A DNA stretch of 64,000 bases from Lonicera japonica (lineage: Eukaryota > Streptophyta > Magnoliopsida > Dipsacales > Caprifoliaceae), in NCBI GenBank assembly GCA_021464415.1, contig CM038469.1, positions 24,385,901 through 24,449,900 of the forward strand, in the 5' to 3' direction. Shown here piece after piece: positions 1 through 64,000 of this stretch. Under the pieces are notes generated by a model. It saw only the letters and a list, made by a program, of their open reading frames with translations, was not told the DNA's origin and did not search any database. Each line of letters begins with the position of its first letter. Position 1 is the first letter of the stretch. The position numbers and the translations under genes were made by a program.

Positions 1-899
1 TGTAGAATTTGGGATCAGTTGGGTGCTGTCTAAGATAGTAGCAAACATACATCTTAATTTCAAAAGCTATTTTGGTATGATTCAGTTTCATATGGCATAT
101 TCATATGGGAGTAGACTCTAGACAAGTTGCCTACTGGACTGCTTGAGATTGCTTGTTGTCTTCCTCTTCTTTTATACTCCCTCTATCCCAAACTAGGATC
201 TCACTGTTCATTTTTGGGATGTACCAAGTTAAGTCTACTTTCCTTTCCTTTTCGGAGCATAATCAACGTACCCAAACTCACGATAGGAAACAACTTTTAA
301 TCTAAACCTATTGCTAGGAAATTAGTGCATCCTTAAAATGAATGTGAAAGTCAAACATGGAATCTTAATTAGGGATGGAGGAATTATTTATTTATTTATT
401 TTTTGTTCTTTCTTTTAGAGATTTCTTTTCCCTTATACGTCATGTACAACATCTTTAATAACATGAGTTTCTTTCTGATATTGAAGTTTATGTCTCATGA
501 TGGCTGCCATATTTGTGGTGTAGCTTTATCTATTTTACCTAGTTGAAGTAGAAGAGGAAATGATATTTACATTGAAGCAATGAATTTTCTTCAGAGTTAA
601 GTAGTTTTGTTATATTTAGCTAGAATCTTGGCTACTGCTAATGCTATTGTAATTTCAATTTGTCTTATTTTCCGAGATTTATGTGTGACATTTACAAAAC
701 GCAATATACACTATAATATTAGTCACAACGCAAAAGAGGATTTACATATCTTATTAGACTTCTTGGTAATTAAATTTGTGCTTTCTTATTTGTCTTCGTA
801 ATATCTCTATGCTAGTGGCATTTTTACTTCTGTTCTAGAAGCCCTTGGTTTCTGTTTTACTTCTAACTGGCAGTGAACAAATCTTTCTTTATATTTCAG
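1..899. other. Upstream intron or 5' region of FAP2-like gene
   Basis: No exon was identified with confidence. The stretch ends in a good 3' splice site (pyrimidine-rich, ATTTCAG at 893-899) feeding the first recognisable FAP2 exon, so most of it is probably intron and the N-terminal, transit-peptide-coding exons lie to the left of the window or were missed here. It holds one MITE (177-384). The small open frame at 607-801 has no family resemblance. Confidence 0.5.
177..384. mobile_element. Stowaway-like MITE
   Basis: Terminal inverted repeats start CTCCCTCTATCCC (177) and end GGGATGGAGGAAT (384), flanked on both sides by TA (175-176 and 385-386). A CTCCCT start with a TA target duplication is typical of Stowaway MITEs of the Tc1/mariner superfamily. 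Length is 208 bp and there is no coding capacity. It lies upstream of the first visible exon of the FAP2-like gene, probably within an intron. Confidence 0.7.
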
Positions 900-3245
900 G
901 TCCTCGTTGGAACTGGTTCTAGAACAATGAAAATAATTAAAATTAAATCTCTAAAGGTCTATGCATTTGGTTTCTGTAAGTATGCCTATTTCTTGATCAG
1001 TTGATGTTTCTGAGTTTAACTTGAACCATGGAAACAGTTTTCATGCATGTAACAATTTTATTTCCTTCTCTCATAGATGTTCACCCTAATGATGTCTGTG
1101 AGAAATTGGGCCCGAAATATGCTTCTATTCCAGCCAGTGAACTCAACAAACACCATAATTTTTATAAGGATCTCCTCAGGTATTAATTTGAGGAGTTATT
1201 TATTTTCTTGTGGAAACAATGCTTCTTGTTTTATTATTTAATTATTTTTTGACGAGCTTTATTTTTCAAACATCAGTGTGATACTATTGAAATTAAGGGA
1301 TGGGCAGCTATGTCTGCCCTAACAATAAATTGATTGCAGAAAGGAGGAGATGAATAGAGAAATATAGAATTCTTCGGAAGAAGAACAGAATTTTAAGAAA
1401 AAACTAAATTGCAAGCTGAATGTCGTGGTTCTACAATTAATTTGTCTTCATCTGGATGAATTTTCTTCATATGTTGCTAATTAAATTCTCTGGTGTGGTC
1501 GCTGCAGGGAAGATATTAACATGACTGTTAGGCTTGTGGTTAGTTGCAATGGGATGAAGATCAGTACTGTTAGAGAGTAAGTGGTATTTTTTTTTTAAAT
1601 GTTTGTACATTGGGATGGGTAGAGCGAGGGGAAAAATGTGAATTTATTAAATTTGTAGTCAATTCTGTCTCTAATTATCGGCATCTATATATGATTTTTT
1701 ATTTTTTTATTTTTTTCTGCAGTGCTTTCGAAAAATCCCTTCGAGCACGATTAATAAAGGTAAATCATCTGCTTGTTCTGTGGCCTTTGGAGGAACAACT
1801 TTTGACCCCCCTGACTGTTTTCTTTGATTCTTTAGACGAACCCAGACACTGATTATGACTGCCTAAAGACTTTCGGTTCTCTCTTCTCAAAAGATATTCC
1901 TATACGTGCGGTATAAATAATGCTACTTCTCAATCTTTGTACACACATATATATATATATATTTTAGGATCTGACAATTTATATTGGAATTTGTTCAGGG
2001 AACAACAATCTATTTCCGTAGAACAGCTGATGGACATCTAGTCACCGAAAGTCAGTACACTTGACAGAATTAATTATGTCTATTTTGTACTTTAGTTATT
2101 GTTCTTTGATTTTTCTGTTTTGGTTATTTATTTTCGTGGAAATTGTTATGAACAAATGATTTATGATGGAATGATTTGTTTGTGCAGTTGGTGGCAGTCA
2201 GATTGGAGCAGTTCACAGCAAGGATTTGTGTAGTGAGTGAATGTTCTGTTCTGTTCAGATCTTAGTATCTTACTTTTGATCATTTTGAATTTCATATGCT
2301 TAAATTTGGTGTATATTTAAGAAACAACGTGAAGCGCAGACATAGAAACGTCATACCATATAGGCATTTTCATAGAATGTAGGATACAGACACGTAGTGG
2401 ACAATTGCCATTGTTTTATATATTTAATATATTAACAAAATTTCAAAGAATTGACATTCTTTCAATTTCTAAATGAATCACAATACCTTAATGGATTAAA
2501 ACCATTGCAAAATAAATTTGCACTCGGATCCCTTTTATTTTAATAAATGTACATCCCAATTCACAACACGTGCTTGAACAGTGTTGGAAGAATGTTAGTG
2601 TCTGACAAAGCATAACTCCTATGAGTGTGTAGTGTGCTTCATAGAAAAATTATTAAAAAGAAAATGAGAAATTCACTACTAGGCCCAATTTTTTTTTTTA
2701 TGCTTCATGTTTAGTTATGCAACAATTGCCATAAGTTTACTTCATACTCTCAGCCGTGTTTTATTTTAAGAACAATAATGAATATGTTTTTAGTCCCCTT
2801 TTTAGGAAAAGTATCTACACGTGTCAACGCGTTATTCACTTAAAAAGATTGACTAAAAACGTAAAATTCTATTACCGTTACTTATGCCATTTTCTTCCAT
2901 TCATACTCATTGAGTTCTTCGTAAACATGATTTGTTAGAACTGTAGTTTCGGCCCTTTTGAGCAGTCAAGCATTACACATGTCACTGCTTTATCCATTGG
3001 CGGAAAAAATTGGGACTAAAAACATTGCTGTTCTTTTCTTGAATTTTGTGTATTCTTTTATTCGCATGGGCCCTTGTGAAGGGCAAAAGAAAATGAAAGG
3101 ATGAAGTTGTAACATGCTGGATGTGTGTATAAATATTGCTATCGCAGGGGCATTCTTTGACATGTACATAGGAGATGTGCCGGTGTGTGAGCAAACAAAA
3201 GAAGAGATTGGGAGAAATGTCGCTAACATCATTAGGAGGTGCTAA
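900..3245 (+). CDS. FAP2: Fatty-acid-binding protein, chalcone-isomerase fold (3' part, 8 exons)
   Basis: Eight exons join in phase: 900-975, 1077-1179, 1508-1576, 1723-1759, 1836-1910, 1999-2050, 2188-2232 and 3148-3245, totalling 555 nt (184 residues plus TAA). All introns are GT-AG. The protein contains VYAFGFYVHP, EKLGPKYASIPASEL, DAFEKSLRARLIK, GTTIYFRRTADGHLVTE, IGGSQIGAVHSKDL and FFDMYIGDVPV. These match from memory the plant FAP2-type proteins, non-catalytic chalcone-isomerase-fold proteins that bind fatty acids in the plastid stroma. The N-terminal half with the transit peptide is not visible, so the gene is partial at the window edge. The last intron (2233-3147, 915 nt) is the longest. 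A degenerate copy of the 3' half lies at 34364-39770. This is the only host gene here with all visible exons open. FAP2 rather than FAP1 or FAP3 is my best match, not proven. Confidence 0.82.
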
Positions 3246-3566
3246 AACCTAAGCTAAGCTAAGCTAAGTTCTCCTTTGATTGATTGATGATGATGAGGAT
3301 CATTATGATCTCGCGTTCTGGTGATGATGATCATGATTGTTGGTTCAATGGCGTGATCACTGGATCACACATTCGGCATTGATCAGCCCTTTGGTCAATA
3401 TACAACTACAAAATCTTATGAAAGTTGACTTTCCATCGACTTTGTATGTCGTAAAAATTAGTACCTTCTTTGTCTTTCTTTCTTCTGAGTCCTGAAAAAA
3501 ACAGAGCTGCGAAAAAAAGGTTCATTCTTTTATAGAAGTAACTATATATAATATATACAAGAAAAT
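3246..3566. other. 3' flank of FAP2-like gene
   Basis: Probable 3' UTR and downstream DNA. It contains a short AAGCT tandem run just after the stop and a GATGAT-rich stretch near 3285-3345. No other coding signal was seen. Confidence 0.4.
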
Positions 3567-3912
3567 AGTTGGATTTATTTTTTGTGGAGTAAGTTGTTTT
3601 TGGATTTGATTAGAACAAGTAGAGTTGTAAATAACAGTTGAAATTATGAACTTTGTGCATCTGTGTTTTTTTATCAACCCAGCAGCAGATGGAAATGGTT
3701 TATCATCAATATTTTTTTCATTTAGTTACAGGAATAGTTAGTTTTAATTTTTGTGGAGTAAGTTGTGTTTGGATTTGATTAGAACAAGTAGAGAGTTGTA
3801 AATAACAGTTGAAATTATGGATTTTGTGTATCTGTTTTATTTTTTTTAGTTCAACCCAGCAGTAGGTGGAAATGGTTTATCATCAATATTTTTTTCAATT
3901 AGTTACAGGAAT
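3567..3912. repeat. Direct tandem duplication, ~170-bp unit x2
   Basis: Unit 1 (about 3567-3735) and unit 2 (about 3737-3912) share TTGTGGAGTAAGTTG, GGATTTGATTAGAACAAG, AACAGTTGAAATTATG and GGTTTATCATCAATATTTTT in the same order with a few substitutions and small indels. It is non-coding. Confidence 0.8.
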
Positions 3913-6900
3913 AATTCATGAGCCATGCATAGATATCCTCTATTCAAGTTTAACTAGTAATTCTTGTATTATTATCGACATGACAGCGATTAGCGAAGTA
4001 TAAAATAACATCTAGGCAATGGTCGCGTAGGTATGTAGGAGTTCTGAAAATCTTTTGTCACAATAGATCCAATTAACGGAGTCACATATACAATAATTTT
4101 TCAAGAAGATAAAAGTATTTGTTTAAGTAAGCGAAATTTTACATGAATAACTCATTCGTTAATTTAAAAGTGGAGTTTATAACATTTTACGAGAATAGAC
4201 CAATACAACTAGATGTAACTATTTTGTTTTAATTTTTTTATACTCATGAAAAATTACTATGTATCATATTACACATATTAAGGTCTTGATCAATTCATGG
4301 ATTTGAGCACTTAGGAAAGGAAGAAAGAAAAGTTTTTCCTTTCTTTTGCAGTAAGCACAAATTTCAGAAACATTTTCTTGATGTATAGAAAAGTAGGGAG
4401 TATAGTCATTCATCTTAAAACCCATGGGATTGATTTTTTCTTGTGATTTTTTAGTATTTATTACAAAATTTTTGAACGACAATACTCATACTTAAATATT
4501 TTTCATACTTTATCAAACACAAAAAATGAAACTTGATAAGAACTTTAGTTTCATACCTTCATAAAAAAGATGAGAATTAATTTTCCTTCCGTAAACCAAA
4601 CGAGACCTAAATATATTATTGAATTTGGTTAATATTTAATTCTCTTACCTCACCAAATAAACCGCTATTAACAGCATAATTGGATTGATGGAGGAAAACG
4701 AAAAGAAATAATTAATAAGAAGCGGGATTGAAAAGACGTCTTACTTAATTGTTGTTTGGATTATTATTAATTTATATTATAAGGAAATGCAGTAAAACAC
4801 ATTTTTCTATTAAAACTTAAAAGCCCACTAGATCAAGAGCTCGTAATTCTTCTCTTCTTTCTAAATAAAAACATACATCCTTAGATTTGTTTCGTAACTC
4901 ACATTTAAAGGCCATATACATATATCCAACAATCAGATGTTAATAAAATTTATTTATAATTTTAAAATATAACAATCAAGTTTAATAAATGAGATCCACT
5001 TAACTATAAATTTTTTTTTAGTAAAATTTATAAAGAAAAAGCTATTGAATAATATATTTCAAATGTTGTAGAATAATTTAGAAAGTGAAAAACCCAGTTT
5101 GTCAATTTTGAAGTACTAAAAATTGAATCATAAAAATTTATTATATAGACAAGATCGAACCCCACTTAGATTTTTTCATGACCAATTTGGTCAAGTCTCC
5201 TGGATTATTTTCCCTTTTGGCCCATCAACTTTTATGTTTAACATAGTAGCCAACTTATAATTTTTTGGTAACTTGTTTTCTTTGAGAAAAATAACCCGTT
5301 TGTTAGACTACATATACAAAAAGGAAAGTATGTCATAGTTTGCAAAAGTATGCCATAATTTGTTAAAAAAAAAGTATGCTATATCTGTATTAATAGAAAG
5401 GAAAAAAATACAATATTATTAACATAATTTTTTTAAAATAAACAGAAGCGTACTCTGGTCCAATTTTATTTTATTTTAAATTTAAAAAATAGAAATGACC
5501 AAAGTATGCCTATTCGATTGAGTTTTTAAAAAACTATTCAGTATGCTAGGCTAAATTGAAACGATCAAAGTATGTCTAATCGTTTTTCTCACTTCTAGCC
5601 ATATCATCGATTAAATAAAAATGTGTTGTGATTCGGTATAAACTATCAACTCCTCCGTGTTCTTACTCCTAACTCCCTCACACATTTTCTTTTTTCATGT
5701 CGTCAAATTTTATTTGTTTGATCATGCCGTATAGCTAGCACATGGGTATACCCTATTTAGTAATAAAGAGAAAATAATTCTTGTTTGAAAATGGTAGATA
5801 AATCTAACCTTGAGTGCATAGCTACACTTGATTGCTTTACACAAAAGTCGCTTGTAATTAAGTTTTTTTGTATAAAAGAAACACAAAATAAATTGTATGG
5901 TACAGTGAAATTTACCAAGAATGGGAGCAATTGTGCCCTATAATTTTAAATTTTTTGTCTTTTTACGTTATATTCTCCATGAAAATTAATAAATATACAT
6001 ATACTAAGTATTTTGCCCCCTTGTTTTGAGGATAATAATAATAGTAATAATAATTTTTCCCTTCCTTTAACTATAATATTTTTAGTGCTATAGATCGATA
6101 CCTTCTCTTTACTAAATTCTGGAATCCACACCTGACATTGTCTCATTTAAATTTTGAGAATTCAAGTTCGAGTCACCGATTTTTCCTGTTATAAAAGTGT
6201 GCAATAGAGGCGTTCTATCGAATTCGAAAACTGAAAAATAAAACTGTACTAATTCATTAAAAATTGAACCGAGAAAACACGGAAATCGAAACAAAGGAAC
6301 ATAGCACAAACTAAATAGGTTTGGTGTGTGCCATTGTAGAACCGAACTAAATCATTATATATATGAATCGAAAATAATATTACTTAACTATTTAAAATTT
6401 TATGTTCATAAAATTTACAACTCTAATGAGAACACACCTCTTTGAGCTATTATGAATATTTGAACTATATTATAAATGCGAGAGTTAATTTTTATTGAAT
6501 AAAATAAGTAGGAGCAAGTATATAATTATTACTTTTCTGCCAAAATAAGTATTGCCCTATAATTTATTATTTTTAAGAAAAAAATATATGATCAAAAACC
6601 GAGTAAAATAGAAGTTGAAACTGAACCGAAACCAAATTTTCTACCTTGACCGAAACCGAAAAACATCCCTAGTGTGTATTATTGTTGTTTGAATGGGTAA
6701 CTCAACGTTCAATGGTTCTGTACATCGTTTAGAATCTTAAAATTATAATGTATTGTATTTAAGTATTTTTGTTTAGAAAATGACTACCCATATTATCAAA
6801 ACAATTATTTTTTCGTCAATGTATAATACTATTTTGAGAAGTTGTAATACTATAATGCTTTTAAAGATGTACATTCCTATAATAATTAATACTAAACTTG

Positions 6901-7107
6901 ATCTCTTATTATTAAAAACCTTCAAAAGCAATAAGGTAGAAATAGAAAATGCGAAGAATAAAGACTTGTCCACTATGTTAGCATAAATTGGATGCATTAT
7001 TATTATTTCACTTAAGAGGGATCAGGAAAAAATAAATAAATCCAAGTATTCAATAAAAACTAAAAATAAGAGTGAATGATATAATAGTTTGTTATAACTA
7101 AAATTTA
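3913..7107. other. AT-rich spacer, no gene seen
   Basis: There are no convincing exons on either strand. From roughly 5390 onward it resembles the DNA upstream of the other receptor-like loci (compare about 57660-58700): the same phrases around GTATGCCATA, the run of AAAATGACTACCCAT (6777) and the ACTTGTCC motif near 6965 recur. I read it as the start of the duplicated RLP-unit flank. Confidence 0.4.
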
Positions 7108-7428
7108 AACTCCGTTTGATAGCAACATGGAAAATGAAAATAAAAACAATTAATTTAGGTGAGAAGATGGAAAATAAATTGAAGTACATATATGGTGAGA
7201 TCCCCTCCATCTCATACTTATTTTTGTGAGTATATGTCCTCCATCCCCCTTTAATATTTTGTGGAAAATTTTTCTCCACCATCACCCAAAGAAAATTTTG
7301 TCATGGAAAAAAGTAAAAAGTAAGAGTTAATCTCACCACATCCCTTAACTTATTTTCCATCTTCTCGATCACCTAAATTAGTTATTTTTCTTTTCATTTT
7401 TCATGTTGCTATCAAACGCAGCGTTAGT
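7108..7428. mobile_element. Foldback MITE, ~320 bp
   Basis: The left end CCGTTTGATAGCAACATG (7112 on) and the right end, CATGTTGCTATCAAACG (about 7402-7418), are inverted copies, continuing inward with GGAAAATGAAAA and TTTTCATTTTTC and with GGTGAGAAGATGG versus CCATCTTCTCGATCACC. No ORF of interest. A target duplication was not clear. Related termini appear at 21860-21910. Confidence 0.6.
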
Positions 7429-7631
7429 ATCTAATATATTTCATTATTATTTTGGATTCAACAAATATGCAACATGTTCATCTTTAATGCAAGATTAATC
7501 TTTGCAAACTAGTAATTAAAACTACGTACTTGTTAAATATTAAATGAACCAATGCTCATGAACAAAATATATATGCTACAAATTCTACACAAACACCAGA
7601 TTATATATACACAAGACCTTTACATACATAA

Positions 7632-8963
7632 TGTTAGGAAATTAGGGCAGTAATCATGCATCGCATACACTAATTTACGCACTAATCATTGAATCCTATG
7701 ATCTATGCAGTTCAATAAGATCGACAGATGACATACCTTAATCGAGATTTGATGTCAATGAAACGAACAGGATGGATCTGATCCTTCTGTTGTTGTCGTC
7801 CTTAGCGTAGAAAACACGACGCCTCTACGGTATGCACACACGAACGAGATGAGATCTTGCTTGGTGTACTAGCGCCCTCTAGGGTTCTCTCTGCTATTTC
7901 GAATTTTCTTGCCTCTCTCAATTTCGTTGACGGCCAAGAAGAACAAAGGTTCCCTTTTATAAGGGAACCCTAGTGAGAACCCTAAGCAACAAACGAACTG
8001 GGCCCAAGTCCAACTTGGCCCGTTTTAATTCGTTTTGATCCAACTCGTTTTGGTGTGCGACCCTGTAGGTTTTACACTCTTTGGCCGTACAATTAAAACC
8101 CGTTTTATTATACGAACAGTAAGCGGTTTCTAGTAAAACATTACTATTATCCAAAGGTATAAAGGTCAAAAACGACACAACCTTAAATTGATATTTCACA
8201 CATTAACTCCTTTTGTCAATCGATATCTAGATTGAACACAAGACTAGGCAAGTGTCATTCTTGTATAGTTCAATCTTTATTTCTTGATCTCTAAGTATAA
8301 TTAATCCAAAACAAATGACATCTCATTTGTGCATGGCCATGCAAATATTAATTACACTTATCAAGGGGCCCAACGATATCTCTCTCAATATATGAGAGTG
8401 ACAAATCCCATCTTGATCAACCACATACCTCTACATAGTTCATAGTATGCTCGGTCATCATCTTTATAATTACTCGGTCAAGAGCAACGTTTGATAATGC
8501 CCGATATGCTAATCCATATGTTGGTAACCATGGCGATCTCAGGTCTGAGGATAATACGATATCACAAATGGGGAACATCACTGATGACATTATGTAACAC
8601 TCCTCGCAGTGTCCCCAAAGCGGGTCAGTCCAATACTTTGTTCCCTAACAAGTATCAGTATGTTCAGCTTGATATCTCCATATCCATGACTTGTGGAACA
8701 TAGTCATCAGCTGACCCATACTCTAATCATTATATCAATGTGATCCTAGGTTATTGAATACATGATTAGGGACATCTAAACAATATTATTATTACATTAC
8801 TAGCATCCCACAATCTAGTCACGTACTTGATGAACTAGTATTAATAAATATTATTTACAAGAGATTATAAAGTAAAATAAATAAACTTTATTAATAAAAA
8901 TAAGCATAAGATATCCAAGTACAAATCATAATCTATGAATAGTCCTAGGACATATCTCTTTCA
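7632..8963 (-). mobile_element. Solo LTR, Ty1-copia type, with 5-bp TSD
   Basis: The unit starts TGTTAGGAAATTAG and ends CTCTTTCA (TG...CA), and is flanked by CATAA on both sides (7627-7631 and 8964-8968). The related RLP-unit flank at about 25060-25110 reads across without the insert (ACACAAACACCAG... then CCCCAAAAGAGAGCAACATG), acting as an approximate empty site. There are no internal genes, so it is a solo LTR of 1332 bp. Reading it on the minus strand gives TGAAAGAGATATGTCC at the start, which resembles long copia LTRs; strand and lineage are inference. Confidence 0.82.
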
Positions 8964-9830
8964 CATAACACACACACATATATATATACTCGTACCCCCA
9001 AAAGAGAGCAACATGATCTTGGCTCCGAAGGATAATTTGAACAAATAGCAAAACATGCACGCACATAAGGAGCGGATTTAATTAGGGGTGCGCCGAGGTG
9101 GGTTGTTGCCCAGTTTTCATTTTATATATTTTTTTCTCGATATTAATTAAAATATTAATAAAGGAATAGTCTAACACAGTACAAAATATTATTTGTGACA
9201 ATAAAATTCTTGATAGTTCAACTTTAGGTGGTAAATGAATTTATATTAAGGAGAGAGTTCATGTCTTCATGAGTTTGAATCTCCCATATCACTCTCATTT
9301 TTCTTCTGACGCTCCTTCTCTCCCTCTGGCTATATGAAATTTTCATGAGAAAAATAAATTTGCTATTTATTAACATAATAAGGGGTAATGGTATTTAAAT
9401 TTTAAAATTGTATAATAGATAAATAATTTTATGTCTGAAATTTTAGATTGAATTGTTGATAAGCACGGGTTATGACTTCATTAATATATGTCATTTGAGA
9501 AATATTTATTACTTTTACTTATTATTGACAAAACAATAATAAAGAAGTAATTTAATAAATTGGGTCAATTATTTTTTGTACAAAAAAAGTAGTAATGAAA
9601 TATTTTTAGAGTTAATTGCACTTTGCGCGTCTGAACTCTGACCTTACTAGTATTTTACTATATGAACTACCAGTTTTAGCAATTAATTCCATCAACTATC
9701 CAATTTGTTGCAATTGACCCATTTTGATTGTGTGTCTGAAATTTTAGATAGTTTTTGAATTATTGATAATGCGTTTGGCATAGGTTATGAATTAATATAT
9801 ATATTATTTGAGAAACATTTATTACTTTAA

Positions 9831-10362
9831 GGGTGTGTTTGATGGGCAACATTTTTCATGGAAAATGTGCATTTTCCACTTGATTTGACAACTTAAGGTA
9901 TTTGATTGGCTTTTTTTTTCTAGGCAATTCAATTCCCACTTTTGGCTCACACATGTGCATTTTCAAGGCAATTGAGGAAAATGTTTTCTTAGGGGGGAGG
10001 TGGTTTTTTGTTTTTCATGCTTGGGCACGGTTCACGAGATAAAGTTTTTACCATTTTTTACATCAAAAATGCCATAACTTAAAATATAAAATTCAAAATA
10101 ATATAAAAAATTAATATTTAAAATATACTAATCAAGATCAATTAAACAAGATCCATCATGACTATATAATTATGTAAAAAAAAATACTAATAATTTTTTC
10201 TACATTAAAAATGTCATAATACAACTAATATTTTCCAGGTAGAAAATTTAGGCAATCAAACACACCTCACTACATTTCCATTAAACTCAATTCTAGGCAA
10301 TTCAATTACCGGTAACTTATTTTCTTTTCATGTAAATTTCACGCTTGCAATCAAACGCACCC
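9831..10362. mobile_element. Tourist-like (PIF/Harbinger) MITE
   Basis: Termini are GGGTGTGTTTGATGG (9831) and CAATCAAACGCACCC (10362), inverted repeats of each other, flanked by TAA on both sides (9828-9830 and 10363-10365). A 3-bp TAA/TTA duplication with GGGTGTGTTTG ends fits PIF/Harbinger MITEs. Length 532 bp, non-coding. An additional internal CAATCAAACACACC near 10255 may be a partial nested end. Confidence 0.72.
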
Positions 10363-10671
10363 TAATTGATATTGACAAAACAACAATGAAGAAGTATTTA
10401 ATAAATTGGGCTCAATTTTTATTTTTTTGAACTCTTTTCGTACACGAAAAGATAAATAGCATTGAAGTAATTATTTTATTATTTTGGATTTTTTTATTAT
10501 TTGTGACAATAAAATTCTCAGTAGTTCATCGTTTTAATTAAATTTTAGCATAACCCTTTTACAAAGCAAATCTCGGATCCCCCTTACGGTAAAAAAAGCA
10601 ACCAAAAGAAAGAAAGCAGGCTAGACTTTTTCATAACAAATTAAGATTATTACACAGTAATAAAAGCAAAT

Positions 10672-11508
10672 TTTGATGTGTTCCGCTGAAGATACATGTT
10701 GAAATATCTTCAGTTTACTCTAGCAATGTATCTTGGCGCCGAAGATATGCTTATATGCTTTGTTACGCTGTCCAGTAGCTCATCAAGCTTTGCTGTGTTG
10801 TGGAGTGGATACCTCGTCATATCAGACTCATAATTGGGACGCTAAGGATTTGATTTTTTCTTTTGTGGGTTCTTTAAAATCGCGCCTTCAAGAATTAGTA
10901 GCAGTTTGTTTTTGGCAGCTGTGGTACAATCGTAACTGTATAATTCACGAAGGGGTCTCTAAGGAACTGGGGGTACATAGCCGCTGCTGCAAAAAAAATT
11001 CTTTCTCGGTTCCATGAATTTTGATGCTGCTACGTTTGATGAGTTGAAGGTGTGCGGTGTCGGAATTGTCATTAGAAATGAAGACGGAGGTTTTATAGCT
11101 GAGCTGCCCTCTCCAAATTTGTCCCTACTCTAATGAGACCTACAGTTGCGGAATCGGTGGCAGCTCTAAGTGCAATCCAATTTGCTCGAGAATGTGGTCT
11201 AACTAATGTTGTGTTTGACGGAGATTCACGAGGTGTTATCAACCTTTTAAAGAGTAATCTTTGCTCTGCCGGCCTTATAGGTCGTATTATTGAAGATATT
11301 TGTCGAAGAGTCTAGATGTTTTAGATCTTGTAATTGGTCATTTGTTCACCGTAATGGCAATGAGGTCGCCCACTGTCTCGCTAAGTGAGCGAAGGTTGTG
11401 TTAGGCTCCGCGTCATGGAAGGAGCTGAGGAGGCTCCAGAGTTTTTGTTGCCTCCCCTAATGTTGGATTTTTCTTCTCTCTAGTTATATATTATGTTTAA
11501 AATAAAAA
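10672..11508 (+). pseudogene. L1-type LINE 3' end with RNase H-like domain
   Basis: Translation in shifting frames gives CPVAHQALLCC and FWQLWYNRNCIIHEG (zf-RVT-type region, about 10760-10950), then VCGVGIVIRNEDGGFIAELP (about 11050-11110), MRPTVAESVAALSAIQFARE (11133 on) with VVFDGDSRGVINLL, and WSFVHRNGNEVAHCLAK near 11335-11385. This order is the C-terminal zinc-binding plus RNase H-like domain of plant L1 LINEs. Frameshifts and stops make it dead. It ends in an A-rich tail (about 11490-11508). The paralogous flank at 26295-26330 (CACAGTAATAAAAG then TATCATTAATT) shows the uninterrupted target, so this is a 5'-truncated insertion. Confidence 0.75.
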
Positions 11509-11914
11509 AGTATCATTAATTAATAAATTTGTAACGGGCACGTCAACGTTGTGTCTTACGAGCATATGTTATGCAACTTTAAATAGAAGAATTAAATCCT
11601 AATATGTTAAATTAGACATAGATTCTCATATAAACTATTATTCTTTCCATTCATAATATGATTGAAATATGCTCTTAGAGAATCTCTAATGGTATAATCA
11701 AAATAAGAAGGATAACCAATTTTAGCAATATTGCTTAAAAAATGCACCACAGTAGTGAAATGTTAATAATTATTTAATCAATAATCAAATCCATGAGCGC
11801 TCCTCAATAATTAAAACAAAAACCCTTTTTCAATAATCAAAATGAAAGCCTAGAAATTCTATATTTCTATTGGTTGAAATAAATTATAAATATAATTATT
11901 TTAGATTTGGATAA

Positions 11915-12519
11915 GAGTTAGTAACACTTTTGACCCTAAAAGTATATTAGTAATTTTACTTTTGTCCCTAATATTTCGATTTGGGCACATTAAATCCCAA
12001 AGTTTAGAAATTGTTTCAATGTAATCCAATTATTAACTTTCGTTAAGTTTTTTAACGGAATTAACATGTGGGGCCATATAATTTCTTTTCCATTTTTCTG
12101 GTGAAATTTTGCGTCAAAATTGCGGACCTCTAGGTGATCGAAGTTGAAAAAATGTTGAAGTGCAAAATTGAATCTCTCGAAATTCTCTTCGTGATACACT
12201 TAAGAAACCCATGATTTGGAGCCTTGGCAAAAAATTAAAAATTATTTTAGTCACTTTAGGTATCGTTGAAAAAATATTGAAATGCAAACCCATTTTTTCT
12301 CTCTAAACCTATTTTCTCCATATAATTTACATTCGAATCATTTTACTCAATTTATCTATTGCAAATTTAATAATTCCGTTAAAAAACTTAACCGAAGTTA
12401 TTGATTGGACTACATTGAAACACTTTCTATACTTTGGGGTTTAATGTGCTCAAATCGAAACATTAGAGACAAAAGTGAAACTACTAACATACTTCATGGG
12501 TCAAAAGTGTTACTAACTC
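11915..12519. mobile_element. Non-autonomous Mutator-like element with long TIRs
   Basis: About 150 bp at 11915-12065 is repeated in inverse orientation at about 12370-12519. Ends are GAGTTAGTAACACTTTTGAC and TCAAAAGTGTTACTAACTC. Flanks TTTGGATAA (11906-11914) and TTTGTTTAA (12520-12528) look like a decayed 9-bp target duplication, as made by Mutator transposases. The 605-bp element has no coding capacity. It may be nested in an older repeat spanning about 11680-12720. Confidence 0.65.
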
Positions 12520-12528
12520 TTTGTTTAA

Positions 12529-13282
12529 TCTTTCAAATCCGCTTTTCTTTTATAATTTAAATCTAGTTAACTTCTAACCAATAAAAACATTGGGCCCACA
12601 ATTTTGGTTATTAAAAAAATTAACCAATATATATAGAATATATCATTGTTAACTTTAAAAATATGTTAAATTGATAATCAAATACTCATTAGATTATCAA
12701 ATTTTGAGTATTTCGTTGAAGATGGTCTTTGGGCACATGTTAACTCTATCTTTATTAGATCTTTCCTAATTATTGGAAGATGGTGGTCCAGGGTGGCAAT
12801 TTGTAACATGATACAATAAAATGACTCGAACTCAATACAGAATTAGAGGGTTAGGGTTGAGCTTAAACGGGTTCGTGCCAACCCGTGTAACATGATTAAT
12901 AAATAGGCTGGGTTAGGTTTGAAAATTTTGACACCATTAACTAATCGTGTCGATTTAGTGTTTCCTTCTCTAACTATATCAATCCGTATAATACAATACG
13001 AATCCACATGACACAGCACAATTGCCTCCCTTAATGGTGGACACCGGGCAAGACCCAATAAGTTTCCCCAAGGAATTAAGAAAGATAGGTCCAACTACTG
13101 AAAATTTTGAATGTACAAAACTACTAATATTAGTAATATATATATATATATATATATATAAATGGCTATGTAGATTTCGTTTAATAACTAAAATATGTTT
13201 AACTTTTTTTATACTTGTAAATTTCATTTGATAATAAGATAAAAAATAGAGGAAGATAGAAGATATCTACTTATAAAAATAG
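12529..13282. other. Spacer with (TA)n microsatellite
   Basis: No gene seen. A TA microsatellite lies at about 13137-13160. Small open frames in both directions overlap it and show no family resemblance. Confidence 0.4.
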
Positions 13283-13706
13283 AGGGCTGCTATTGACACA
13301 CACCAAATAACTTTGTAACACTTCATTACTTACTAACACACCTTAAGTATATATTTTATCTTCCTAACACTCTCAACACTCCTATATTTAATTTTGAAAT
13401 TAATTAATATTAATTAATTTCAATAAATAAAATTTATGTTTAAATAAAACCTAATTTGACTTAAGTTCAAACATTCTCAAACACTCCCCACTCTCAAACC
13501 TTTCAAAACATACACCATTTGAAAGACAGAGAGCAGCACGATCCCTCCTCCCTTCTTTTCTCTAGTCTCTTCTTCACCGATTGTCTTGTGTATCTTGTTC
13601 ACCGATCACCACAATGCATACTACTCAGACCTTCTTATCTCTTTGCTTTATGTTCCTTTAGTACGGCACCCAGGTTTTACTTCTTCCTTTTATTTCATCA
13701 TTGTTT

Positions 13707-14325
13707 TGCTGTGTTTTTTGCTCGGTTTCAAACCCAAGAAAAAGATGAGTTTTGTTGGAAATCGGATTGTTCGCTTGAATGGTGCAAAAGAGGATTTCCG
13801 GTTCTAGAAAGGGGCAAAAGCACTTTTGCAGTTACGCGGGAAAAGTGCAAAGGTCGTTTTGCAGCTGGGTGAGAAATATGTTTCCTTATCAAACTTGGTT
13901 TCCTTGTTTATTTTGGTCTCTATTATCTTGTTAATAGCTTCCTTATTTACGTAGGATTTTTGTTACCTTATTCGAGATTGGATGGACTCTATTATATTGT
14001 TATATATAGACAGAATCATTCAATAGATTAAGATATAAGATAATTATTCTTCTTTCTGTGGGAATTATTGGGAGAGTTCATCTTGTTGTGAGAGAAATGT
14101 TAAAGGGCTGTTGATTTTCTTCTTCTGTGAGAGCTTTGAGTGCAATAATTCTTGTGATAGATTTTGTAATCGTTTTCAAAGAATTAGTGAAATCTTCGTT
14201 TGTCGAATATTGTGTGTTCCATTATCTATCTTCTTGCTTTTTTTTCATCCATATTATCTCTAGTTATTAATATCCACTATTTGAATTACGATCCGTGGCG
14301 TGATTTATTGTTAATAATCACAACT
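13707..14325 (+). repeat. 5' LTR of copia A
   Basis: Starts TGCTGTGTTTTTTGCTCGG and ends AATAATCACAACT, next to the primer-binding site. The matching copy at 15880-16542 differs by scattered substitutions and an internal insertion near 16000-16035. Confidence 0.85.
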
Positions 14326-14339
14326 AGTGGTATCAGAGG

Positions 14340-15428
14340 GTGGTATTCAAGGATGTGTGTATTATAATGGAGAAGTCTTATAAGTTGGGAAAGTTCGATG
14401 GAATCATGGATTTCAGCCTATGGCAGATGAGTATGAAAAACTATCTCGTAGTGCTGGACTTGGATGATGCCCTAGAAGGTCCACTAACAGTTGAACAAAA
14501 GAAGAAGGATTCGGATGATATGGAGCTGGTTGAGGTCATTGATGATAAGTGGAAAAAGATGGACAAGAAGTGCTTGTCAGAGATTCGTCTCCATCTCACG
14601 ACGAAGGTTCAAGGTCATGCTGCAATCAAGGAGGCTACATCAGCAAAATAGTTATGGGAATCTCTTCAAGATTTGTTCATGGCTAAGACGATGACGAATA
14701 AGATCTATATCAAAGGTCTTATACACGAAATGAGGATGGAAGAGAATACTCCAGTTATAGATCATATTTATGCTTTTGATTCATTATGCTCAAGACTCGA
14801 AGCTGTAGGTGAAGAATTGAAAGATCAGGATAAAGCCTTGCAACTAATTTGGACTTTGCCAGATTCGTACAAGATGCTAATTCAGAACTTTATGAGTATA
14901 TCATCTTTCACTACCTCGGAGGTGTGTCAAGCTCTGTCTGCGGAAGAGATGATGAGAAAGAGGGATCGAATCAATACCATTCAAGAAAGCGCGTTTGTAG
15001 TGAATGGAAAGAAAGGTTATAGGAAAGGACGGAAGACTATTTTTAAAGGAGATTGCTTTAAATGTGGTCAACCGGGCCATCGTGCTAGGGACTGCCCAAA
15101 GAAGAATGATGACATCAGGGAAAAACCGGCTACTAACTATGATGGAGGTGCAACCGTTGCGATGACTTCTTATGACAAAGAAGCCGATCTTATAGATGTC
15201 CTACTGATGCCTACAAGCCTTACTGGTCAGGGATGATGGTTGTTGGATTGCGGTGCCGCTATTCATGTTTGCAACAATCGTTTATTGTATAGCACATATG
15301 GAGATTGTAGTGGGTTTGTCTACATGGGGGATGGCTCTAGATTGCTAGTTCATAGAGTTGGTGAAGTCCGCCTAGAATTGTTTGATGGCTCAGTTCAAAC
15401 AATCATAAATGTTAGACATGTGGCGTAG
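14340..15428 (+). pseudogene. copia A gag-protease remnant
   Basis: The reading frame begins near 14370 (MEKSYKLGKFDG, then FSLWQMSMKNYL) and is interrupted by a TAG at 14649-14651 and a TGA near 15234-15236. Otherwise it continues through a UBN2-type Gag core, a CCHC zinc knuckle (CFKCGQPGHRARDCP, about 15056-15100) and a protease start (LLDCGAAIHVCNNRLL, about 15243), where the usual D-S/T-G catalytic triplet reads DCG. A TAG at 15426-15428 ends it. After that, frames up to 15730 are fragmentary and integrase is not recognisable. Family role is packaging and processing of the retrotransposon particle. The two in-frame stops and the DCG triplet indicate it is dead. Confidence 0.8.
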
Positions 15429-15879
15429 ATAAAGTGGAATCTAATTAGTCTCTCTAGATTAGAATCACTTGGGATGTGGTACTTAACTCGAGGTGGAGTA
15501 ATGAGCGTGTATCATGGCGATGATGTGGTCTTGAAGGCATGTCATTGCGGGGGTTTGTATAGATTACATGAGAGAGTTGTACATAATGGTGCGAGGGAAC
15601 CAAGAAGCATATGTTCCGGTAGTGTAAACGCAGCAAGGATGAGTTACGGCTTATGTGGTGGCTCTAGACCGTTGACAACTCAGAGTTACGTGCCAATGAT
15701 GGTGTCCAATATGGACATGGTCTTATCATCAACATAGATAATCGGATGTGGCTCGATCATTGACATAGATGGTTGAGTGGCCCTTGTAAAAGGTGAGACA
15801 AAAGAAGATTTCATGTGTCATCAAGGCGAAGAAGAAGAAGATAGCGGTTGGTTTTGTTACTTTCGTAAAAGGTGGTGAT

Positions 15880-16542
15880 TGTTGTGTCTTTTTCTCGGTT
15901 CCAAACCCAAGAAAAATATGAGTTTTGTTGAAAATCGGATTGGTCACTTGAATGGTGCAAAAGAGGATTTGTGGTTCTGGAAAGGTTCAAAAGCACTTTT
16001 GCACCTAGAATATTGCATTCTAGAAAGGTGCAAAAGCACTTTTGCAGTTACGCGGAAAAAGTGTAAAAGTCGTTTTGCAACTGGGTCAGAAATATGTTTC
16101 CTTATCAAACTTGGTTTTTCTTGTTTATTTTGGTCTCTATTACCTTGTTAATAGTTTCCTTATTTACATAGGATTTTTGTTACCTTATTCTAGATTGGAT
16201 GGACTCTATTATATTGTTATATATAGATAGAATCATTCAATAGATTAAGGTATAAGAGAATTATTCTTCTTTCTGTGGGAATTATTGGGAGAGTTCATCT
16301 TGTTATGAGAGAGAGGTTAAAAGGCTGTTGACTTTCTTTTTCTGTGAAAGCTTTGAGTGCAATAATTCTTGTGATAGATTTTGTAATCGTTTTCAAAGAA
16401 TTAGTGATATCTTCGTTTATCGAATATTGTGTGTTCCATTATCTATCTTCTTGCTTTTTTCTCATCCATATTATCTCTAGTTATTAATATCCATTATTTG
16501 AATTACGATCCGTGGCGTGATTTATTGTTAATAATCACAACA
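15880..16542 (+). repeat. 3' LTR of copia A
   Basis: Starts TGTTGTGTCTTTTTCTCGG and ends AATAATCACAACA, followed directly by the target duplication TGTTT. Confidence 0.85.
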
Positions 16543-16547
16543 TGTTT

Positions 16548-17240
16548 TTCATTATTTCTTCTTCATGTTCATTATTTCAATGGTAGAGAGAGAAAGAGAT
16601 TGTAAGAATAAACTATTAATTTACAAATATGAAATTTTTGGAATTAGGTTTAGTGTATATGTTGAAAGTTTCCGTCATCACCACATAGAGCAATTGTCAA
16701 TTTGTTTTGGGACATTTTTGTGAAGTATGATTTAACAACGAAGTTGATTTGGTATTTAAAATTTAATACCCTGATTATCCTTAGGGAAATTGTAATCTTT
16801 AATTGACGTGGCTCAATCCGCACCACTATTTATGTTTATTTTTTTAGCAGTAGAAAAGTACAACAAAAGTTGTTTGATTAATTGCCCCAACCAACTTAAG
16901 TGTATATATTTATGTTTGATTTTGCTGTTGGGTTTGATTATGCATTTGTGGTATTCTTGGTGTGATAATATAGTATACATGAGCATATAATAAATGTACA
17001 TAAGGTGTTTGATCAACTGCCCCAACCAACTTAAATTGCTTAAAAAAAACAACTTAAGTGTATCTGTTTGGTTATGCATTGGTGTATTTTTTTACTTGTA
17101 CTATTTTACAGGCTGATATGATATAGATTGGAAGACATTGCAAATGCTAAGTTGGTAAGCATCACTAATGCCACCCTCTTTCTGAAGTTTGATATTGGTT
17201 TGTAATATACTTACTCATGATTAGTAATTGATTTATACAG
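16548..17240. other. Host part of TIR element, possible short exon
   Basis: AT-rich sequence with a locally duplicated phrase: GATTAATTGCCCCAACCAACTTA (about 16875) and GATCAACTGCCCCAACCAACTTA (about 17010). A stretch at about 17112-17153 sits between a TTTTACAG acceptor and a GTAAGC donor and could be a small exon (LEDIANAKL) upstream of the exon at 17241. Confidence 0.3.
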
Positions 17241-19654
17241 CATATCGGGAAGCTAAGGCACTAGAATTACTAGATGGGGCATTCCTTGGTGGCAAAGCGG
17301 AATGTGACGCCCCAAATCCAGTTATGAGAATTTTCTCTGGGATCCAGTTAATCACAGGAACCGTACGCTGATGATGGTTAACTAAAAGAAGATTTATGCA
17401 GAGTAACAATAATAGAAGACAAGTAAAATAATCAAACCAAACCTGTACATACATATCCTGTCTAAACTTGTACAATCTGAGTCTAATATAAAGGCAATCC
17501 AACAAGCAAACAAGCCTCCATCGAGGTCCTAACATAAGTATACTAAGAACAGTTTCATAAAACATAATTCTTAGCATGTGAGTAACATATAAACAAGTTA
17601 GCAAAACTTGATGGGCTATGATCTTTCATATGTGAAAGACCCTATGTTAAGAAAAGGTAACAGAGGCGGCCTAAGATGATCCGTCCTTCCTTTTCCCTTT
17701 TCCCGAAGAACCAACTAAAGTACCAGTAAGAAAAGAAAGGAGTGAGTCGAAAGGACTTAGTGGGAACTAAACAAATATATATGTAAACAAGTAGGTAGGA
17801 AGTGAGTGGCTTTAGAATAATATAGTAGAACAACTCGCTTGAGTAAATGACCTCTATGTTACAATCTCACCGGCCTAAAATTGAAATCTCGATAATCCTT
17901 GCCACTATCCATGCGTACGACCAGGTTTGCATTTCTTGGTCTTTCACCCACGCGGTAGCAGGGCCTCTCGATTGTTTTCGTGCATGGTTTCGGGTCTTGC
18001 ACCTAGGAGACTGTGTCCCACCTTCCGGCCCCGTCTTACGAGACCAAACCTGGGACCATCGTGGACTAGTGCTAGCATAACAATATCTGTATAATCGTCC
18101 GCAGGCTCATCACAAGGCGATTGTACCATATACAAGCATATGTATGTATATAAGCAAATAATTATAGATATTAAGTGTCAACAATAGTTCGAGTAACAAA
18201 GGGAATCCCCGTCTAAGCAACATCCCAAATAGTTTAATAATCCATGATAGGTATTTCATAGAAGAAATCTCCAATTTAAACCAATTACGAGATTAATAGA
18301 CTTTTAATCAAGTAATATATGAAATAGAATAAGGTTTAAGTGGTTTTGTAGTTCGATCAAGGTATTTAGTAGAGCTTCTTGATAAAATAGGTTATTCAAG
18401 TAACCATAAGGCTATCAGTGCCATCAATTCCAACCATAAGACTCAATTTCATCATGTACTCACAAAGCCCATATATATATATATGCGTATTTAATCTAGG
18501 TTATAATAACTTGACATAGAAGTGGAATCCAACAATAATAGGAAAGGAAATGAGTTATAGAAGTAGGTTCCCACCTCAATAATTCTAGAACCTCGAGCTA
18601 GAAAGGTCGGATTGAGCCGTACGTTGTTGGATCGTAAAATCCCCAAATCTTGAGCTTGAACCCTCAACAATGGAGGATAGAGAAATATGGACATAGTGAT
18701 GGAGCCTTGATTTGAAGGTGAAAGATGGAGTATAGTCCTTCTTAAAAGCTTCCTAAAAGAGCTCTCAACCCTTTCTAGTCTCCTCTCGAAGTGTTGCTCG
18801 GAATTGGAAATGAAATGGGGAAAAGCTTGACTTAATATATTTAAGTCGGTGCCTAAGTCGGTAGGCCGGACCGGTATGCCCTTTTTGGGGACCGGTCCAC
18901 AGTCCTCAATCCTCCCCAAAATTTAACGTCGGACCGGTATGGAGAAACTGCATACTGGTCTGCAGTTCTCTCATTTCCCTGAATTTTAAAGCTAGACCGG
19001 TATGGCCAAATCCCAGAACGGTCCCCTTAGAAAACTTGCCCTGAACAAATCTTTGGCTGTTATGCAACTTTGCGCGCATTTTACACAATCGGGGAGGGGA
19101 AATTAGATTTTGGCCAAAACATGAAAGTTTTAGGTTCTCGAAAGACCTTTCTAACCGCATAAACGGGGACTCGTTCAGATTCCAAATGAAGAAGTTACGC
19201 CTTTCTAAAAATAAGGACATCAATATAACGGCAAGGCGAGAACGGACTAGTTTCTGAACCGATTCTCACCCGAACCACTCAAACCACTCTACATACATAC
19301 CATAGAGTTAGATATCATTCATATAATATAAAAGAAGTCCTCCACTTATCCCAACTCCTCAAATAATTTAATTTTCACCATTCGAGGTTCAGATTAAATG
19401 TTAATTGAGACAAAAATTGAAATGAGATGAGAAAAATTACGGGGTGGTGCACGGAAGATATCTCTGTTGTAGCTCGTAAAGTTCGTGACATGATTTTTGA
19501 CGTAAAACATGAGGCACAAGAGAAAGGGCAAAAGCGTTGAACAAAGAATAAGCACAATGATATTGCAGCTACTTCTAGCACCATAAGACCTCAGGCAAAA
19601 GCAAAAGCCCTTGCAAAAGGCAAAGGCCTGGCAAAAAAGAAGGCAAAAAAGTAG
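17241..19654 (+). pseudogene. Unrecognised gene, last exon split by a solo LTR
   Basis: After an acceptor (ATACAG, 17240) the frame reads YREAKALELLDGAFLGGKAE up to 17302. Across the solo LTR it continues at 19457 as DISVVARKVRDMIFDVKHEA and on to a lysine/alanine-rich tail ending GLAKKKAKK and TAG at 19652-19654. One TGA (about 19538-19540) interrupts the second half. The rejoining is supported by the 5-bp duplication CGGAA at both junctions. I do not recognise the family. The gene lies wholly inside the 8.5-kb TIR element, so it is either an element protein or a captured host gene. Upstream exons are unclear. Confidence 0.5.
17303..19451 (+). mobile_element. Solo LTR, Ty3-gypsy type, 2.1 kb
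   Basis: Starts TGTGACGCCCCAAATCC and ends ACGGGGTGGTGCA, an inverted-repeat start and end typical of gypsy LTRs with TGTGACGCCCC termini. It is flanked by CGGAA at 17298-17302 and 19452-19456. There is no primer-binding site with internal genes, so only the recombined LTR remains. It disrupts the last exon of the unrecognised gene in the TIR element. Family assignment is by terminal sequence only. Confidence 0.85.
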
Positions 19655-20023
19655 TTTAGGTTGATTGATTGATCGATGAATACTTATTAAAATTGTCGTC
19701 CTTTTGAACTTGGGTTGTTTTGATACTTGTTAAACTTGTGGTATTTTTGAACTTTGGTCATTTTAATACTTGTTAAACTTATGAAATTATTTGTTAAATT
19801 AATTTTTTTTATTCTTTGGTTGATGGATGCTTATTTGTTAAACTATGATTATGTTTTGGTTGATGGATTCTTTGATTAATGGATGTATTTTTGGAGGTTC
19901 ATTAATTGCTTGATGTACTGAATGAATTTTACCCCATTGTTTCGCAATTCAAATTAAATGTTTTTCACAATTCAAATTAAGGTGAAGTTCAAGTAAGTCC
20001 AACCATTTGGTTCTTTATGATCC

Positions 20024-21235
20024 AGGTAAATGAAGTGAACTCGGTTCCCAATGACCGAGGTTGATGAGATGTACTCGGTTGCTAGGGACCAAGTGATCTT
20101 GGCTGAGGGGTTAAATTTTTTTAATTCCATTCGATCCTTTATGGGAGAGGTAAATGAATTAAACTCGGTTACTAAGGACCGAGGTTGATGATGTACTCGG
20201 TTGCTAGGGACCGAGTGATCTTGGCTGAAAGGTTGAATTTTTTTAATTTCGTTCGGTCCCTTATAGATGAAGTAGATGTACTAAACTCGGTTCCTTATAG
20301 CCGAGGTTGATGTGATGCACTCGGTTCTGATCTTGACTGAGAGCTTCCACTTTTCCAATTCCATTCAGTCTTTTATGGACGAGGTAAATACATTGAACTC
20401 GGTTAATTTAGACCAAGGCTGATAAAATATAATCGGTTGTTAGGGACTGAGTGATCTTGGTTGAGAGGTTGAATTTTTTTAATTCCGTTCGATCCCTAAT
20501 GGCCGAAGTAGATGTACTGAACTCAGTTCCTTATGGTTGAGGTTGATTTGATGTACTCGGTTCCTAGGAACCAAATGATCTTGACTGAGAGCTTCAAATT
20601 TTCCAATTCCATTCAGTTTCTTATGGACGAGGTAAATACATTGAACTTGGTTAGGACTGAAGCTGATGTGTTTTCTTCGGTTTTTAGGGATTAACTGGTC
20701 TTGGCTAAGATGTGCATTGATCATGAGGCAGTTGACTTCCAATTGTTTCATTTTAGCACCTGTTTCATTGGATTTTTTCCTCTAAGTCCACAAGCTCTTC
20801 CTCGATGACATGCTCCGTAAATTGAAAAGCACAGTTGGGCTTGGGAGTAATCTTGACTTTAATTGTAGTGAAGTCAATATTTTCTAAATATGAACAATTT
20901 TTCCAAATGGAGGAGTCAAGAGATAATAAATCCTGCATATTTATAAGCTTAATGTCATATGGGTTTATGTCAAATCCATAAACAAGTATACATAAACTAG
21001 TTTCATAGAGCAAACTTTCTATGTCTAAGTTCAAAATTGCTATACTCGGTTGCTAAGAACCGAGTGTAAGAGGACTACTTCGGTTTTTAGAAACCAAATA
21101 ATATAGGATACCTTCGGTTACTAAGGGCCGAGTGAACATTTATGATCAAACTATTCAAAAATGTTGTACTCGGTGACGAGGAACTGAGTGTAACCACATA
21201 CACTCGGTCCTCAACAACCGAGTACATTCTGAAAC
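20024..21235. repeat. Array of ~120-bp repeats and ACTCGGT/ACCGAGT palindromes
   Basis: From about 20024 to 20712 there are six imperfect tandem units of 110-125 bp, each built on phrases such as GAGGTAAATG, CTCGGTT, GACCGAGGTTGATG, GTGATCTTGGCTGA and TTTTTTAATTCC. Most units contain two imperfect palindromes of the form ACTCGGT-8 nt-ACCGAGT. Isolated copies of the same hairpin recur at about 21044, 21078, 21114, 21168 and 21199, close to the right terminus. I count about 17 copies in all, with variable loss of one arm. Confidence 0.8.
20765..21034 (-). CDS. Hypothetical ORF in TIR element
   Basis: An 89-residue open frame between two groups of palindromic repeats, with SLLYETSLCILVYGFDINPY near its start and an acidic end (HVIEEELVDLEEKIQ). 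I recognise no family. It could be an exon of an element gene read on the minus strand. No signal sequence or membrane segment is obvious. Coding status is doubtful. Confidence 0.2.
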   Translation of the reverse strand: MNLDIESLLYETSLCILVYGFDINPYDIKLINMQDLLSLDSSIWKNCSYLENIDFTTIKVKITPKPNCAFQFTEHVIEEELVDLEEKIQ

Positions 21236-22404
21236 ACCACATCTTGCTCTGTTTTTTTTTTAATTATGTTTGTATCTAATGACTTAGGAATAAAATGAAA
21301 AGTAAAGAAGTAGTAAAGATACAAGTATATCTTACGTCTTTTGGATCAACATTTCCTTTAACTTGCTTTTGAACTTTCTTATCAACTTTCTCTCTCTCAA
21401 TCCCTCTCCCTACACTTCTCTCACTCCCCATTATGATTTTTACACTTCAATCAGTACATTATTAACAATAATCTTTGTTTTCTTGCTTAAATTTTGAATT
21501 TTCAAAAGAAATGAAGATGAAGACGAGTTTGAATGTGGATCCTTGTTTGCTTGGAGTGGTAGGGTTTTTTAGCACGTGGGTTTTGTGGGGGGTTTATGAG
21601 ATGGAGTGGTGGGTGTTGATATTTAATGTTAATGACTGATTGTATTAATTAAGTTTATTAATTAGGGCTATTAAATGTTAGTGATTGGAGGTTATGAAAT
21701 AAGGAGTGTGTGTCAATAGTAATTAAGTCATTTAATTGATATGGAGTGTTACAGAGTAATTTGATGTGTGTCAATAGCAGCCCCCTAAAAATAAGCATGA
21801 GATATAGATAATCTCATCACATCCCTCAAACAAATTTTCTAACTTCACAAACAAATCAATTGGGTTTGCTATCATGTATTCATGTTCCATCTAGTTATCA
21901 AACGGACCCTTAATGTTTATCTTTACTCTTACGAAGATAAAGATGGATAAGTAAATCTCAATTATTAGATTCGTCAAGGCATTCTTTTAAACATTTTTTT
22001 TATAGAAATAAAAAATATATTATTTTACCTGTGCATATTAATTATTTTTCATCTGTATATTTTTTTAGGAAAAAACAAAATACGATTTCCTCAAAAAAAA
22101 AATGGAAAAAGAAGTCGTCTTTGCAATAGGAAAGCTAGACTTATCAAAGAATTTTTAGCCCACCGTGGGGTCACATCAAAAATGTGAAAAGTATTTTTTT
22201 TTCCGAAGAAGAAAAATGTGAAAAGTATTCTAAGAGCAATAATGCAGCAAAGAAAAAACAGACATATAAACTTACCAAAGTCCAAATAGGCCTTTGATTT
22301 ATCATCTCTAATTAACAAAAGATGGTGCTAATTGTCAAAAAAACTTACCAAAGTCGAAACACATCACTAAAATAGTGGCCTTGACAACAATTAAAATATA
22401 AAGA
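21236..22404. other. Right end of TIR element and RLP A upstream flank
   Basis: 21236-21785 is the subterminal part of the TIR element (pyrimidine-rich near 21385-21430; a small frame at 21509-21630 is probably not coding). 21795-21915 looks like one half of a foldback MITE related to 7108-7428. From 21915 to 22404 the sequence closely follows 26336-26835 upstream of RLP B (TCTTTACTCTTACGAAGATAAAGATGG and onward), so it is the duplicated promoter-side flank of RLP A. Confidence 0.55.
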
Positions 22405-24265
22405 ATGAGAATTAAACCAAGGTTCTTTGAACACCTCTCGGTGCTAATTGTCTTGCTTTTGTTACTACCGTTCACCAAGCTTGTTCATGGAGTCACTTTT
22501 GTTAGAATGATATACCAAAAGCCATAATTTTTTTATTGGTTAGGATATGTTATAAGCTTGGTTTTACTATTTTAATGAGAATCTTTATGGGCAATGGTTG
22601 CATTATATTATTTATTTAAATATTGTGCATGTGTGTCTTTTATTCCATACAGTAGATGATTTAGTGTGTAGAGTATAGCTTATACACATAAGATTATATC
22701 ATCGGTTCTTGTGAAATACAAGTTTAATAGTTCATAGTTTTAGATGGAATTAGACACCCATCAGTAGGATTGTAGCACAAGTTTCAGTAGTTTATCTTGA
22801 CTACAGGAAACAGTATAGTTTTAACTCGTTATGGTAGTACACTTTGTGTGTATTGAATAGGACCAGTTTGGGTTAATTGTTTTTATACTGACTATATAAA
22901 ACAATTTAAAATATCATGGTTATTATGATTACTTATGCTTTTAATCTTGAAATAATTAACAAACATGTATATGTAGTGTTTGTTGTTTTGAATCATTAAG
23001 AGTGAGATTCATTTATGGATCAATAATCTTTGTGAATTGGATGATGACACTATATGTATGATGACTATTAATTATTGACGGAATCCACGTCTCGATATAG
23101 GGATTGATGATAGCTCCTTAAGAAGCTTATAAGTTTTGATCATGTCAAATACTGCAGGTGGATTATGTTAATCCGACATGTCAAATAAGTTAAGTGGTAG
23201 GTTCAAGGATTAAGAAGTCATTTAAATATAATTGTTAATAATTTAATTTAAATGACAGTTATCTGTAATCTTAACGTGAGGATAATAATAAGTATTTAAT
23301 AACAAGGAGCTCGAAATATAATTTTGAGATAAGGACGGGAGTGCAATTATAATTCTTTAGTGGTGTGAATTATAATTTATGGAAGGAATTAATTCATAGT
23401 GGAATTAGGATTCCAACTTTCCATAGGAAGCCCAAACACTTATTTCTCCTTAAGGTCCCTATCGTAACCTTGTATATACGCCGGCCTTGTCTCTTCTCAA
23501 TATAACAATAATTCTAATGAGTTAGAGTTTGTTCTATTGAGAGAGGAGAAAATCTTGATGATACCGTAGCCCACACTCGGTGCAAGATTTGATGGTGGAA
23601 GGAATACGATAAAAGATCTTTAGGTTTTCGGTACTGCAGTCGTAAATCAATCATAACTTTTGATCGCATCATTGGATCGGGTTGATTTTTAGATATGTCG
23701 TTCGGAACGTAAAGTTACAATTATTGCGTGAAAAATTAGGATGATCAGAAGTCGTTTCGATGGCGAAAACAATTGATTTTTGCAGCCCAACGAGAATTGA
23801 AAAATCTGACCAGATCGCAGTATGATACTTTCAAACCCTGGTCTCCTTATATAGATCCTCTACATGGTCCACAAAGGTAAAATCCCTTAATTCTTATAGG
23901 GTTTTAGTAAAAGTATTTTGTTCAATCTATTTGCAATATCAAACGATCCTATATTTATGTCTCCATCAACTTTAAGAGTGGGAGATTCTACTATATAAGG
24001 TCAAGTGCATAGAAAGCGAGAGATGAGCTCTACTCAAGTTTAAACATGGCCTTCGTGGATGATTCTAGCCATCCCTCTTCTTACAGACGAGCCAAGAAGA
24101 AGACTGCTGCAAATGGAGAGGGGTCAAGTGTAGCAACCGCACCGGTCATATAATTGTTCTTGGTCTTCCTAGTAGGGCCAAAACTCCCTATGGGATATAG
24201 TGGTGTCAAGTTTCAGGGAGTTATGTCTAATCAAAATTATTTTAAGAGATTATTTCAATTAAAGC
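22405..24265 (+). pseudogene. Receptor-like protein A, truncated and split by a solo LTR
   Basis: The ATG at 22405 opens a signal-peptide leader nearly identical to RLP B (MRIKPRFFEHLSVLIVLLLL). The frame is cut at 22499 by a solo LTR and resumes at 23974 with the cysteine-paired LRR N-terminal cap (CIESER, then CCKWRGVKCSN), already carrying stops and frameshifts (for example a TGA in the ESER-A-L segment and a frameshift near 24048). Homology fades by about 24265, so the LRR array and the membrane anchor are missing. It is the first of four duplicated RLP loci. Non-functional. Confidence 0.8.
22500..23968 (+). mobile_element. Solo LTR in RLP A, 1.47 kb
   Basis: Starts TGTTAGAATGATATACC and ends TTATGTCTCCATCA, flanked by ACTTT at 22495-22499 and 23969-23973. 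Removing it restores the order seen in RLP B and C (GAGTCACTT then AAGAG-GGG). There are no internal genes. The interior phrase AATTATAATTTATGGAAGG resembles long copia LTRs, so a Ty1-copia origin is likely but not proven. Confidence 0.85.
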
Positions 24266-26835
24266 TATTAATGAAAGAACAAAGACTTTACCACTACGTT
24301 AAAGTTGTATCATAAATTGGTTGGATAGTTATTTTTCCGCTTAATAAGGATCAAGAAAAAGAAAACCATCGATTCAACAAAAACTAAAACTCATATGAAG
24401 AGAGGACAATCATATCATTTGAACTAAAACTTATTGGTTAATATATTTCATTATTATTTCACTTACTTAGGGTCAATTAAGGAACTAGTTTTGGATTCAA
24501 GAAATATGCAACATTTTCATCCTTAATACAAAATTCAAGATTAATATTCCAAACTAGCTACTTGTTAAATATTAAATGAAGCAATGCTCATCAACAAAAC
24601 ATATATGACATATATATGCTAGACATCCTTATCTGGGGATCCTACTACTATATTAGCATTTAGCAATTAATATTTCAAAATTAGGGAGATTTGTCATCTC
24701 CTGATTTTTTTTTAGAAAAAGTAAGTAAATTAAATATTAATTACAATAACAAAACTAGAAATACTAATCACTTCAAGTCACATTCAATAGCAAAATATGT
24801 ACAAGTAAACAAATACGTGAAGCCAATTATATTACAAAATAATAACAATAGATTTTTTCACCATTGAATGCATCGTTGCATAAAATAAATCTTTATTAAC
24901 AATATGGGAGTAAAAAAAATCATAGCCAAATCATTTATTATCTTAAAATATCATCACAAAAATATAATATATTTTTTTATAATATAAATAATATATATTT
25001 TAGCCCCCAAAGACTAATCGCTGCCTTTGTCCCTCCTACACATTTTACACAAACACCAGATGATATACACAAGATTTTTCCGTACATTATGCATATATAC
25101 CCCAAAAGAGAGCAACATGAATATCTTGACACTTCAAGGATAATTTGAACAATTAGCAAAACATGTACGCACACAAGGGTGGAAATTGGTTTTTTCCCGA
25201 TATTAATTAGAATATACACTGATAAAGGAATAGCTCAGCCATTATAAAATATTAATTTATTACTTATAGATAGGCTGAGTATAAATAATTATTTTCATTT
25301 TCAAGTGGTAAATGAATTTTGTATTAAGGAGAGAAATCATGAGTTCAAATCTCTTATCTAACTCTCATTTTTCTTCTAAACTCTCTCTCTCTCTCTCTCT
25401 GCCCCCAGTCCCTCCCTCCTTCGCCTCACCCTATATGAAATTTTTATGATAAAATTAAATTTGCTATTTATCAATATAATAAGGGGCAATGGTATTTATA
25501 TTTTAAAATTGTATAAGAAATAAAAAATTATATGTTTGCGATTTAATATACTTTCTGAATTGTTGATAGTGTCATTGGCGCTGGTTACAACTTAATTAAT
25601 ATATATTCTTTGAGAAGTGGGAAATGTTTAAGTTACTTTTGGTGTAAAACAATAAAGTTTTACACCCATCAATAACTTCTCCTATTTTCATAATTCATCA
25701 ATCTAGTCGTTGAATAGTTAAAAGTGCAAAAAAATAAATAAATAAGAATTGCAAAAGTCTCTCATCATAGTTATGTTATATATTGAATTAGGAACCTTAC
25801 AAAAACTAAGAAAAATTAAATATAGTGATTATATGATTATAAATATTGGATTGATTTGAAACTTTACATGCTTGATAAAAAAAAAACAAAAATAGCTTAT
25901 CCAACGGTGAAATTGATAAAATATGAATTTGAAAAAAAATTATGGATGGGTGTAAAATTTCTTAGTATAATTTGAACCTTTCCCTTGAGAAATGTTTGTT
26001 ACTTTTAATTGCTATTGACAAAACAACAATGAAGAAGTATTTTAATAAATTGGGCTCCATTTGTTTTTTTTTTCACTTTTTTTGCACACAAGAAAAATAG
26101 TGTTGAAATATATGTTTTTTTTTTCATTAATTGTGACAGTAAAATTCTCGAAAGTTCATCTCTTTAATTAAATTTTAGCATAACCCTTTTACGTAGCAAA
26201 TGTCTTACAGAAATCTTGGATCCCCTTTACGGTCAAAAAAGCAACTAAAAGAAAGAACGCAGTTTACTCTAGAAAGCTAGATTTTTTCATAACAAATTAA
26301 GATTATTACACAGTAATAAAAGTATCATTAATTTTTATCTTTACTCTTAGGAAGATAAAGATGGACAAGCAAATCTCAATTATTAGATTCGTGAAGACAT
26401 TTTTTTAAACAATTTTTATAAAAATAAAAAAAAATATTATTTTACCTATGCATATTATTTTCCATTTGTATATTTTTCTTGGACAAAAGCAAGTCTCTTC
26501 TGCATTTTCTTTGACTAGAATAACGTATTCAATTCAAATTAAGTTTCGCAATAGGAAAGGAAGTCTTACCAAAGAATTTGCAGCCGTCCACTTTCTACTT
26601 TTAAGAAAGAAAGAAAAAAAAAAGGGACAAAATCAAAGTCGTCTCAATTTGGCACGTTCTTAATCTTGGGTATTTTAACTTTCTAAAAGAATATTTAATC
26701 AATACATAAAAATTATCTTAAAATTATATATATATCTTAAAATTATTTAACATGCTAATTGTCAAAATACATATAAACTTACCAAAGTCGAAAAACATCA
26801 CCAAAATTGTGGCTTTGACAATTAAACTATCAAGA
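24266..26835. other. Duplicated upstream flank of RLP B
   Basis: No gene seen. The region is collinear with the flank upstream of RLP A (about 6980-10660 and 21915-22404) and with 58370-60000. Shared phrases include TTAATAAGGATCAAGAAAAA, ACACAAACACCAGA, CCAAAAGAGAGCAACATGA and TTTAATTAAATTTTAGCATAACCC. It also contains a (CT)n run at 25381-25401. It lacks the solo LTR and LINE found in the A copy, giving reference empty sites. Confidence 0.65.
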
Positions 26836-29276
26836 ATGAGAATTGAACCAAGGTTCTTTGAACACCTCTCGGTGCCAATTGTCTTGCTTTTGTTACTACC
26901 TTACACCAAGCTTGTTCATGGAGTCACTTCAAGAGCGGGTAATGCTACTGAGATCAAGTGCATAGAAAGTGAGAGACAAGCTTTACTGAAGCTTAAACAC
27001 GGCCTTGTGGATGATTCCGGTCGTCTCTCTTCTTGGGGGACGAGCCACGAAGAAGATTGCTGCAAATGGAGAGGAGTCAAGTGTAGCAATCTCACCGGTC
27101 ATATAATCCTTCTTGATCTTCATGGTTCGACCGAAGGGTCTGATTCTCAGATACTCAGAGGAGAGGTTAGTCCTTCTTTACTTCAATTAAAGCATTTGAA
27201 CTACTTGGACCTTAGCTCCAACGAAATATCCGGGCAACTTCCTGATTTTTTTCAAATGTTGGCAACGGATGCAGAGAAGTTATTAGAATACTTGAATTTA
27301 GAAGGGAACCGATTTAGTGGTTCATTGCCCGATTTTACGAGATTTTCATCCTTGAGGGAATTGCGACTTGCTAATAACAAGTTAAATGGATCTTTCCCAG
27401 AAAGCTTTGGTCAAATTTCTAGTCTTGTTTTTCTTGACGTGTCTAATAACCAAATGATTGGGTCGCTGCCCGACCTAGAGTTTCTCCCTTCATTGAGAGA
27501 ATTTCACCTCGGAAGCAATAAGCTAAATGGGAGAATACCAAAAAGCCTCAGTCAGCTTTCTAAGCTTGAAATATTAGATGCCTCTTTAAACTCGTTTGAA
27601 GGTACAATCTCTGACGCCCACCTCTCAAACCTCTCAAAATTGAATAAGTTAGACTTGTCTTTTAACTCGTTGACTTTGGAAGTCGACTCTAGTTGGACTC
27701 CTCCTTTTCAACTACAGAGTATTTGGCTTGCGAACTGCCAGCTCGGGATTTATTTCCCTAGCTGGCTTCAATCTCAAAACAATCTTTCCATGCTTGATAT
27801 TTCGGGTGCTGGAATTTCTAGTACAGTACCTTCATGGTTTTGGGATCTCCCTGGAAGATTAACACACCTAAATATCTCTAATAACCAAATCCACGGCCTC
27901 ATACCTGATTTGACAAAAAAGTTTTTGGTAAGTTTGGGAATGTTAGATTTAAGTTCTAATCGTTTCATGGGCCCAATACCGTTAATTCCTCCAAATGTTA
28001 CATTAATTAACCTCTCCAAAAATCTGTTAACGGGTTCGGTTTCATTCCTATGCACAACTGGCAAACATTCTCTCATTGTAGTTGACCTCTCGGATAACAT
28101 ATTGTCAGGAAAGTTTCCTGATTGTTGGACGGAACATCAAACGCTAATCTTTCTCAGTTTGGCAAATAATAATTTCTCGGGGGAAATTCCAAGCTCCATT
28201 AGCCTCCTAATTCAGCTTCAAGTATTGCAGTTACGCAATAATAGTTTTGTAGGAGAATTGCCTTTGTCTTTGAAAAGTTGTAAGGAGTTGATGTTTCTTG
28301 ATTTGGGTTTAAACCATTTATCAGGAGAAGTACCGGCATGGATTGGAATGCACCTCAAAAAATTGATTGTTCTTAGTCTACGAAGGAATGAATTCTATGG
28401 AAGCATACCTCCTGAAATATGTCAGCTCAACCTTACTCAAATTTTGGACCTATCTCAGAATAATATATCGGGAAACATACCACTATGCTTCAACAAACTT
28501 GGTTCTTTAGTTGAAAAAGATATAGTTCAAACTATGATCTTTATGTGGGCTTTATCATTACTCATCGGGATCATGTTCGACATTTTGCTACGTTTTTCGC
28601 CAATGCATTAGTGCAATGGAAAGGAAAAGAGTCAGAATACGAGAATACTATACGGCTGTTAAAATGCATTGATTTATCTAGCAATAAACTAGTCGGAACT
28701 ATTCCCCCAGAATTTGCAAGTCTTGTGGAATTAGTTTCTCTAAATCTGTCGAGAAATAATTTGACTGGAAACATCATTCAAAAGATTGGTCAAATGAGAA
28801 TGTTAGAAACTATTGACTTCTCTAGAAACCATCTTTCAGGTGAGATACCGATGAGCCTTTCTAATTTGACTTTTCTCAGTGTCTTAGACTTGTCAAATAA
28901 CCATCTTTCGGGTAAAATTCCATCAAGCACTCAACTTCAAAGTTTTGATGCCTTTGCATATGCCGGAAACAACGAACTGTGTGGGAGTCCACTTCCAAGT
29001 AAGTGCCTAGGAGATCGAGCAGCTCCAGTTCCTTCATATGTCAACCATGGTAAAGACAGCAACAAACAAGACGACGAGGATATATTTATAACAACAGGGT
29101 TTTACATGAGTGTGACTCTCGGATTCGTTATTGGGTTTTGGGGATTTTGCGGTCCTTTATTGCTCCAAAGTTCGTGGAGATATTCATATTTCAAGAAGCT
29201 AGACAAGATAATAGACTGGATTTATGTGAAGGCAAAAGTGAAAAAGGCAAGCCTACAGAGGAAGCTTAGGAGCTAA
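26836..29276 (+). pseudogene. Receptor-like protein B (Cf/EIX2 class), one frameshift
   Basis: Chosen start 26836 (MRIEPRFFEHLSVPIVLLLL): it begins the hydrophobic signal peptide shared by all four loci; the ATG at 26752 only adds an unrelated leader. Then follow the N-terminal cap (CIESERQALLKLKHGLVDD, CCKWRGVKCSN), many 24-residue LRRs (LxxLxLSxNxxSGxIP type), and after the frameshift the last LRRs (LLKCIDLSSNKLVGTIPPEF), a C-terminal cap (NNELCGSPLPSKC), an acidic juxtamembrane stretch, one membrane helix with a GxxxG motif (GFVIGFWGFCG) and a short basic tail without a kinase. The family acts at the plasma membrane in pathogen or development signalling with SOBIR1-type kinases. A frameshift at about 28513-28520 closes the first frame at 28611; adding one A in GTTGAAAAAGATA would open the frame to 29276. 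Compared with RLP C about 190 residues of early LRRs are missing in frame. It could be a shortened functional gene if the indel is a sequence error. Confidence 0.8.
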
Positions 29277-29280
29277 TTGA

Positions 29281-30345
29281 TTGGTTAGTATATTACTTTT
29301 TTATTGACTTTCCGACATTAGCAAGTTTTGCTTTCTTGTTTTAATGTTCTCAATTTTTTCTTCTATTGAGTATGTAAATCCATTGTCTAATATATAATAT
29401 GCAATAAAGATATTCGTTCTAAAATGGAGCATTTACTTTAAAAAATGGTGAAAGTGATTGTTTTGAGAAACAAAAGTTATATTATGATGACAATTGACAA
29501 AGATATGCCATGTTACTTATATTTTTGTTTATTGTAGATCTTGATTCCAAGAATCAAGTGCATGTTTTCTTTCTAAGTTTGTGATGGCATATATAATAAT
29601 TTTAGGAGTCTTGCAAGAAGCTAGACAAGTTAATAAACTGGATCTATGTGATGGCAGAAGAGAAAAAGGCAAGCTTGTAAAGGAAGGTTTAGAGTTAATT
29701 AGCCGGTTAGTATCATCTTCCTATTTTATTCATTTTCCTATATTTGCAGGTTTTTCATTCTTGTTTAAATATTCTCATTTTTTTTTCCACTATTAGGTTT
29801 GAAATTCCATGCTGTGATAAATATTAATTACTCCTTAAGGATATTCATCCTAAAACTACATTATCATGTGATAAGGATATCTCATGTTACTTAGAATTTT
29901 GTTTATGGCAAATGCGGTTTCCAAGAATCAAATGTCTTCTTTCCGAGTTTGTGATGGCATACATACTGGTTTCGAGAGTCTTGCAAGAAGCTTATGTTTC
30001 AACTTCAACACTTTAGTTTATAAATTAAATATATTTCCTCTGGATTGCTTTTTCAGTACGTGTACTATGCAGCTTAAATATGCCTTTGAAAGGGTTATGT
30101 TTTGGCTAATATATATATATATGTGTGTGTGTGTGCATAACAACTATTTACCTTATAAATGTGCGTCTTAACTATACCTTGATGGCGCTCTACTATGTTG
30201 GTTGGAACTGGAAGAGTACATGCTTGTCGAGTTACTTTTTTGGCAAACTCTGTTGATTTTTAGCTTTTCAATCTTTGATAAAACATATCCAAATAAAGAA
30301 AAATAATAAAGATTTAAAGCAGAATTTTCAATTTCAATGTAATAA
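29281..30345. pseudogene. RLP B 3' flank with duplicated gene tails
   Basis: The end of RLP B is partly repeated: 29610-29705 re-encodes the cytoplasmic tail (KLDKLINWIYVMAEEKKASL then a stop), and the downstream phrase CCAAGAATCAA...TTTGTGATGGCAT occurs at about 29547 and again at 29918. The same downstream DNA follows RLP C at 56640-57010. A (TA)n(TG)n microsatellite lies at about 30106-30135. There is no independent gene. Confidence 0.6.
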
Positions 30346-30394
30346 AATCTCCTCCATACTTGTACATTAAGTCATACATACACGATGAGTGTAT

Positions 30395-30512
30395 GTGTGA
30401 GAGTGAGAGAGAGAGAGGAACATACCACCCAAGAATAATCAACTTTTTAAGAGAGAGAGATAGAGAGATAGAGAGGGCATACCACCCAAGAACAATCAAC
30501 TTTCTAAGATTC
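30395..30512. repeat. GA-rich repeat with a duplicated 30-bp phrase
   Basis: Two (GA)n-rich stretches each precede a copy of CATACCACCCAAGAAYAATC followed by AACTTT (about 30420 and 30477). This is a local tandem duplication of about 57 bp. Confidence 0.75.
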
Positions 30513-30576
30513 TATAGACGACCTAAATTTTTGTCCTATCTTTACACATTTTTTTAAATCAAAGTAGCTTTCCATG

Positions 30577-30769
30577 TAGAAAGTTTCCAGTTAAAAGGCG
30601 TTCTAAACTGTTACCGAAAGGAGATGGACCATTCCAAGTGGTGCAAATAATCAATGACAATGCATACAAACTTGATATACTAGGAGAGTATAATGTAAGT
30701 GCTACATTTAATGTTGCTGATTTAAGTCCATTTAGTGCAAGTGACGAATTGAGGACAATTCCTTTTTAA
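30577..30769 (+). pseudogene. Ty3-gypsy pol C-terminal fragment
   Basis: The frame reads RKFPVKRRSKLLPKGDGPFQ, then INDNAYKLDI and VSATFNVADLSPF, ending at a TAA (30767-30769). This is the integrase C-terminal region of Ty3-gypsy polyproteins. The rest of pol and the 5' LTR are absent; the sequence before 30570 is unrelated spacer. Confidence 0.85.
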
Positions 30770-30780
30770 GAGGAGGGGAA

Positions 30781-31513
30781 TGATGAATCCAAGAGTAGCA
30801 CTGGAGCTGGATCATGGAATAACGACTTTGCAGATCCCATCCGGGTTTTAAGTGGTCCAATCACCCGAGCTAGAGTCATGAAGATCAAGGAAGCACTTAT
30901 GGTCATGGTCTAAAAGATGATGAGCAAAGCTGAGGCGTGGAGGAGCATTGATGGGGATCATGAATAAGAATGGAAGACATTGCTTAAAGGCCAAGAAATT
31001 AAAGGCGCAATTGGAGGTGCTATGTTGCAAGCCCAAGGCAAGGGAGTGCGAGAATAAGTTAAAAACATGTAGTTGATAAATGGGCTGGGCTAGACTTTAT
31101 TTATTTTTATGTTTTAGTTTTATTTGGGCCCAATGTTTGTGGGTAATTGTTCTTTTTGTTTTTGCTTATTTTCCTAAACCTAGAAGGTTTATTGCTCCTT
31201 TAAAAGGAGGAATTGGTGATTGTTAAAATTAAGTTTTGTTTTGATAATAGATTGAGCGTGTTTTCACCTCATGTGTTCTAAGAACATCTCGAACGACCAG
31301 AATTAGGGTACTTGTTGTTCTTCAACTTATCAATTAATTAATCCATCGATTGATTGTTTGTCTACGACTATACCAAGGTTTAACTCTCGTTTGTAGGGTT
31401 AAGTTGAGGTTCCATCTCCATCAGCTTCGCGTGGTTCCAAGTTTCTTGCGTATTCAGCGTCAAGGGTCGAGGATTCATCATATTGGATAGAAATACGATC
31501 GTGGTTCATATCA
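30781..31513 (+). mobile_element. 3' LTR of truncated Ty3-gypsy element
   Basis: A polypurine tract (AAGAGGAGGGGAA) immediately precedes TGATGAATCCAAGAG at 30781. The probable end is GTGGTTCATATCA at 31513, giving 733 bp. The TG...CA boundary and upstream pol fragment support an LTR. With no 5' partner, the exact end and the target duplication cannot be checked. Confidence 0.7.
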
Positions 31514-33635
31514 ACAATATTTCCCCTATTTATAACAAATAAGTAATATGTTTTTCCCTTTTGCATTATCATAGGTTATATTAATAATATATTATCGCAT
31601 CATAACTAATTTTAATAGAATTATTTTTGTACTTAATAATATATTTGCATGTTATTCTCAATACAAGGAGATGAGAGTTCCAATATTATCCAAGCATTGG
31701 GAAGGAGTCTCAAATGCCAGGAGAAGAGCTTTCGTGGAATCTGAAATGCCATTTCCTTATCTAAAACTCGAACCAAACAAGCCCTTAACTTTGGTTTTTC
31801 TCTATAAATTTCTCTCTGTGTTTATGGCCATCAGATCTAGGAATGTTAGTTGTTCCACTTGCAGATGTTGATGTAGCAATGCAAAGATGCATGGGTTTTG
31901 AGGTTGAGCAGCAGCAGGGATGTGGTGATTTTTCTTTTTGTAATTTCAACTGGGCAAGAAGTGCCGTTGGTACTTGGCACTTCGTATTGACAATATCAAT
32001 GTCATCATATGTTTCTTATAGGAAGAGATTTACATTTAGTAAAGGAGTAGTTTGTTATTGTGCTTTATATACTCACAAGTGCACAAATCGGATACTAGAA
32101 TAGCTTAGGAAAGAGCAAGGTTGAACCCTAGGGAGTTGACAGATGGAACGTACATATCTCTCTCACTAACTCTAATTGATTCCTAATCTATCTTAAAAAC
32201 TAAGTAGGATGGTTTATCAACTAAAATTACGAATAAAATAATCAATTAACAAAATACTAATAAAATAATCAATAAATAAAATACTAGGGTGGCAGAATCA
32301 TATATTTGATATCATGTTCCTAATATTCATGCCCAACAAAATCTACTCTTTATCTCGCACAACTTGATCTCTCGACTCTATTAGATACGGAAATAAAATC
32401 AATAATGTCCAATTAATTTTTAAAATCCAATTATTAATTCTTCCACAACCAAACATATGTATAAGATCAAAACGCTCATTATATCCGTCAAAACACACCC
32501 TATATCCGCTCTCAACAAATCATAATGTGAATCTAACAAAAAATAATGTGAATCCAACTTTATTTTTATCAATTAAAATAGGCATTCAATATGAATAATT
32601 ATTTTTAACATTAAAGCATTAAATTGATAAAGTCAATTGGCATGAATATTGGCAAAGGAATCAATCAAATATATTCATTCTCAACCCTTAAAAATAATCT
32701 AGTCTAGCACGCTCGTGATTAAAATACAAAACATAATTAAATAATACATAAATAAATAAATAAAATACTTACTTGAATATGCGCAAATAAATTAAAGAAC
32801 AAAATTAATTTTGAATTAATTGTAGTAAGTTATCAAGCATCTAAATATTAATTAATCAACAATAAAAAATAAAAATAAAAGAAGATTGAATAGTCTTGGC
32901 AAGAAGAAGATAGAAAAAAAAATAGAAATAGTTTGCAGCTCTCCTCGATAAACGTGCAAAAGAGGGAAAGAAAAGAAAAAAAAAAGAAAAAGAATTATGG
33001 CTCATTGATTGAGCACATCAGAGTTTTTATTGGTGGATGGATGGGTTCAATTCGGACGATTTTTTTTCTTCTCTCGTTTTCCCCGGTTTCATATGTCTGC
33101 TTTTCAGTTGTGTTTGATGGCGCACAGCTTTCCATGGACCTTTTTTCACAATTGCCCAATGTTGCCTTGAAGTTGATGGATTTCGAAACTAGCATATCAC
33201 ACTATGGGACACATTTTTTATTTTTTTTATATACGAAAATTTACATTTAGGTTTGGGGTGTTTGAGACAAATGGTAAGGCTCTGAAAATCACCCTCTACT
33301 TTTACTAATATGAATGAAACTTTAAAGATCCCGGGGAAGTTGGATGTTGTTATTGCTCCAATTTCATCGAAATTGACTAAAGAAAACATGGGAGATATAT
33401 ATTCTTGCGTTTTCTTAAATTATGAACATTTCCTAAGTTCATAGTTCTTCGTGCCGGTACGCAACTATGTATTTGGTCTTTTGTTTGTGAACTATATTGG
33501 AAAACACCTTTTCAGAGGAATTGGTGAAGAGGGTGAATAGTGTTGTTTTGGGGCTCAGATCATTTGGAGCGATCTATATTTTATAGTGACGATCGAGAAT
33601 GTTGGCACATTTTGAAAGGAGATTTAATCATTTTT
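31514..33635. other. Spacer with no identified gene
   Basis: Several short frames (31671-31871, 31843-32103, 32933-33250) have no recognisable family. The stretch around 32070-32150 (CACAAGTGCACAAATCGG, then GGTTGAACCCTAGGGAGT) resembles a phrase common in untranslated parts of large gypsy elements (Tat/Ogre-like), so 32070-32930 may be an old LTR fragment. This is a weak inference. Confidence 0.3.
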
Positions 33636-33639
33636 TAAA

Positions 33640-34250
33640 TGATTTATATGGCAAAGCGTAAGTTTGTAATTGTGTTAATGAGATGTGATGTAGCTTTATT
33701 TGATTTTGAAGAAAAACCAATTGAGAGTGCTAAAGAACTTTGGCCAAAGTGTTATTGTTGTGGCTCAAGGAGAGGAGAAACTCTTGTGGAAGGAGTGTTT
33801 GTGAGAGGAAGGAAAATTGGTCAATTAATGCTAGTTGAAAAAGAAATAGTTGGGGAGTGTAGGACAAAGAAGAAAGAGGGATTATTTTCAAAAATGATTT
33901 TGAGAAGGTTTATGACCTTGTAGATTCATATTTTATCGACAAGTTGCTACAAAAAATGGTTCAAATAGAGATGGAGGCAATTCATAAGTTTATGTTTAGT
34001 TTCAGTTTAATTCTTGGTAAGCTTTAGTTTCAGTTTAATTCTTGGTAAGCTTTAGTTTCAGTTTAATTTTTGGTAAGCATTAATGGAGAGAAAGGGGTTT
34101 GTTGGAGGAACAATAGGATTGGACAAAGGGATGCCATATTCCTATTCTTGTTTAATATGCTAGTTGATGTATTGGAGAGGGCTAAATCGGTGGCGGTGTT
34201 TTGATTTCTAGAGTCCTCATTCACGTTAAGATGTTAGTGTTTTTGAGGGG
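33640..34250 (+). pseudogene. Degenerate L1 LINE reverse-transcriptase fragment
   Basis: In broken frames the sequence contains DFEKVYDLVDSYF (about 33895-33935; the L1 motif DFEKAYD-VDW) and, near 34120-34200, RIGQRDAIFLFLFNMLVDVL (motif RQGDPLSPFLF). Endonuclease and the FADD motif are not visible. Frames are disrupted by stops and by a small tandem repeat at 33998-34081. Dead. Confidence 0.6.
33998..34081. repeat. 28-bp tandem repeat x3
   Basis: Three consecutive copies of a unit starting AGTTTCAGTTTAATTCTTGG and ending TAAGCTTT, the third with two changes. Confidence 0.85.
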
Positions 34251-34363
34251 GTGATGAGGATGAAAAATGAGATCCTTTATTAATTGAAACTTGTCAACAG
34301 AACAGTCGATTGTGAATGGGGTATTTAGAAATTTCAAAATTTAATATTTACTATAATATTACT

Positions 34364-35143
34364 TCTGTTCTAGAAGCCCTTGGTTTCTGTTTTACTTCTA
34401 ACTGGCTGTGAACAAATCTTTCTTTATTTTTCAAGTCCTCTTTGGAACTGGTTCTAGAACAATGAAAATATTTTTTAGTCGCACCACTAAAGGTGATGAA
34501 GGTAAATCATCTCATTCTTGTGTGGTTTTGAGAGTAACAACTTTTGACTCAACCCCCTGACTATTTTCTTTGATTCTTTAGACGAACCCAGACACTGATT
34601 ATGACTGCCTAAAGACTTTCGGTTCTCTATTCTCACATGATATTCCTATACATGCAGTCTAAATAATGCTAATTCTCAATCTTTATATATATATAGATAT
34701 ATTTTTTTTTACTATCTGACAATTTATATTTGGAATTTGTTCAGGGAACAACAATGTATTTCCGTAGAACAATTGATGGACATCTAATCACTGAAAGTGA
34801 GTACTCTTGACAGAATTAATTATCTATATTTTGTACTTTAGATATTGTTCTTTGATTTTTCTGTTTTGGTTATTTTTTTTAGTGGAAATTGTTATGAACA
34901 AACGATTTATGGTGGAATGATTTGTTTGTGCAGTTGGTGGCACTCAGATTGGAGCAGTTCACAGCAAGGATTTGTGTAGTGAGTGAATGTTCTGTTATGT
35001 TCAGATCTTTCTTTTGATCATTTTGAATTTCATATGCTTAAATTTGGTGTACATTTAAGAAACAGCATGAAGCGCAGACATAGAAACGTCACACCATAAA
35101 GACATTTTCATAGAATGTAAGATACAGACACGTAGTGGACAAG
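34364..35143 (+). pseudogene. FAP2 3'-half pseudogene, left part
   Basis: Matches 826-2400 of the FAP2-like gene. The intron tail and start of exon 900-975 are present, but the acceptor reads TTTCAAG instead of TTTCAGG. About 800 bp covering the next three exons are deleted. The exon of TNPDTDYDCLKTFGSLF (about 34582-34660) is kept with a degraded end, as are the two following exons (about 34745-34795 and 34935-34980). It stops at 35143, where a 5'-truncated copia LTR begins. No functional protein is possible. Confidence 0.85.
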
Positions 35144-35559
35144 TGATCGATCATGGAGTCGGCAGAAATTCCAGTGGGCTTTAAAGGACTTTCATGATCG
35201 ATCATGGGGTATACCATGATCGATCATGGTTACTGCACTTTGCCTATTTAGTTAGTTTTTGGCTCATTTGTGTAGATATCTTGTAAGTAAGACTTGAGAG
35301 CTAAAAAGTGAGAAATTTTTTCTTGTGTGCTTGTAATCACTCTTTGTTCCAATTATCAATAGAAGCTATCGTCTGGGTGGATTAGTGGCTTTTACGTCGA
35401 CACCACGTTAAACCCTTATATTGTGCGATTGTTGCTTTATTTCTTATTTCTCTATTGTGAGTGTGCTTTTTGTGTCGATTTTTCTTTTGGTAAACCAAGT
35501 GAGCTTGTGAGATCCCTCCGCGTTGCGTCGTGCTCAGTTGTGAGCGGTTTGGCGCAACA
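35144..35559 (+). repeat. 5' LTR of copia B (5'-truncated)
   Basis: Aligns with 38602-39015 of the 3' LTR. It contains copies of the palindrome CATGATCGATCATG (about 35199 and 35216), which also occurs in the 3' LTR. Confidence 0.85.
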
Positions 35560-35684
35560 AATTGGTATCAGAGGCTAAAACGAGAAAGGTGGAATTTGTG
35601 TCGCACGCCAAGTGTTTGATAAAATTTCAAAGTGAGATTTTTTCAATCTTTGACTCGTTGTTAGTTTGTCAAGTTCTTTGGTGA

Positions 35685-36460
35685 TTGAAGATGACTACAT
35701 CTAAGACCTCAAAGGTGTCAGCGATCAAGTTTGACGTAGAGAAATTCGACGAAAAGTTGGGCAATTTCGGTATGTGGCAATGTCAAATGCGCGATGTCTT
35801 GATCCAACAGGAGTTGTATAAGGCATTGTTGGGTGTGGTAGCTAAGCCCACGACGATGACAGATGTTGAATGGGAAGAGTATGATTTGAAGGCTTGTAGC
35901 GCTATCCGGTTGCATCTAGCTCAAAATGTGATATACTACGTTATGCGTGAGAAATTCGCGGCTAGCATATGGAAGATACTGGAAGAGAAGTACATGATGA
36001 AGAGCATATAGAATCGTCTCTATCTCAAGAAGAAGTTGTTCCGGTTTGAATATGCTAGAGGTACATCAATGAGTGAGCATGTCGATGAGTTTAACAAGAT
36101 GATTTCTGATTTGTTAAACTTGAACGAGGACATGAAAGATGAGGATAAGGCTATCTTGTTGCTCAATTCACTTCCGGAATCCTATGACCATTTGAGCACC
36201 ACGTTGTTATATGGCAAGGATTCAGTGAAATATGAGGACGTTTCTTCGACATTGATTGGTAATGAGCAAAGACAGAGGGAGAAATGTAGTACATCGTCCG
36301 ATGCGTTGGTGATGCGGGAAAGGACAGATGATCGAAAATAAGCAAAGCACAACAACTCTCGGTCTAAGTCACGTACTAAGTACTTGGATAACATGGAATG
36401 TTACAAGTGCAAAAGGAAGGGGCATATGAAGAAAAATAGAGCCCGAAAGGCGATCTTTAT
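35685..36460 (+). pseudogene. copia B gag remnant
   Basis: Starts near 35691 (MTTSKTSKVSAIKFDVEKFD, then GNFGMWQCQMRDVL) with a UBN2-type Gag core. A TAG at 36009-36011 and a TAA at 36339-36341 break the frame. A zinc knuckle reads CYKCKRKGHMKKN (about 36396-36434), lacking the final cysteine of the CCHC pattern. The frame then fuses directly to integrase C-terminal sequence. Confidence 0.8.
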
Positions 36461-38416
36461 GGGTTCAAGAAGTGGAGTCAAGGGATATAAGTTGTGGTGT
36501 CTACAAGACCGGAAAATGATCGTTAGCAGAGATGTTACATTTGACGAGGCGTCTTTGCTCAAGATGCCTACGGGAGAAAATGTAAAGGCTCTCGATGACA
36601 GTGAGAAGAGAGGAGTGGTGCAAACGGAAGTTACTACGCTGGTGGTGACTATTCCGGTGCAATCGAAAGTGACTAATCCGGTGGATTATTTCGATAGTGA
36701 TCTGGAGAATGTGGAGATTCCTATTGAGGGGTCTAGTCAATAACAAGGAGAGGTGCCGTCATTGGCGAGCGGAAGGGAGCCTAGAGCTCGACGAGCACCG
36801 CAACGACTTAGCTTTGAAGATAGTGTGGCATATGTATTGGTGGTTTATGGCGATGAACCGACTTCTTATCGGGCGGTAGTGGCGGATAGTCATTGTGATG
36901 AATGGAAGGCGGCCATGGGTGAGGAGATGGATTCTCTTCACAAGAATGAAACCTGGGATCTTTGCAAGTTGCCAAAGGGGAAAAAGTCAATTGGGTGCAA
37001 ATGGGTGTTTGCCAAGAAAGACGGGGTTCTAGATTCGGATATTCGGTATAAATCAAGATTGGTAGCTAAGGGATTTGCACAGAAGGAAGGGGTGGATTAT
37101 AATGAAGTCTTCTCTCTGGTAGTAAAACATACTTCCATTATAGTGCTATTAGCTATGGTATCGCAGTTTGACGTAGAGCTTGAACAACTCGACGTCAAGA
37201 CGGAGTTCTTGCATGGGAATCTAGAGGAGGAGATTTATATATCTCAATCGGAGGGGTTCAAGGTTGTTGGCAAGGAAGATTGTGTTTGTAAACTGAAGAA
37301 GTCCTTGTATGGGTTGAAGCAATCGCCTAGACAATGGTACAAAAAGTTTGACACATTCATGATGGCTCAGAAATTCAAGTGGAGTGATTTTGATCATTGC
37401 GTTTACTTTAAGAAACTCAAGGGGGATTCGTTTATCTACTTACTCTTATACGTTGATGATATGCTTATTTATTCATCGAGTATGTCTGATATCAACACGG
37501 TGAAGGCTCAGTTGAGTCTCAGTTTGAGATGAAGGACTTGGGTGGAGCTAAGAAGATTCTGGAAATGGAGATCGTAAGGGAGAGGAAGAAGGGAAGATTG
37601 TGCCTCACTTAGAGGCAATATCTAGAGAAAGTGATAGTCTGGTTTGGGATGCAGGATTCAAAGCCTGTGAGTGTTCCATTGGCTCCGCACTTCAAGCTCT
37701 CGGCAATTATGGCTCCAAAAACAGATGAAGAGGTGGAGTATATGGCTCAAGTTCCGTATGCGAGTGCGGTAGGAAGCTTGATGTATGCCATGGTGTGTAC
37801 TCGACCTGATATTGCTCAGGCAGTGAGCATTTTTAGTAGGTTTATGGCAAATCCGGGAAAACAGCATTGGAATGCCGTTAATTGGATTTTGCGGTACCTA
37901 CAAGGAACGAAGAATAAAGGGTTGGTGTACCAGAGAACCGATGGGTCTATTATTTGCCGGTATGTTAATTCGGACTATGCTGGAGATCTTGACAAGCGAT
38001 GGTCGACCACGGGGTATATTTTCACATTTAATGGTGGTCCGATTAGCTGGAGGTCGATGTTGCAAGGTGTAGTGGCGTTGTTTACTACGGAAGCAGAGTA
38101 CATTGCAGCAACAGAGGCAGTCAAGAAAGCATTGTGGCTTTGGGGTTTAATAGGTGATTTGGGGATGGTTCAAGAGAATGTCGTTATACATTGTGATAGC
38201 CAGAGTGCTATTCATTTGGCCAAGAACCAAGTTCATCACGGACGGACGAAGCACATAGATATCCGGTTTCATTTCATACGGGAGATTATCGAGAGTGGTG
38301 AAGTGATTTTGAAGAAAATTGGCACCAAGGATAATCTCGCAGATATGATGACGAAGGTGGTACCGACGACCAAGTTCGAGCACTGCTCGACATTGGTTAA
38401 CATTCTTCGGTGTTGA
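36440..38416 (+). pseudogene. copia B pol remnant (integrase tail, RT, RNase H)
   Basis: Begins with the integrase C-terminal GYKLWCLQDRKMIVSRDVTF (about 36483-36545). Reverse transcriptase follows at 36753-37530 (W-A-AM-EEM segment, KWVFAKKDG, LEQLDVKTEFLHG, LYGLKQSPRQWYKKFD, LLYVDDMLIYSS with the catalytic YVDD). A frameshift and stop near 37532 and a TAG near 37610 separate it from RNase H (37631-38416; GSLMYAMVCTRPDIA, TEAEYIAATEAVK, HCDSQSAIHLAKN, HIDIRFHFIREII). The RT motifs are well preserved but the broken frame and missing protease and integrase core make the element non-autonomous. Confidence 0.87.
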
Positions 38417-38546
38417 GGCCCTATTCGGGGGTAGAGGCTCTTCGGGGCCGGGTGTGATGATATGGCAGTATTGATGGAGGAACAAGTGGAGTGAGGTAGG
38501 CAATTTGCTGGATGGGTTAGCTGGATGGTTCACCAAGGTGGAGATT

Positions 38547-39015
38547 TGAAAAGTTTGGCTCTCCAATGTTTACCCATGATCGATCATGGGTATGTCCATG
38601 ATCAATCATGGAGTTGGCATAAATTCCAGTGGGCTTTAAAGGGTTTTCATGATCGATCATGTGGTATACCATGATTGATCATAGTTACTGCACTTTGCCT
38701 ATTTAGTTAGTTTTTGGCTCATTTGTGTAGATATCTTGTAAGAAAGACTTGAGAGCTAAAAAGTGAGAAATTTTTTCTTGTGTGCTTGTAATCACTCTTT
38801 GTTCCAATTATCAATAGAAGCTATCGTCTGGGTGGATTAGTGGCTTTTACGCCGACACCACGGTAAACCCTTGTATTGTGCGATTGTTGCTTTATTTCTT
38901 ATTTCTCTATTGTGAGTATTCTTTTTTGTGTCGATTCTTCTTTCGGTAAGCCAAGTGAGTTAGTGAGATCCATCCGCGCTGCGTCGTGCTCGGTTGTGAG
39001 CGGTTTGGCGCAACA
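38547..39015 (+). repeat. 3' LTR of copia B
   Basis: 469 bp, TG...CA. Contains three or four copies of ATGATCGATCAT or a one-base variant in its first 125 bp. Confidence 0.85.
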
Positions 39016-39770
39016 CTGTTCTGTTCAGATCTTTCTTTTGATCATTTTGAATTGCATATGCTTAAATTTGGTGTATATTTAAGAAACAGCATGAAGTGCA
39101 GACATAGAAACGTCACACCATAAAGACATTTTCATAGAATGTAAGATACAGACACGTAGTGGACAAGTGCCATTGTTTTATATATATTTAATATATTAAC
39201 AAAATTTCAAAGAATTAACATTCTTTCAATTTCTAAATGAATCACAATACCTTGATGGATTAAAATCATTGCAAAATAAGTTTGCACTTGCATCCCTTTT
39301 ATTTTAATAAATGTACATTCCAACTCCTAACACGTGCTTGAACAGTTTGGAAGAAAATGAGAAATTCACTACTAGTCCCATTTTTTTTTTGTTGTGCTTC
39401 ATGTTTAGGACGTGCAACAATTGCCTTAAGTTTTGCTTCATACTTTCTGTCGTGTTTTATTTTTAGAACAATAATAAATATGTTTTTAGTCTCATTTTTA
39501 TAAAAAGTATCTACACGTGTCAACGCGTTATTCGCTGAAAAAAAGGACTAAAAACGTGAAACTCTATTACCGTTGGGACTAAAAACAATCATTGCGATTA
39601 TTTTCTTGAATTTGGTGTATTCTGTCTATTATTCGCATGGGCCCTTGTGAAGGGGAAAAGAAAATGAAAAGATGAAGTTGTAACATGCTGAATGTGTGTT
39701 TGAAATTGCTATCGCAGGGGCAATCTTTGACATGTACATAGGAGATGTTCCAGTGTGAGCAAATATCGCA
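39016..39770 (+). pseudogene. FAP2 pseudogene, right part
   Basis: Matches 2240-3200 of the FAP2-like gene: the last intron (with some deletions) and the start of the last exon at about 39717 (FDMYIGDVPV), which here runs into a TGA after the valine. The first ~155 bp repeat the end of the left part (34990-35143), so the two pieces overlap rather than abut. Confidence 0.85.
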
Positions 39771-41367
39771 ATAGTCCATTGTCAAAATGAAAATTTGTGA
39801 CCAAAATGAATACAAAACAATAGTTTATTGTCAAAAATGTCGAAAAAAAAAGTATGTTACCCAAATTGTAAAAATATGTAAAATTTGTTGTACTTTTTGA
39901 TCATTTAACCTAAAATAAAAAGTATATTCATGTTGTGCAATAAAAAATATCTTTGCTCTATTTTATTTTATATATAAAATAAATAGAGCCAACCACAAAA
40001 TGGTATTTATGCCGTCCGTAAACTCCATATGCCTGCATGTGGGTACCAAAGCCATTTAAATTATAATCTCGTCAGTCAAAAGGGTCAATTGCCATAAATC
40101 GGATAGTTGGTAGCATTAATCGTTAATATTAATACTTAAAGTGTTAGTGTGATCATAGTTGAAAAGTAAAGGTGCAGTTAACCCAATAATAATTATAAAA
40201 ATGTGTGGGACATATTTCCAAAACAAATATTAGTCAACAAAATTACATACGTACAACACGTGTATCATGGCTAATTTGAATAAATAGCAAAGCATGCACG
40301 TTTATCATGGCTAGTTTGAACAAATTAATTGAGAAATTATAAACCTCCATTTCAAAATTCAAGCAATTGGTTTCATACTGTTAAATTCTTGCTTTGTTGC
40401 TGGGCTGCTTTATATAATCAGTGTGAAGAGAGCCAACCAAAAATTTTCATCTATGTATATATACATACATATACATATACAACAAAAATATTTTTGTAAG
40501 GAAAATCATTTAGTTTAACAATAATATAAGGATATTCTATTTTGAGGAGTAAATAAATCATTTTTTTATGAAACTTTGTGGAGATCTTTATAATGAGTAC
40601 AATATTTCCCCCAAATTTCATTAAAAAAAAATTCAAAACATAAATGGGTGTAACGAAAATTTGACATATAAGCTTATTTTTGTCCAATGAAATTTTATAT
40701 GATAAAATTATCAACTTCTAAATGGAGTTTTTTAAATGAAATTTGGTGGAGATGATCTAATCATTATAGAGATCATCTCCGTTCTCCACAAAGTTTAATG
40801 AAAAAAATTCATTTATTTACCTCTCGAAATGGACGGTCTTTATTATTATTTATTAAAGTAAGAGATTCCTTTCTAAGGGTATTTCCTATATACATATAAT
40901 AAAAATATAGTCAACTGCAAATTTTTATTTATGCCCTCCTTAAACCTCACGTGCGAGGCATATATGTGGGCACTCTATAAACTATCTAAAATTTTAACCC
41001 CATTAATTAAAATGGGTCAATTGTAACGAATTGGATTGTTGGTGGCATTAATTGCAAACATTAGTAGTTCATATGATAAAGTGCTAATAAGGTCATAATT
41101 AAGAGGGACAAACTGCAATTAACTCAATAGTAATTATAAAAGTGCATGGGACATATTGCCAAAACAAATATTAATCAATGAAATCGTGTACCAACAATGC
41201 ATGTGTATCATGGCTAGTTTGAACAAATAGAAAAACATGCACTTCACACAAGAAGGAAAATCTCATCAATAAGTCTTCCCAAAGACGTTGAACTTCAAAG
41301 GGACCCTTTAGTGTGTTTTTCCAGGGAAGGCCAACTTATTGAAAATTTTAAGGTACAACAACTACTG

Positions 41368-41399
<32 letters not shown>

Positions 41400-41476
41400 C
41401 AATGCTTATTACATAGACTCAAGCTAACTCGAAAAACATCACCATAATAGTAGCCTAGACAATTAAATTATCAAGA
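39771..41476. other. Upstream flank of RLP C with a foldback MITE
   Basis: No gene seen. 39960-40470 and 40886-41400 share phrases with 59090-59700 upstream of RLP D (TCATGGCTAGTTTGAACAAA, AAACATGCAC, ATTGCCAAAACAAATATTA). A TA microsatellite lies at about 41368-41393. The stretch just before the gene (AACTCGAAAAACATCACC) is conserved in all RLP copies and is the likely core promoter or 5' UTR region. Confidence 0.5.
40486..40886. mobile_element. Foldback MITE with ~75-bp TIRs
   Basis: The left arm (AAATATTTTTGTAAGG..., GAGGAGTAAATAAATCA) is the inverse of the right arm (TGAATTTATTTACC-like ..., CCTTTCTAAGGGTATTT). The interior contains mirrored copies of GTGGAGA-GATC. It belongs to the same family as 57056-57435, and a partial copy lies at about 58965-59080. 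End positions are approximate. Confidence 0.6.
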
Positions 41477-42685
41477 ATGAGAATCAAACGAAGGTTCTTT
41501 GAACATCTCTCAGTGATAATTGTTTTGCTTTTGTTACTACCTTACACAAGGCTTGTTCTTGGAGTCACTTCAAGAGTGGGAGATGCTATTGAGGTCAAGT
41601 GCATAGAAAGCGAGAGACGAGCTCTACTTGAGTTTAAACACGGCCTTGTGGATGATTCCAGCCGTCTCTCTTCTTGGGGGACGAGCCACAAAGAAGATTG
41701 TTGCAAATGGAGAGGGGTTAGGTGTAGCAACCTCACCAGTCATACAACCCTTCTTGATCTTCGTGGTCCGGTCGAAGGGTCCGATTCTCAGATACTCAGT
41801 GGAGAGGTTAGTCGGTCTTTACTTCAATTAAAGCACCTGAACTACTTGGACCTAAGCTCCAATGACTTTGGAACCAAGTTCCCAGACTTCATTGGTTCGC
41901 TCACCAAATTGCAATTCCTGAATCTACACGATTCGAATTTTTACGGTCCAATTCCTCACCAGCTTGGGAATCTTACCAACTTGCTGTCTCTTGACTTGGG
42001 GTATAATAGCGGGCTCACTGTTAAAAACCTTCAGTGGCTTTCTCATATGCGTTTATAAGATACCTTGATTTAAGTACGGTTTCCCTAGAGAACACCAATT
42101 GGTTGCAACCTATAAGCATGCTCTCTTTCCTTACAGAATTGCGCCTCTCTTCCTGTAACATCCCAGGAAACGTATCTCTCTCGCATCCTTTGACTAATTC
42201 TTCTTCTATTGCTCTTACTATCATTGATCTGTCTTACAACTTATTCCATTCTTCTTTGAGTTATGACGGGTTGGTTTGCTTGAGTAGTAGTAGCCTTGTT
42301 GAACTTAAGATGCGTGGTAACCCTTTAGGACACTTGATTCCCAAGGCTTTTGGGAACTTGGTGTCTCTTGAAAAACTCGATCTTTCTTCTTGTAAACTTA
42401 GAGGTGAGATTCCAAAATCTTTTAGTAGACTGAGACATTTACACTCCTTTGAATTATCTTCCAATGAAATATCCGGGCAACTTTCTGAGTTTTTTCAGAC
42501 ATTGGCAACAAATGGAGAGAAATCATTAGAATACTTGGATTTAGAAAGGAACCAATTTAGTGGTTCATTGCCCGATTTTACGAGATTTTCATCCTTAAGG
42601 GAATTGCGACTTGCTGATAATGAAATGAATGGATCTTTCCCAGAAAGCTTTGGTCAAATTTCAAGTATTGTTTATCTTGATGTGA

Positions 42686-43914
42686 AAAGGGTGATTGAGC
42701 GGAGACTAAGAAAGGAAACCAGCATTTTAGATAATCAATTTGGTTTTATGCCCGGAAGGTCGACCATGGAAGCAATTTACTTGTTGCGGCGTTTGATGGA
42801 GCATTATCGGAGGGATCAAAAGGACCTACACATGGTTTTCATTGACTTGGAGAAGGCATACGATAGGGTACCAAGAGAGATTTTGTGGAAAGCCCTAGAG
42901 AAGAAAGGGGTTAGGATTGCCTATATTCGTGTTATCAAGGACATGTATGAGGGAGCTAAGACTAGTGTGAGAACACATAGTGGGTCCACTAAAGATTTTC
43001 CTATAACTATAGGACTACACCAAGGGTCAGCTTTGAGCCCTTATCTGTTTACCTTGGTCTTGGATGTACTCACGGAACACATTCAAGAGCCAGCACCGCG
43101 ATGTATGCTATTTGCAGATGATATTGTCCTAGTGGGTGAGTCCAGAGAAGAGCTAAATGGGAAGGTGGAAAATTGGAGACAAACTTTAGAAGCGCATGGC
43201 TTTCGTTTAAGCAGAAGTAAGACAGAATATATGGAATGCAAGTTCAGTAAAAGGCGGAGCACTCCTAACTTAGAGGTGAAAGTTGGGGACAATGTCATAC
43301 CACAAGTCACTCGGTTTAAGTATCTTGGATCCATTATACAAGAAGATGGGGAGATAGAGGGAGATGTAAACCACCGGATTCAAGCAGGGTGGTTGAAATG
43401 GAGGAAAGCTTCGGGTGTGTTATGTGATAAAAAAGTACCACTCAAGTTAAAAGGAAAATTCTATCGTACTGCGGTTAGACCAGCGATGTTGTATGGGACT
43501 GAGTGTTGGGCGGTCAAAAGCCAACACGAGAATAAACTTAATGTAGCTGAGATGAGAATGTTGAGATGGATGAGTGGCAAAAATAGGAAAGATAGGATCA
43601 GGAATGATACCATCAGAGAGGGAGTTGGGGTGGCATCTATTACAGAAAAGATGGTTGAATCTCGACTTAGATGGTTTGGGCATGTAGGGAGGAGACCAGT
43701 AGATGCCATGGTAAGGAGAGTTGATCATATGGAGGGAAGCCTAATTGTTAGAGGCAGAGGAAGACCGAGAAAAACTATAGGTGAAATTATTAAGAAGGAT
43801 TTAGAGGCAAATGGTTTCACTATAGATATGATTCACGACAGGCCACTATGGCATCGTTTGATCCATGTAGCCGACCCCACCTAGTGGGATAAAGGCTTGT
43901 TGTTGTTGTTGTTG
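42686..43914 (+). mobile_element. 5'-truncated RTE-type LINE with 18-bp TSD
   Basis: TTGTTTATCTTGATGTGA occurs at 42668-42685 and again at 43915-43932, precisely bracketing the insert. The open frame ends at 43884 ([11 protein letters not shown]) and the element ends in (TTG)n, the usual tail of plant RTE elements. It encodes the second part of a reverse transcriptase: [55 protein letters not shown] (catalytic ADD) and [12 protein letters not shown]. The endonuclease and the first RT motifs are missing, as expected from incomplete reverse transcription. The remaining ORF has no stops, so the insertion is probably young. It reads in frame from the upstream LRR sequence. Confidence 0.93.
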
Positions 43915-44600
43915 TTGTTTATCTTGATGTGACTAGGAACCAAATGACGGGTCCATTGCCCGACCTACAGTTTCTCCATTCATTGAGAGAATTGCACCTC
44001 AGAAACAATAAGCTAAATGGGAGATTGCCAAAAAGCCTCGGTCAACTTTCTAAGCTTGAAATATTATATGCCTCTTCAAATTTGTTTGAAGGTACAATCT
44101 CTGAAGCCCACCTCCAAAACCTCTCAAAATTAAAAAAAAATAGACTTGTCTTTTAACTTGCTGACTTTGGAAATCGACTCTAGTTGGACTCCTCCGTTTC
44201 AACTGGAGATTATTTGGCTTACGAACTGCAAGCTCGGGACTCATTTCCCTAGCTGGCTTCAGTCTCAAAATAATTTTTCCATACTTGATATTTCGGGTGC
44301 TGGAATTTCTAGTACAGTACCTACATGGTTTTGGGATTTCCCCCCAAGATTAACGTACACTACACCAAAACAGGAAATTAGTAACGGTCTATTTTTTGTA
44401 TTAGTAACGCACTAAGTCCGTTACTAGCCCGCAACGAGTAATGCCCGTTACAGACTTAAAAATGCCCATTACTAAATTTATTAATAATTTCTACTAATAT
44501 ATTTAGTCCAGTAACGGAAATTAAAATATTCAGTAATACTAAAAAACCGTTACTAAGTGTTTAATATTATTATTTATAATTAAATAATTATTTATCTTTA

Positions 44601-45026
44601 TTGATAAATCCCATAAAATTAAACTTTCCCCAAAATTTTCATTCTAGTTTCCGTTCCCTCTTCAATCTCAGACTCGCGCTCTCTCTTTTCCTTCACTCTT
44701 TTCACGCCTCCATCTCCAACACAACACCACGCCTCCATCTCCAACACCACGCCTCCATCTTCAACACAACACCACGCCATCGCTCCAACACAACCCTCTG
44801 TCAGACCTTTCTCCAACACAACCCCGATCCACCGTCATCTCCAACACAACCCCGATCCACCATCTCCAGCACGCTTTCGCTCTATCTCCATCACGCCACC
44901 GCACTTCCACACCAGCACACCATCGCTCCATCTCCACCATGCCACCGTCTTTGTTGCTGTGAGGTACTTCCTTTCCCCCTTTTTTTGCTTTGCCCTAATT
45001 TCGAAAAGGTGTGTATTTTGCCCTAA
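44601..45026 (+). other. C-rich leader repeat of CACTA arm
   Basis: The open frame present here (and identically in the other arm, 54544-54969 minus) results from a low-complexity CCTCCATCTCCAACACAACA-type repeat. It is more likely a 5' UTR or promoter-proximal region of the element than a protein gene. Confidence 0.5.
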
Positions 45027-46517
45027 TTTAAAAAAATTATGCTAGCTTATTCCCAAAATTATTCCCTAACTTCGGTTGTGTTTAAATATATGCTCCATCC
45101 CCAAACTCATTTAGATTTAGACCCAAGCTTACTGTCAAAAAATGAAACACACATATATATACATTTTAAAGTATGTGTGTTGCTAGTGTATGAGGTTAAT
45201 TATGTGCGTTGCTAATGACCCAAGTTTACTGTCAAAAAATGAAAGTTAAAATAAACAAAGAAACCATAAGAAATTTGGGGGTTCTATTAAAATTTGCTAG
45301 GTACCTGGTACTATCAGTCCCAAAATTTCATAACAGCAAACAAATAGCAATACTTCAACCAAAAGGTTTTAATAGGCCAGGAGACTACCTTAAGCACATA
45401 AACAGAACTTTGGGCAAAGCATACTGCTTGCCCCAAGAAAATTAATGATCATGGAATCACCATATAATTTCCTTGCATAGCTAACCTAAAGGTTTTAGTA
45501 TCATTTGTTTTCCAGGCTTATTTAACTCCCTTTGCCACTGGAGATAGCAAAGATTCACTAATTGAGTAATTAATATATTTTTTTATCATATTTGAGCAAG
45601 TAATATGCTAGTTAAGCACTTCATCTTCCCAAAAATATTGGTTATAAATGACAATTGGTGAGTTATTAAAGTATGCATGTGTAATGAGAGATAATGTGTC
45701 CATCCTTATTAGACCTAGAACAGTACTTGCTCATGTAAAACAGCTTTGAAAACCATTCTACAGAGTAGTTCTACTGAAGCCTTAGTTGCATTACATGAAA
45801 CTCCAAAAATCTGTTGTAACCCAATCTGACAGCAGATGGACAAGACATTTCCAGGGGTTGAAAAGAACTTAAAAATCTTCTATACTTGTGCAGGATTTGA
45901 AACAAAAAAAAAAGAATGATGTGGACAGTGAACCTAAATGCATCATAGCAACATTCAAAGCAGCAAGAGAAATAACTAAAATGTATTTTTCTTAATTACA
46001 TGGCCAGTGTTATTTTCAAAATATTTTTTTCATTAATTATATGGCTTTCTTAATACAAGGCTCTAAATAATAAATTAGACCCACATACATAACTAAAATG
46101 TACAATAAAATACACCTTGTTGTGAGAATAATGAATATCCAAACATACATCATATATAGTTATATAAAAGCTAGCTTTCTATTAACCCGGAAAAAAAGGG
46201 AAATAAAGTGGGAGATAGTCAAACCTGTAAATCTCTTGTGCAGAGCCCTTCCACCCTTTTCTATTAGTCAATAGTTTGTCACCCTTTTCTATTAGTAAAT
46301 AGTTTGTCATTATCATTGATTCATTGTACGATCAATTACTAGAATTAAGAATCCTACTTTCTATTGATAGAGTTTTATCATTCTATGTCAATGTCTGAAT
46401 ACTCCAACCTAAAAATATCTCTGTCGTTAAAAAAAAGAAGCTATAAATATATCTTTGGCAAATTCCTCTTATGTCACTTGAGTTATCTTTCCACCTCAAC
46501 TTCTCCAATCTCTTGAT

Positions 46518-46605
46518 ATGGCTTACTCTTCTTTTTCCAGCGCCAGCATACCAGTCCTGGCTCCCCAACCCTCCCATCCTTCTGACTCTGCTGCTTCTGC
46601 TACAG
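46518..46605 (+). other. Possible captured exon
   Basis: ATG at 46518 opens a frame (MAYSSFSSASIPVLAPQPSH, ending SAASATG) running into a consensus-like donor CTACAG|GTAACA at 46606. It resembles a first exon of a host gene but I do not recognise it. The inverted copy lies at about 52960-53048. Confidence 0.3.
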
Positions 46606-47588
46606 GTAACACAAAACTTGAGACTAAACTCTTTCTTTTCTTTTTTTCTTTTGGGAATACAAATCATTGTCATTATTTGGCCATAGTTAATAAATTTTAT
46701 TCTTTACTAATTCTTGTTGAAAACTGAAAATGTAAAAGTGATATATATGTTTAGTTTGAAACATAGGGATAGAGTATATGTAAAAGTGATATAAATGTAA
46801 AAGTGAATTCAACAGACTCGATTGACTCGATTGTGGGGGAGGGGAAACTAATTAGCTTATGAGGTTTCATTTCCTTGCTTGCTTATTGAAGACTAAATAT
46901 TTCGCTATTAAAATATCTATATATGTATGACTACAGTCCATCTGTAAAGTGTACTTTTGCTTGCGAACGATGCTTATATCAAAATGCATTTGGCGCTGGA
47001 AAATTCTTTAATGGCTTTCTACATGAGTATGTATAAGATGTAGTTACTAAAGACAACATATCAACCGAATACTACGTACCAAATTTTTATGTTTCATGTC
47101 CGAATTTCTTTTGTGCTATCTGTTCCCTTTGTTATATGTTGGTATTGTTTCATGTCCGAATTTCTTTTCTCCATCTCATGTTCATTTTAACGAGTAGATG
47201 TCCTCAATGCATCACTAATATTTTTTTGAAAAAAAAATTCTTCTTCATCCTCCAAAGAAATATTTTCCATGGAAAAAATCATAAAATAAGAGTTAATCTC
47301 TCCAACGTTGTGCACTATAATTAGCCTAGATGTACCACGTACCACTTGGTGTTCTGAGTGTACAGTGTTTTTTCATTAACTGAGGTAGGTACACTACCTG
47401 AGTAATATTTTAGTTAGAAGTAAATATATAGATAGTTATATATCCTGCTGCAACTATCTAGCATACAGCATTTGTAATCCTTTTCAGAGTTAATAAATTT
47501 AAATTCTTGGTTTCTTATTACAAAGAAAGGATACAAATTATATAATTCAGCACCTGCTGATCATGCATGCAACTAGCTAGCTAATTAA

Positions 47589-48428
47589 TTAATTATTAAT
47601 GAGAAAGTTGGGATAAAGCTTAGCGCAATAGAAATCAGTCAACTCGGGGCATAAAAACTTGAGGAGGAAGAGCACCCTCATAATTTGTGGTTCACTTATG
47701 TGTCTTTCCCCTTTGCATGTCCCTTCCAATATTGCCTTTGCACATGGCTCTGTACTCATTACTGGAAATGCATTTGCAATAGCCTGCAGCATGCCAATAT
47801 CATATGTATGGGTAGTGTTAACATGTGTATTTAGTGCCGTTAAGTACGCTATGAATGGAAAGAATTAGGTCTTGCATGATAACCTATGCTGTGCTTTTGT
47901 TATTTATATACTTAGGTTCTTATCATGTGCCCTTAGATAGTAATTAAGTATCGATAGTAATTAAGTAATTAATCAATACACTCGATCTATCTAAATAGAT
48001 AGTTGGCATGAGCTTAAATTAATTAAACTTACATCTTCTTGTTTTGTATCGACTTGGAGGACACCATCCTTTGTAAATTGCTTGCCTTTAACCATCTCCG
48101 AATCAATGAAGCCCAGCATATATATATATATATATATATATTTACTTGCCAATGCTGCTTTATATATATATTTAATATATATATATTAAACCTACCAATG
48201 CTGCTTTACTTGCCTGCATATATATATATATATATATATATTTAAATTGAACCCGATATATGACTACAGATGAAGAAGAATTGTGGCTTATCTTACGCTG
48301 TAGAAACCTGATGTAGGAGGGTGCAAGAGAGCAGCAGAGGAAGAGTTGACAACAATATTACCCTTGCTCTTTCGCAGGTGTGGTATTGCAAAGTGTGTCG
48401 GGTAAACTGATCCCCAAAAGTTTATGTC
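47589..48428 (-). pseudogene. Captured 11-beta-hydroxysteroid dehydrogenase-like exons (left arm)
   Basis: Three minus-strand exons in order. 48428-48297, between CAG and GTAAG, encodes a complete 44-codon SDR segment (DINFWGSVYPTHFAIPHL, then GNIVVNSSSAALL, the conserved serine region). About 48117-48033, ending at GTAAGT, encodes GFIDSEMVKGKQFTKDGVLQ. 47783-47589 after TGCAG encodes FPVMSTEPCAKAILEGTCKG, then FLLKFLCPELTDFY and the stop. These match plant 11-beta-HSD/steroleosin enzymes (short-chain dehydrogenases of seed oil bodies and brassinosteroid-related metabolism). The exon with the catalytic YxxxK and the N-terminal NAD-binding and anchor exons are missing, so no enzyme is made. 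It is a transduplicated fragment; the parent gene lies elsewhere. Confidence 0.85.
48121..48245. repeat. (TA)n-rich hinge, left
   Basis: Alternating TA runs separated by duplicated TTGCCAATGCTGCTTTA and ACCAATGCTGCTTTA phrases. The arm homology ends within this repeat at about 48208. Confidence 0.8.
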
Positions 48429-48439
48429 CTGCATACACA

Positions 48440-48673
48440 CACAAGTTTAAGAGTATTGATAATGAGCTAGATGAGCCGGTTATTCTTGCTTCTGAGGCCT
48501 CGCAAGTATTCTACTCTAGAGATCTTAAAAATCCAAGTTGGTGGGTTGTTATACATTCACCAAAGAGGTTGACGAGTCGAGTTAATGATTTAGAGATACC
48601 TACTGTCTTCCAATCAACAGTTGAAGATCAACCGCACTTGGAAAATTTATTGAAGTTATATGGCTCTGTGTAG
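48440..48673 (+). pseudogene. TNPD-type CACTA transposase, DUF4216 tail
   Basis: The frame reads FKSIDNELDEPVILASEASQ, VFYSRDLKNPSWWVVIHSPK and ends at TAG 48671-48673. The pattern VILASEASQVFY followed by a W-W segment is the DUF4216 region at the C-terminus of En/Spm TNPD transposases. Everything upstream (DDE catalytic region) has been replaced: the same strand just before 48440 is antisense to the captured dehydrogenase exon, which marks the breakpoint between captured DNA and transposon. Confidence 0.8.
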
Positions 48674-48905
48674 CTATCAAAGGAAATTTCCTTTTTTTTT
48701 TTGTTGCAAGACCTTTAACATTTCATGTTCAATTACTTGTTTTTTTAAGACCTTTTGATGTATGTCTTTTTATTAAGTTAAAATTTGTGGGTTATTGAAT
48801 TGCATCCCTTTTATGTTAAATTAATTGTACTAGTCAATTGAATTAATAATCTTATTTTTTAGTGTATATAATGTTATTTGTTTTCTATGGTAGGCACATT
48901 CAATT

Positions 48906-50490
48906 ATGTCAAGTGCAGGTAATTCACAGCAGCCATCACGCTTTTCAGCACCACAACCCTCGTCTCAATCATCGGGAACTGGAAAAGAAAAGGCAAAATT
49001 GCCTATTATTATCGGACCGACTGGGATTGTAGTTGGAGCCAATTCTAGGAAATGGAGTAACCGAGTTGGAGATTATGTAAGGTCTTGTATACCAGTGAAG
49101 TACTCGGATTTTAGACAAGTGCCCCAAAACTTTAAAGATGATGTTTGGCGCAACTTAATGGTAATCATCCTTTTAATAGTTAACTATATTAGATTTTATG
49201 TTATAATTTACTCAAAAATTTTATTATTACAGAATGAATTTGAACTTCCAATTCCCGAGGAGGTGGCTCGTCCTCAGTTGGAGAAAGGATGGTCCCAAAA
49301 ATTTAGGACATATAAATCCACATTACGTAAAGGTTTGCAAATTGAGATAGAGGAAGCTCCAAGAGGAATTGACCCAAATCATTGGAAAGAATTTACAGAA
49401 AATGAAAACAAGGCCAAAAAGATAGAGCAAAAGAAAAAAAATGCTGAAAATCGAGGGAAGCTGGAGTATTCTCATTGTCTTGGACGTTATTCTTACGCGG
49501 CGAAAACACACGAGATGGTATTTTTATGTGGTTATGTTAAATTTTATACTTTGTCATTATTGGTTCTTATGAAATATATTTATAATTGTAGGAAGAAGCC
49601 ATGCCCGAAAATCCAATTGATAGAGTTGATGCATGGTTGGCGGGTCATCAGAAAGAAGATGGGACTGTGTTACCTAGCGCTAAGCCATTATATGTAAGCA
49701 TTACTCAATATTCTTCTAACTTTTAATTACAAAAATACCTATTAACTCTTGTATTTATTCATAGGATCAAGTAAAAGAAATTAAGACTAAAAGAAAAAGT
49801 GGAGAGGATGGCTCTAGTAGCACAATTGAAAATGATGGGTTGACCCAAGTTTTTGGAAAGGACATGAAAGGACGACTTCGTGGGGTTGGATCTCACATTT
49901 CGAAGAAGCAAATGGTCATTGTAGAGATTGAAAAGGCAAAGGGAGTGGCAAAGAATAAGGAAAAAACAAAAGATGATGCCTTTAAGGATGAAGTGATGGC
50001 ATCCGTTCAATCACAAATGCAAACGATTAATGCAGATTTCAAGAGTGATCTCATGCTTTCAATGCAAAATTTACTTCAATCTTTCATGAATGGTGCAAAG
50101 GAAAGTTCCCCACCGGTGGTGGTGACTCCTCGAAGCGACTTAGGCTCCAATTCAGTCCATCGCCCACCTAATATAATTCAAAACTTGGATAATTGTTTTG
50201 CTGGTGCATCTCGCCCCTTATCGAGTCCTAATCCCTCTAACAAACCTCCCGTTATCTTACTTGATAAATATTATAAAGAATTGGCTGTCGGGCATGTTGT
50301 GACAGATGCATCGGCTACGATATGCCACGGAAAAAAGGTTAGTCCTTGTGAAAAGAAGGTTTGGGTAGAGGAGGTAATTGAGCCCGATGCAGCTTTGTGG
50401 GATGCTCCTCAAGATGGTCATCACACTTTGTCCGCTTACGTCTCCGGGGGCTATTTAGTTTGGCTAGACAGTTTATTGAAATATCTTTAG
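48906..50490 (+). CDS. Transposase_24 (Ptta/En/Spm) protein, intact
   Basis: Four exons, 48906-49160, 49233-49517, 49592-49693 and 49765-50490, each a multiple of three, joined by GT-AG introns of about 72-74 nt; total 455 residues. The protein has a Ser/Gln/Pro-rich N-terminus, the core KWSNRVGDYVRSCIPVKYSD, then PKNFKDDVW-like PQNFKDDVWRNLM, GWSQKFRTYKSTLRKG, NPIDRVDAWLAGHQKEDGT and LTQVFGKDMKGRLRGVGSHI, followed by a Lys/Glu-rich coiled stretch. This is the plant Transposase_24 family, the accessory DNA-binding protein (TNPA/TNP1-like) of CACTA elements. It is uninterrupted, and the start is the first ATG in frame after an upstream stop. It could still bind subterminal repeats of related elements. 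Confidence 0.85.
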
Positions 50491-50775
50491 TACGAATTTT
50501 TTTGAGAAGTATGTTTAGTTTTGCTTGATGGATTTGCTCTTTATGTATTGAACTTTATATGTATGCTTGAATATTTTGGTACTTAGTATTTGCTCTTTAT
50601 GTATTGAACTTTATATGTATGTTTGAATATTTTGGTATTTAGTATTTGGACATTTTAATTGTTTATATAGAGTGATTTGATTTTATAGTGTATGGTTTTA
50701 TGATTGTTTGAGATTGCGTACATTTTGGTACAGGGCGGAATTGGGGATAAAAAAAAAATATATTTTTTTAATATA

Positions 50776-51135
50776 TGTTAATAGTAACGGTAAAAAACCG
50801 TTACTGGCATCAGTAACAGTTACCATTATTGTTGTGTTATTGGTGTTAGTAACGCTTAAAAAGCGTTACAATTATAAATTTAAAATAAAAATATAATAAA
50901 AATAGTAACGGTCTTTTTATTATAGTAATGGGTAAAAAGCGTGACTAAAATGAGGCCTGTAACGGTTTTTATCCGTTACAGAAGTATTATAGTAACGGGT
51001 AATTTATATTTTTAGTAACGCTTATTATCTGTTACTGGTCCAACTGCCACGCCTAAATAGTAACGGATTTTTTGTGTTACTGAAATTTTTAGTAACACAG
51101 AAAGCATGTTACAAAACACCTGTTTTGGTGTAGTG
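50776..51135. repeat. 3' subterminal repeats and CACTA terminus
   Basis: At least ten copies of AGTAACGG, AGTAACGC or the reverse CCGTTAC, several arranged as short hairpins (GTAACGG-T-rich-CCGTTAC), followed by the terminus ending GGTGTAGTG at 51135. These are typical transposase-binding subterminal repeats. Confidence 0.85.
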
Positions 51136-51277
51136 GTTTAATATATATATATTAAATATATATATTAAATATATATATATTAAATATATATATATTAAAT
51201 ATATATTAAATATATATATATTAAATATATATATATTAAATATATATATTAAATATATATATATTAAATATATATAT
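51136..51277. repeat. TTAAATATATATA minisatellite at the inversion hinge
   Basis: About nine tandem copies of a 12-16-bp unit TTAAATATATATATA between the inner CACTA end and the start of the inverted right arm. It is longer than the matching AT repeat in the left arm. Confidence 0.85.
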
Positions 51278-54200
51278 AAAGCAGCATTGGTAGGTTTAAT
51301 ATATATATATTAAATATATATATAAAGCAGCATTGGCAAGTAATATATATATATATATATATATATGCTGGGCTTCATTGATTCGGAGATGGTTAAAGGC
51401 AAGCAATTTACAAAGGATGGTGTCCTCCAAGTCGATACAAAACAAGAAGATGTAAGTTTAATTAATTTAAGCTCATGCCAACTATCTATTTAGATAGATC
51501 GAGTGTATTGATTAATTACTTAATTACTATCGATACTTAATTACTATCTAAGGGCACATGATAAGAACCTAAGTATATAAATAACAAAAGCACAGCATAG
51601 GTTATCATGCAAGACCTAATTCTTTCCATTCATAGCGTACTTAACGGCACTAAATACACATGTTAACACTACCCATACATATGATATTGGCATGCTGCAG
51701 GCTATTGCAAATGCATTTCCAGTAATGAGTACAGAGCCATGTGCAAAGGCAATATTGGAAGGGACATGCAAAGGGGGAAAGACACATAAAGTGAACCACA
51801 AAATTATGAGGGTGCTCTTCCTCCTCAAGTTTTTATGCCCCGAGTTGACTGATTTCTATTGCGCTAAGCTTTATCCCAACTTTCTCATTAATAATTAATT
51901 AATTAGCTAGCTAGTTGCATGCATGATCAGCAGGTGCTGAATTATATAATTTGTATCCTTTTCTTTGTAATAAGAAACCAAGAATTTAAATTTATTAACT
52001 CTGAAAAGGATTACAAATGCTGTATGCTAGATAGTTGCAGCAGGATATATAACTATCTATATATTTACTTCTAACTAAAATATTACTCAGGTAGTGTACC
52101 TACCTCAGTTAATGAAAAAACACTGTACACTCATAACACCAAGTGGTACGTGGTACATCTAGGCTAATTATAGTGCACAACGTTGGAGAGATTAACTCTT
52201 ATTTTATGATTTTTTCCATGGAAAATATTTCTTTTGGAGGATGAAGAAGAATTTTTTTTTCAAAAAAAATATTAGTGATGCATTGAGGACATCTACTCGT
52301 TTAAAATGAACATGAGATGGAGAAAAGAAATTCGGACATGAAACAATACCAACATATAACAAAGGGAACAGATAGCACAAAAGAAATTCGGACATGAAAC
52401 ATAAAAAATTTGGTACGTAGTATTCGGTTGATATGTTTGTCTTTAGTAACACATCTTATACATTACTCATGTAGAAAGCCATTAAAAGAATTTTTTTCCA
52501 GCGCCAAATGCTTTTGATATAAGCATCGTTCGCAAGCAAAAGTACACTTTACAGATGGACTGTAGTCCATACATATATAAGATATTTCTAATAGCGAAAT
52601 ATTTAGTCAAGGAAATTCAAACACCATAACGCAAGCAAGGAAATGACCCTCCCCAACCTCAAAATCAAAGCTAAATTAGTTTCCCCTCCCCCACAACGAG
52701 TCAATCGAGTCTGTTGAATTCACTTTTACATTTATCCATCAAACTTTTACATATACTCTATCCCTATGTTTCAAACTAAACATATATAATCACTTTTACA
52801 TTTTACATGTCAATTTCAACAAGAATTAGTAAAGAATAAGAATTTTTATTTTACACTATGGCCCATTTGTAAAATACAATGAAATTAACTACAATGATTT
52901 GTGTACCTTCCCAAAAGAAAAAAAGAAAAGGAAAGAGTTTAGTCTCAAGTTTTGTGTTACCTGTAGCAGAAGCAGCAGAGTCAGAAGGATGGGAGGGTTG
53001 GGGAGCCAGGACTGGTATGCTGGCGCTGGAAAAAGAAGAGTAAGCCATATCAAGAGATTGGAGAAGTTGAGGTGGAAAAGATAACTCAAGTGACATAAGA
53101 GGAATTTGCCAAAGATATATTTATAGCTTCTTTTTTTTTAACGACAGAGATATTTTTTAGGTTGGAGTATTCAGACATTGACATAGAATGATAAAACTCT
53201 ATCAATAGAAAGTAGGATTCTTAATTCTAGTAATTGATCGTACAATGAATCAATGATAATGACAAACTATTTACTAATAGAAAAGGGTGACAAACTATTG
53301 ACTAATAGAAAGGGTGGAAGGGCTCTGCACAAGAGATTTACAGGTTTGACTATCTCCCACTTTATTTCCCTTTTTTTCCGGGTTAATAGAAAGCTAGCTT
53401 TTATATAACTATATATGATGTATGTTTGGATATTCATTATTCTCACAACAAGGTGTATTTTATTGTACATTTTAGTTATGTATGTGGGTCTAATTTATTA
53501 TTTAGAGCCTTGTATTAAGAAAGCCATATAATTAATGAAAAAAATATTTTGAAAATAACACTGGCCATGTAATTAAGAAAAATACATTTTAGTTATTTCT
53601 CTTGCTGCTTTGAATGTTGCTATGATGCATTTAGGTTCACTGTCCACATCATTCTTTTTTTTTTTTGTTTCAAATCCTGCACAAGTATAGAAGATTTTTA
53701 AGTTCTTTTCAACCCCTGGAAATGTCTTGTCCATCTGCTGTCAGATTGGGTTACAACAGATTTTTGGAGTTTCATGTAATGCAACTAAGGCTTCAGTAGA
53801 ACTACTCTGTAGAATGGTTTTCAAAGCTGTTTTACATGAGCAAGTACTGTTCTAGGTCTAATAAGGATGGACACATTATCTCTCATTACACATGCATACT
53901 TTAATAACTCACCAATTGTCATTTATAACCAATATTTTTGGAAGATGAAGTGCTTAACTAGCATATTACTTGCTCAAATATGATAAAAAAATATATTAAT
54001 TACTCAATTAGTGAATCTTTGCTATCTCCAGTGGCAAAGGGAGTTAAATAAGCCTGGAAAACAAATGATACTAAAACCTTTAGGTTAGCTATGCAAGGAA
54101 ATTATATGGTGATTCCATGATCATTAATTTTCTTGGGGCAAGCAGTATGCTTTGCCCAAAGTTCTGTTTATGTGCTTAAGGTAGTCTCCTGGCCTATTAA

Positions 54201-55212
54201 AACCTTTTGGTTGAAGTATTGCTATTTGTTTGCTGTTATGAAATTTTGGGACTGATAGTACCAGGTACCTAGCAAATTTTAATAGAACCCCCCAAATTTC
54301 TTATGGTTTCTTTGTTTATTTTAACTTTCATTTTTTGACAGTAAACTTGGGTCATTAGCAACGCACATAATTAACCTCATACACTAGCAACACACATACT
54401 TTAAAATGTATATATATGTGTGTTTCATTTTTTGACAGTAAGCTTGGGTCTAAATCTAAATGAGTTTGGGGATGGAGCATATATTTAAACACAACCGAAG
54501 TTAGGGAATAATTTTGGGAATAAGCTAGCATAATTTTTTTAAATTAGGGCAAAATACACACCTTTTCGAAATTAGGGCAAAGCAAAAAAAGGGGGAAAGG
54601 AAGTACCTCACAGCAACAAAGACGGTGGCATGGTGGAGATGGAGCGATGGTGTGCTGGTGTGGAAGTGCGGTGGCGTGATGGAGATAGAGCGAAAGCGTG
54701 CTGGAGATGGTGGATCGGGGTTGTGTTGGAGATGATGGTGGATCGGGGTTGTGTTGGAGAAAGGTCTGACAGAGGGTTGTGTTGGAGCGATGGCGTGGTG
54801 TTGTGTTGAAGATGGAGGCGTGGTGTTGGAGATGGAGGCGTGGTGTTGTGTTGGAGATGGAGGCGTGAAAAGAGTGAAGGAAAAGAGAGAGCGCGAGTCT
54901 GAGATTGAAGAGGGAACGGAAACTAGAATGAAAATTTTGGGGAAAGTTTAATTTTATGGGATTTATCAATAAAGATAAATAATTATTTAATTATAAATAA
55001 TAATATTAAACACTTAGTAACGGTTTTTTAGTATTACTGAATATTTTAATTTCCGTTACTGGACTAAATATATTAGTAGAAATTATTAATAAATTTAGTA
55101 ATGGGCATTTTTAAGTCTGTAACGGGCATTACTCGTTGCGGGCTAGTAACGGACTTAGTGCGTTACTAATACAAAAAATAGACCGTTACTAATTTCCTGT
55201 TTTGGTGTAGTG
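51278..55212 (-). repeat. Right arm of giant inverted repeat
   Basis: Inverted copy of 44358-48208. Outer terminal sequence is identical to the left end. Indels include an altered stretch at 52600-52870 and extra bases in the dehydrogenase exon near 51770-51800. Confidence 0.9.
51368..51898 (+). pseudogene. Captured HSD-like exons (right arm)
   Basis: Plus-strand copies of the last two exons of the captured dehydrogenase: GFIDSEMVKGKQFTKDGVLQ from about 51368 to a GTAAGT donor near 51453, and the terminal exon from about 51704 (FPVMSTEPCAKAILEGTCKG) to the stop at 51898. Extra bases near 51774-51800 change the middle of the exon relative to the left arm. The 44-codon SDR exon is not in this arm. 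Confidence 0.85.
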
Positions 55213-56622
55213 TATCTCTAACAACCAGATCCACAGCTTAATACCTGATTTTAAAACGAAGTTTTTGGTTGGTTTGGAAGTGTTAGATTTAAGTTCTAAT
55301 CGTTTCATGGGCCCAATACCGTTAATTCCTTCAAATGTCACATTCATTAACCTCTCCAAAAATATGTTAACGGGATCAATTTCATTCCTATGCACAACTG
55401 GAAAATATCAGGAGAGTTTGGTTAACCTATCGGATAACTTATTATCAGGAGAGTTTCCTGATTGTTGGACGGAAGATCAAGCACTAATCTTTCTCAATTT
55501 GGCAAACAATAATCTCTTGGGGAAAATTCCAAGCTCCATTGGCCTCCTAACCCAACTTCAAGTATTGAATTTACGCAATAATAGTTTCACAGGAGAACTG
55601 CCTTTGTCTTTAAAGAGCTGTAAGGAGTTGGTGTTTATTGATTTGGGTTTAAACAATTTATCAGGAGAAGTACCGGGATGGATTGGATTGCACCTAAAAA
55701 AATTGATTGTTCTTAGTCTGCGAAGGAACAAATTCTATGGAAACATACCCCCAGAAATATGTCAGCTCAACCTTACTGAAATTTTGGACCTCTCTCAGAA
55801 TAATATATCAGGAAACATACCAATATGCTTCAACAAACTTGGTTCTTTAGTTGAAAAAAGATGTTTCAAAACTATGATTTTTATGTGGGCTTTATCAAGA
55901 TTTATCAGCATCATATTTGTCATCTTATTAAGTTTTTAGCCAATGCATTAGTGCAATGGAAAGGGAAAAGAGTCAGAATACGAGAAAACTTATACGGTTG
56001 TTGAAAAGCATTGATTTTTCTAGCAATAAACTTGTAGGAACTAACTATTCCACCAGAATTTGCAAGTCTTGTGGAATTAGTTTCACTGAATCTGTCGAGA
56101 AACCAATTTGACTGGAAATATCATTCAGGAGATTGGTCAAAATGAGAATGTTAGAATCTATTGACTTCTCTAGAAACCATCTTTCAGGCGAGATACCGAT
56201 GAGCCTTTCTAATTTGACTTTTCTCAGTGTCTTAGCTAGACTTGTCAAATAACAGGCTTTTGGGTGAGATTCCATCAAGCACTCAACTTCAAAGTTTCAA
56301 TGCCTCTTCGTATGCTGGTAACCGCGAACTTTGCGGCCTTCCCCTTCAAAGTGCCTAGGAGATGGAGCAGCTCCAGTTCCTCCATCTGTCGACCATGGTA
56401 AACAACAATAATCAAGAAGATGAGGATAGGTTTATACAAACTGGGTTTTACATAAGTGTGACTCTTGGATTCATTATTGGCTTTTTGGGATTCTATGGTC
56501 ATTTACTGCTCCAAAGTTCATGGAGATATTCATATTTCAAGAAGCTAGACAAGATAATAGATTGGATCTATGTGACGGCAAAAGTGAAAAAGGCAAGCCT
56601 GCAGAGGAAGCTTAGGAGCTAA

Positions 56623-59600
56623 TTGGCCCGGTTAGTATCTTCTTGTTTTATTTATTTTCCTATATTAGCAAGTTTTGCATTCTTCTTTAAATAATCTTAA
56701 TTTTTTTCTTCTATTGGGTATGTAAATCCATTCTCTGATATAAATAATATGTGGTAAAGCTACATTATGATGAAAAGGATATGCCATGTTACTTATATTT
56801 TTGTTTATGGCAGATGCTGATTCCAAGAATCAAGTTCATGTCTTCTTTCCGAGTCTGCAATAGTAGACATACTCGTTTCGGGAGTCTTGAATGAAGCTTC
56901 TGTTTCTACTTCAACTCTTTAGCTTATAAATTAAATGTACTTCCTCTGGATTATGTTTTAAGTACTGTGTTCTATGCAACTTGAATGTGCCTTTCAAAGG
57001 GTTGTGTTGTGGATAATATATATACACATATATATGTATATAGCTAGGATATAAAAAGGGATTCCATCACTTTAGCAAAAAGAAGAGATTCCCATTTAGG
57101 GGGGGGTAAATTAATGAATTATTTTTTTGAAATTTTGTAGAGATGATCTATATTATGAAATAGATCATATCCACCAAATTTTCATTAAAAAAATTCAAAA
57201 TAGAAGTAGGTGTGATGATCATAAAAAATTCAATAACCGAAAATGCGCATATATTTCAATTGTTCAATACACCACTTCTAGGTTGATTTTTTTTTTTTAT
57301 GAAATTTGGTGGAGTTGATCTACTCACTATATATATAATATCATCTCCCCACAATTTTTATTTTTTTAAAAAAATAATCTATTTATCCCCTCCAAATAGG
57401 CATCTATTCTTTTAGCTAAACTGAGGAAATCCCTTCTTTATAATATAACTCTATATATATGTGTGTGCACAACAACTATTTAGCTTATAAATGTGGATCT
57501 CAACCGTACTTTGATGGCGCTCTATTGTGTTGGTTAGAAACTGAATGAATAAATGCCTGTTGAGTTAATTTTTAGCAACTTGTGTTGATTTTTTTAGCTT
57601 TTCATTATTTGATAAAAGGTTTCCAAATAAAGAAAATTAACGGAGATTTAAAGAAGATATTTTCAATGAGGGGGGTTTTTACATACTATGCTATATCCGT
57701 ATTAATAGAAAGGAAAAAAAAATACAAAGTCGCCTGTAATTAAGTTTTTTCTATATAAAAAAACTTAAAATAAACTAATATGATACAGTGAAACTTACTA
57801 ACAAGGGAAACAATAGTCCCCTCTAATTGTAAAATTTTGGTCTTTTTTACCTTATTCCCCTTGAAAAATAAAAAAATATGCATATATTAACAATTTTTGT
57901 GCCCCCCCCCCCCCCGGGATAATAGCGGTAGAAATTTTACTCTTCTTTTCAAATTCGGTTTTGATTTTGTGTCTCTCTGTAATTTTACCCTAACCGAAAC
58001 AAAAAACACCTATAATGTGTATTTATTGTTTTTTGAGGGGGCAAACTCAAAGTTAAATGTTTTCTGTACATCATTTAGAATCTTAAACTTATAACGTAGA
58101 GTATTTAAGTATTTTCGTTTATATAAAATGGTTACCCTTTTGTCGAAAAACTATTTATTTGCTAGTGCATACTACTGTTTTGAGAATTTGTACTACTATA
58201 TACTTTTTAAGCTGTAAATTTAAGTGATAATAGAAAATGCTTACTATACATGATTTTTTATTATGAATGAACCTCTAAAAGCAAAAAAGGTAGAAATAGA
58301 AAATGCAAATTAATAAATAAGAATCAAGACTTGTCCGCAATGGTAGAGTTATATCATAAATTGGATGCATTATTATTTTTTCACTTAATAAGGATCAAGA
58401 AAAAAATATCTATGGATTCAATAAAAAATATAAAGAAGAGTAAATGATATAATAATTCGTTACAACTAAAATTTAGTATCTAATACATTTCATTATTATT
58501 TTCCTTATTAAGGGTCAATTAAGGAACAAGTTTTGGATTCAATAAATTAATATGCAACATGTTCACCTTTAATTCAAGATGCAAGATTAATATTCCAAAC
58601 CAGCAAAACTACCTACTTGTTAAATATTAATGAAGCAATGCTGATGAACAAAATATATATGCTACACATTCTACACAAACACCAGATCATATATACAAGA
58701 CCAGTCCTTCAATAATAAAATTTAGCTCTCGAATAACCAAAGCTAGCAATATCTTTGGCTAATCAAAAGTGGTGAAACCTGCCTCCTATTCCATCTTTAT
58801 CAGTTTTCGCATCCAAGGTTGGGCGATATTTATTTCTCTCTCCACCATGGATCATATATTGTCCTGGGCTCCCATTGTGGTCTTTGTTTTCAATTAGTTT
58901 TTGCTTAGTCTTTATTATATCATTAAGACAATTTGTTCAAGATCCATATACCTCATGTTCTGAATAAAAAATATCTCCAAAAAATTTTAGGAAAAAAAAT
59001 TATTCATTTACCCTTCGAAATGAATTGTCTTTATTGTTATTTAAGTAAGAGATTTCCTTACAATAGTATTTCCTATATACATATAATAAAACAAATAGAG
59101 CCTACCAAAAATTTTCATTTATATACCCTCCTTATACCTCACATGCCATGCACATGGGCAAAAAAACGTTTAAATTAAATTTTAACCCCGTCAATGAAAA
59201 TGGGTCAATTGTAATAAATTGAGTAGTTGGTGACATTAATTGTAAACATTAGTATCTCATATGGTAAGAGTGCTAATAGAATTATGGTTGAGAGTTGTGA
59301 AATGCACTTTACCTAATAGAAATTATAAAAGTACATGTGACGTATTGCCAAAACAAATATTAATGAATAAAACACGTGTATCATGGCTAGTTTGAACAAA
59401 TAGCAAAACATGCAGACCACGTGCACTTTACATGCAACAAGTTCTATGTCTTTGATGGGTCATCAATTCCCTAATTAACGGATGATGGTGGACTTCGAAA
59501 GAGACCCATCAGTGGGTTTTTTCGGGGAAGAAAGAGAGGTCCTTCCAAGAAATTTACTCAAAATTATAAGGTACGTACAACAACCACGTACTAATATTTA

Positions 59601-59700
59601 TATATATAAACTGCAATGGTGATTATAATTACATATATAGGTTCAAGCTAACTTGAAAAACATCACTAAAATTGTCGCCTTGATAATTAAACTATCAAGA
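56623..59700. other. Downstream of RLP C and upstream flank of RLP D
   Basis: 56640-57010 repeats the downstream DNA of RLP B. 57660-58700 repeats the RLP upstream flank (compare 5390-7620 and 24290-25060). 58700-58920 is unmatched, and 58925-59700 matches the flank of RLP C. A poly-C run lies at 57902-57915. No gene seen. Confidence 0.5.
57056..57435. mobile_element. Foldback MITE, 380 bp
   Basis: The left end AAGGGATTCC... and right end ...GGAAATCCCTT are inverted copies extending about 70 bp inward (CATTTAGGGGGGGGTAAAT versus ATTTATCCCCTCCAAATAG). Same family as 40486-40886. It interrupts DNA that is continuous downstream of RLP B (about 30095-30150). Confidence 0.7.
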
Positions 59701-59777
59701 ATGAGAATCGAACGAAGGTTCTTTGAACACCTTTCGGTGCTAATTGTCTTGCTTATGTTACTACCGTACATAAAGCT
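59701..59777 (+). pseudogene. Receptor-like protein D, leader only
   Basis: ATG at 59701 opens the conserved signal peptide (MRIERRFFEHLSVLIVLLML) but homology ends after about 25 residues (LPYIKLE), where unrelated A-rich flank begins. The upstream sequence AACTTGAAAAACATCAC is conserved, so promoter-side DNA may survive. It is the fourth RLP copy. Confidence 0.8.
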
Positions 59778-60726
59778 TGAAAAAAAATCTATATAGATTC
59801 AATAAAAAGTAAAAAGAAGAGTGAATGATATATTAATTGGGGGTGCAAATTAAAGAAACTTAACATAATTAGTTAATAGTGGAATGTAAAGTCAAACGAT
59901 TTAAAATATGGGGTGCAATATTAAATTAGGGGTCAAAATATGGAGTGCAAAGTCTAAATATCTTTATTATCGTGAAGATAAAAATGGATAAATAAATTTC
60001 AATTACTAGATTTGTAAAGACAATTTTTTAAATATTTTTTATTGAAAAAAAAAAGTCTTATTTCACCCATGCATATTATTTTCCATCTGTATATTTTTCT
60101 TGGACAAAAACAATTCCTTCCGGCATTTTGTTGGACAATCTTATTTAACCTATTCCTTTCTCATTAAGATTCACAATAGTACGAAAGAGACGGAAAAAGA
60201 AAAGAAACGAAAAAAAAGTTATCTTTGCAACATGAAGACTAGACTTACCAAAAACAATTAGTCGTTTCGGCAGCCCCTCGTGGGGTCGCATTAGAATTTG
60301 TTAGAATCAACCGCTTCGTTTTTTATTTTTAAAAAAAGAAAGACCAAAATAGTCCAATTTGCATATTATTAATCTAGATAGTTGATGATATGAATTGTAA
60401 AATTCCTTAAAATAAGACATGATTTTCCAAATTAAATATTAAAATAAAAAGTTAATACTTAATTTGCTAACTCTATTAGCATTACTAAATTAATGTGAAA
60501 AGTATTCTAAAAGCGAATAATATAATTTTTTTGTGTATAAAAAAGTAAACTTCAGTTTCCATCCCACTTAAAATTCAGTTTTTAGTGAAAATTGATCCCA
60601 ATCCAGCACACTTAAAATTCTGTTTTAACACACATTTTTTTATTTTAAAAAAATTAATAATAGTCACACCTTATATTTTTAAAGGCCGTATCAAAAAAAT
60701 CTTAATAAGTTGACCCGTATCAGTAC
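59778..60726. other. Duplicated RLP-type flank without gene
   Basis: 59780-59840 and 59960-60180 repeat RLP upstream phrases (ATTCAATAAAAAGTAAAAAG; TTTTCCATCTGTATATTTTTC; TTGGACAAAAACAA). This suggests a fifth, empty duplication unit in which the receptor body was lost. Confidence 0.4.
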
Positions 60727-60978
60727 GTTGACTATTACTTTAAGGCAGATACCTTTAAAGAATGTTATTGACACAGCATACTGCCTATTGTTCAAAACCC
60801 CGATGACTTGCCGGATGATGATGAAGTTCCAGTGCTTCTTCCTCCAAAGACTAAAAATCAACCTGGCAGACCACGGACAAAACAGTTCAAGTCAAGTGGG
60901 GATGTTGGAAACATAAAATATGGATGATTTGGTCAATTGGGCGGACACAATAGAAATGCCTGTTCTGAGACAATATAG
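60727..60978 (+). pseudogene. Mutator (MURA-type) transposase C-terminal remnant
   Basis: A single frame with two stops reads VDYYFKADTFKECY, HSILPIVQNPDDLPDDDEVP, LLPPKTKNQPGRPRTKQFKS and FGQLGGHNRNACSETI. The order (YF-TFK-Y-H-I-P segment, acidic linker, P-PGRPR AT-hook-like motif, C-G-GHN-R-C zinc knuckle) is the C-terminus of MuDR-type transposases. The zinc knuckle has lost its first cysteines (one is a TGA) and gained a residue. The catalytic DDE part is not in the window. Confidence 0.75.
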
Positions 60979-62204
60979 CTTATTTTTAGGAAAAGATTTT
61001 TTTAATAATAAATCAATATAAATAAAGCAGGCAATATTATATAAGCCGCGTACTTAGTCAATTTCTTGTTATTTGGATTAATCGCAAAATGTTAAAGTAT
61101 TGTTTCAGTAATTATCATATATATTAAATATATATTTAAATTTTACTAATTAGTTCGTATTCAGATACACATTGTTTTATTATCGGTTCGATAATGATTT
61201 GTACTGGACAACTAAAACAAATATATGTATATATAATCAAAATAACACTAATAAAAATTATAAGCAATGTATCTAGATTTTTCACATATATATTAAATAG
61301 TAAGTTTATTTATTTATTGTTTGCGTATTAAACAGTTTTGTTAACCTATATGAAATGCGAGTATATAATGCATCGTCAACTATTGGTTTCATAGAATTAC
61401 GATTATATTATGTCACATTTAGGCAATTTTTTCATTATCGATGTGATAATAATTTTTCAAATTATTTGATAAACAGATACATATGATAGTTCATGGCTAA
61501 ACATTTTGTTCAAAATAACTTCATAAATTTTCTATGTCTTAAAAGTTGTATTACTCGTTGGAAAAGTAAATAATATTCAATGACCATCATATTTTTATTA
61601 AGTTATCTTAAACTTCGCGGCACTACAAATACAAATGCATTTGAAATTAATCAATATTTTAATTTAGGATGTGGACTTTTTACATCCTGTATTGAACACA
61701 CACACAATTATTTTAATATTATTACTTTTCCAGCAAATTTAGGAGTAAAAACCAAATTATATGTTTTGATGTTGCATCTGTTTAAATTAACAATAACGGT
61801 GGATGAGTTCATCTTATTATTCAATAGCACAAAATAGATGCATTTGGATGACTAAATTAGATTGTAGATTTTAATATGAGATTATATGATAAACATATAC
61901 AATTCAGTTTTAGTGTACTTCTATTATAGACAAACATGCATTCCTAATATCTGTTAGCTCAATAAAGTTTCACTTATATTGCCTTCTATCTAAATATGAA
62001 ATTGGCGAAATAGATATATTAAACCAATTTAAAATATACTGTTAACATTCAAATATTATAGTGTTTAACTCCATTACACAAAACATCCAAAACTTAAAAG
62101 ATTTCACAATATATAATGAAAATCATGATATATTATTTATTATAGCTTATTTGGTATGTGAATAGATCACATTTTTAGATAAAATCTATGCTGTCTTTGG
62201 TTAT
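60979..62204. other. AT-rich spacer, no gene seen
   Basis: Long AT-rich stretch without splice-supported exons. The open frame at 61580-61837 has no family resemblance. Confidence 0.4.
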
Positions 62205-63946
62205 TTAGCATCTAGGACGTTCCATTCCCATTCTTACAGCTGCAACATCTGTTGACGATTTCTCGGTGTTTTGTTCAATGTTCAACAACTCCAACATGCA
62301 TCCCGTGAAAACCTCAGCCACATTTACCCTCATGTCTCTTATTACATTACTTCGCAAACTACCGTCCAACTCACGTCCAGCAAATGACTCAGTCATGTAA
62401 TACATAACTACTACTGCACAATTGACACTAAAAAAATAGTGGTAAGCTTTAAAATATCAAAAAGTTAAATGGGTCGTCTAAGTACACATCACATACCTAT
62501 CGTTTGATTGACGAAGGCAATCTGTCTTTGCTTCTAATGGGTAATCGACAGATGAACCAACCAACCACTTAATAGCGTCGCGTTCGTTATCACTTAGCAC
62601 CTATTTGTGTTTTGACTTCCTATCATCTTTGGCTTTGAAATGATCATTGTACCTTCAACCAACGTGTGGGGGCGCGTTTTTCGTTCATTTGCATTAGGAA
62701 TCGCCTTATCTCGGAATGATAAATATCAAGATTTGATTAGTTTGAATCAAATAAAAAGCTATGTCAGAACAAAGGTTTGCAGCTTGTCAATGTTATTGAG
62801 GGTGAATTTTTATTACCATTTGGGATGCATCTCCGTAACACTTGTTATATTCATCTCCCCCTCTTTCGAGGCTTCATTGGGTTAACATGGTACCCACACT
62901 CCTCTTGCTTTATCCAAGTACATCATTGTGAAATGATACTTTGCTTCATGGTGTAATGAGATCATGATATGAGTGGATTTATGGATGTTAACCAATATGG
63001 AATCAACCAAGAACTTGTTAATCCTAATCTCACGTCCCAATAGTACATATTGTTGCATTTACAACATAGATTACTAAATTATCACATAAAAATCCGTTAA
63101 TCATAAACTATTCTAATTGGTTTACGTAATTGTCCTCAATATATTCATATAAGAAAATACCCAGGCGAATGTCGTCATGATAGTTGCATTAACACTGGAA
63201 CCTCTTTCAACAGCTACATATGTTTTCAGAAGCTTCGCATATGTATCAATTACATACAACATTTATAGTCTAAAAATTAGGCATTGTACCACTTATATTT
63301 TGAACATTGAATTTTTTACTCTTAAATGAATATGATAGTTAATAATACATTGCTTGATAGGGATTTATTGTCAAGTATATCCTCCATGTCCTTTACAGAT
63401 AGAGACACAATGTCCAGCAATATTAGCTTGTACCTACACATTATGGTATATATGTTAGATGAATAACATTTGAATAATATCGAATTATAAATATTATGCA
63501 ATGATATCATATAAATGATTACGTAACTCATACATACATTGGTAATTTGTCAGTCAGGATATTCTGGAGTTTCATCTTTGTTCCGGCATCAAGGTGCTTT
63601 GCAATAGTTGTTTTATTAATATTAAACCGTTTTGAAGGTCTATATGATCTAGCTCTATCCACTCCCTCCACGTAATCATCTATATCAACAAGGTTAAGTT
63701 TGTCTCTGTCACCCAGTATGGTTTGATGCTGTGTATTCGAAGAAATAGACCTCCGAGTCCTCCTAGTATGATGTTCATTAAGTGATGCGCATTCAGCCAT
63801 GCCTATATCTTTGTACTTTCTGTCATTGCCTTGTTTTACGTACCTGCGCATTCAGCCATGATCTTTTGTGTCATCATATCGTAGTTTGTGTGTTGAAGAA
63901 CCTCAATGGCAACTTTCAATTTTTTGTTATCAATCTCCAGTTCCAT
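62205..63946 (-). pseudogene. Ulp1-like (C48) cysteine protease, probably transposon-borne
   Basis: Minus strand. The two last exons join cleanly: 62600-62497 (VLSDNERDAIKWLVGSSVDY to SND) and 62427-62205 (VNCAVVVMYYMTESFAGREL, then VIRDMRVNVAEVFTGCMLEL to the stop). The NCAVVVMYYM segment fits the catalytic-cysteine motif of C48 proteases. Upstream pieces are about 63052-62818 (REIRINKFLVDSILVNIHKS, ISLHHEAKYHFTMMYLDKAR, with one in-frame stop), about 63267-63160 (YVIDTYAKLLKTYVAVERGS), 63433-63349 (YKLILLDIVSLSVKDMEDIL), 63851-63538 (MAECASLNEHHTRR, SKRFNINKTTIAKHLDAGTK) and a first coiled segment from ATG 63946 (MELEIDNKKLKVAIEVLQHT). Not every junction is resolved and the gene may extend past the window. 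Plant genomes carry many such genes inside Mutator-like elements; the nearby transposase remnant fits this. Confidence 0.6.
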
Positions 63947-64000
63947 TACTCTTTCATCTGTTTAAACTCCTAAGCTCGAGTTTGCCATGTTCTTTTTTTG

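What the first reader, a model, noticed from the sequence alone, without database searches (positions are those of the whole stretch)
44358..55212. Giant palindromic Pack-CACTA: an element fused to an inverted copy of its own 5' half
Outer ends are identical 5' CACTA termini in opposite orientation, with ~3.9-kb arms around a ~3.1-kb spacer and a third CACTA end (3' terminus) internal at 51135. Transcription through it would make a multi-kilobase hairpin RNA. By architecture (known: Mu killer, an inverted partial duplication of MuDR that triggers heritable silencing) this is a candidate silencing locus for a CACTA family. It sits inside a receptor gene whose promoter-side DNA could drive read-through. 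The silencing role is inference.
Basis: partly seen in the sequence, partly recalled or inferred. Interest (0 to 1): 0.88.

Follow-up and report, generated by a model that had tools for sequence, protein, structure and literature searches.

The report
Palindromic gene-carrying CACTA transposon in honeysuckle
A jumping gene that had picked up pieces of host genes landed in a plant receptor gene and apparently then gained a backwards copy of its own front half, a layout like a known maize transposon-silencing locus, but no silencing has been shown here.

Summary
Window 44358-55212 (Lonicera; figures fit L. japonica 'Sijihua') is an inverted repeat: arms 44358-48245 and 55212-51249, spacer about 3.0 kb, both outer ends the same 5' CACTA end, the 3' end inside at 51135. 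Part A (44358-51135) is a non-autonomous derivative of a 16.3-kb C3 element that encodes Transposase_21. A keeps an open four-exon Transposase_24 gene. The arms carry pieces matching three host gene loci, so 'Pack-CACTA' is fair. An empty site about 250 kb away reads ACGTA|CTTAAA|TATCTC: the insert replaced 6 bp and has no outer 3-bp duplication. Scars shared by both arms show descent from one private copy. Best explanation: A inserted normally, then a break beside its 3' end was repaired with an inverted copy of its 5' half. The layout matches maize Mu killer. Caution: part of the right arm and right flank carry insertion-type long-read errors, so reads spanning the locus are needed.

The parts
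44358..51135 (+). Element A: non-autonomous CACTA element, 5' end 44358, 3' end 51135
   Evidence: Terminal 17-mers at both ends; collinear with C3:21765977-21749660, which has TSD ACA/ACA
44358..48245 (+). Left arm
   Evidence: Inverted match to 55212-51249; closest match after the right arm is C3
51249..55212 (-). Right arm: inverted copy of A's 5' half, 5' CACTA end at 55212, no CACTA end at its inner side
   Evidence: 0 GTAACG motifs in 51136-51735 against 6, 10 and 6 in the three true 600-bp ends
51136..51324 (.). Junction J2 and expanded AT tract (about 12.8 copies of a 15-bp unit) between A's 3' end and the right arm
55213..55218 (+). Junction J3: 5' CACTA end joined to the receptor gene at TATCTC; TA shared with A's 5' flank
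   Evidence: empty site
44352..44357 (+). Junction J1, AACGTA; last 3 bases GTA are the candidate target duplication
48906..50490 (+). Open Transposase_24 (TnpA-like, by recall) gene; exons 48906-49160, 49233-49517, 49592-49693, 49765-50490; 455 aa; introns GT..AG (predicted, no transcript)
   Evidence: PF03004 E 1.1e-20, 74.6 bits against cut-off 28.7; 99% over 79% to a Lonicera macranthoides protein
48350..48673 (+). Remnant DUF4216 end of the lost transposase ORF
   Evidence: PF13952 E 1e-06, 29.6 bits, just below cut-off 30.6; deletion joint 48441-48444 against C3
47167..48300 (-). Captured short-chain dehydrogenase gene piece, genomic spacing of two coding frames kept; mirrored in the right arm up to the AT tract
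   Evidence: 91.2% over 1,165 columns to L050, C1:57776500-57783500; source frame hits adh_short E 7.6e-09
46006..46782 (+). Captured segment shared with other copies; 46463-46782 matches beside a B3-like frame in a C8 cluster
   Evidence: B3 E 9.2e-05, below cut-off
45292..45843 (+). Captured segment adjoining a coding frame of an ARF-GAP (AGD6/AGD7-like) gene, probably mostly intron
   Evidence: 94.6% to L056, C2:9778500-9783000; source frame named by homologues
47149..47167 (+). Private deletion of about 300 bp, patched with a short copy of nearby sequence, shared by both arms
   Evidence: C3, C4 and the C1 gene have about 300 bp more here; sequence
51777..53158 (.). Right-arm stretch rich in extra bases (probable uncorrected long-read errors)
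42025..43884 (+). Receptor LRR region interrupted by reverse transcriptase
   Evidence: RVT_1 E 1.4e-33 and LRR hits; 41765-44357 also present in the empty copy L061/L059

Best explanation
Element A, a non-autonomous CACTA carrying host gene pieces and a Transposase_24 gene, inserted into an LRR receptor pseudogene with the usual 3-bp duplication (GTA). Later a double-strand break, probably an aborted transposase cut, opened at or just outside A's 3' end. Seven to nine bp of flank were lost, counting the second GTA. The break was repaired with an inverted copy of A's 5' half, perhaps started at the 5' end through TA microhomology. It ran to the AT tract, which expanded by slippage, and was joined to A's 3' end. 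The product is a Mu-killer-like palindrome with two 5' ends, able in principle to make a long hairpin RNA. Shown: anatomy, empty site, missing target bases, descent of both arms from one private copy, gene pieces. Inferred: the break, the direction of copying, the order of events, the slippage. Untested: any RNA or silencing.
For: Arms and ends. Both arms share 65 differences from C3 (57 substitutions, 8 indels), against 2 left-only differences. Both share a deletion of about 300 bp and an AT tract that C3 lacks. No other copy with this structure was seen among the scored candidates (40 of 1,538). Empty site ACGTA CTTAAA TATCTC with an identical left flank over 895 bp, the last base being the element's first C. 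TA at J3 is shared with A's 5' flank. The inner end of the right arm has no terminus and no subterminal motif. C3 shows that a normal copy of the family keeps a 3-bp duplication. Flank loss and filler DNA at excision sites are common in rice (94 excisions; passages of PMC4423477).
Against: Microhomology at J3 is only 2 bp (about 1 in 16 by chance). The GT after A's 3' end fits the start of a GTA duplication, but fits equally well as part of the copied tract, whose unit reads GGTTTAAT, so a second duplication around A is not established. A 4-kb filler is far longer than the 1-123 bp fillers in rice. The right arm (51777-53158) and right flank (55854-57997) carry insertion-type errors, so support by several reads is not assured. 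No reads were available.
Confidence: 0.6

Rival explanations
1. The palindrome formed elsewhere and moved here as one 10.85-kb unit with two 5' ends, losing target bases on insertion.
For: Both outer ends are intact and exact at the termini.
Against: No 3-bp duplication at the outer ends and 6 bp missing. No second copy of the arm structure among scored candidates (40 of 1,538). The 5' and 3' ends differ beyond the first 17 bases, so a two-5'-end unit is unusual; whether it can transpose is untested.
Confidence: 0.16
2. Two separate insertions: a second CACTA copy lay at the site in reverse and A inserted into or next to it, with later deletion.
For: Tail-to-tail order of two elements; CACTA ends are common (160 exact).
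Against: Both arms share the patched deletion of about 300 bp, the AT tract and 65 differences from C3, so they descend from one private copy. A deletion ending exactly at A's 5' end would also be needed.
Confidence: 0.08
3. Assembly artefact: the right arm is a misjoin or chimera.
For: Insertion-biased errors in 51777-53158 and from 55854 to at least 57997, while 2,594 bp on the left (41765-44358) show 1 substitution and 1 missing base against the empty copy. The assembly (886 Mb against an estimate of 817 Mb, heterozygosity 0.74%) probably keeps second haplotypes (PMC9130202 passages).
Against: No N in the window. The stretch with J3 (53159-55853) has 2 right-only single-base deletions, one three-way difference and no right-only insertion; J2's AT tract cannot be judged. 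A fold-back read would continue into the left flank, not the right one, and would have no 3-kb single-copy spacer. The right junction is exact at a CACTA end within the same receptor gene. Read N50 is 29,096 bp, longer than the locus.
Confidence: 0.16

Closest known systems
Mu killer (maize MuDR derivative)
   Same: Internally deleted element, partial inverted duplication, both ends from the same element end, next to host genes (PMC3440606 passages)
   Different: CACTA, not Mutator; the duplicated half carries host gene pieces, not the transposase gene; a full 3' end is kept inside; silencing not shown here; the hinge is assembled here, while the centre of Mu killer resisted sequencing in that paper
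Pack-CACTA elements (Arabidopsis, rice, maize)
   Same: CACTA ends, captured pieces from several loci, non-autonomous (PMC8903248 passages)
   Different: Keeps a Transposase_24 gene and a transposase remnant, so the packFinder rule might file it as derived from an autonomous element; palindromic; no outer TSD
En/Spm deletion derivatives (class recalled)
   Same: Internal deletion removing transposase sequence, ends and subterminal repeats kept
   Different: Added inverted copy of the 5' half
Filler DNA at transposon excision sites in rice
   Same: Flank loss plus filler DNA (PMC4423477 passages)
   Different: Filler of about 4 kb beside a retained element, against 1-123 bp at excision sites

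Membership tests
CACTA (En/Spm) superfamily | CACTA terminal inverted repeats with subterminal repeats | tested here: met
CACTA (En/Spm) superfamily | A family relative encodes Transposase_21 (TNP2-like) | tested here: met
   C3 relative: PF02992 E 4e-45, with PF13963, PF13960, PF13952; A itself lacks that 5.1 kb
CACTA (En/Spm) superfamily | 3-bp target site duplication at the outer ends of the 10.85-kb unit | tested here: not met
   6 bp missing, no duplication. Hence the whole palindrome is not filed as one ordinary CACTA insertion; its part A is
CACTA (En/Spm) superfamily | 3-bp target site duplication around part A, and in a relative | tested here: inconclusive
   GTA left, GTT right of A, the right one possibly part of the AT tract; C3 relative has ACA/ACA
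Pack-CACTA | Captured host gene fragments between the ends | tested here: met
   Matches to SDR, B3-like and ARF-GAP-linked loci; the B3 hit is below its cut-off
Pack-CACTA | No transposase match over 250 bp (packFinder rule, PMC8903248) | tested here: inconclusive
   No Transposase_21 in 15 frames of A scanned, but Transposase_24 gene and DUF4216 remnant present; packFinder was not run
Mu killer-like silencing locus | Inverted partial duplication with two same-type ends | tested here: met
Mu killer-like silencing locus | Hairpin or antisense transcript and small RNAs | not testable with these tools
   No RNA data available
Mu killer-like silencing locus | Dominant heritable silencing of related elements | not testable with these tools
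   Needs crosses

The most novel reading that the evidence does not exclude
A natural hairpin locus born in one repair event. Its small RNAs would silence not only its CACTA family but also, through the captured pieces in both arms, the host short-chain dehydrogenase gene cluster on C1. There, 548 21-nt positions of one locus (229 in two coding frames) match both arms exactly.
Probability: 0.15. Interest if true: 0.78.

Novelty: new variant of a known kind. Interest (0 to 1): 0.52.

Why it matters
The best-known case of a transposon locus that silences its own family by an inverted duplication is, as far as I recall, Mu killer, whose centre resisted sequencing in the study seen here (PMC3440606 passages). 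Here an empty site, a larger relative, both junctions and the private scars can all be read, so a formation route can be written down and tested. If it is transcribed, it would also link gene capture by transposons to silencing of the source genes. It looks young (2 substitutions between the arms outside one ragged stretch and the three-way sites), so it could be tested in living honeysuckle plants.

Tried and rejected
Rejected: chance repeat; simple fold-back read (flanks and spacer differ); independent second insertion (shared private scars). Rfam found no family in the window at gathering scores (0 matches). Ten arm frames (8 left, 2 right) gave no Pfam hit at E 0.1, and of four left-arm frames only one had a weak hit, below cut-off; gene content came from genome comparison instead. 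Paper searches: captured-gene hairpins, 2 papers held; Lonicera with CACTA, 5 held; CACTA with hairpin and siRNA, 44 held, 20 listed; inverted duplication and gap repair, 13 held, 11 listed; CACTA and alternative transposition terms, 363 held, 15 listed. None of those listed describes a palindromic CACTA by title or start of abstract; nothing wider is claimed about print. A genome-wide pattern count of 5' ends did not complete; the small survey replaces it. The duplicate about 250 kb away was only sampled; for more did not complete. Papers read as passages only: PMC3440606, PMC4423477, PMC8903248, PMC9130202; all others seen as search listings.
Full report
OBSERVATION. Self-BLAST of the window shows an inverted repeat 44356-48245 / 55214-51249 (97.1% over 3,981 columns, 9 mismatches, 46 gap openings), with a 3,003-bp spacer. 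The 17-base end CACTACACCAAAACAGG stands at 44358 (+), and its complement ends at 51135 and 55212. The ends at 44358 and 55212 continue identically (5' type); the one at 51135 continues differently (3' type). GTAACG-type subterminal motifs number 6, 10 and 6 in the three 600-bp ends, 0 in 51136-51735, and 5 in 52,000 other bases. So there are three true ends and one truncated inner end.

HOST. The window is G000:C7:24385901-24449900 of an 886,079,548-base genome in 967 sequences. Of 17 hits of the Transposase_24 protein, 16 are from Lonicera macranthoides and 1 from Iris pallida. The lengths of C1 (116,908,140) and C4 (79,566,881) and the number 967 equal the longest scaffold, N50 and scaffold number printed for L. 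japonica 'Sijihua'. The totals printed there (886,131,823 for scaffolds, 886,040,423 for contigs) differ slightly from the total held here (PMC9130202 passages). That assembly used PacBio reads of N50 29,096 bp, Canu, SMARTdenovo and three Pilon rounds; heterozygosity was estimated at 0.74%.

WHAT ELEMENT A IS. A (44358-51135) is collinear with C3:21765977-21749660, a 16.3-kb element with TSD ACA/ACA. C3 encodes Transpos_assoc, Transposase_21, DUF4218 and DUF4216 and has a 4.2-kb insert inside its Transposase_24 gene, apparently another element. A lacks 5.1 kb that hold the Transposase_21 frame, with the joint at 48441-48444. It keeps a DUF4216 remnant just below the Pfam cut-off (29.6 against 30.6 bits) and an open four-exon Transposase_24 gene of 455 aa, exons predicted by eye. 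The genome holds 160 exact copies of the 17-base end (74 forward, 86 reverse; control 0). The best long spacer relative is 98% (C4:54087116-54089800; 42 matches in all, 40 of 446 candidates scored).

CAPTURED GENES. Searching 45050-48100 against the genome gave 56 matches (40 of 1,538 candidates scored). They include groups of loci outside the two C3 and C4 elements: C1:57.39-57.79 Mb (short-chain dehydrogenase; PF00106 E 7.6e-09 in one source frame), C8:22.08-22.27 Mb (B3-like; E 9.2e-05, below cut-off) and C2:9.78 Mb (beside a frame of an AGD6/AGD7-like ARF-GAP gene). The spacing between two dehydrogenase coding frames is kept, so capture was probably at the DNA level. That the source resembles 11-beta-hydroxysteroid dehydrogenase-like plant proteins is recalled; PDB matches by sequence were SDR-type enzymes (33 sequences, best E 1.8e-05).

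EMPTY SITE. C7:24680300-24682000 (L059) matches 43464-44358 at 100% over 895 bp (the last base is the element's first C) and 55213-56017 with no mismatch and 4 gaps, contiguous and without the element. Its sequence there is ACGTA CTTAAA TATCTC. So the 10.85 kb replaced CTTAAA, with no outer 3-bp duplication. Further out, 41765-43463 matches at 99.9% (1 substitution, 1 missing base), and 58000-63900 matches in pieces at 96-99% with length differences. This second copy, about 250 kb away, is either a recent segmental duplicate or a second haplotype kept in the assembly; I cannot tell which. The receptor copy was already interrupted by a reverse-transcriptase fragment; matching sequence is in both copies.

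HOW THE ARMS ARE RELATED. With C3 as outgroup: 65 events are shared by both arms (57 substitutions, 8 indels), 47 are private to the right arm (22 insertions, 4 deletions, 21 substitutions), 2 are private to the left (1 substitution, 1 deletion) and 4 are three-way, one of them the cut end of the aligned block. Of the 21 right-only substitutions, 20 lie in one ragged stretch (left-arm coordinates 46650-47060). Outside it, by my count from that listing, 14 right-only events remain: 11 insertions, 2 deletions, 1 substitution. Both arms share a deletion of about 300 bp patched with a short nearby copy (47149-47167) and an AT tract that C3 lacks. They therefore descend from one private copy, recently.

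QUALITY WARNING. Extra bases in the right arm (51777-53158) and right flank (55854-57997: 4 extra bases in the first 805 bp of flank, then 26 extra, 6 missing and 6 substituted in 1,980 bp) look like uncorrected PacBio errors. The paralogue at 27873 sides with the empty copy at all four of the first sites. The left flank is clean, and the spacer against C3 has 46 mismatches and 5 gap openings in its two blocks. The right-arm stretch 51407-51776 has no right-only event. The stretch 53159-55853 with J3 has 2 right-only single-base deletions and 1 three-way difference. The AT tract at J2 cannot be judged. I read the errors as polishing failure where a cleaner second copy attracted the short reads (inference); the left flank also has such a copy yet is clean, which this does not explain. 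The number of reads behind the right half is unknown.

FORMATION. After A's 3' end the window reads GT and then the AT tract. GT fits the first two bases of a GTA duplication (GTA stands on A's left), but fits the tract unit GGTTTAAT as well. At J3 the bases TA are shared with A's 5' flank. The right arm ends in an AT tract expanded to about 12.8 units. I infer: normal insertion of A; a later break at or just outside its 3' end; loss of 7-9 bp; inverted copying of the 5' half; slippage in the AT tract; rejoining. The order, the direction and the polymerase step are inference.

FUNCTION. The layout is that of Mu killer: internal deletion, inverted partial duplication, two same-type ends (PMC3440606 passages). 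In that paper silencing went with antisense transcripts starting inside the locus, and read-through sense transcripts went with no silencing, which speaks against read-through from the receptor as the driver. Here 3,191 of 3,850 21-mers of the left arm occur in both arms. After a low-complexity filter, 548 21-nt positions of one C1 dehydrogenase locus (L050) match both arms exactly, 229 of them in two coding frames; the ARF-GAP-linked locus has 154 and the B3 locus only 6. A hairpin could thus hit the CACTA family and the dehydrogenase gene. No RNA data were available; silencing remains a hypothesis.

UNIQUENESS. Among 36 terminal 5' ends of the 48 matches (40 of 224 candidates scored), this is the only head-to-head pair within 40 kb. 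The fuller pattern search did not complete.

Noticed in passing
window 27425-29412 and 43915-44354 / 55213-56762: Tandem LRR receptor paralogues at 87-88%; besides the 99% copy, six further copies at 82-86% lie along C7:24.66-25.07 Mb.
   Followed up: partly
C7:24678600-24683960 (L061, L059, L060): Near-identical second copy of the region about 250 kb downstream; retained haplotype or fresh segmental duplication.
   Followed up: partly
window 55854-57997: Run of extra bases against the clean copy, likely uncorrected long-read errors; the left flank has a second copy too yet is clean, which is unexplained.
   Followed up: partly
L017 (C3:21751426-21755608): A 4.2-kb foreign insert splits the Transposase_24 gene of the C3 relative; the one open frame scanned gave no Pfam hit.
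   Followed up: no
L053 (C4:55087200-55091200): A locus carries the B3-linked segment at 92% and a frame that resembles C3's transposase by eye (not scanned), so that capture may predate element A.
   Followed up: no
P0001 (Lonicera macranthoides protein): 99% identical over 79% to the Transposase_24 protein, suggesting recent activity of the family across the genus.
   Followed up: no
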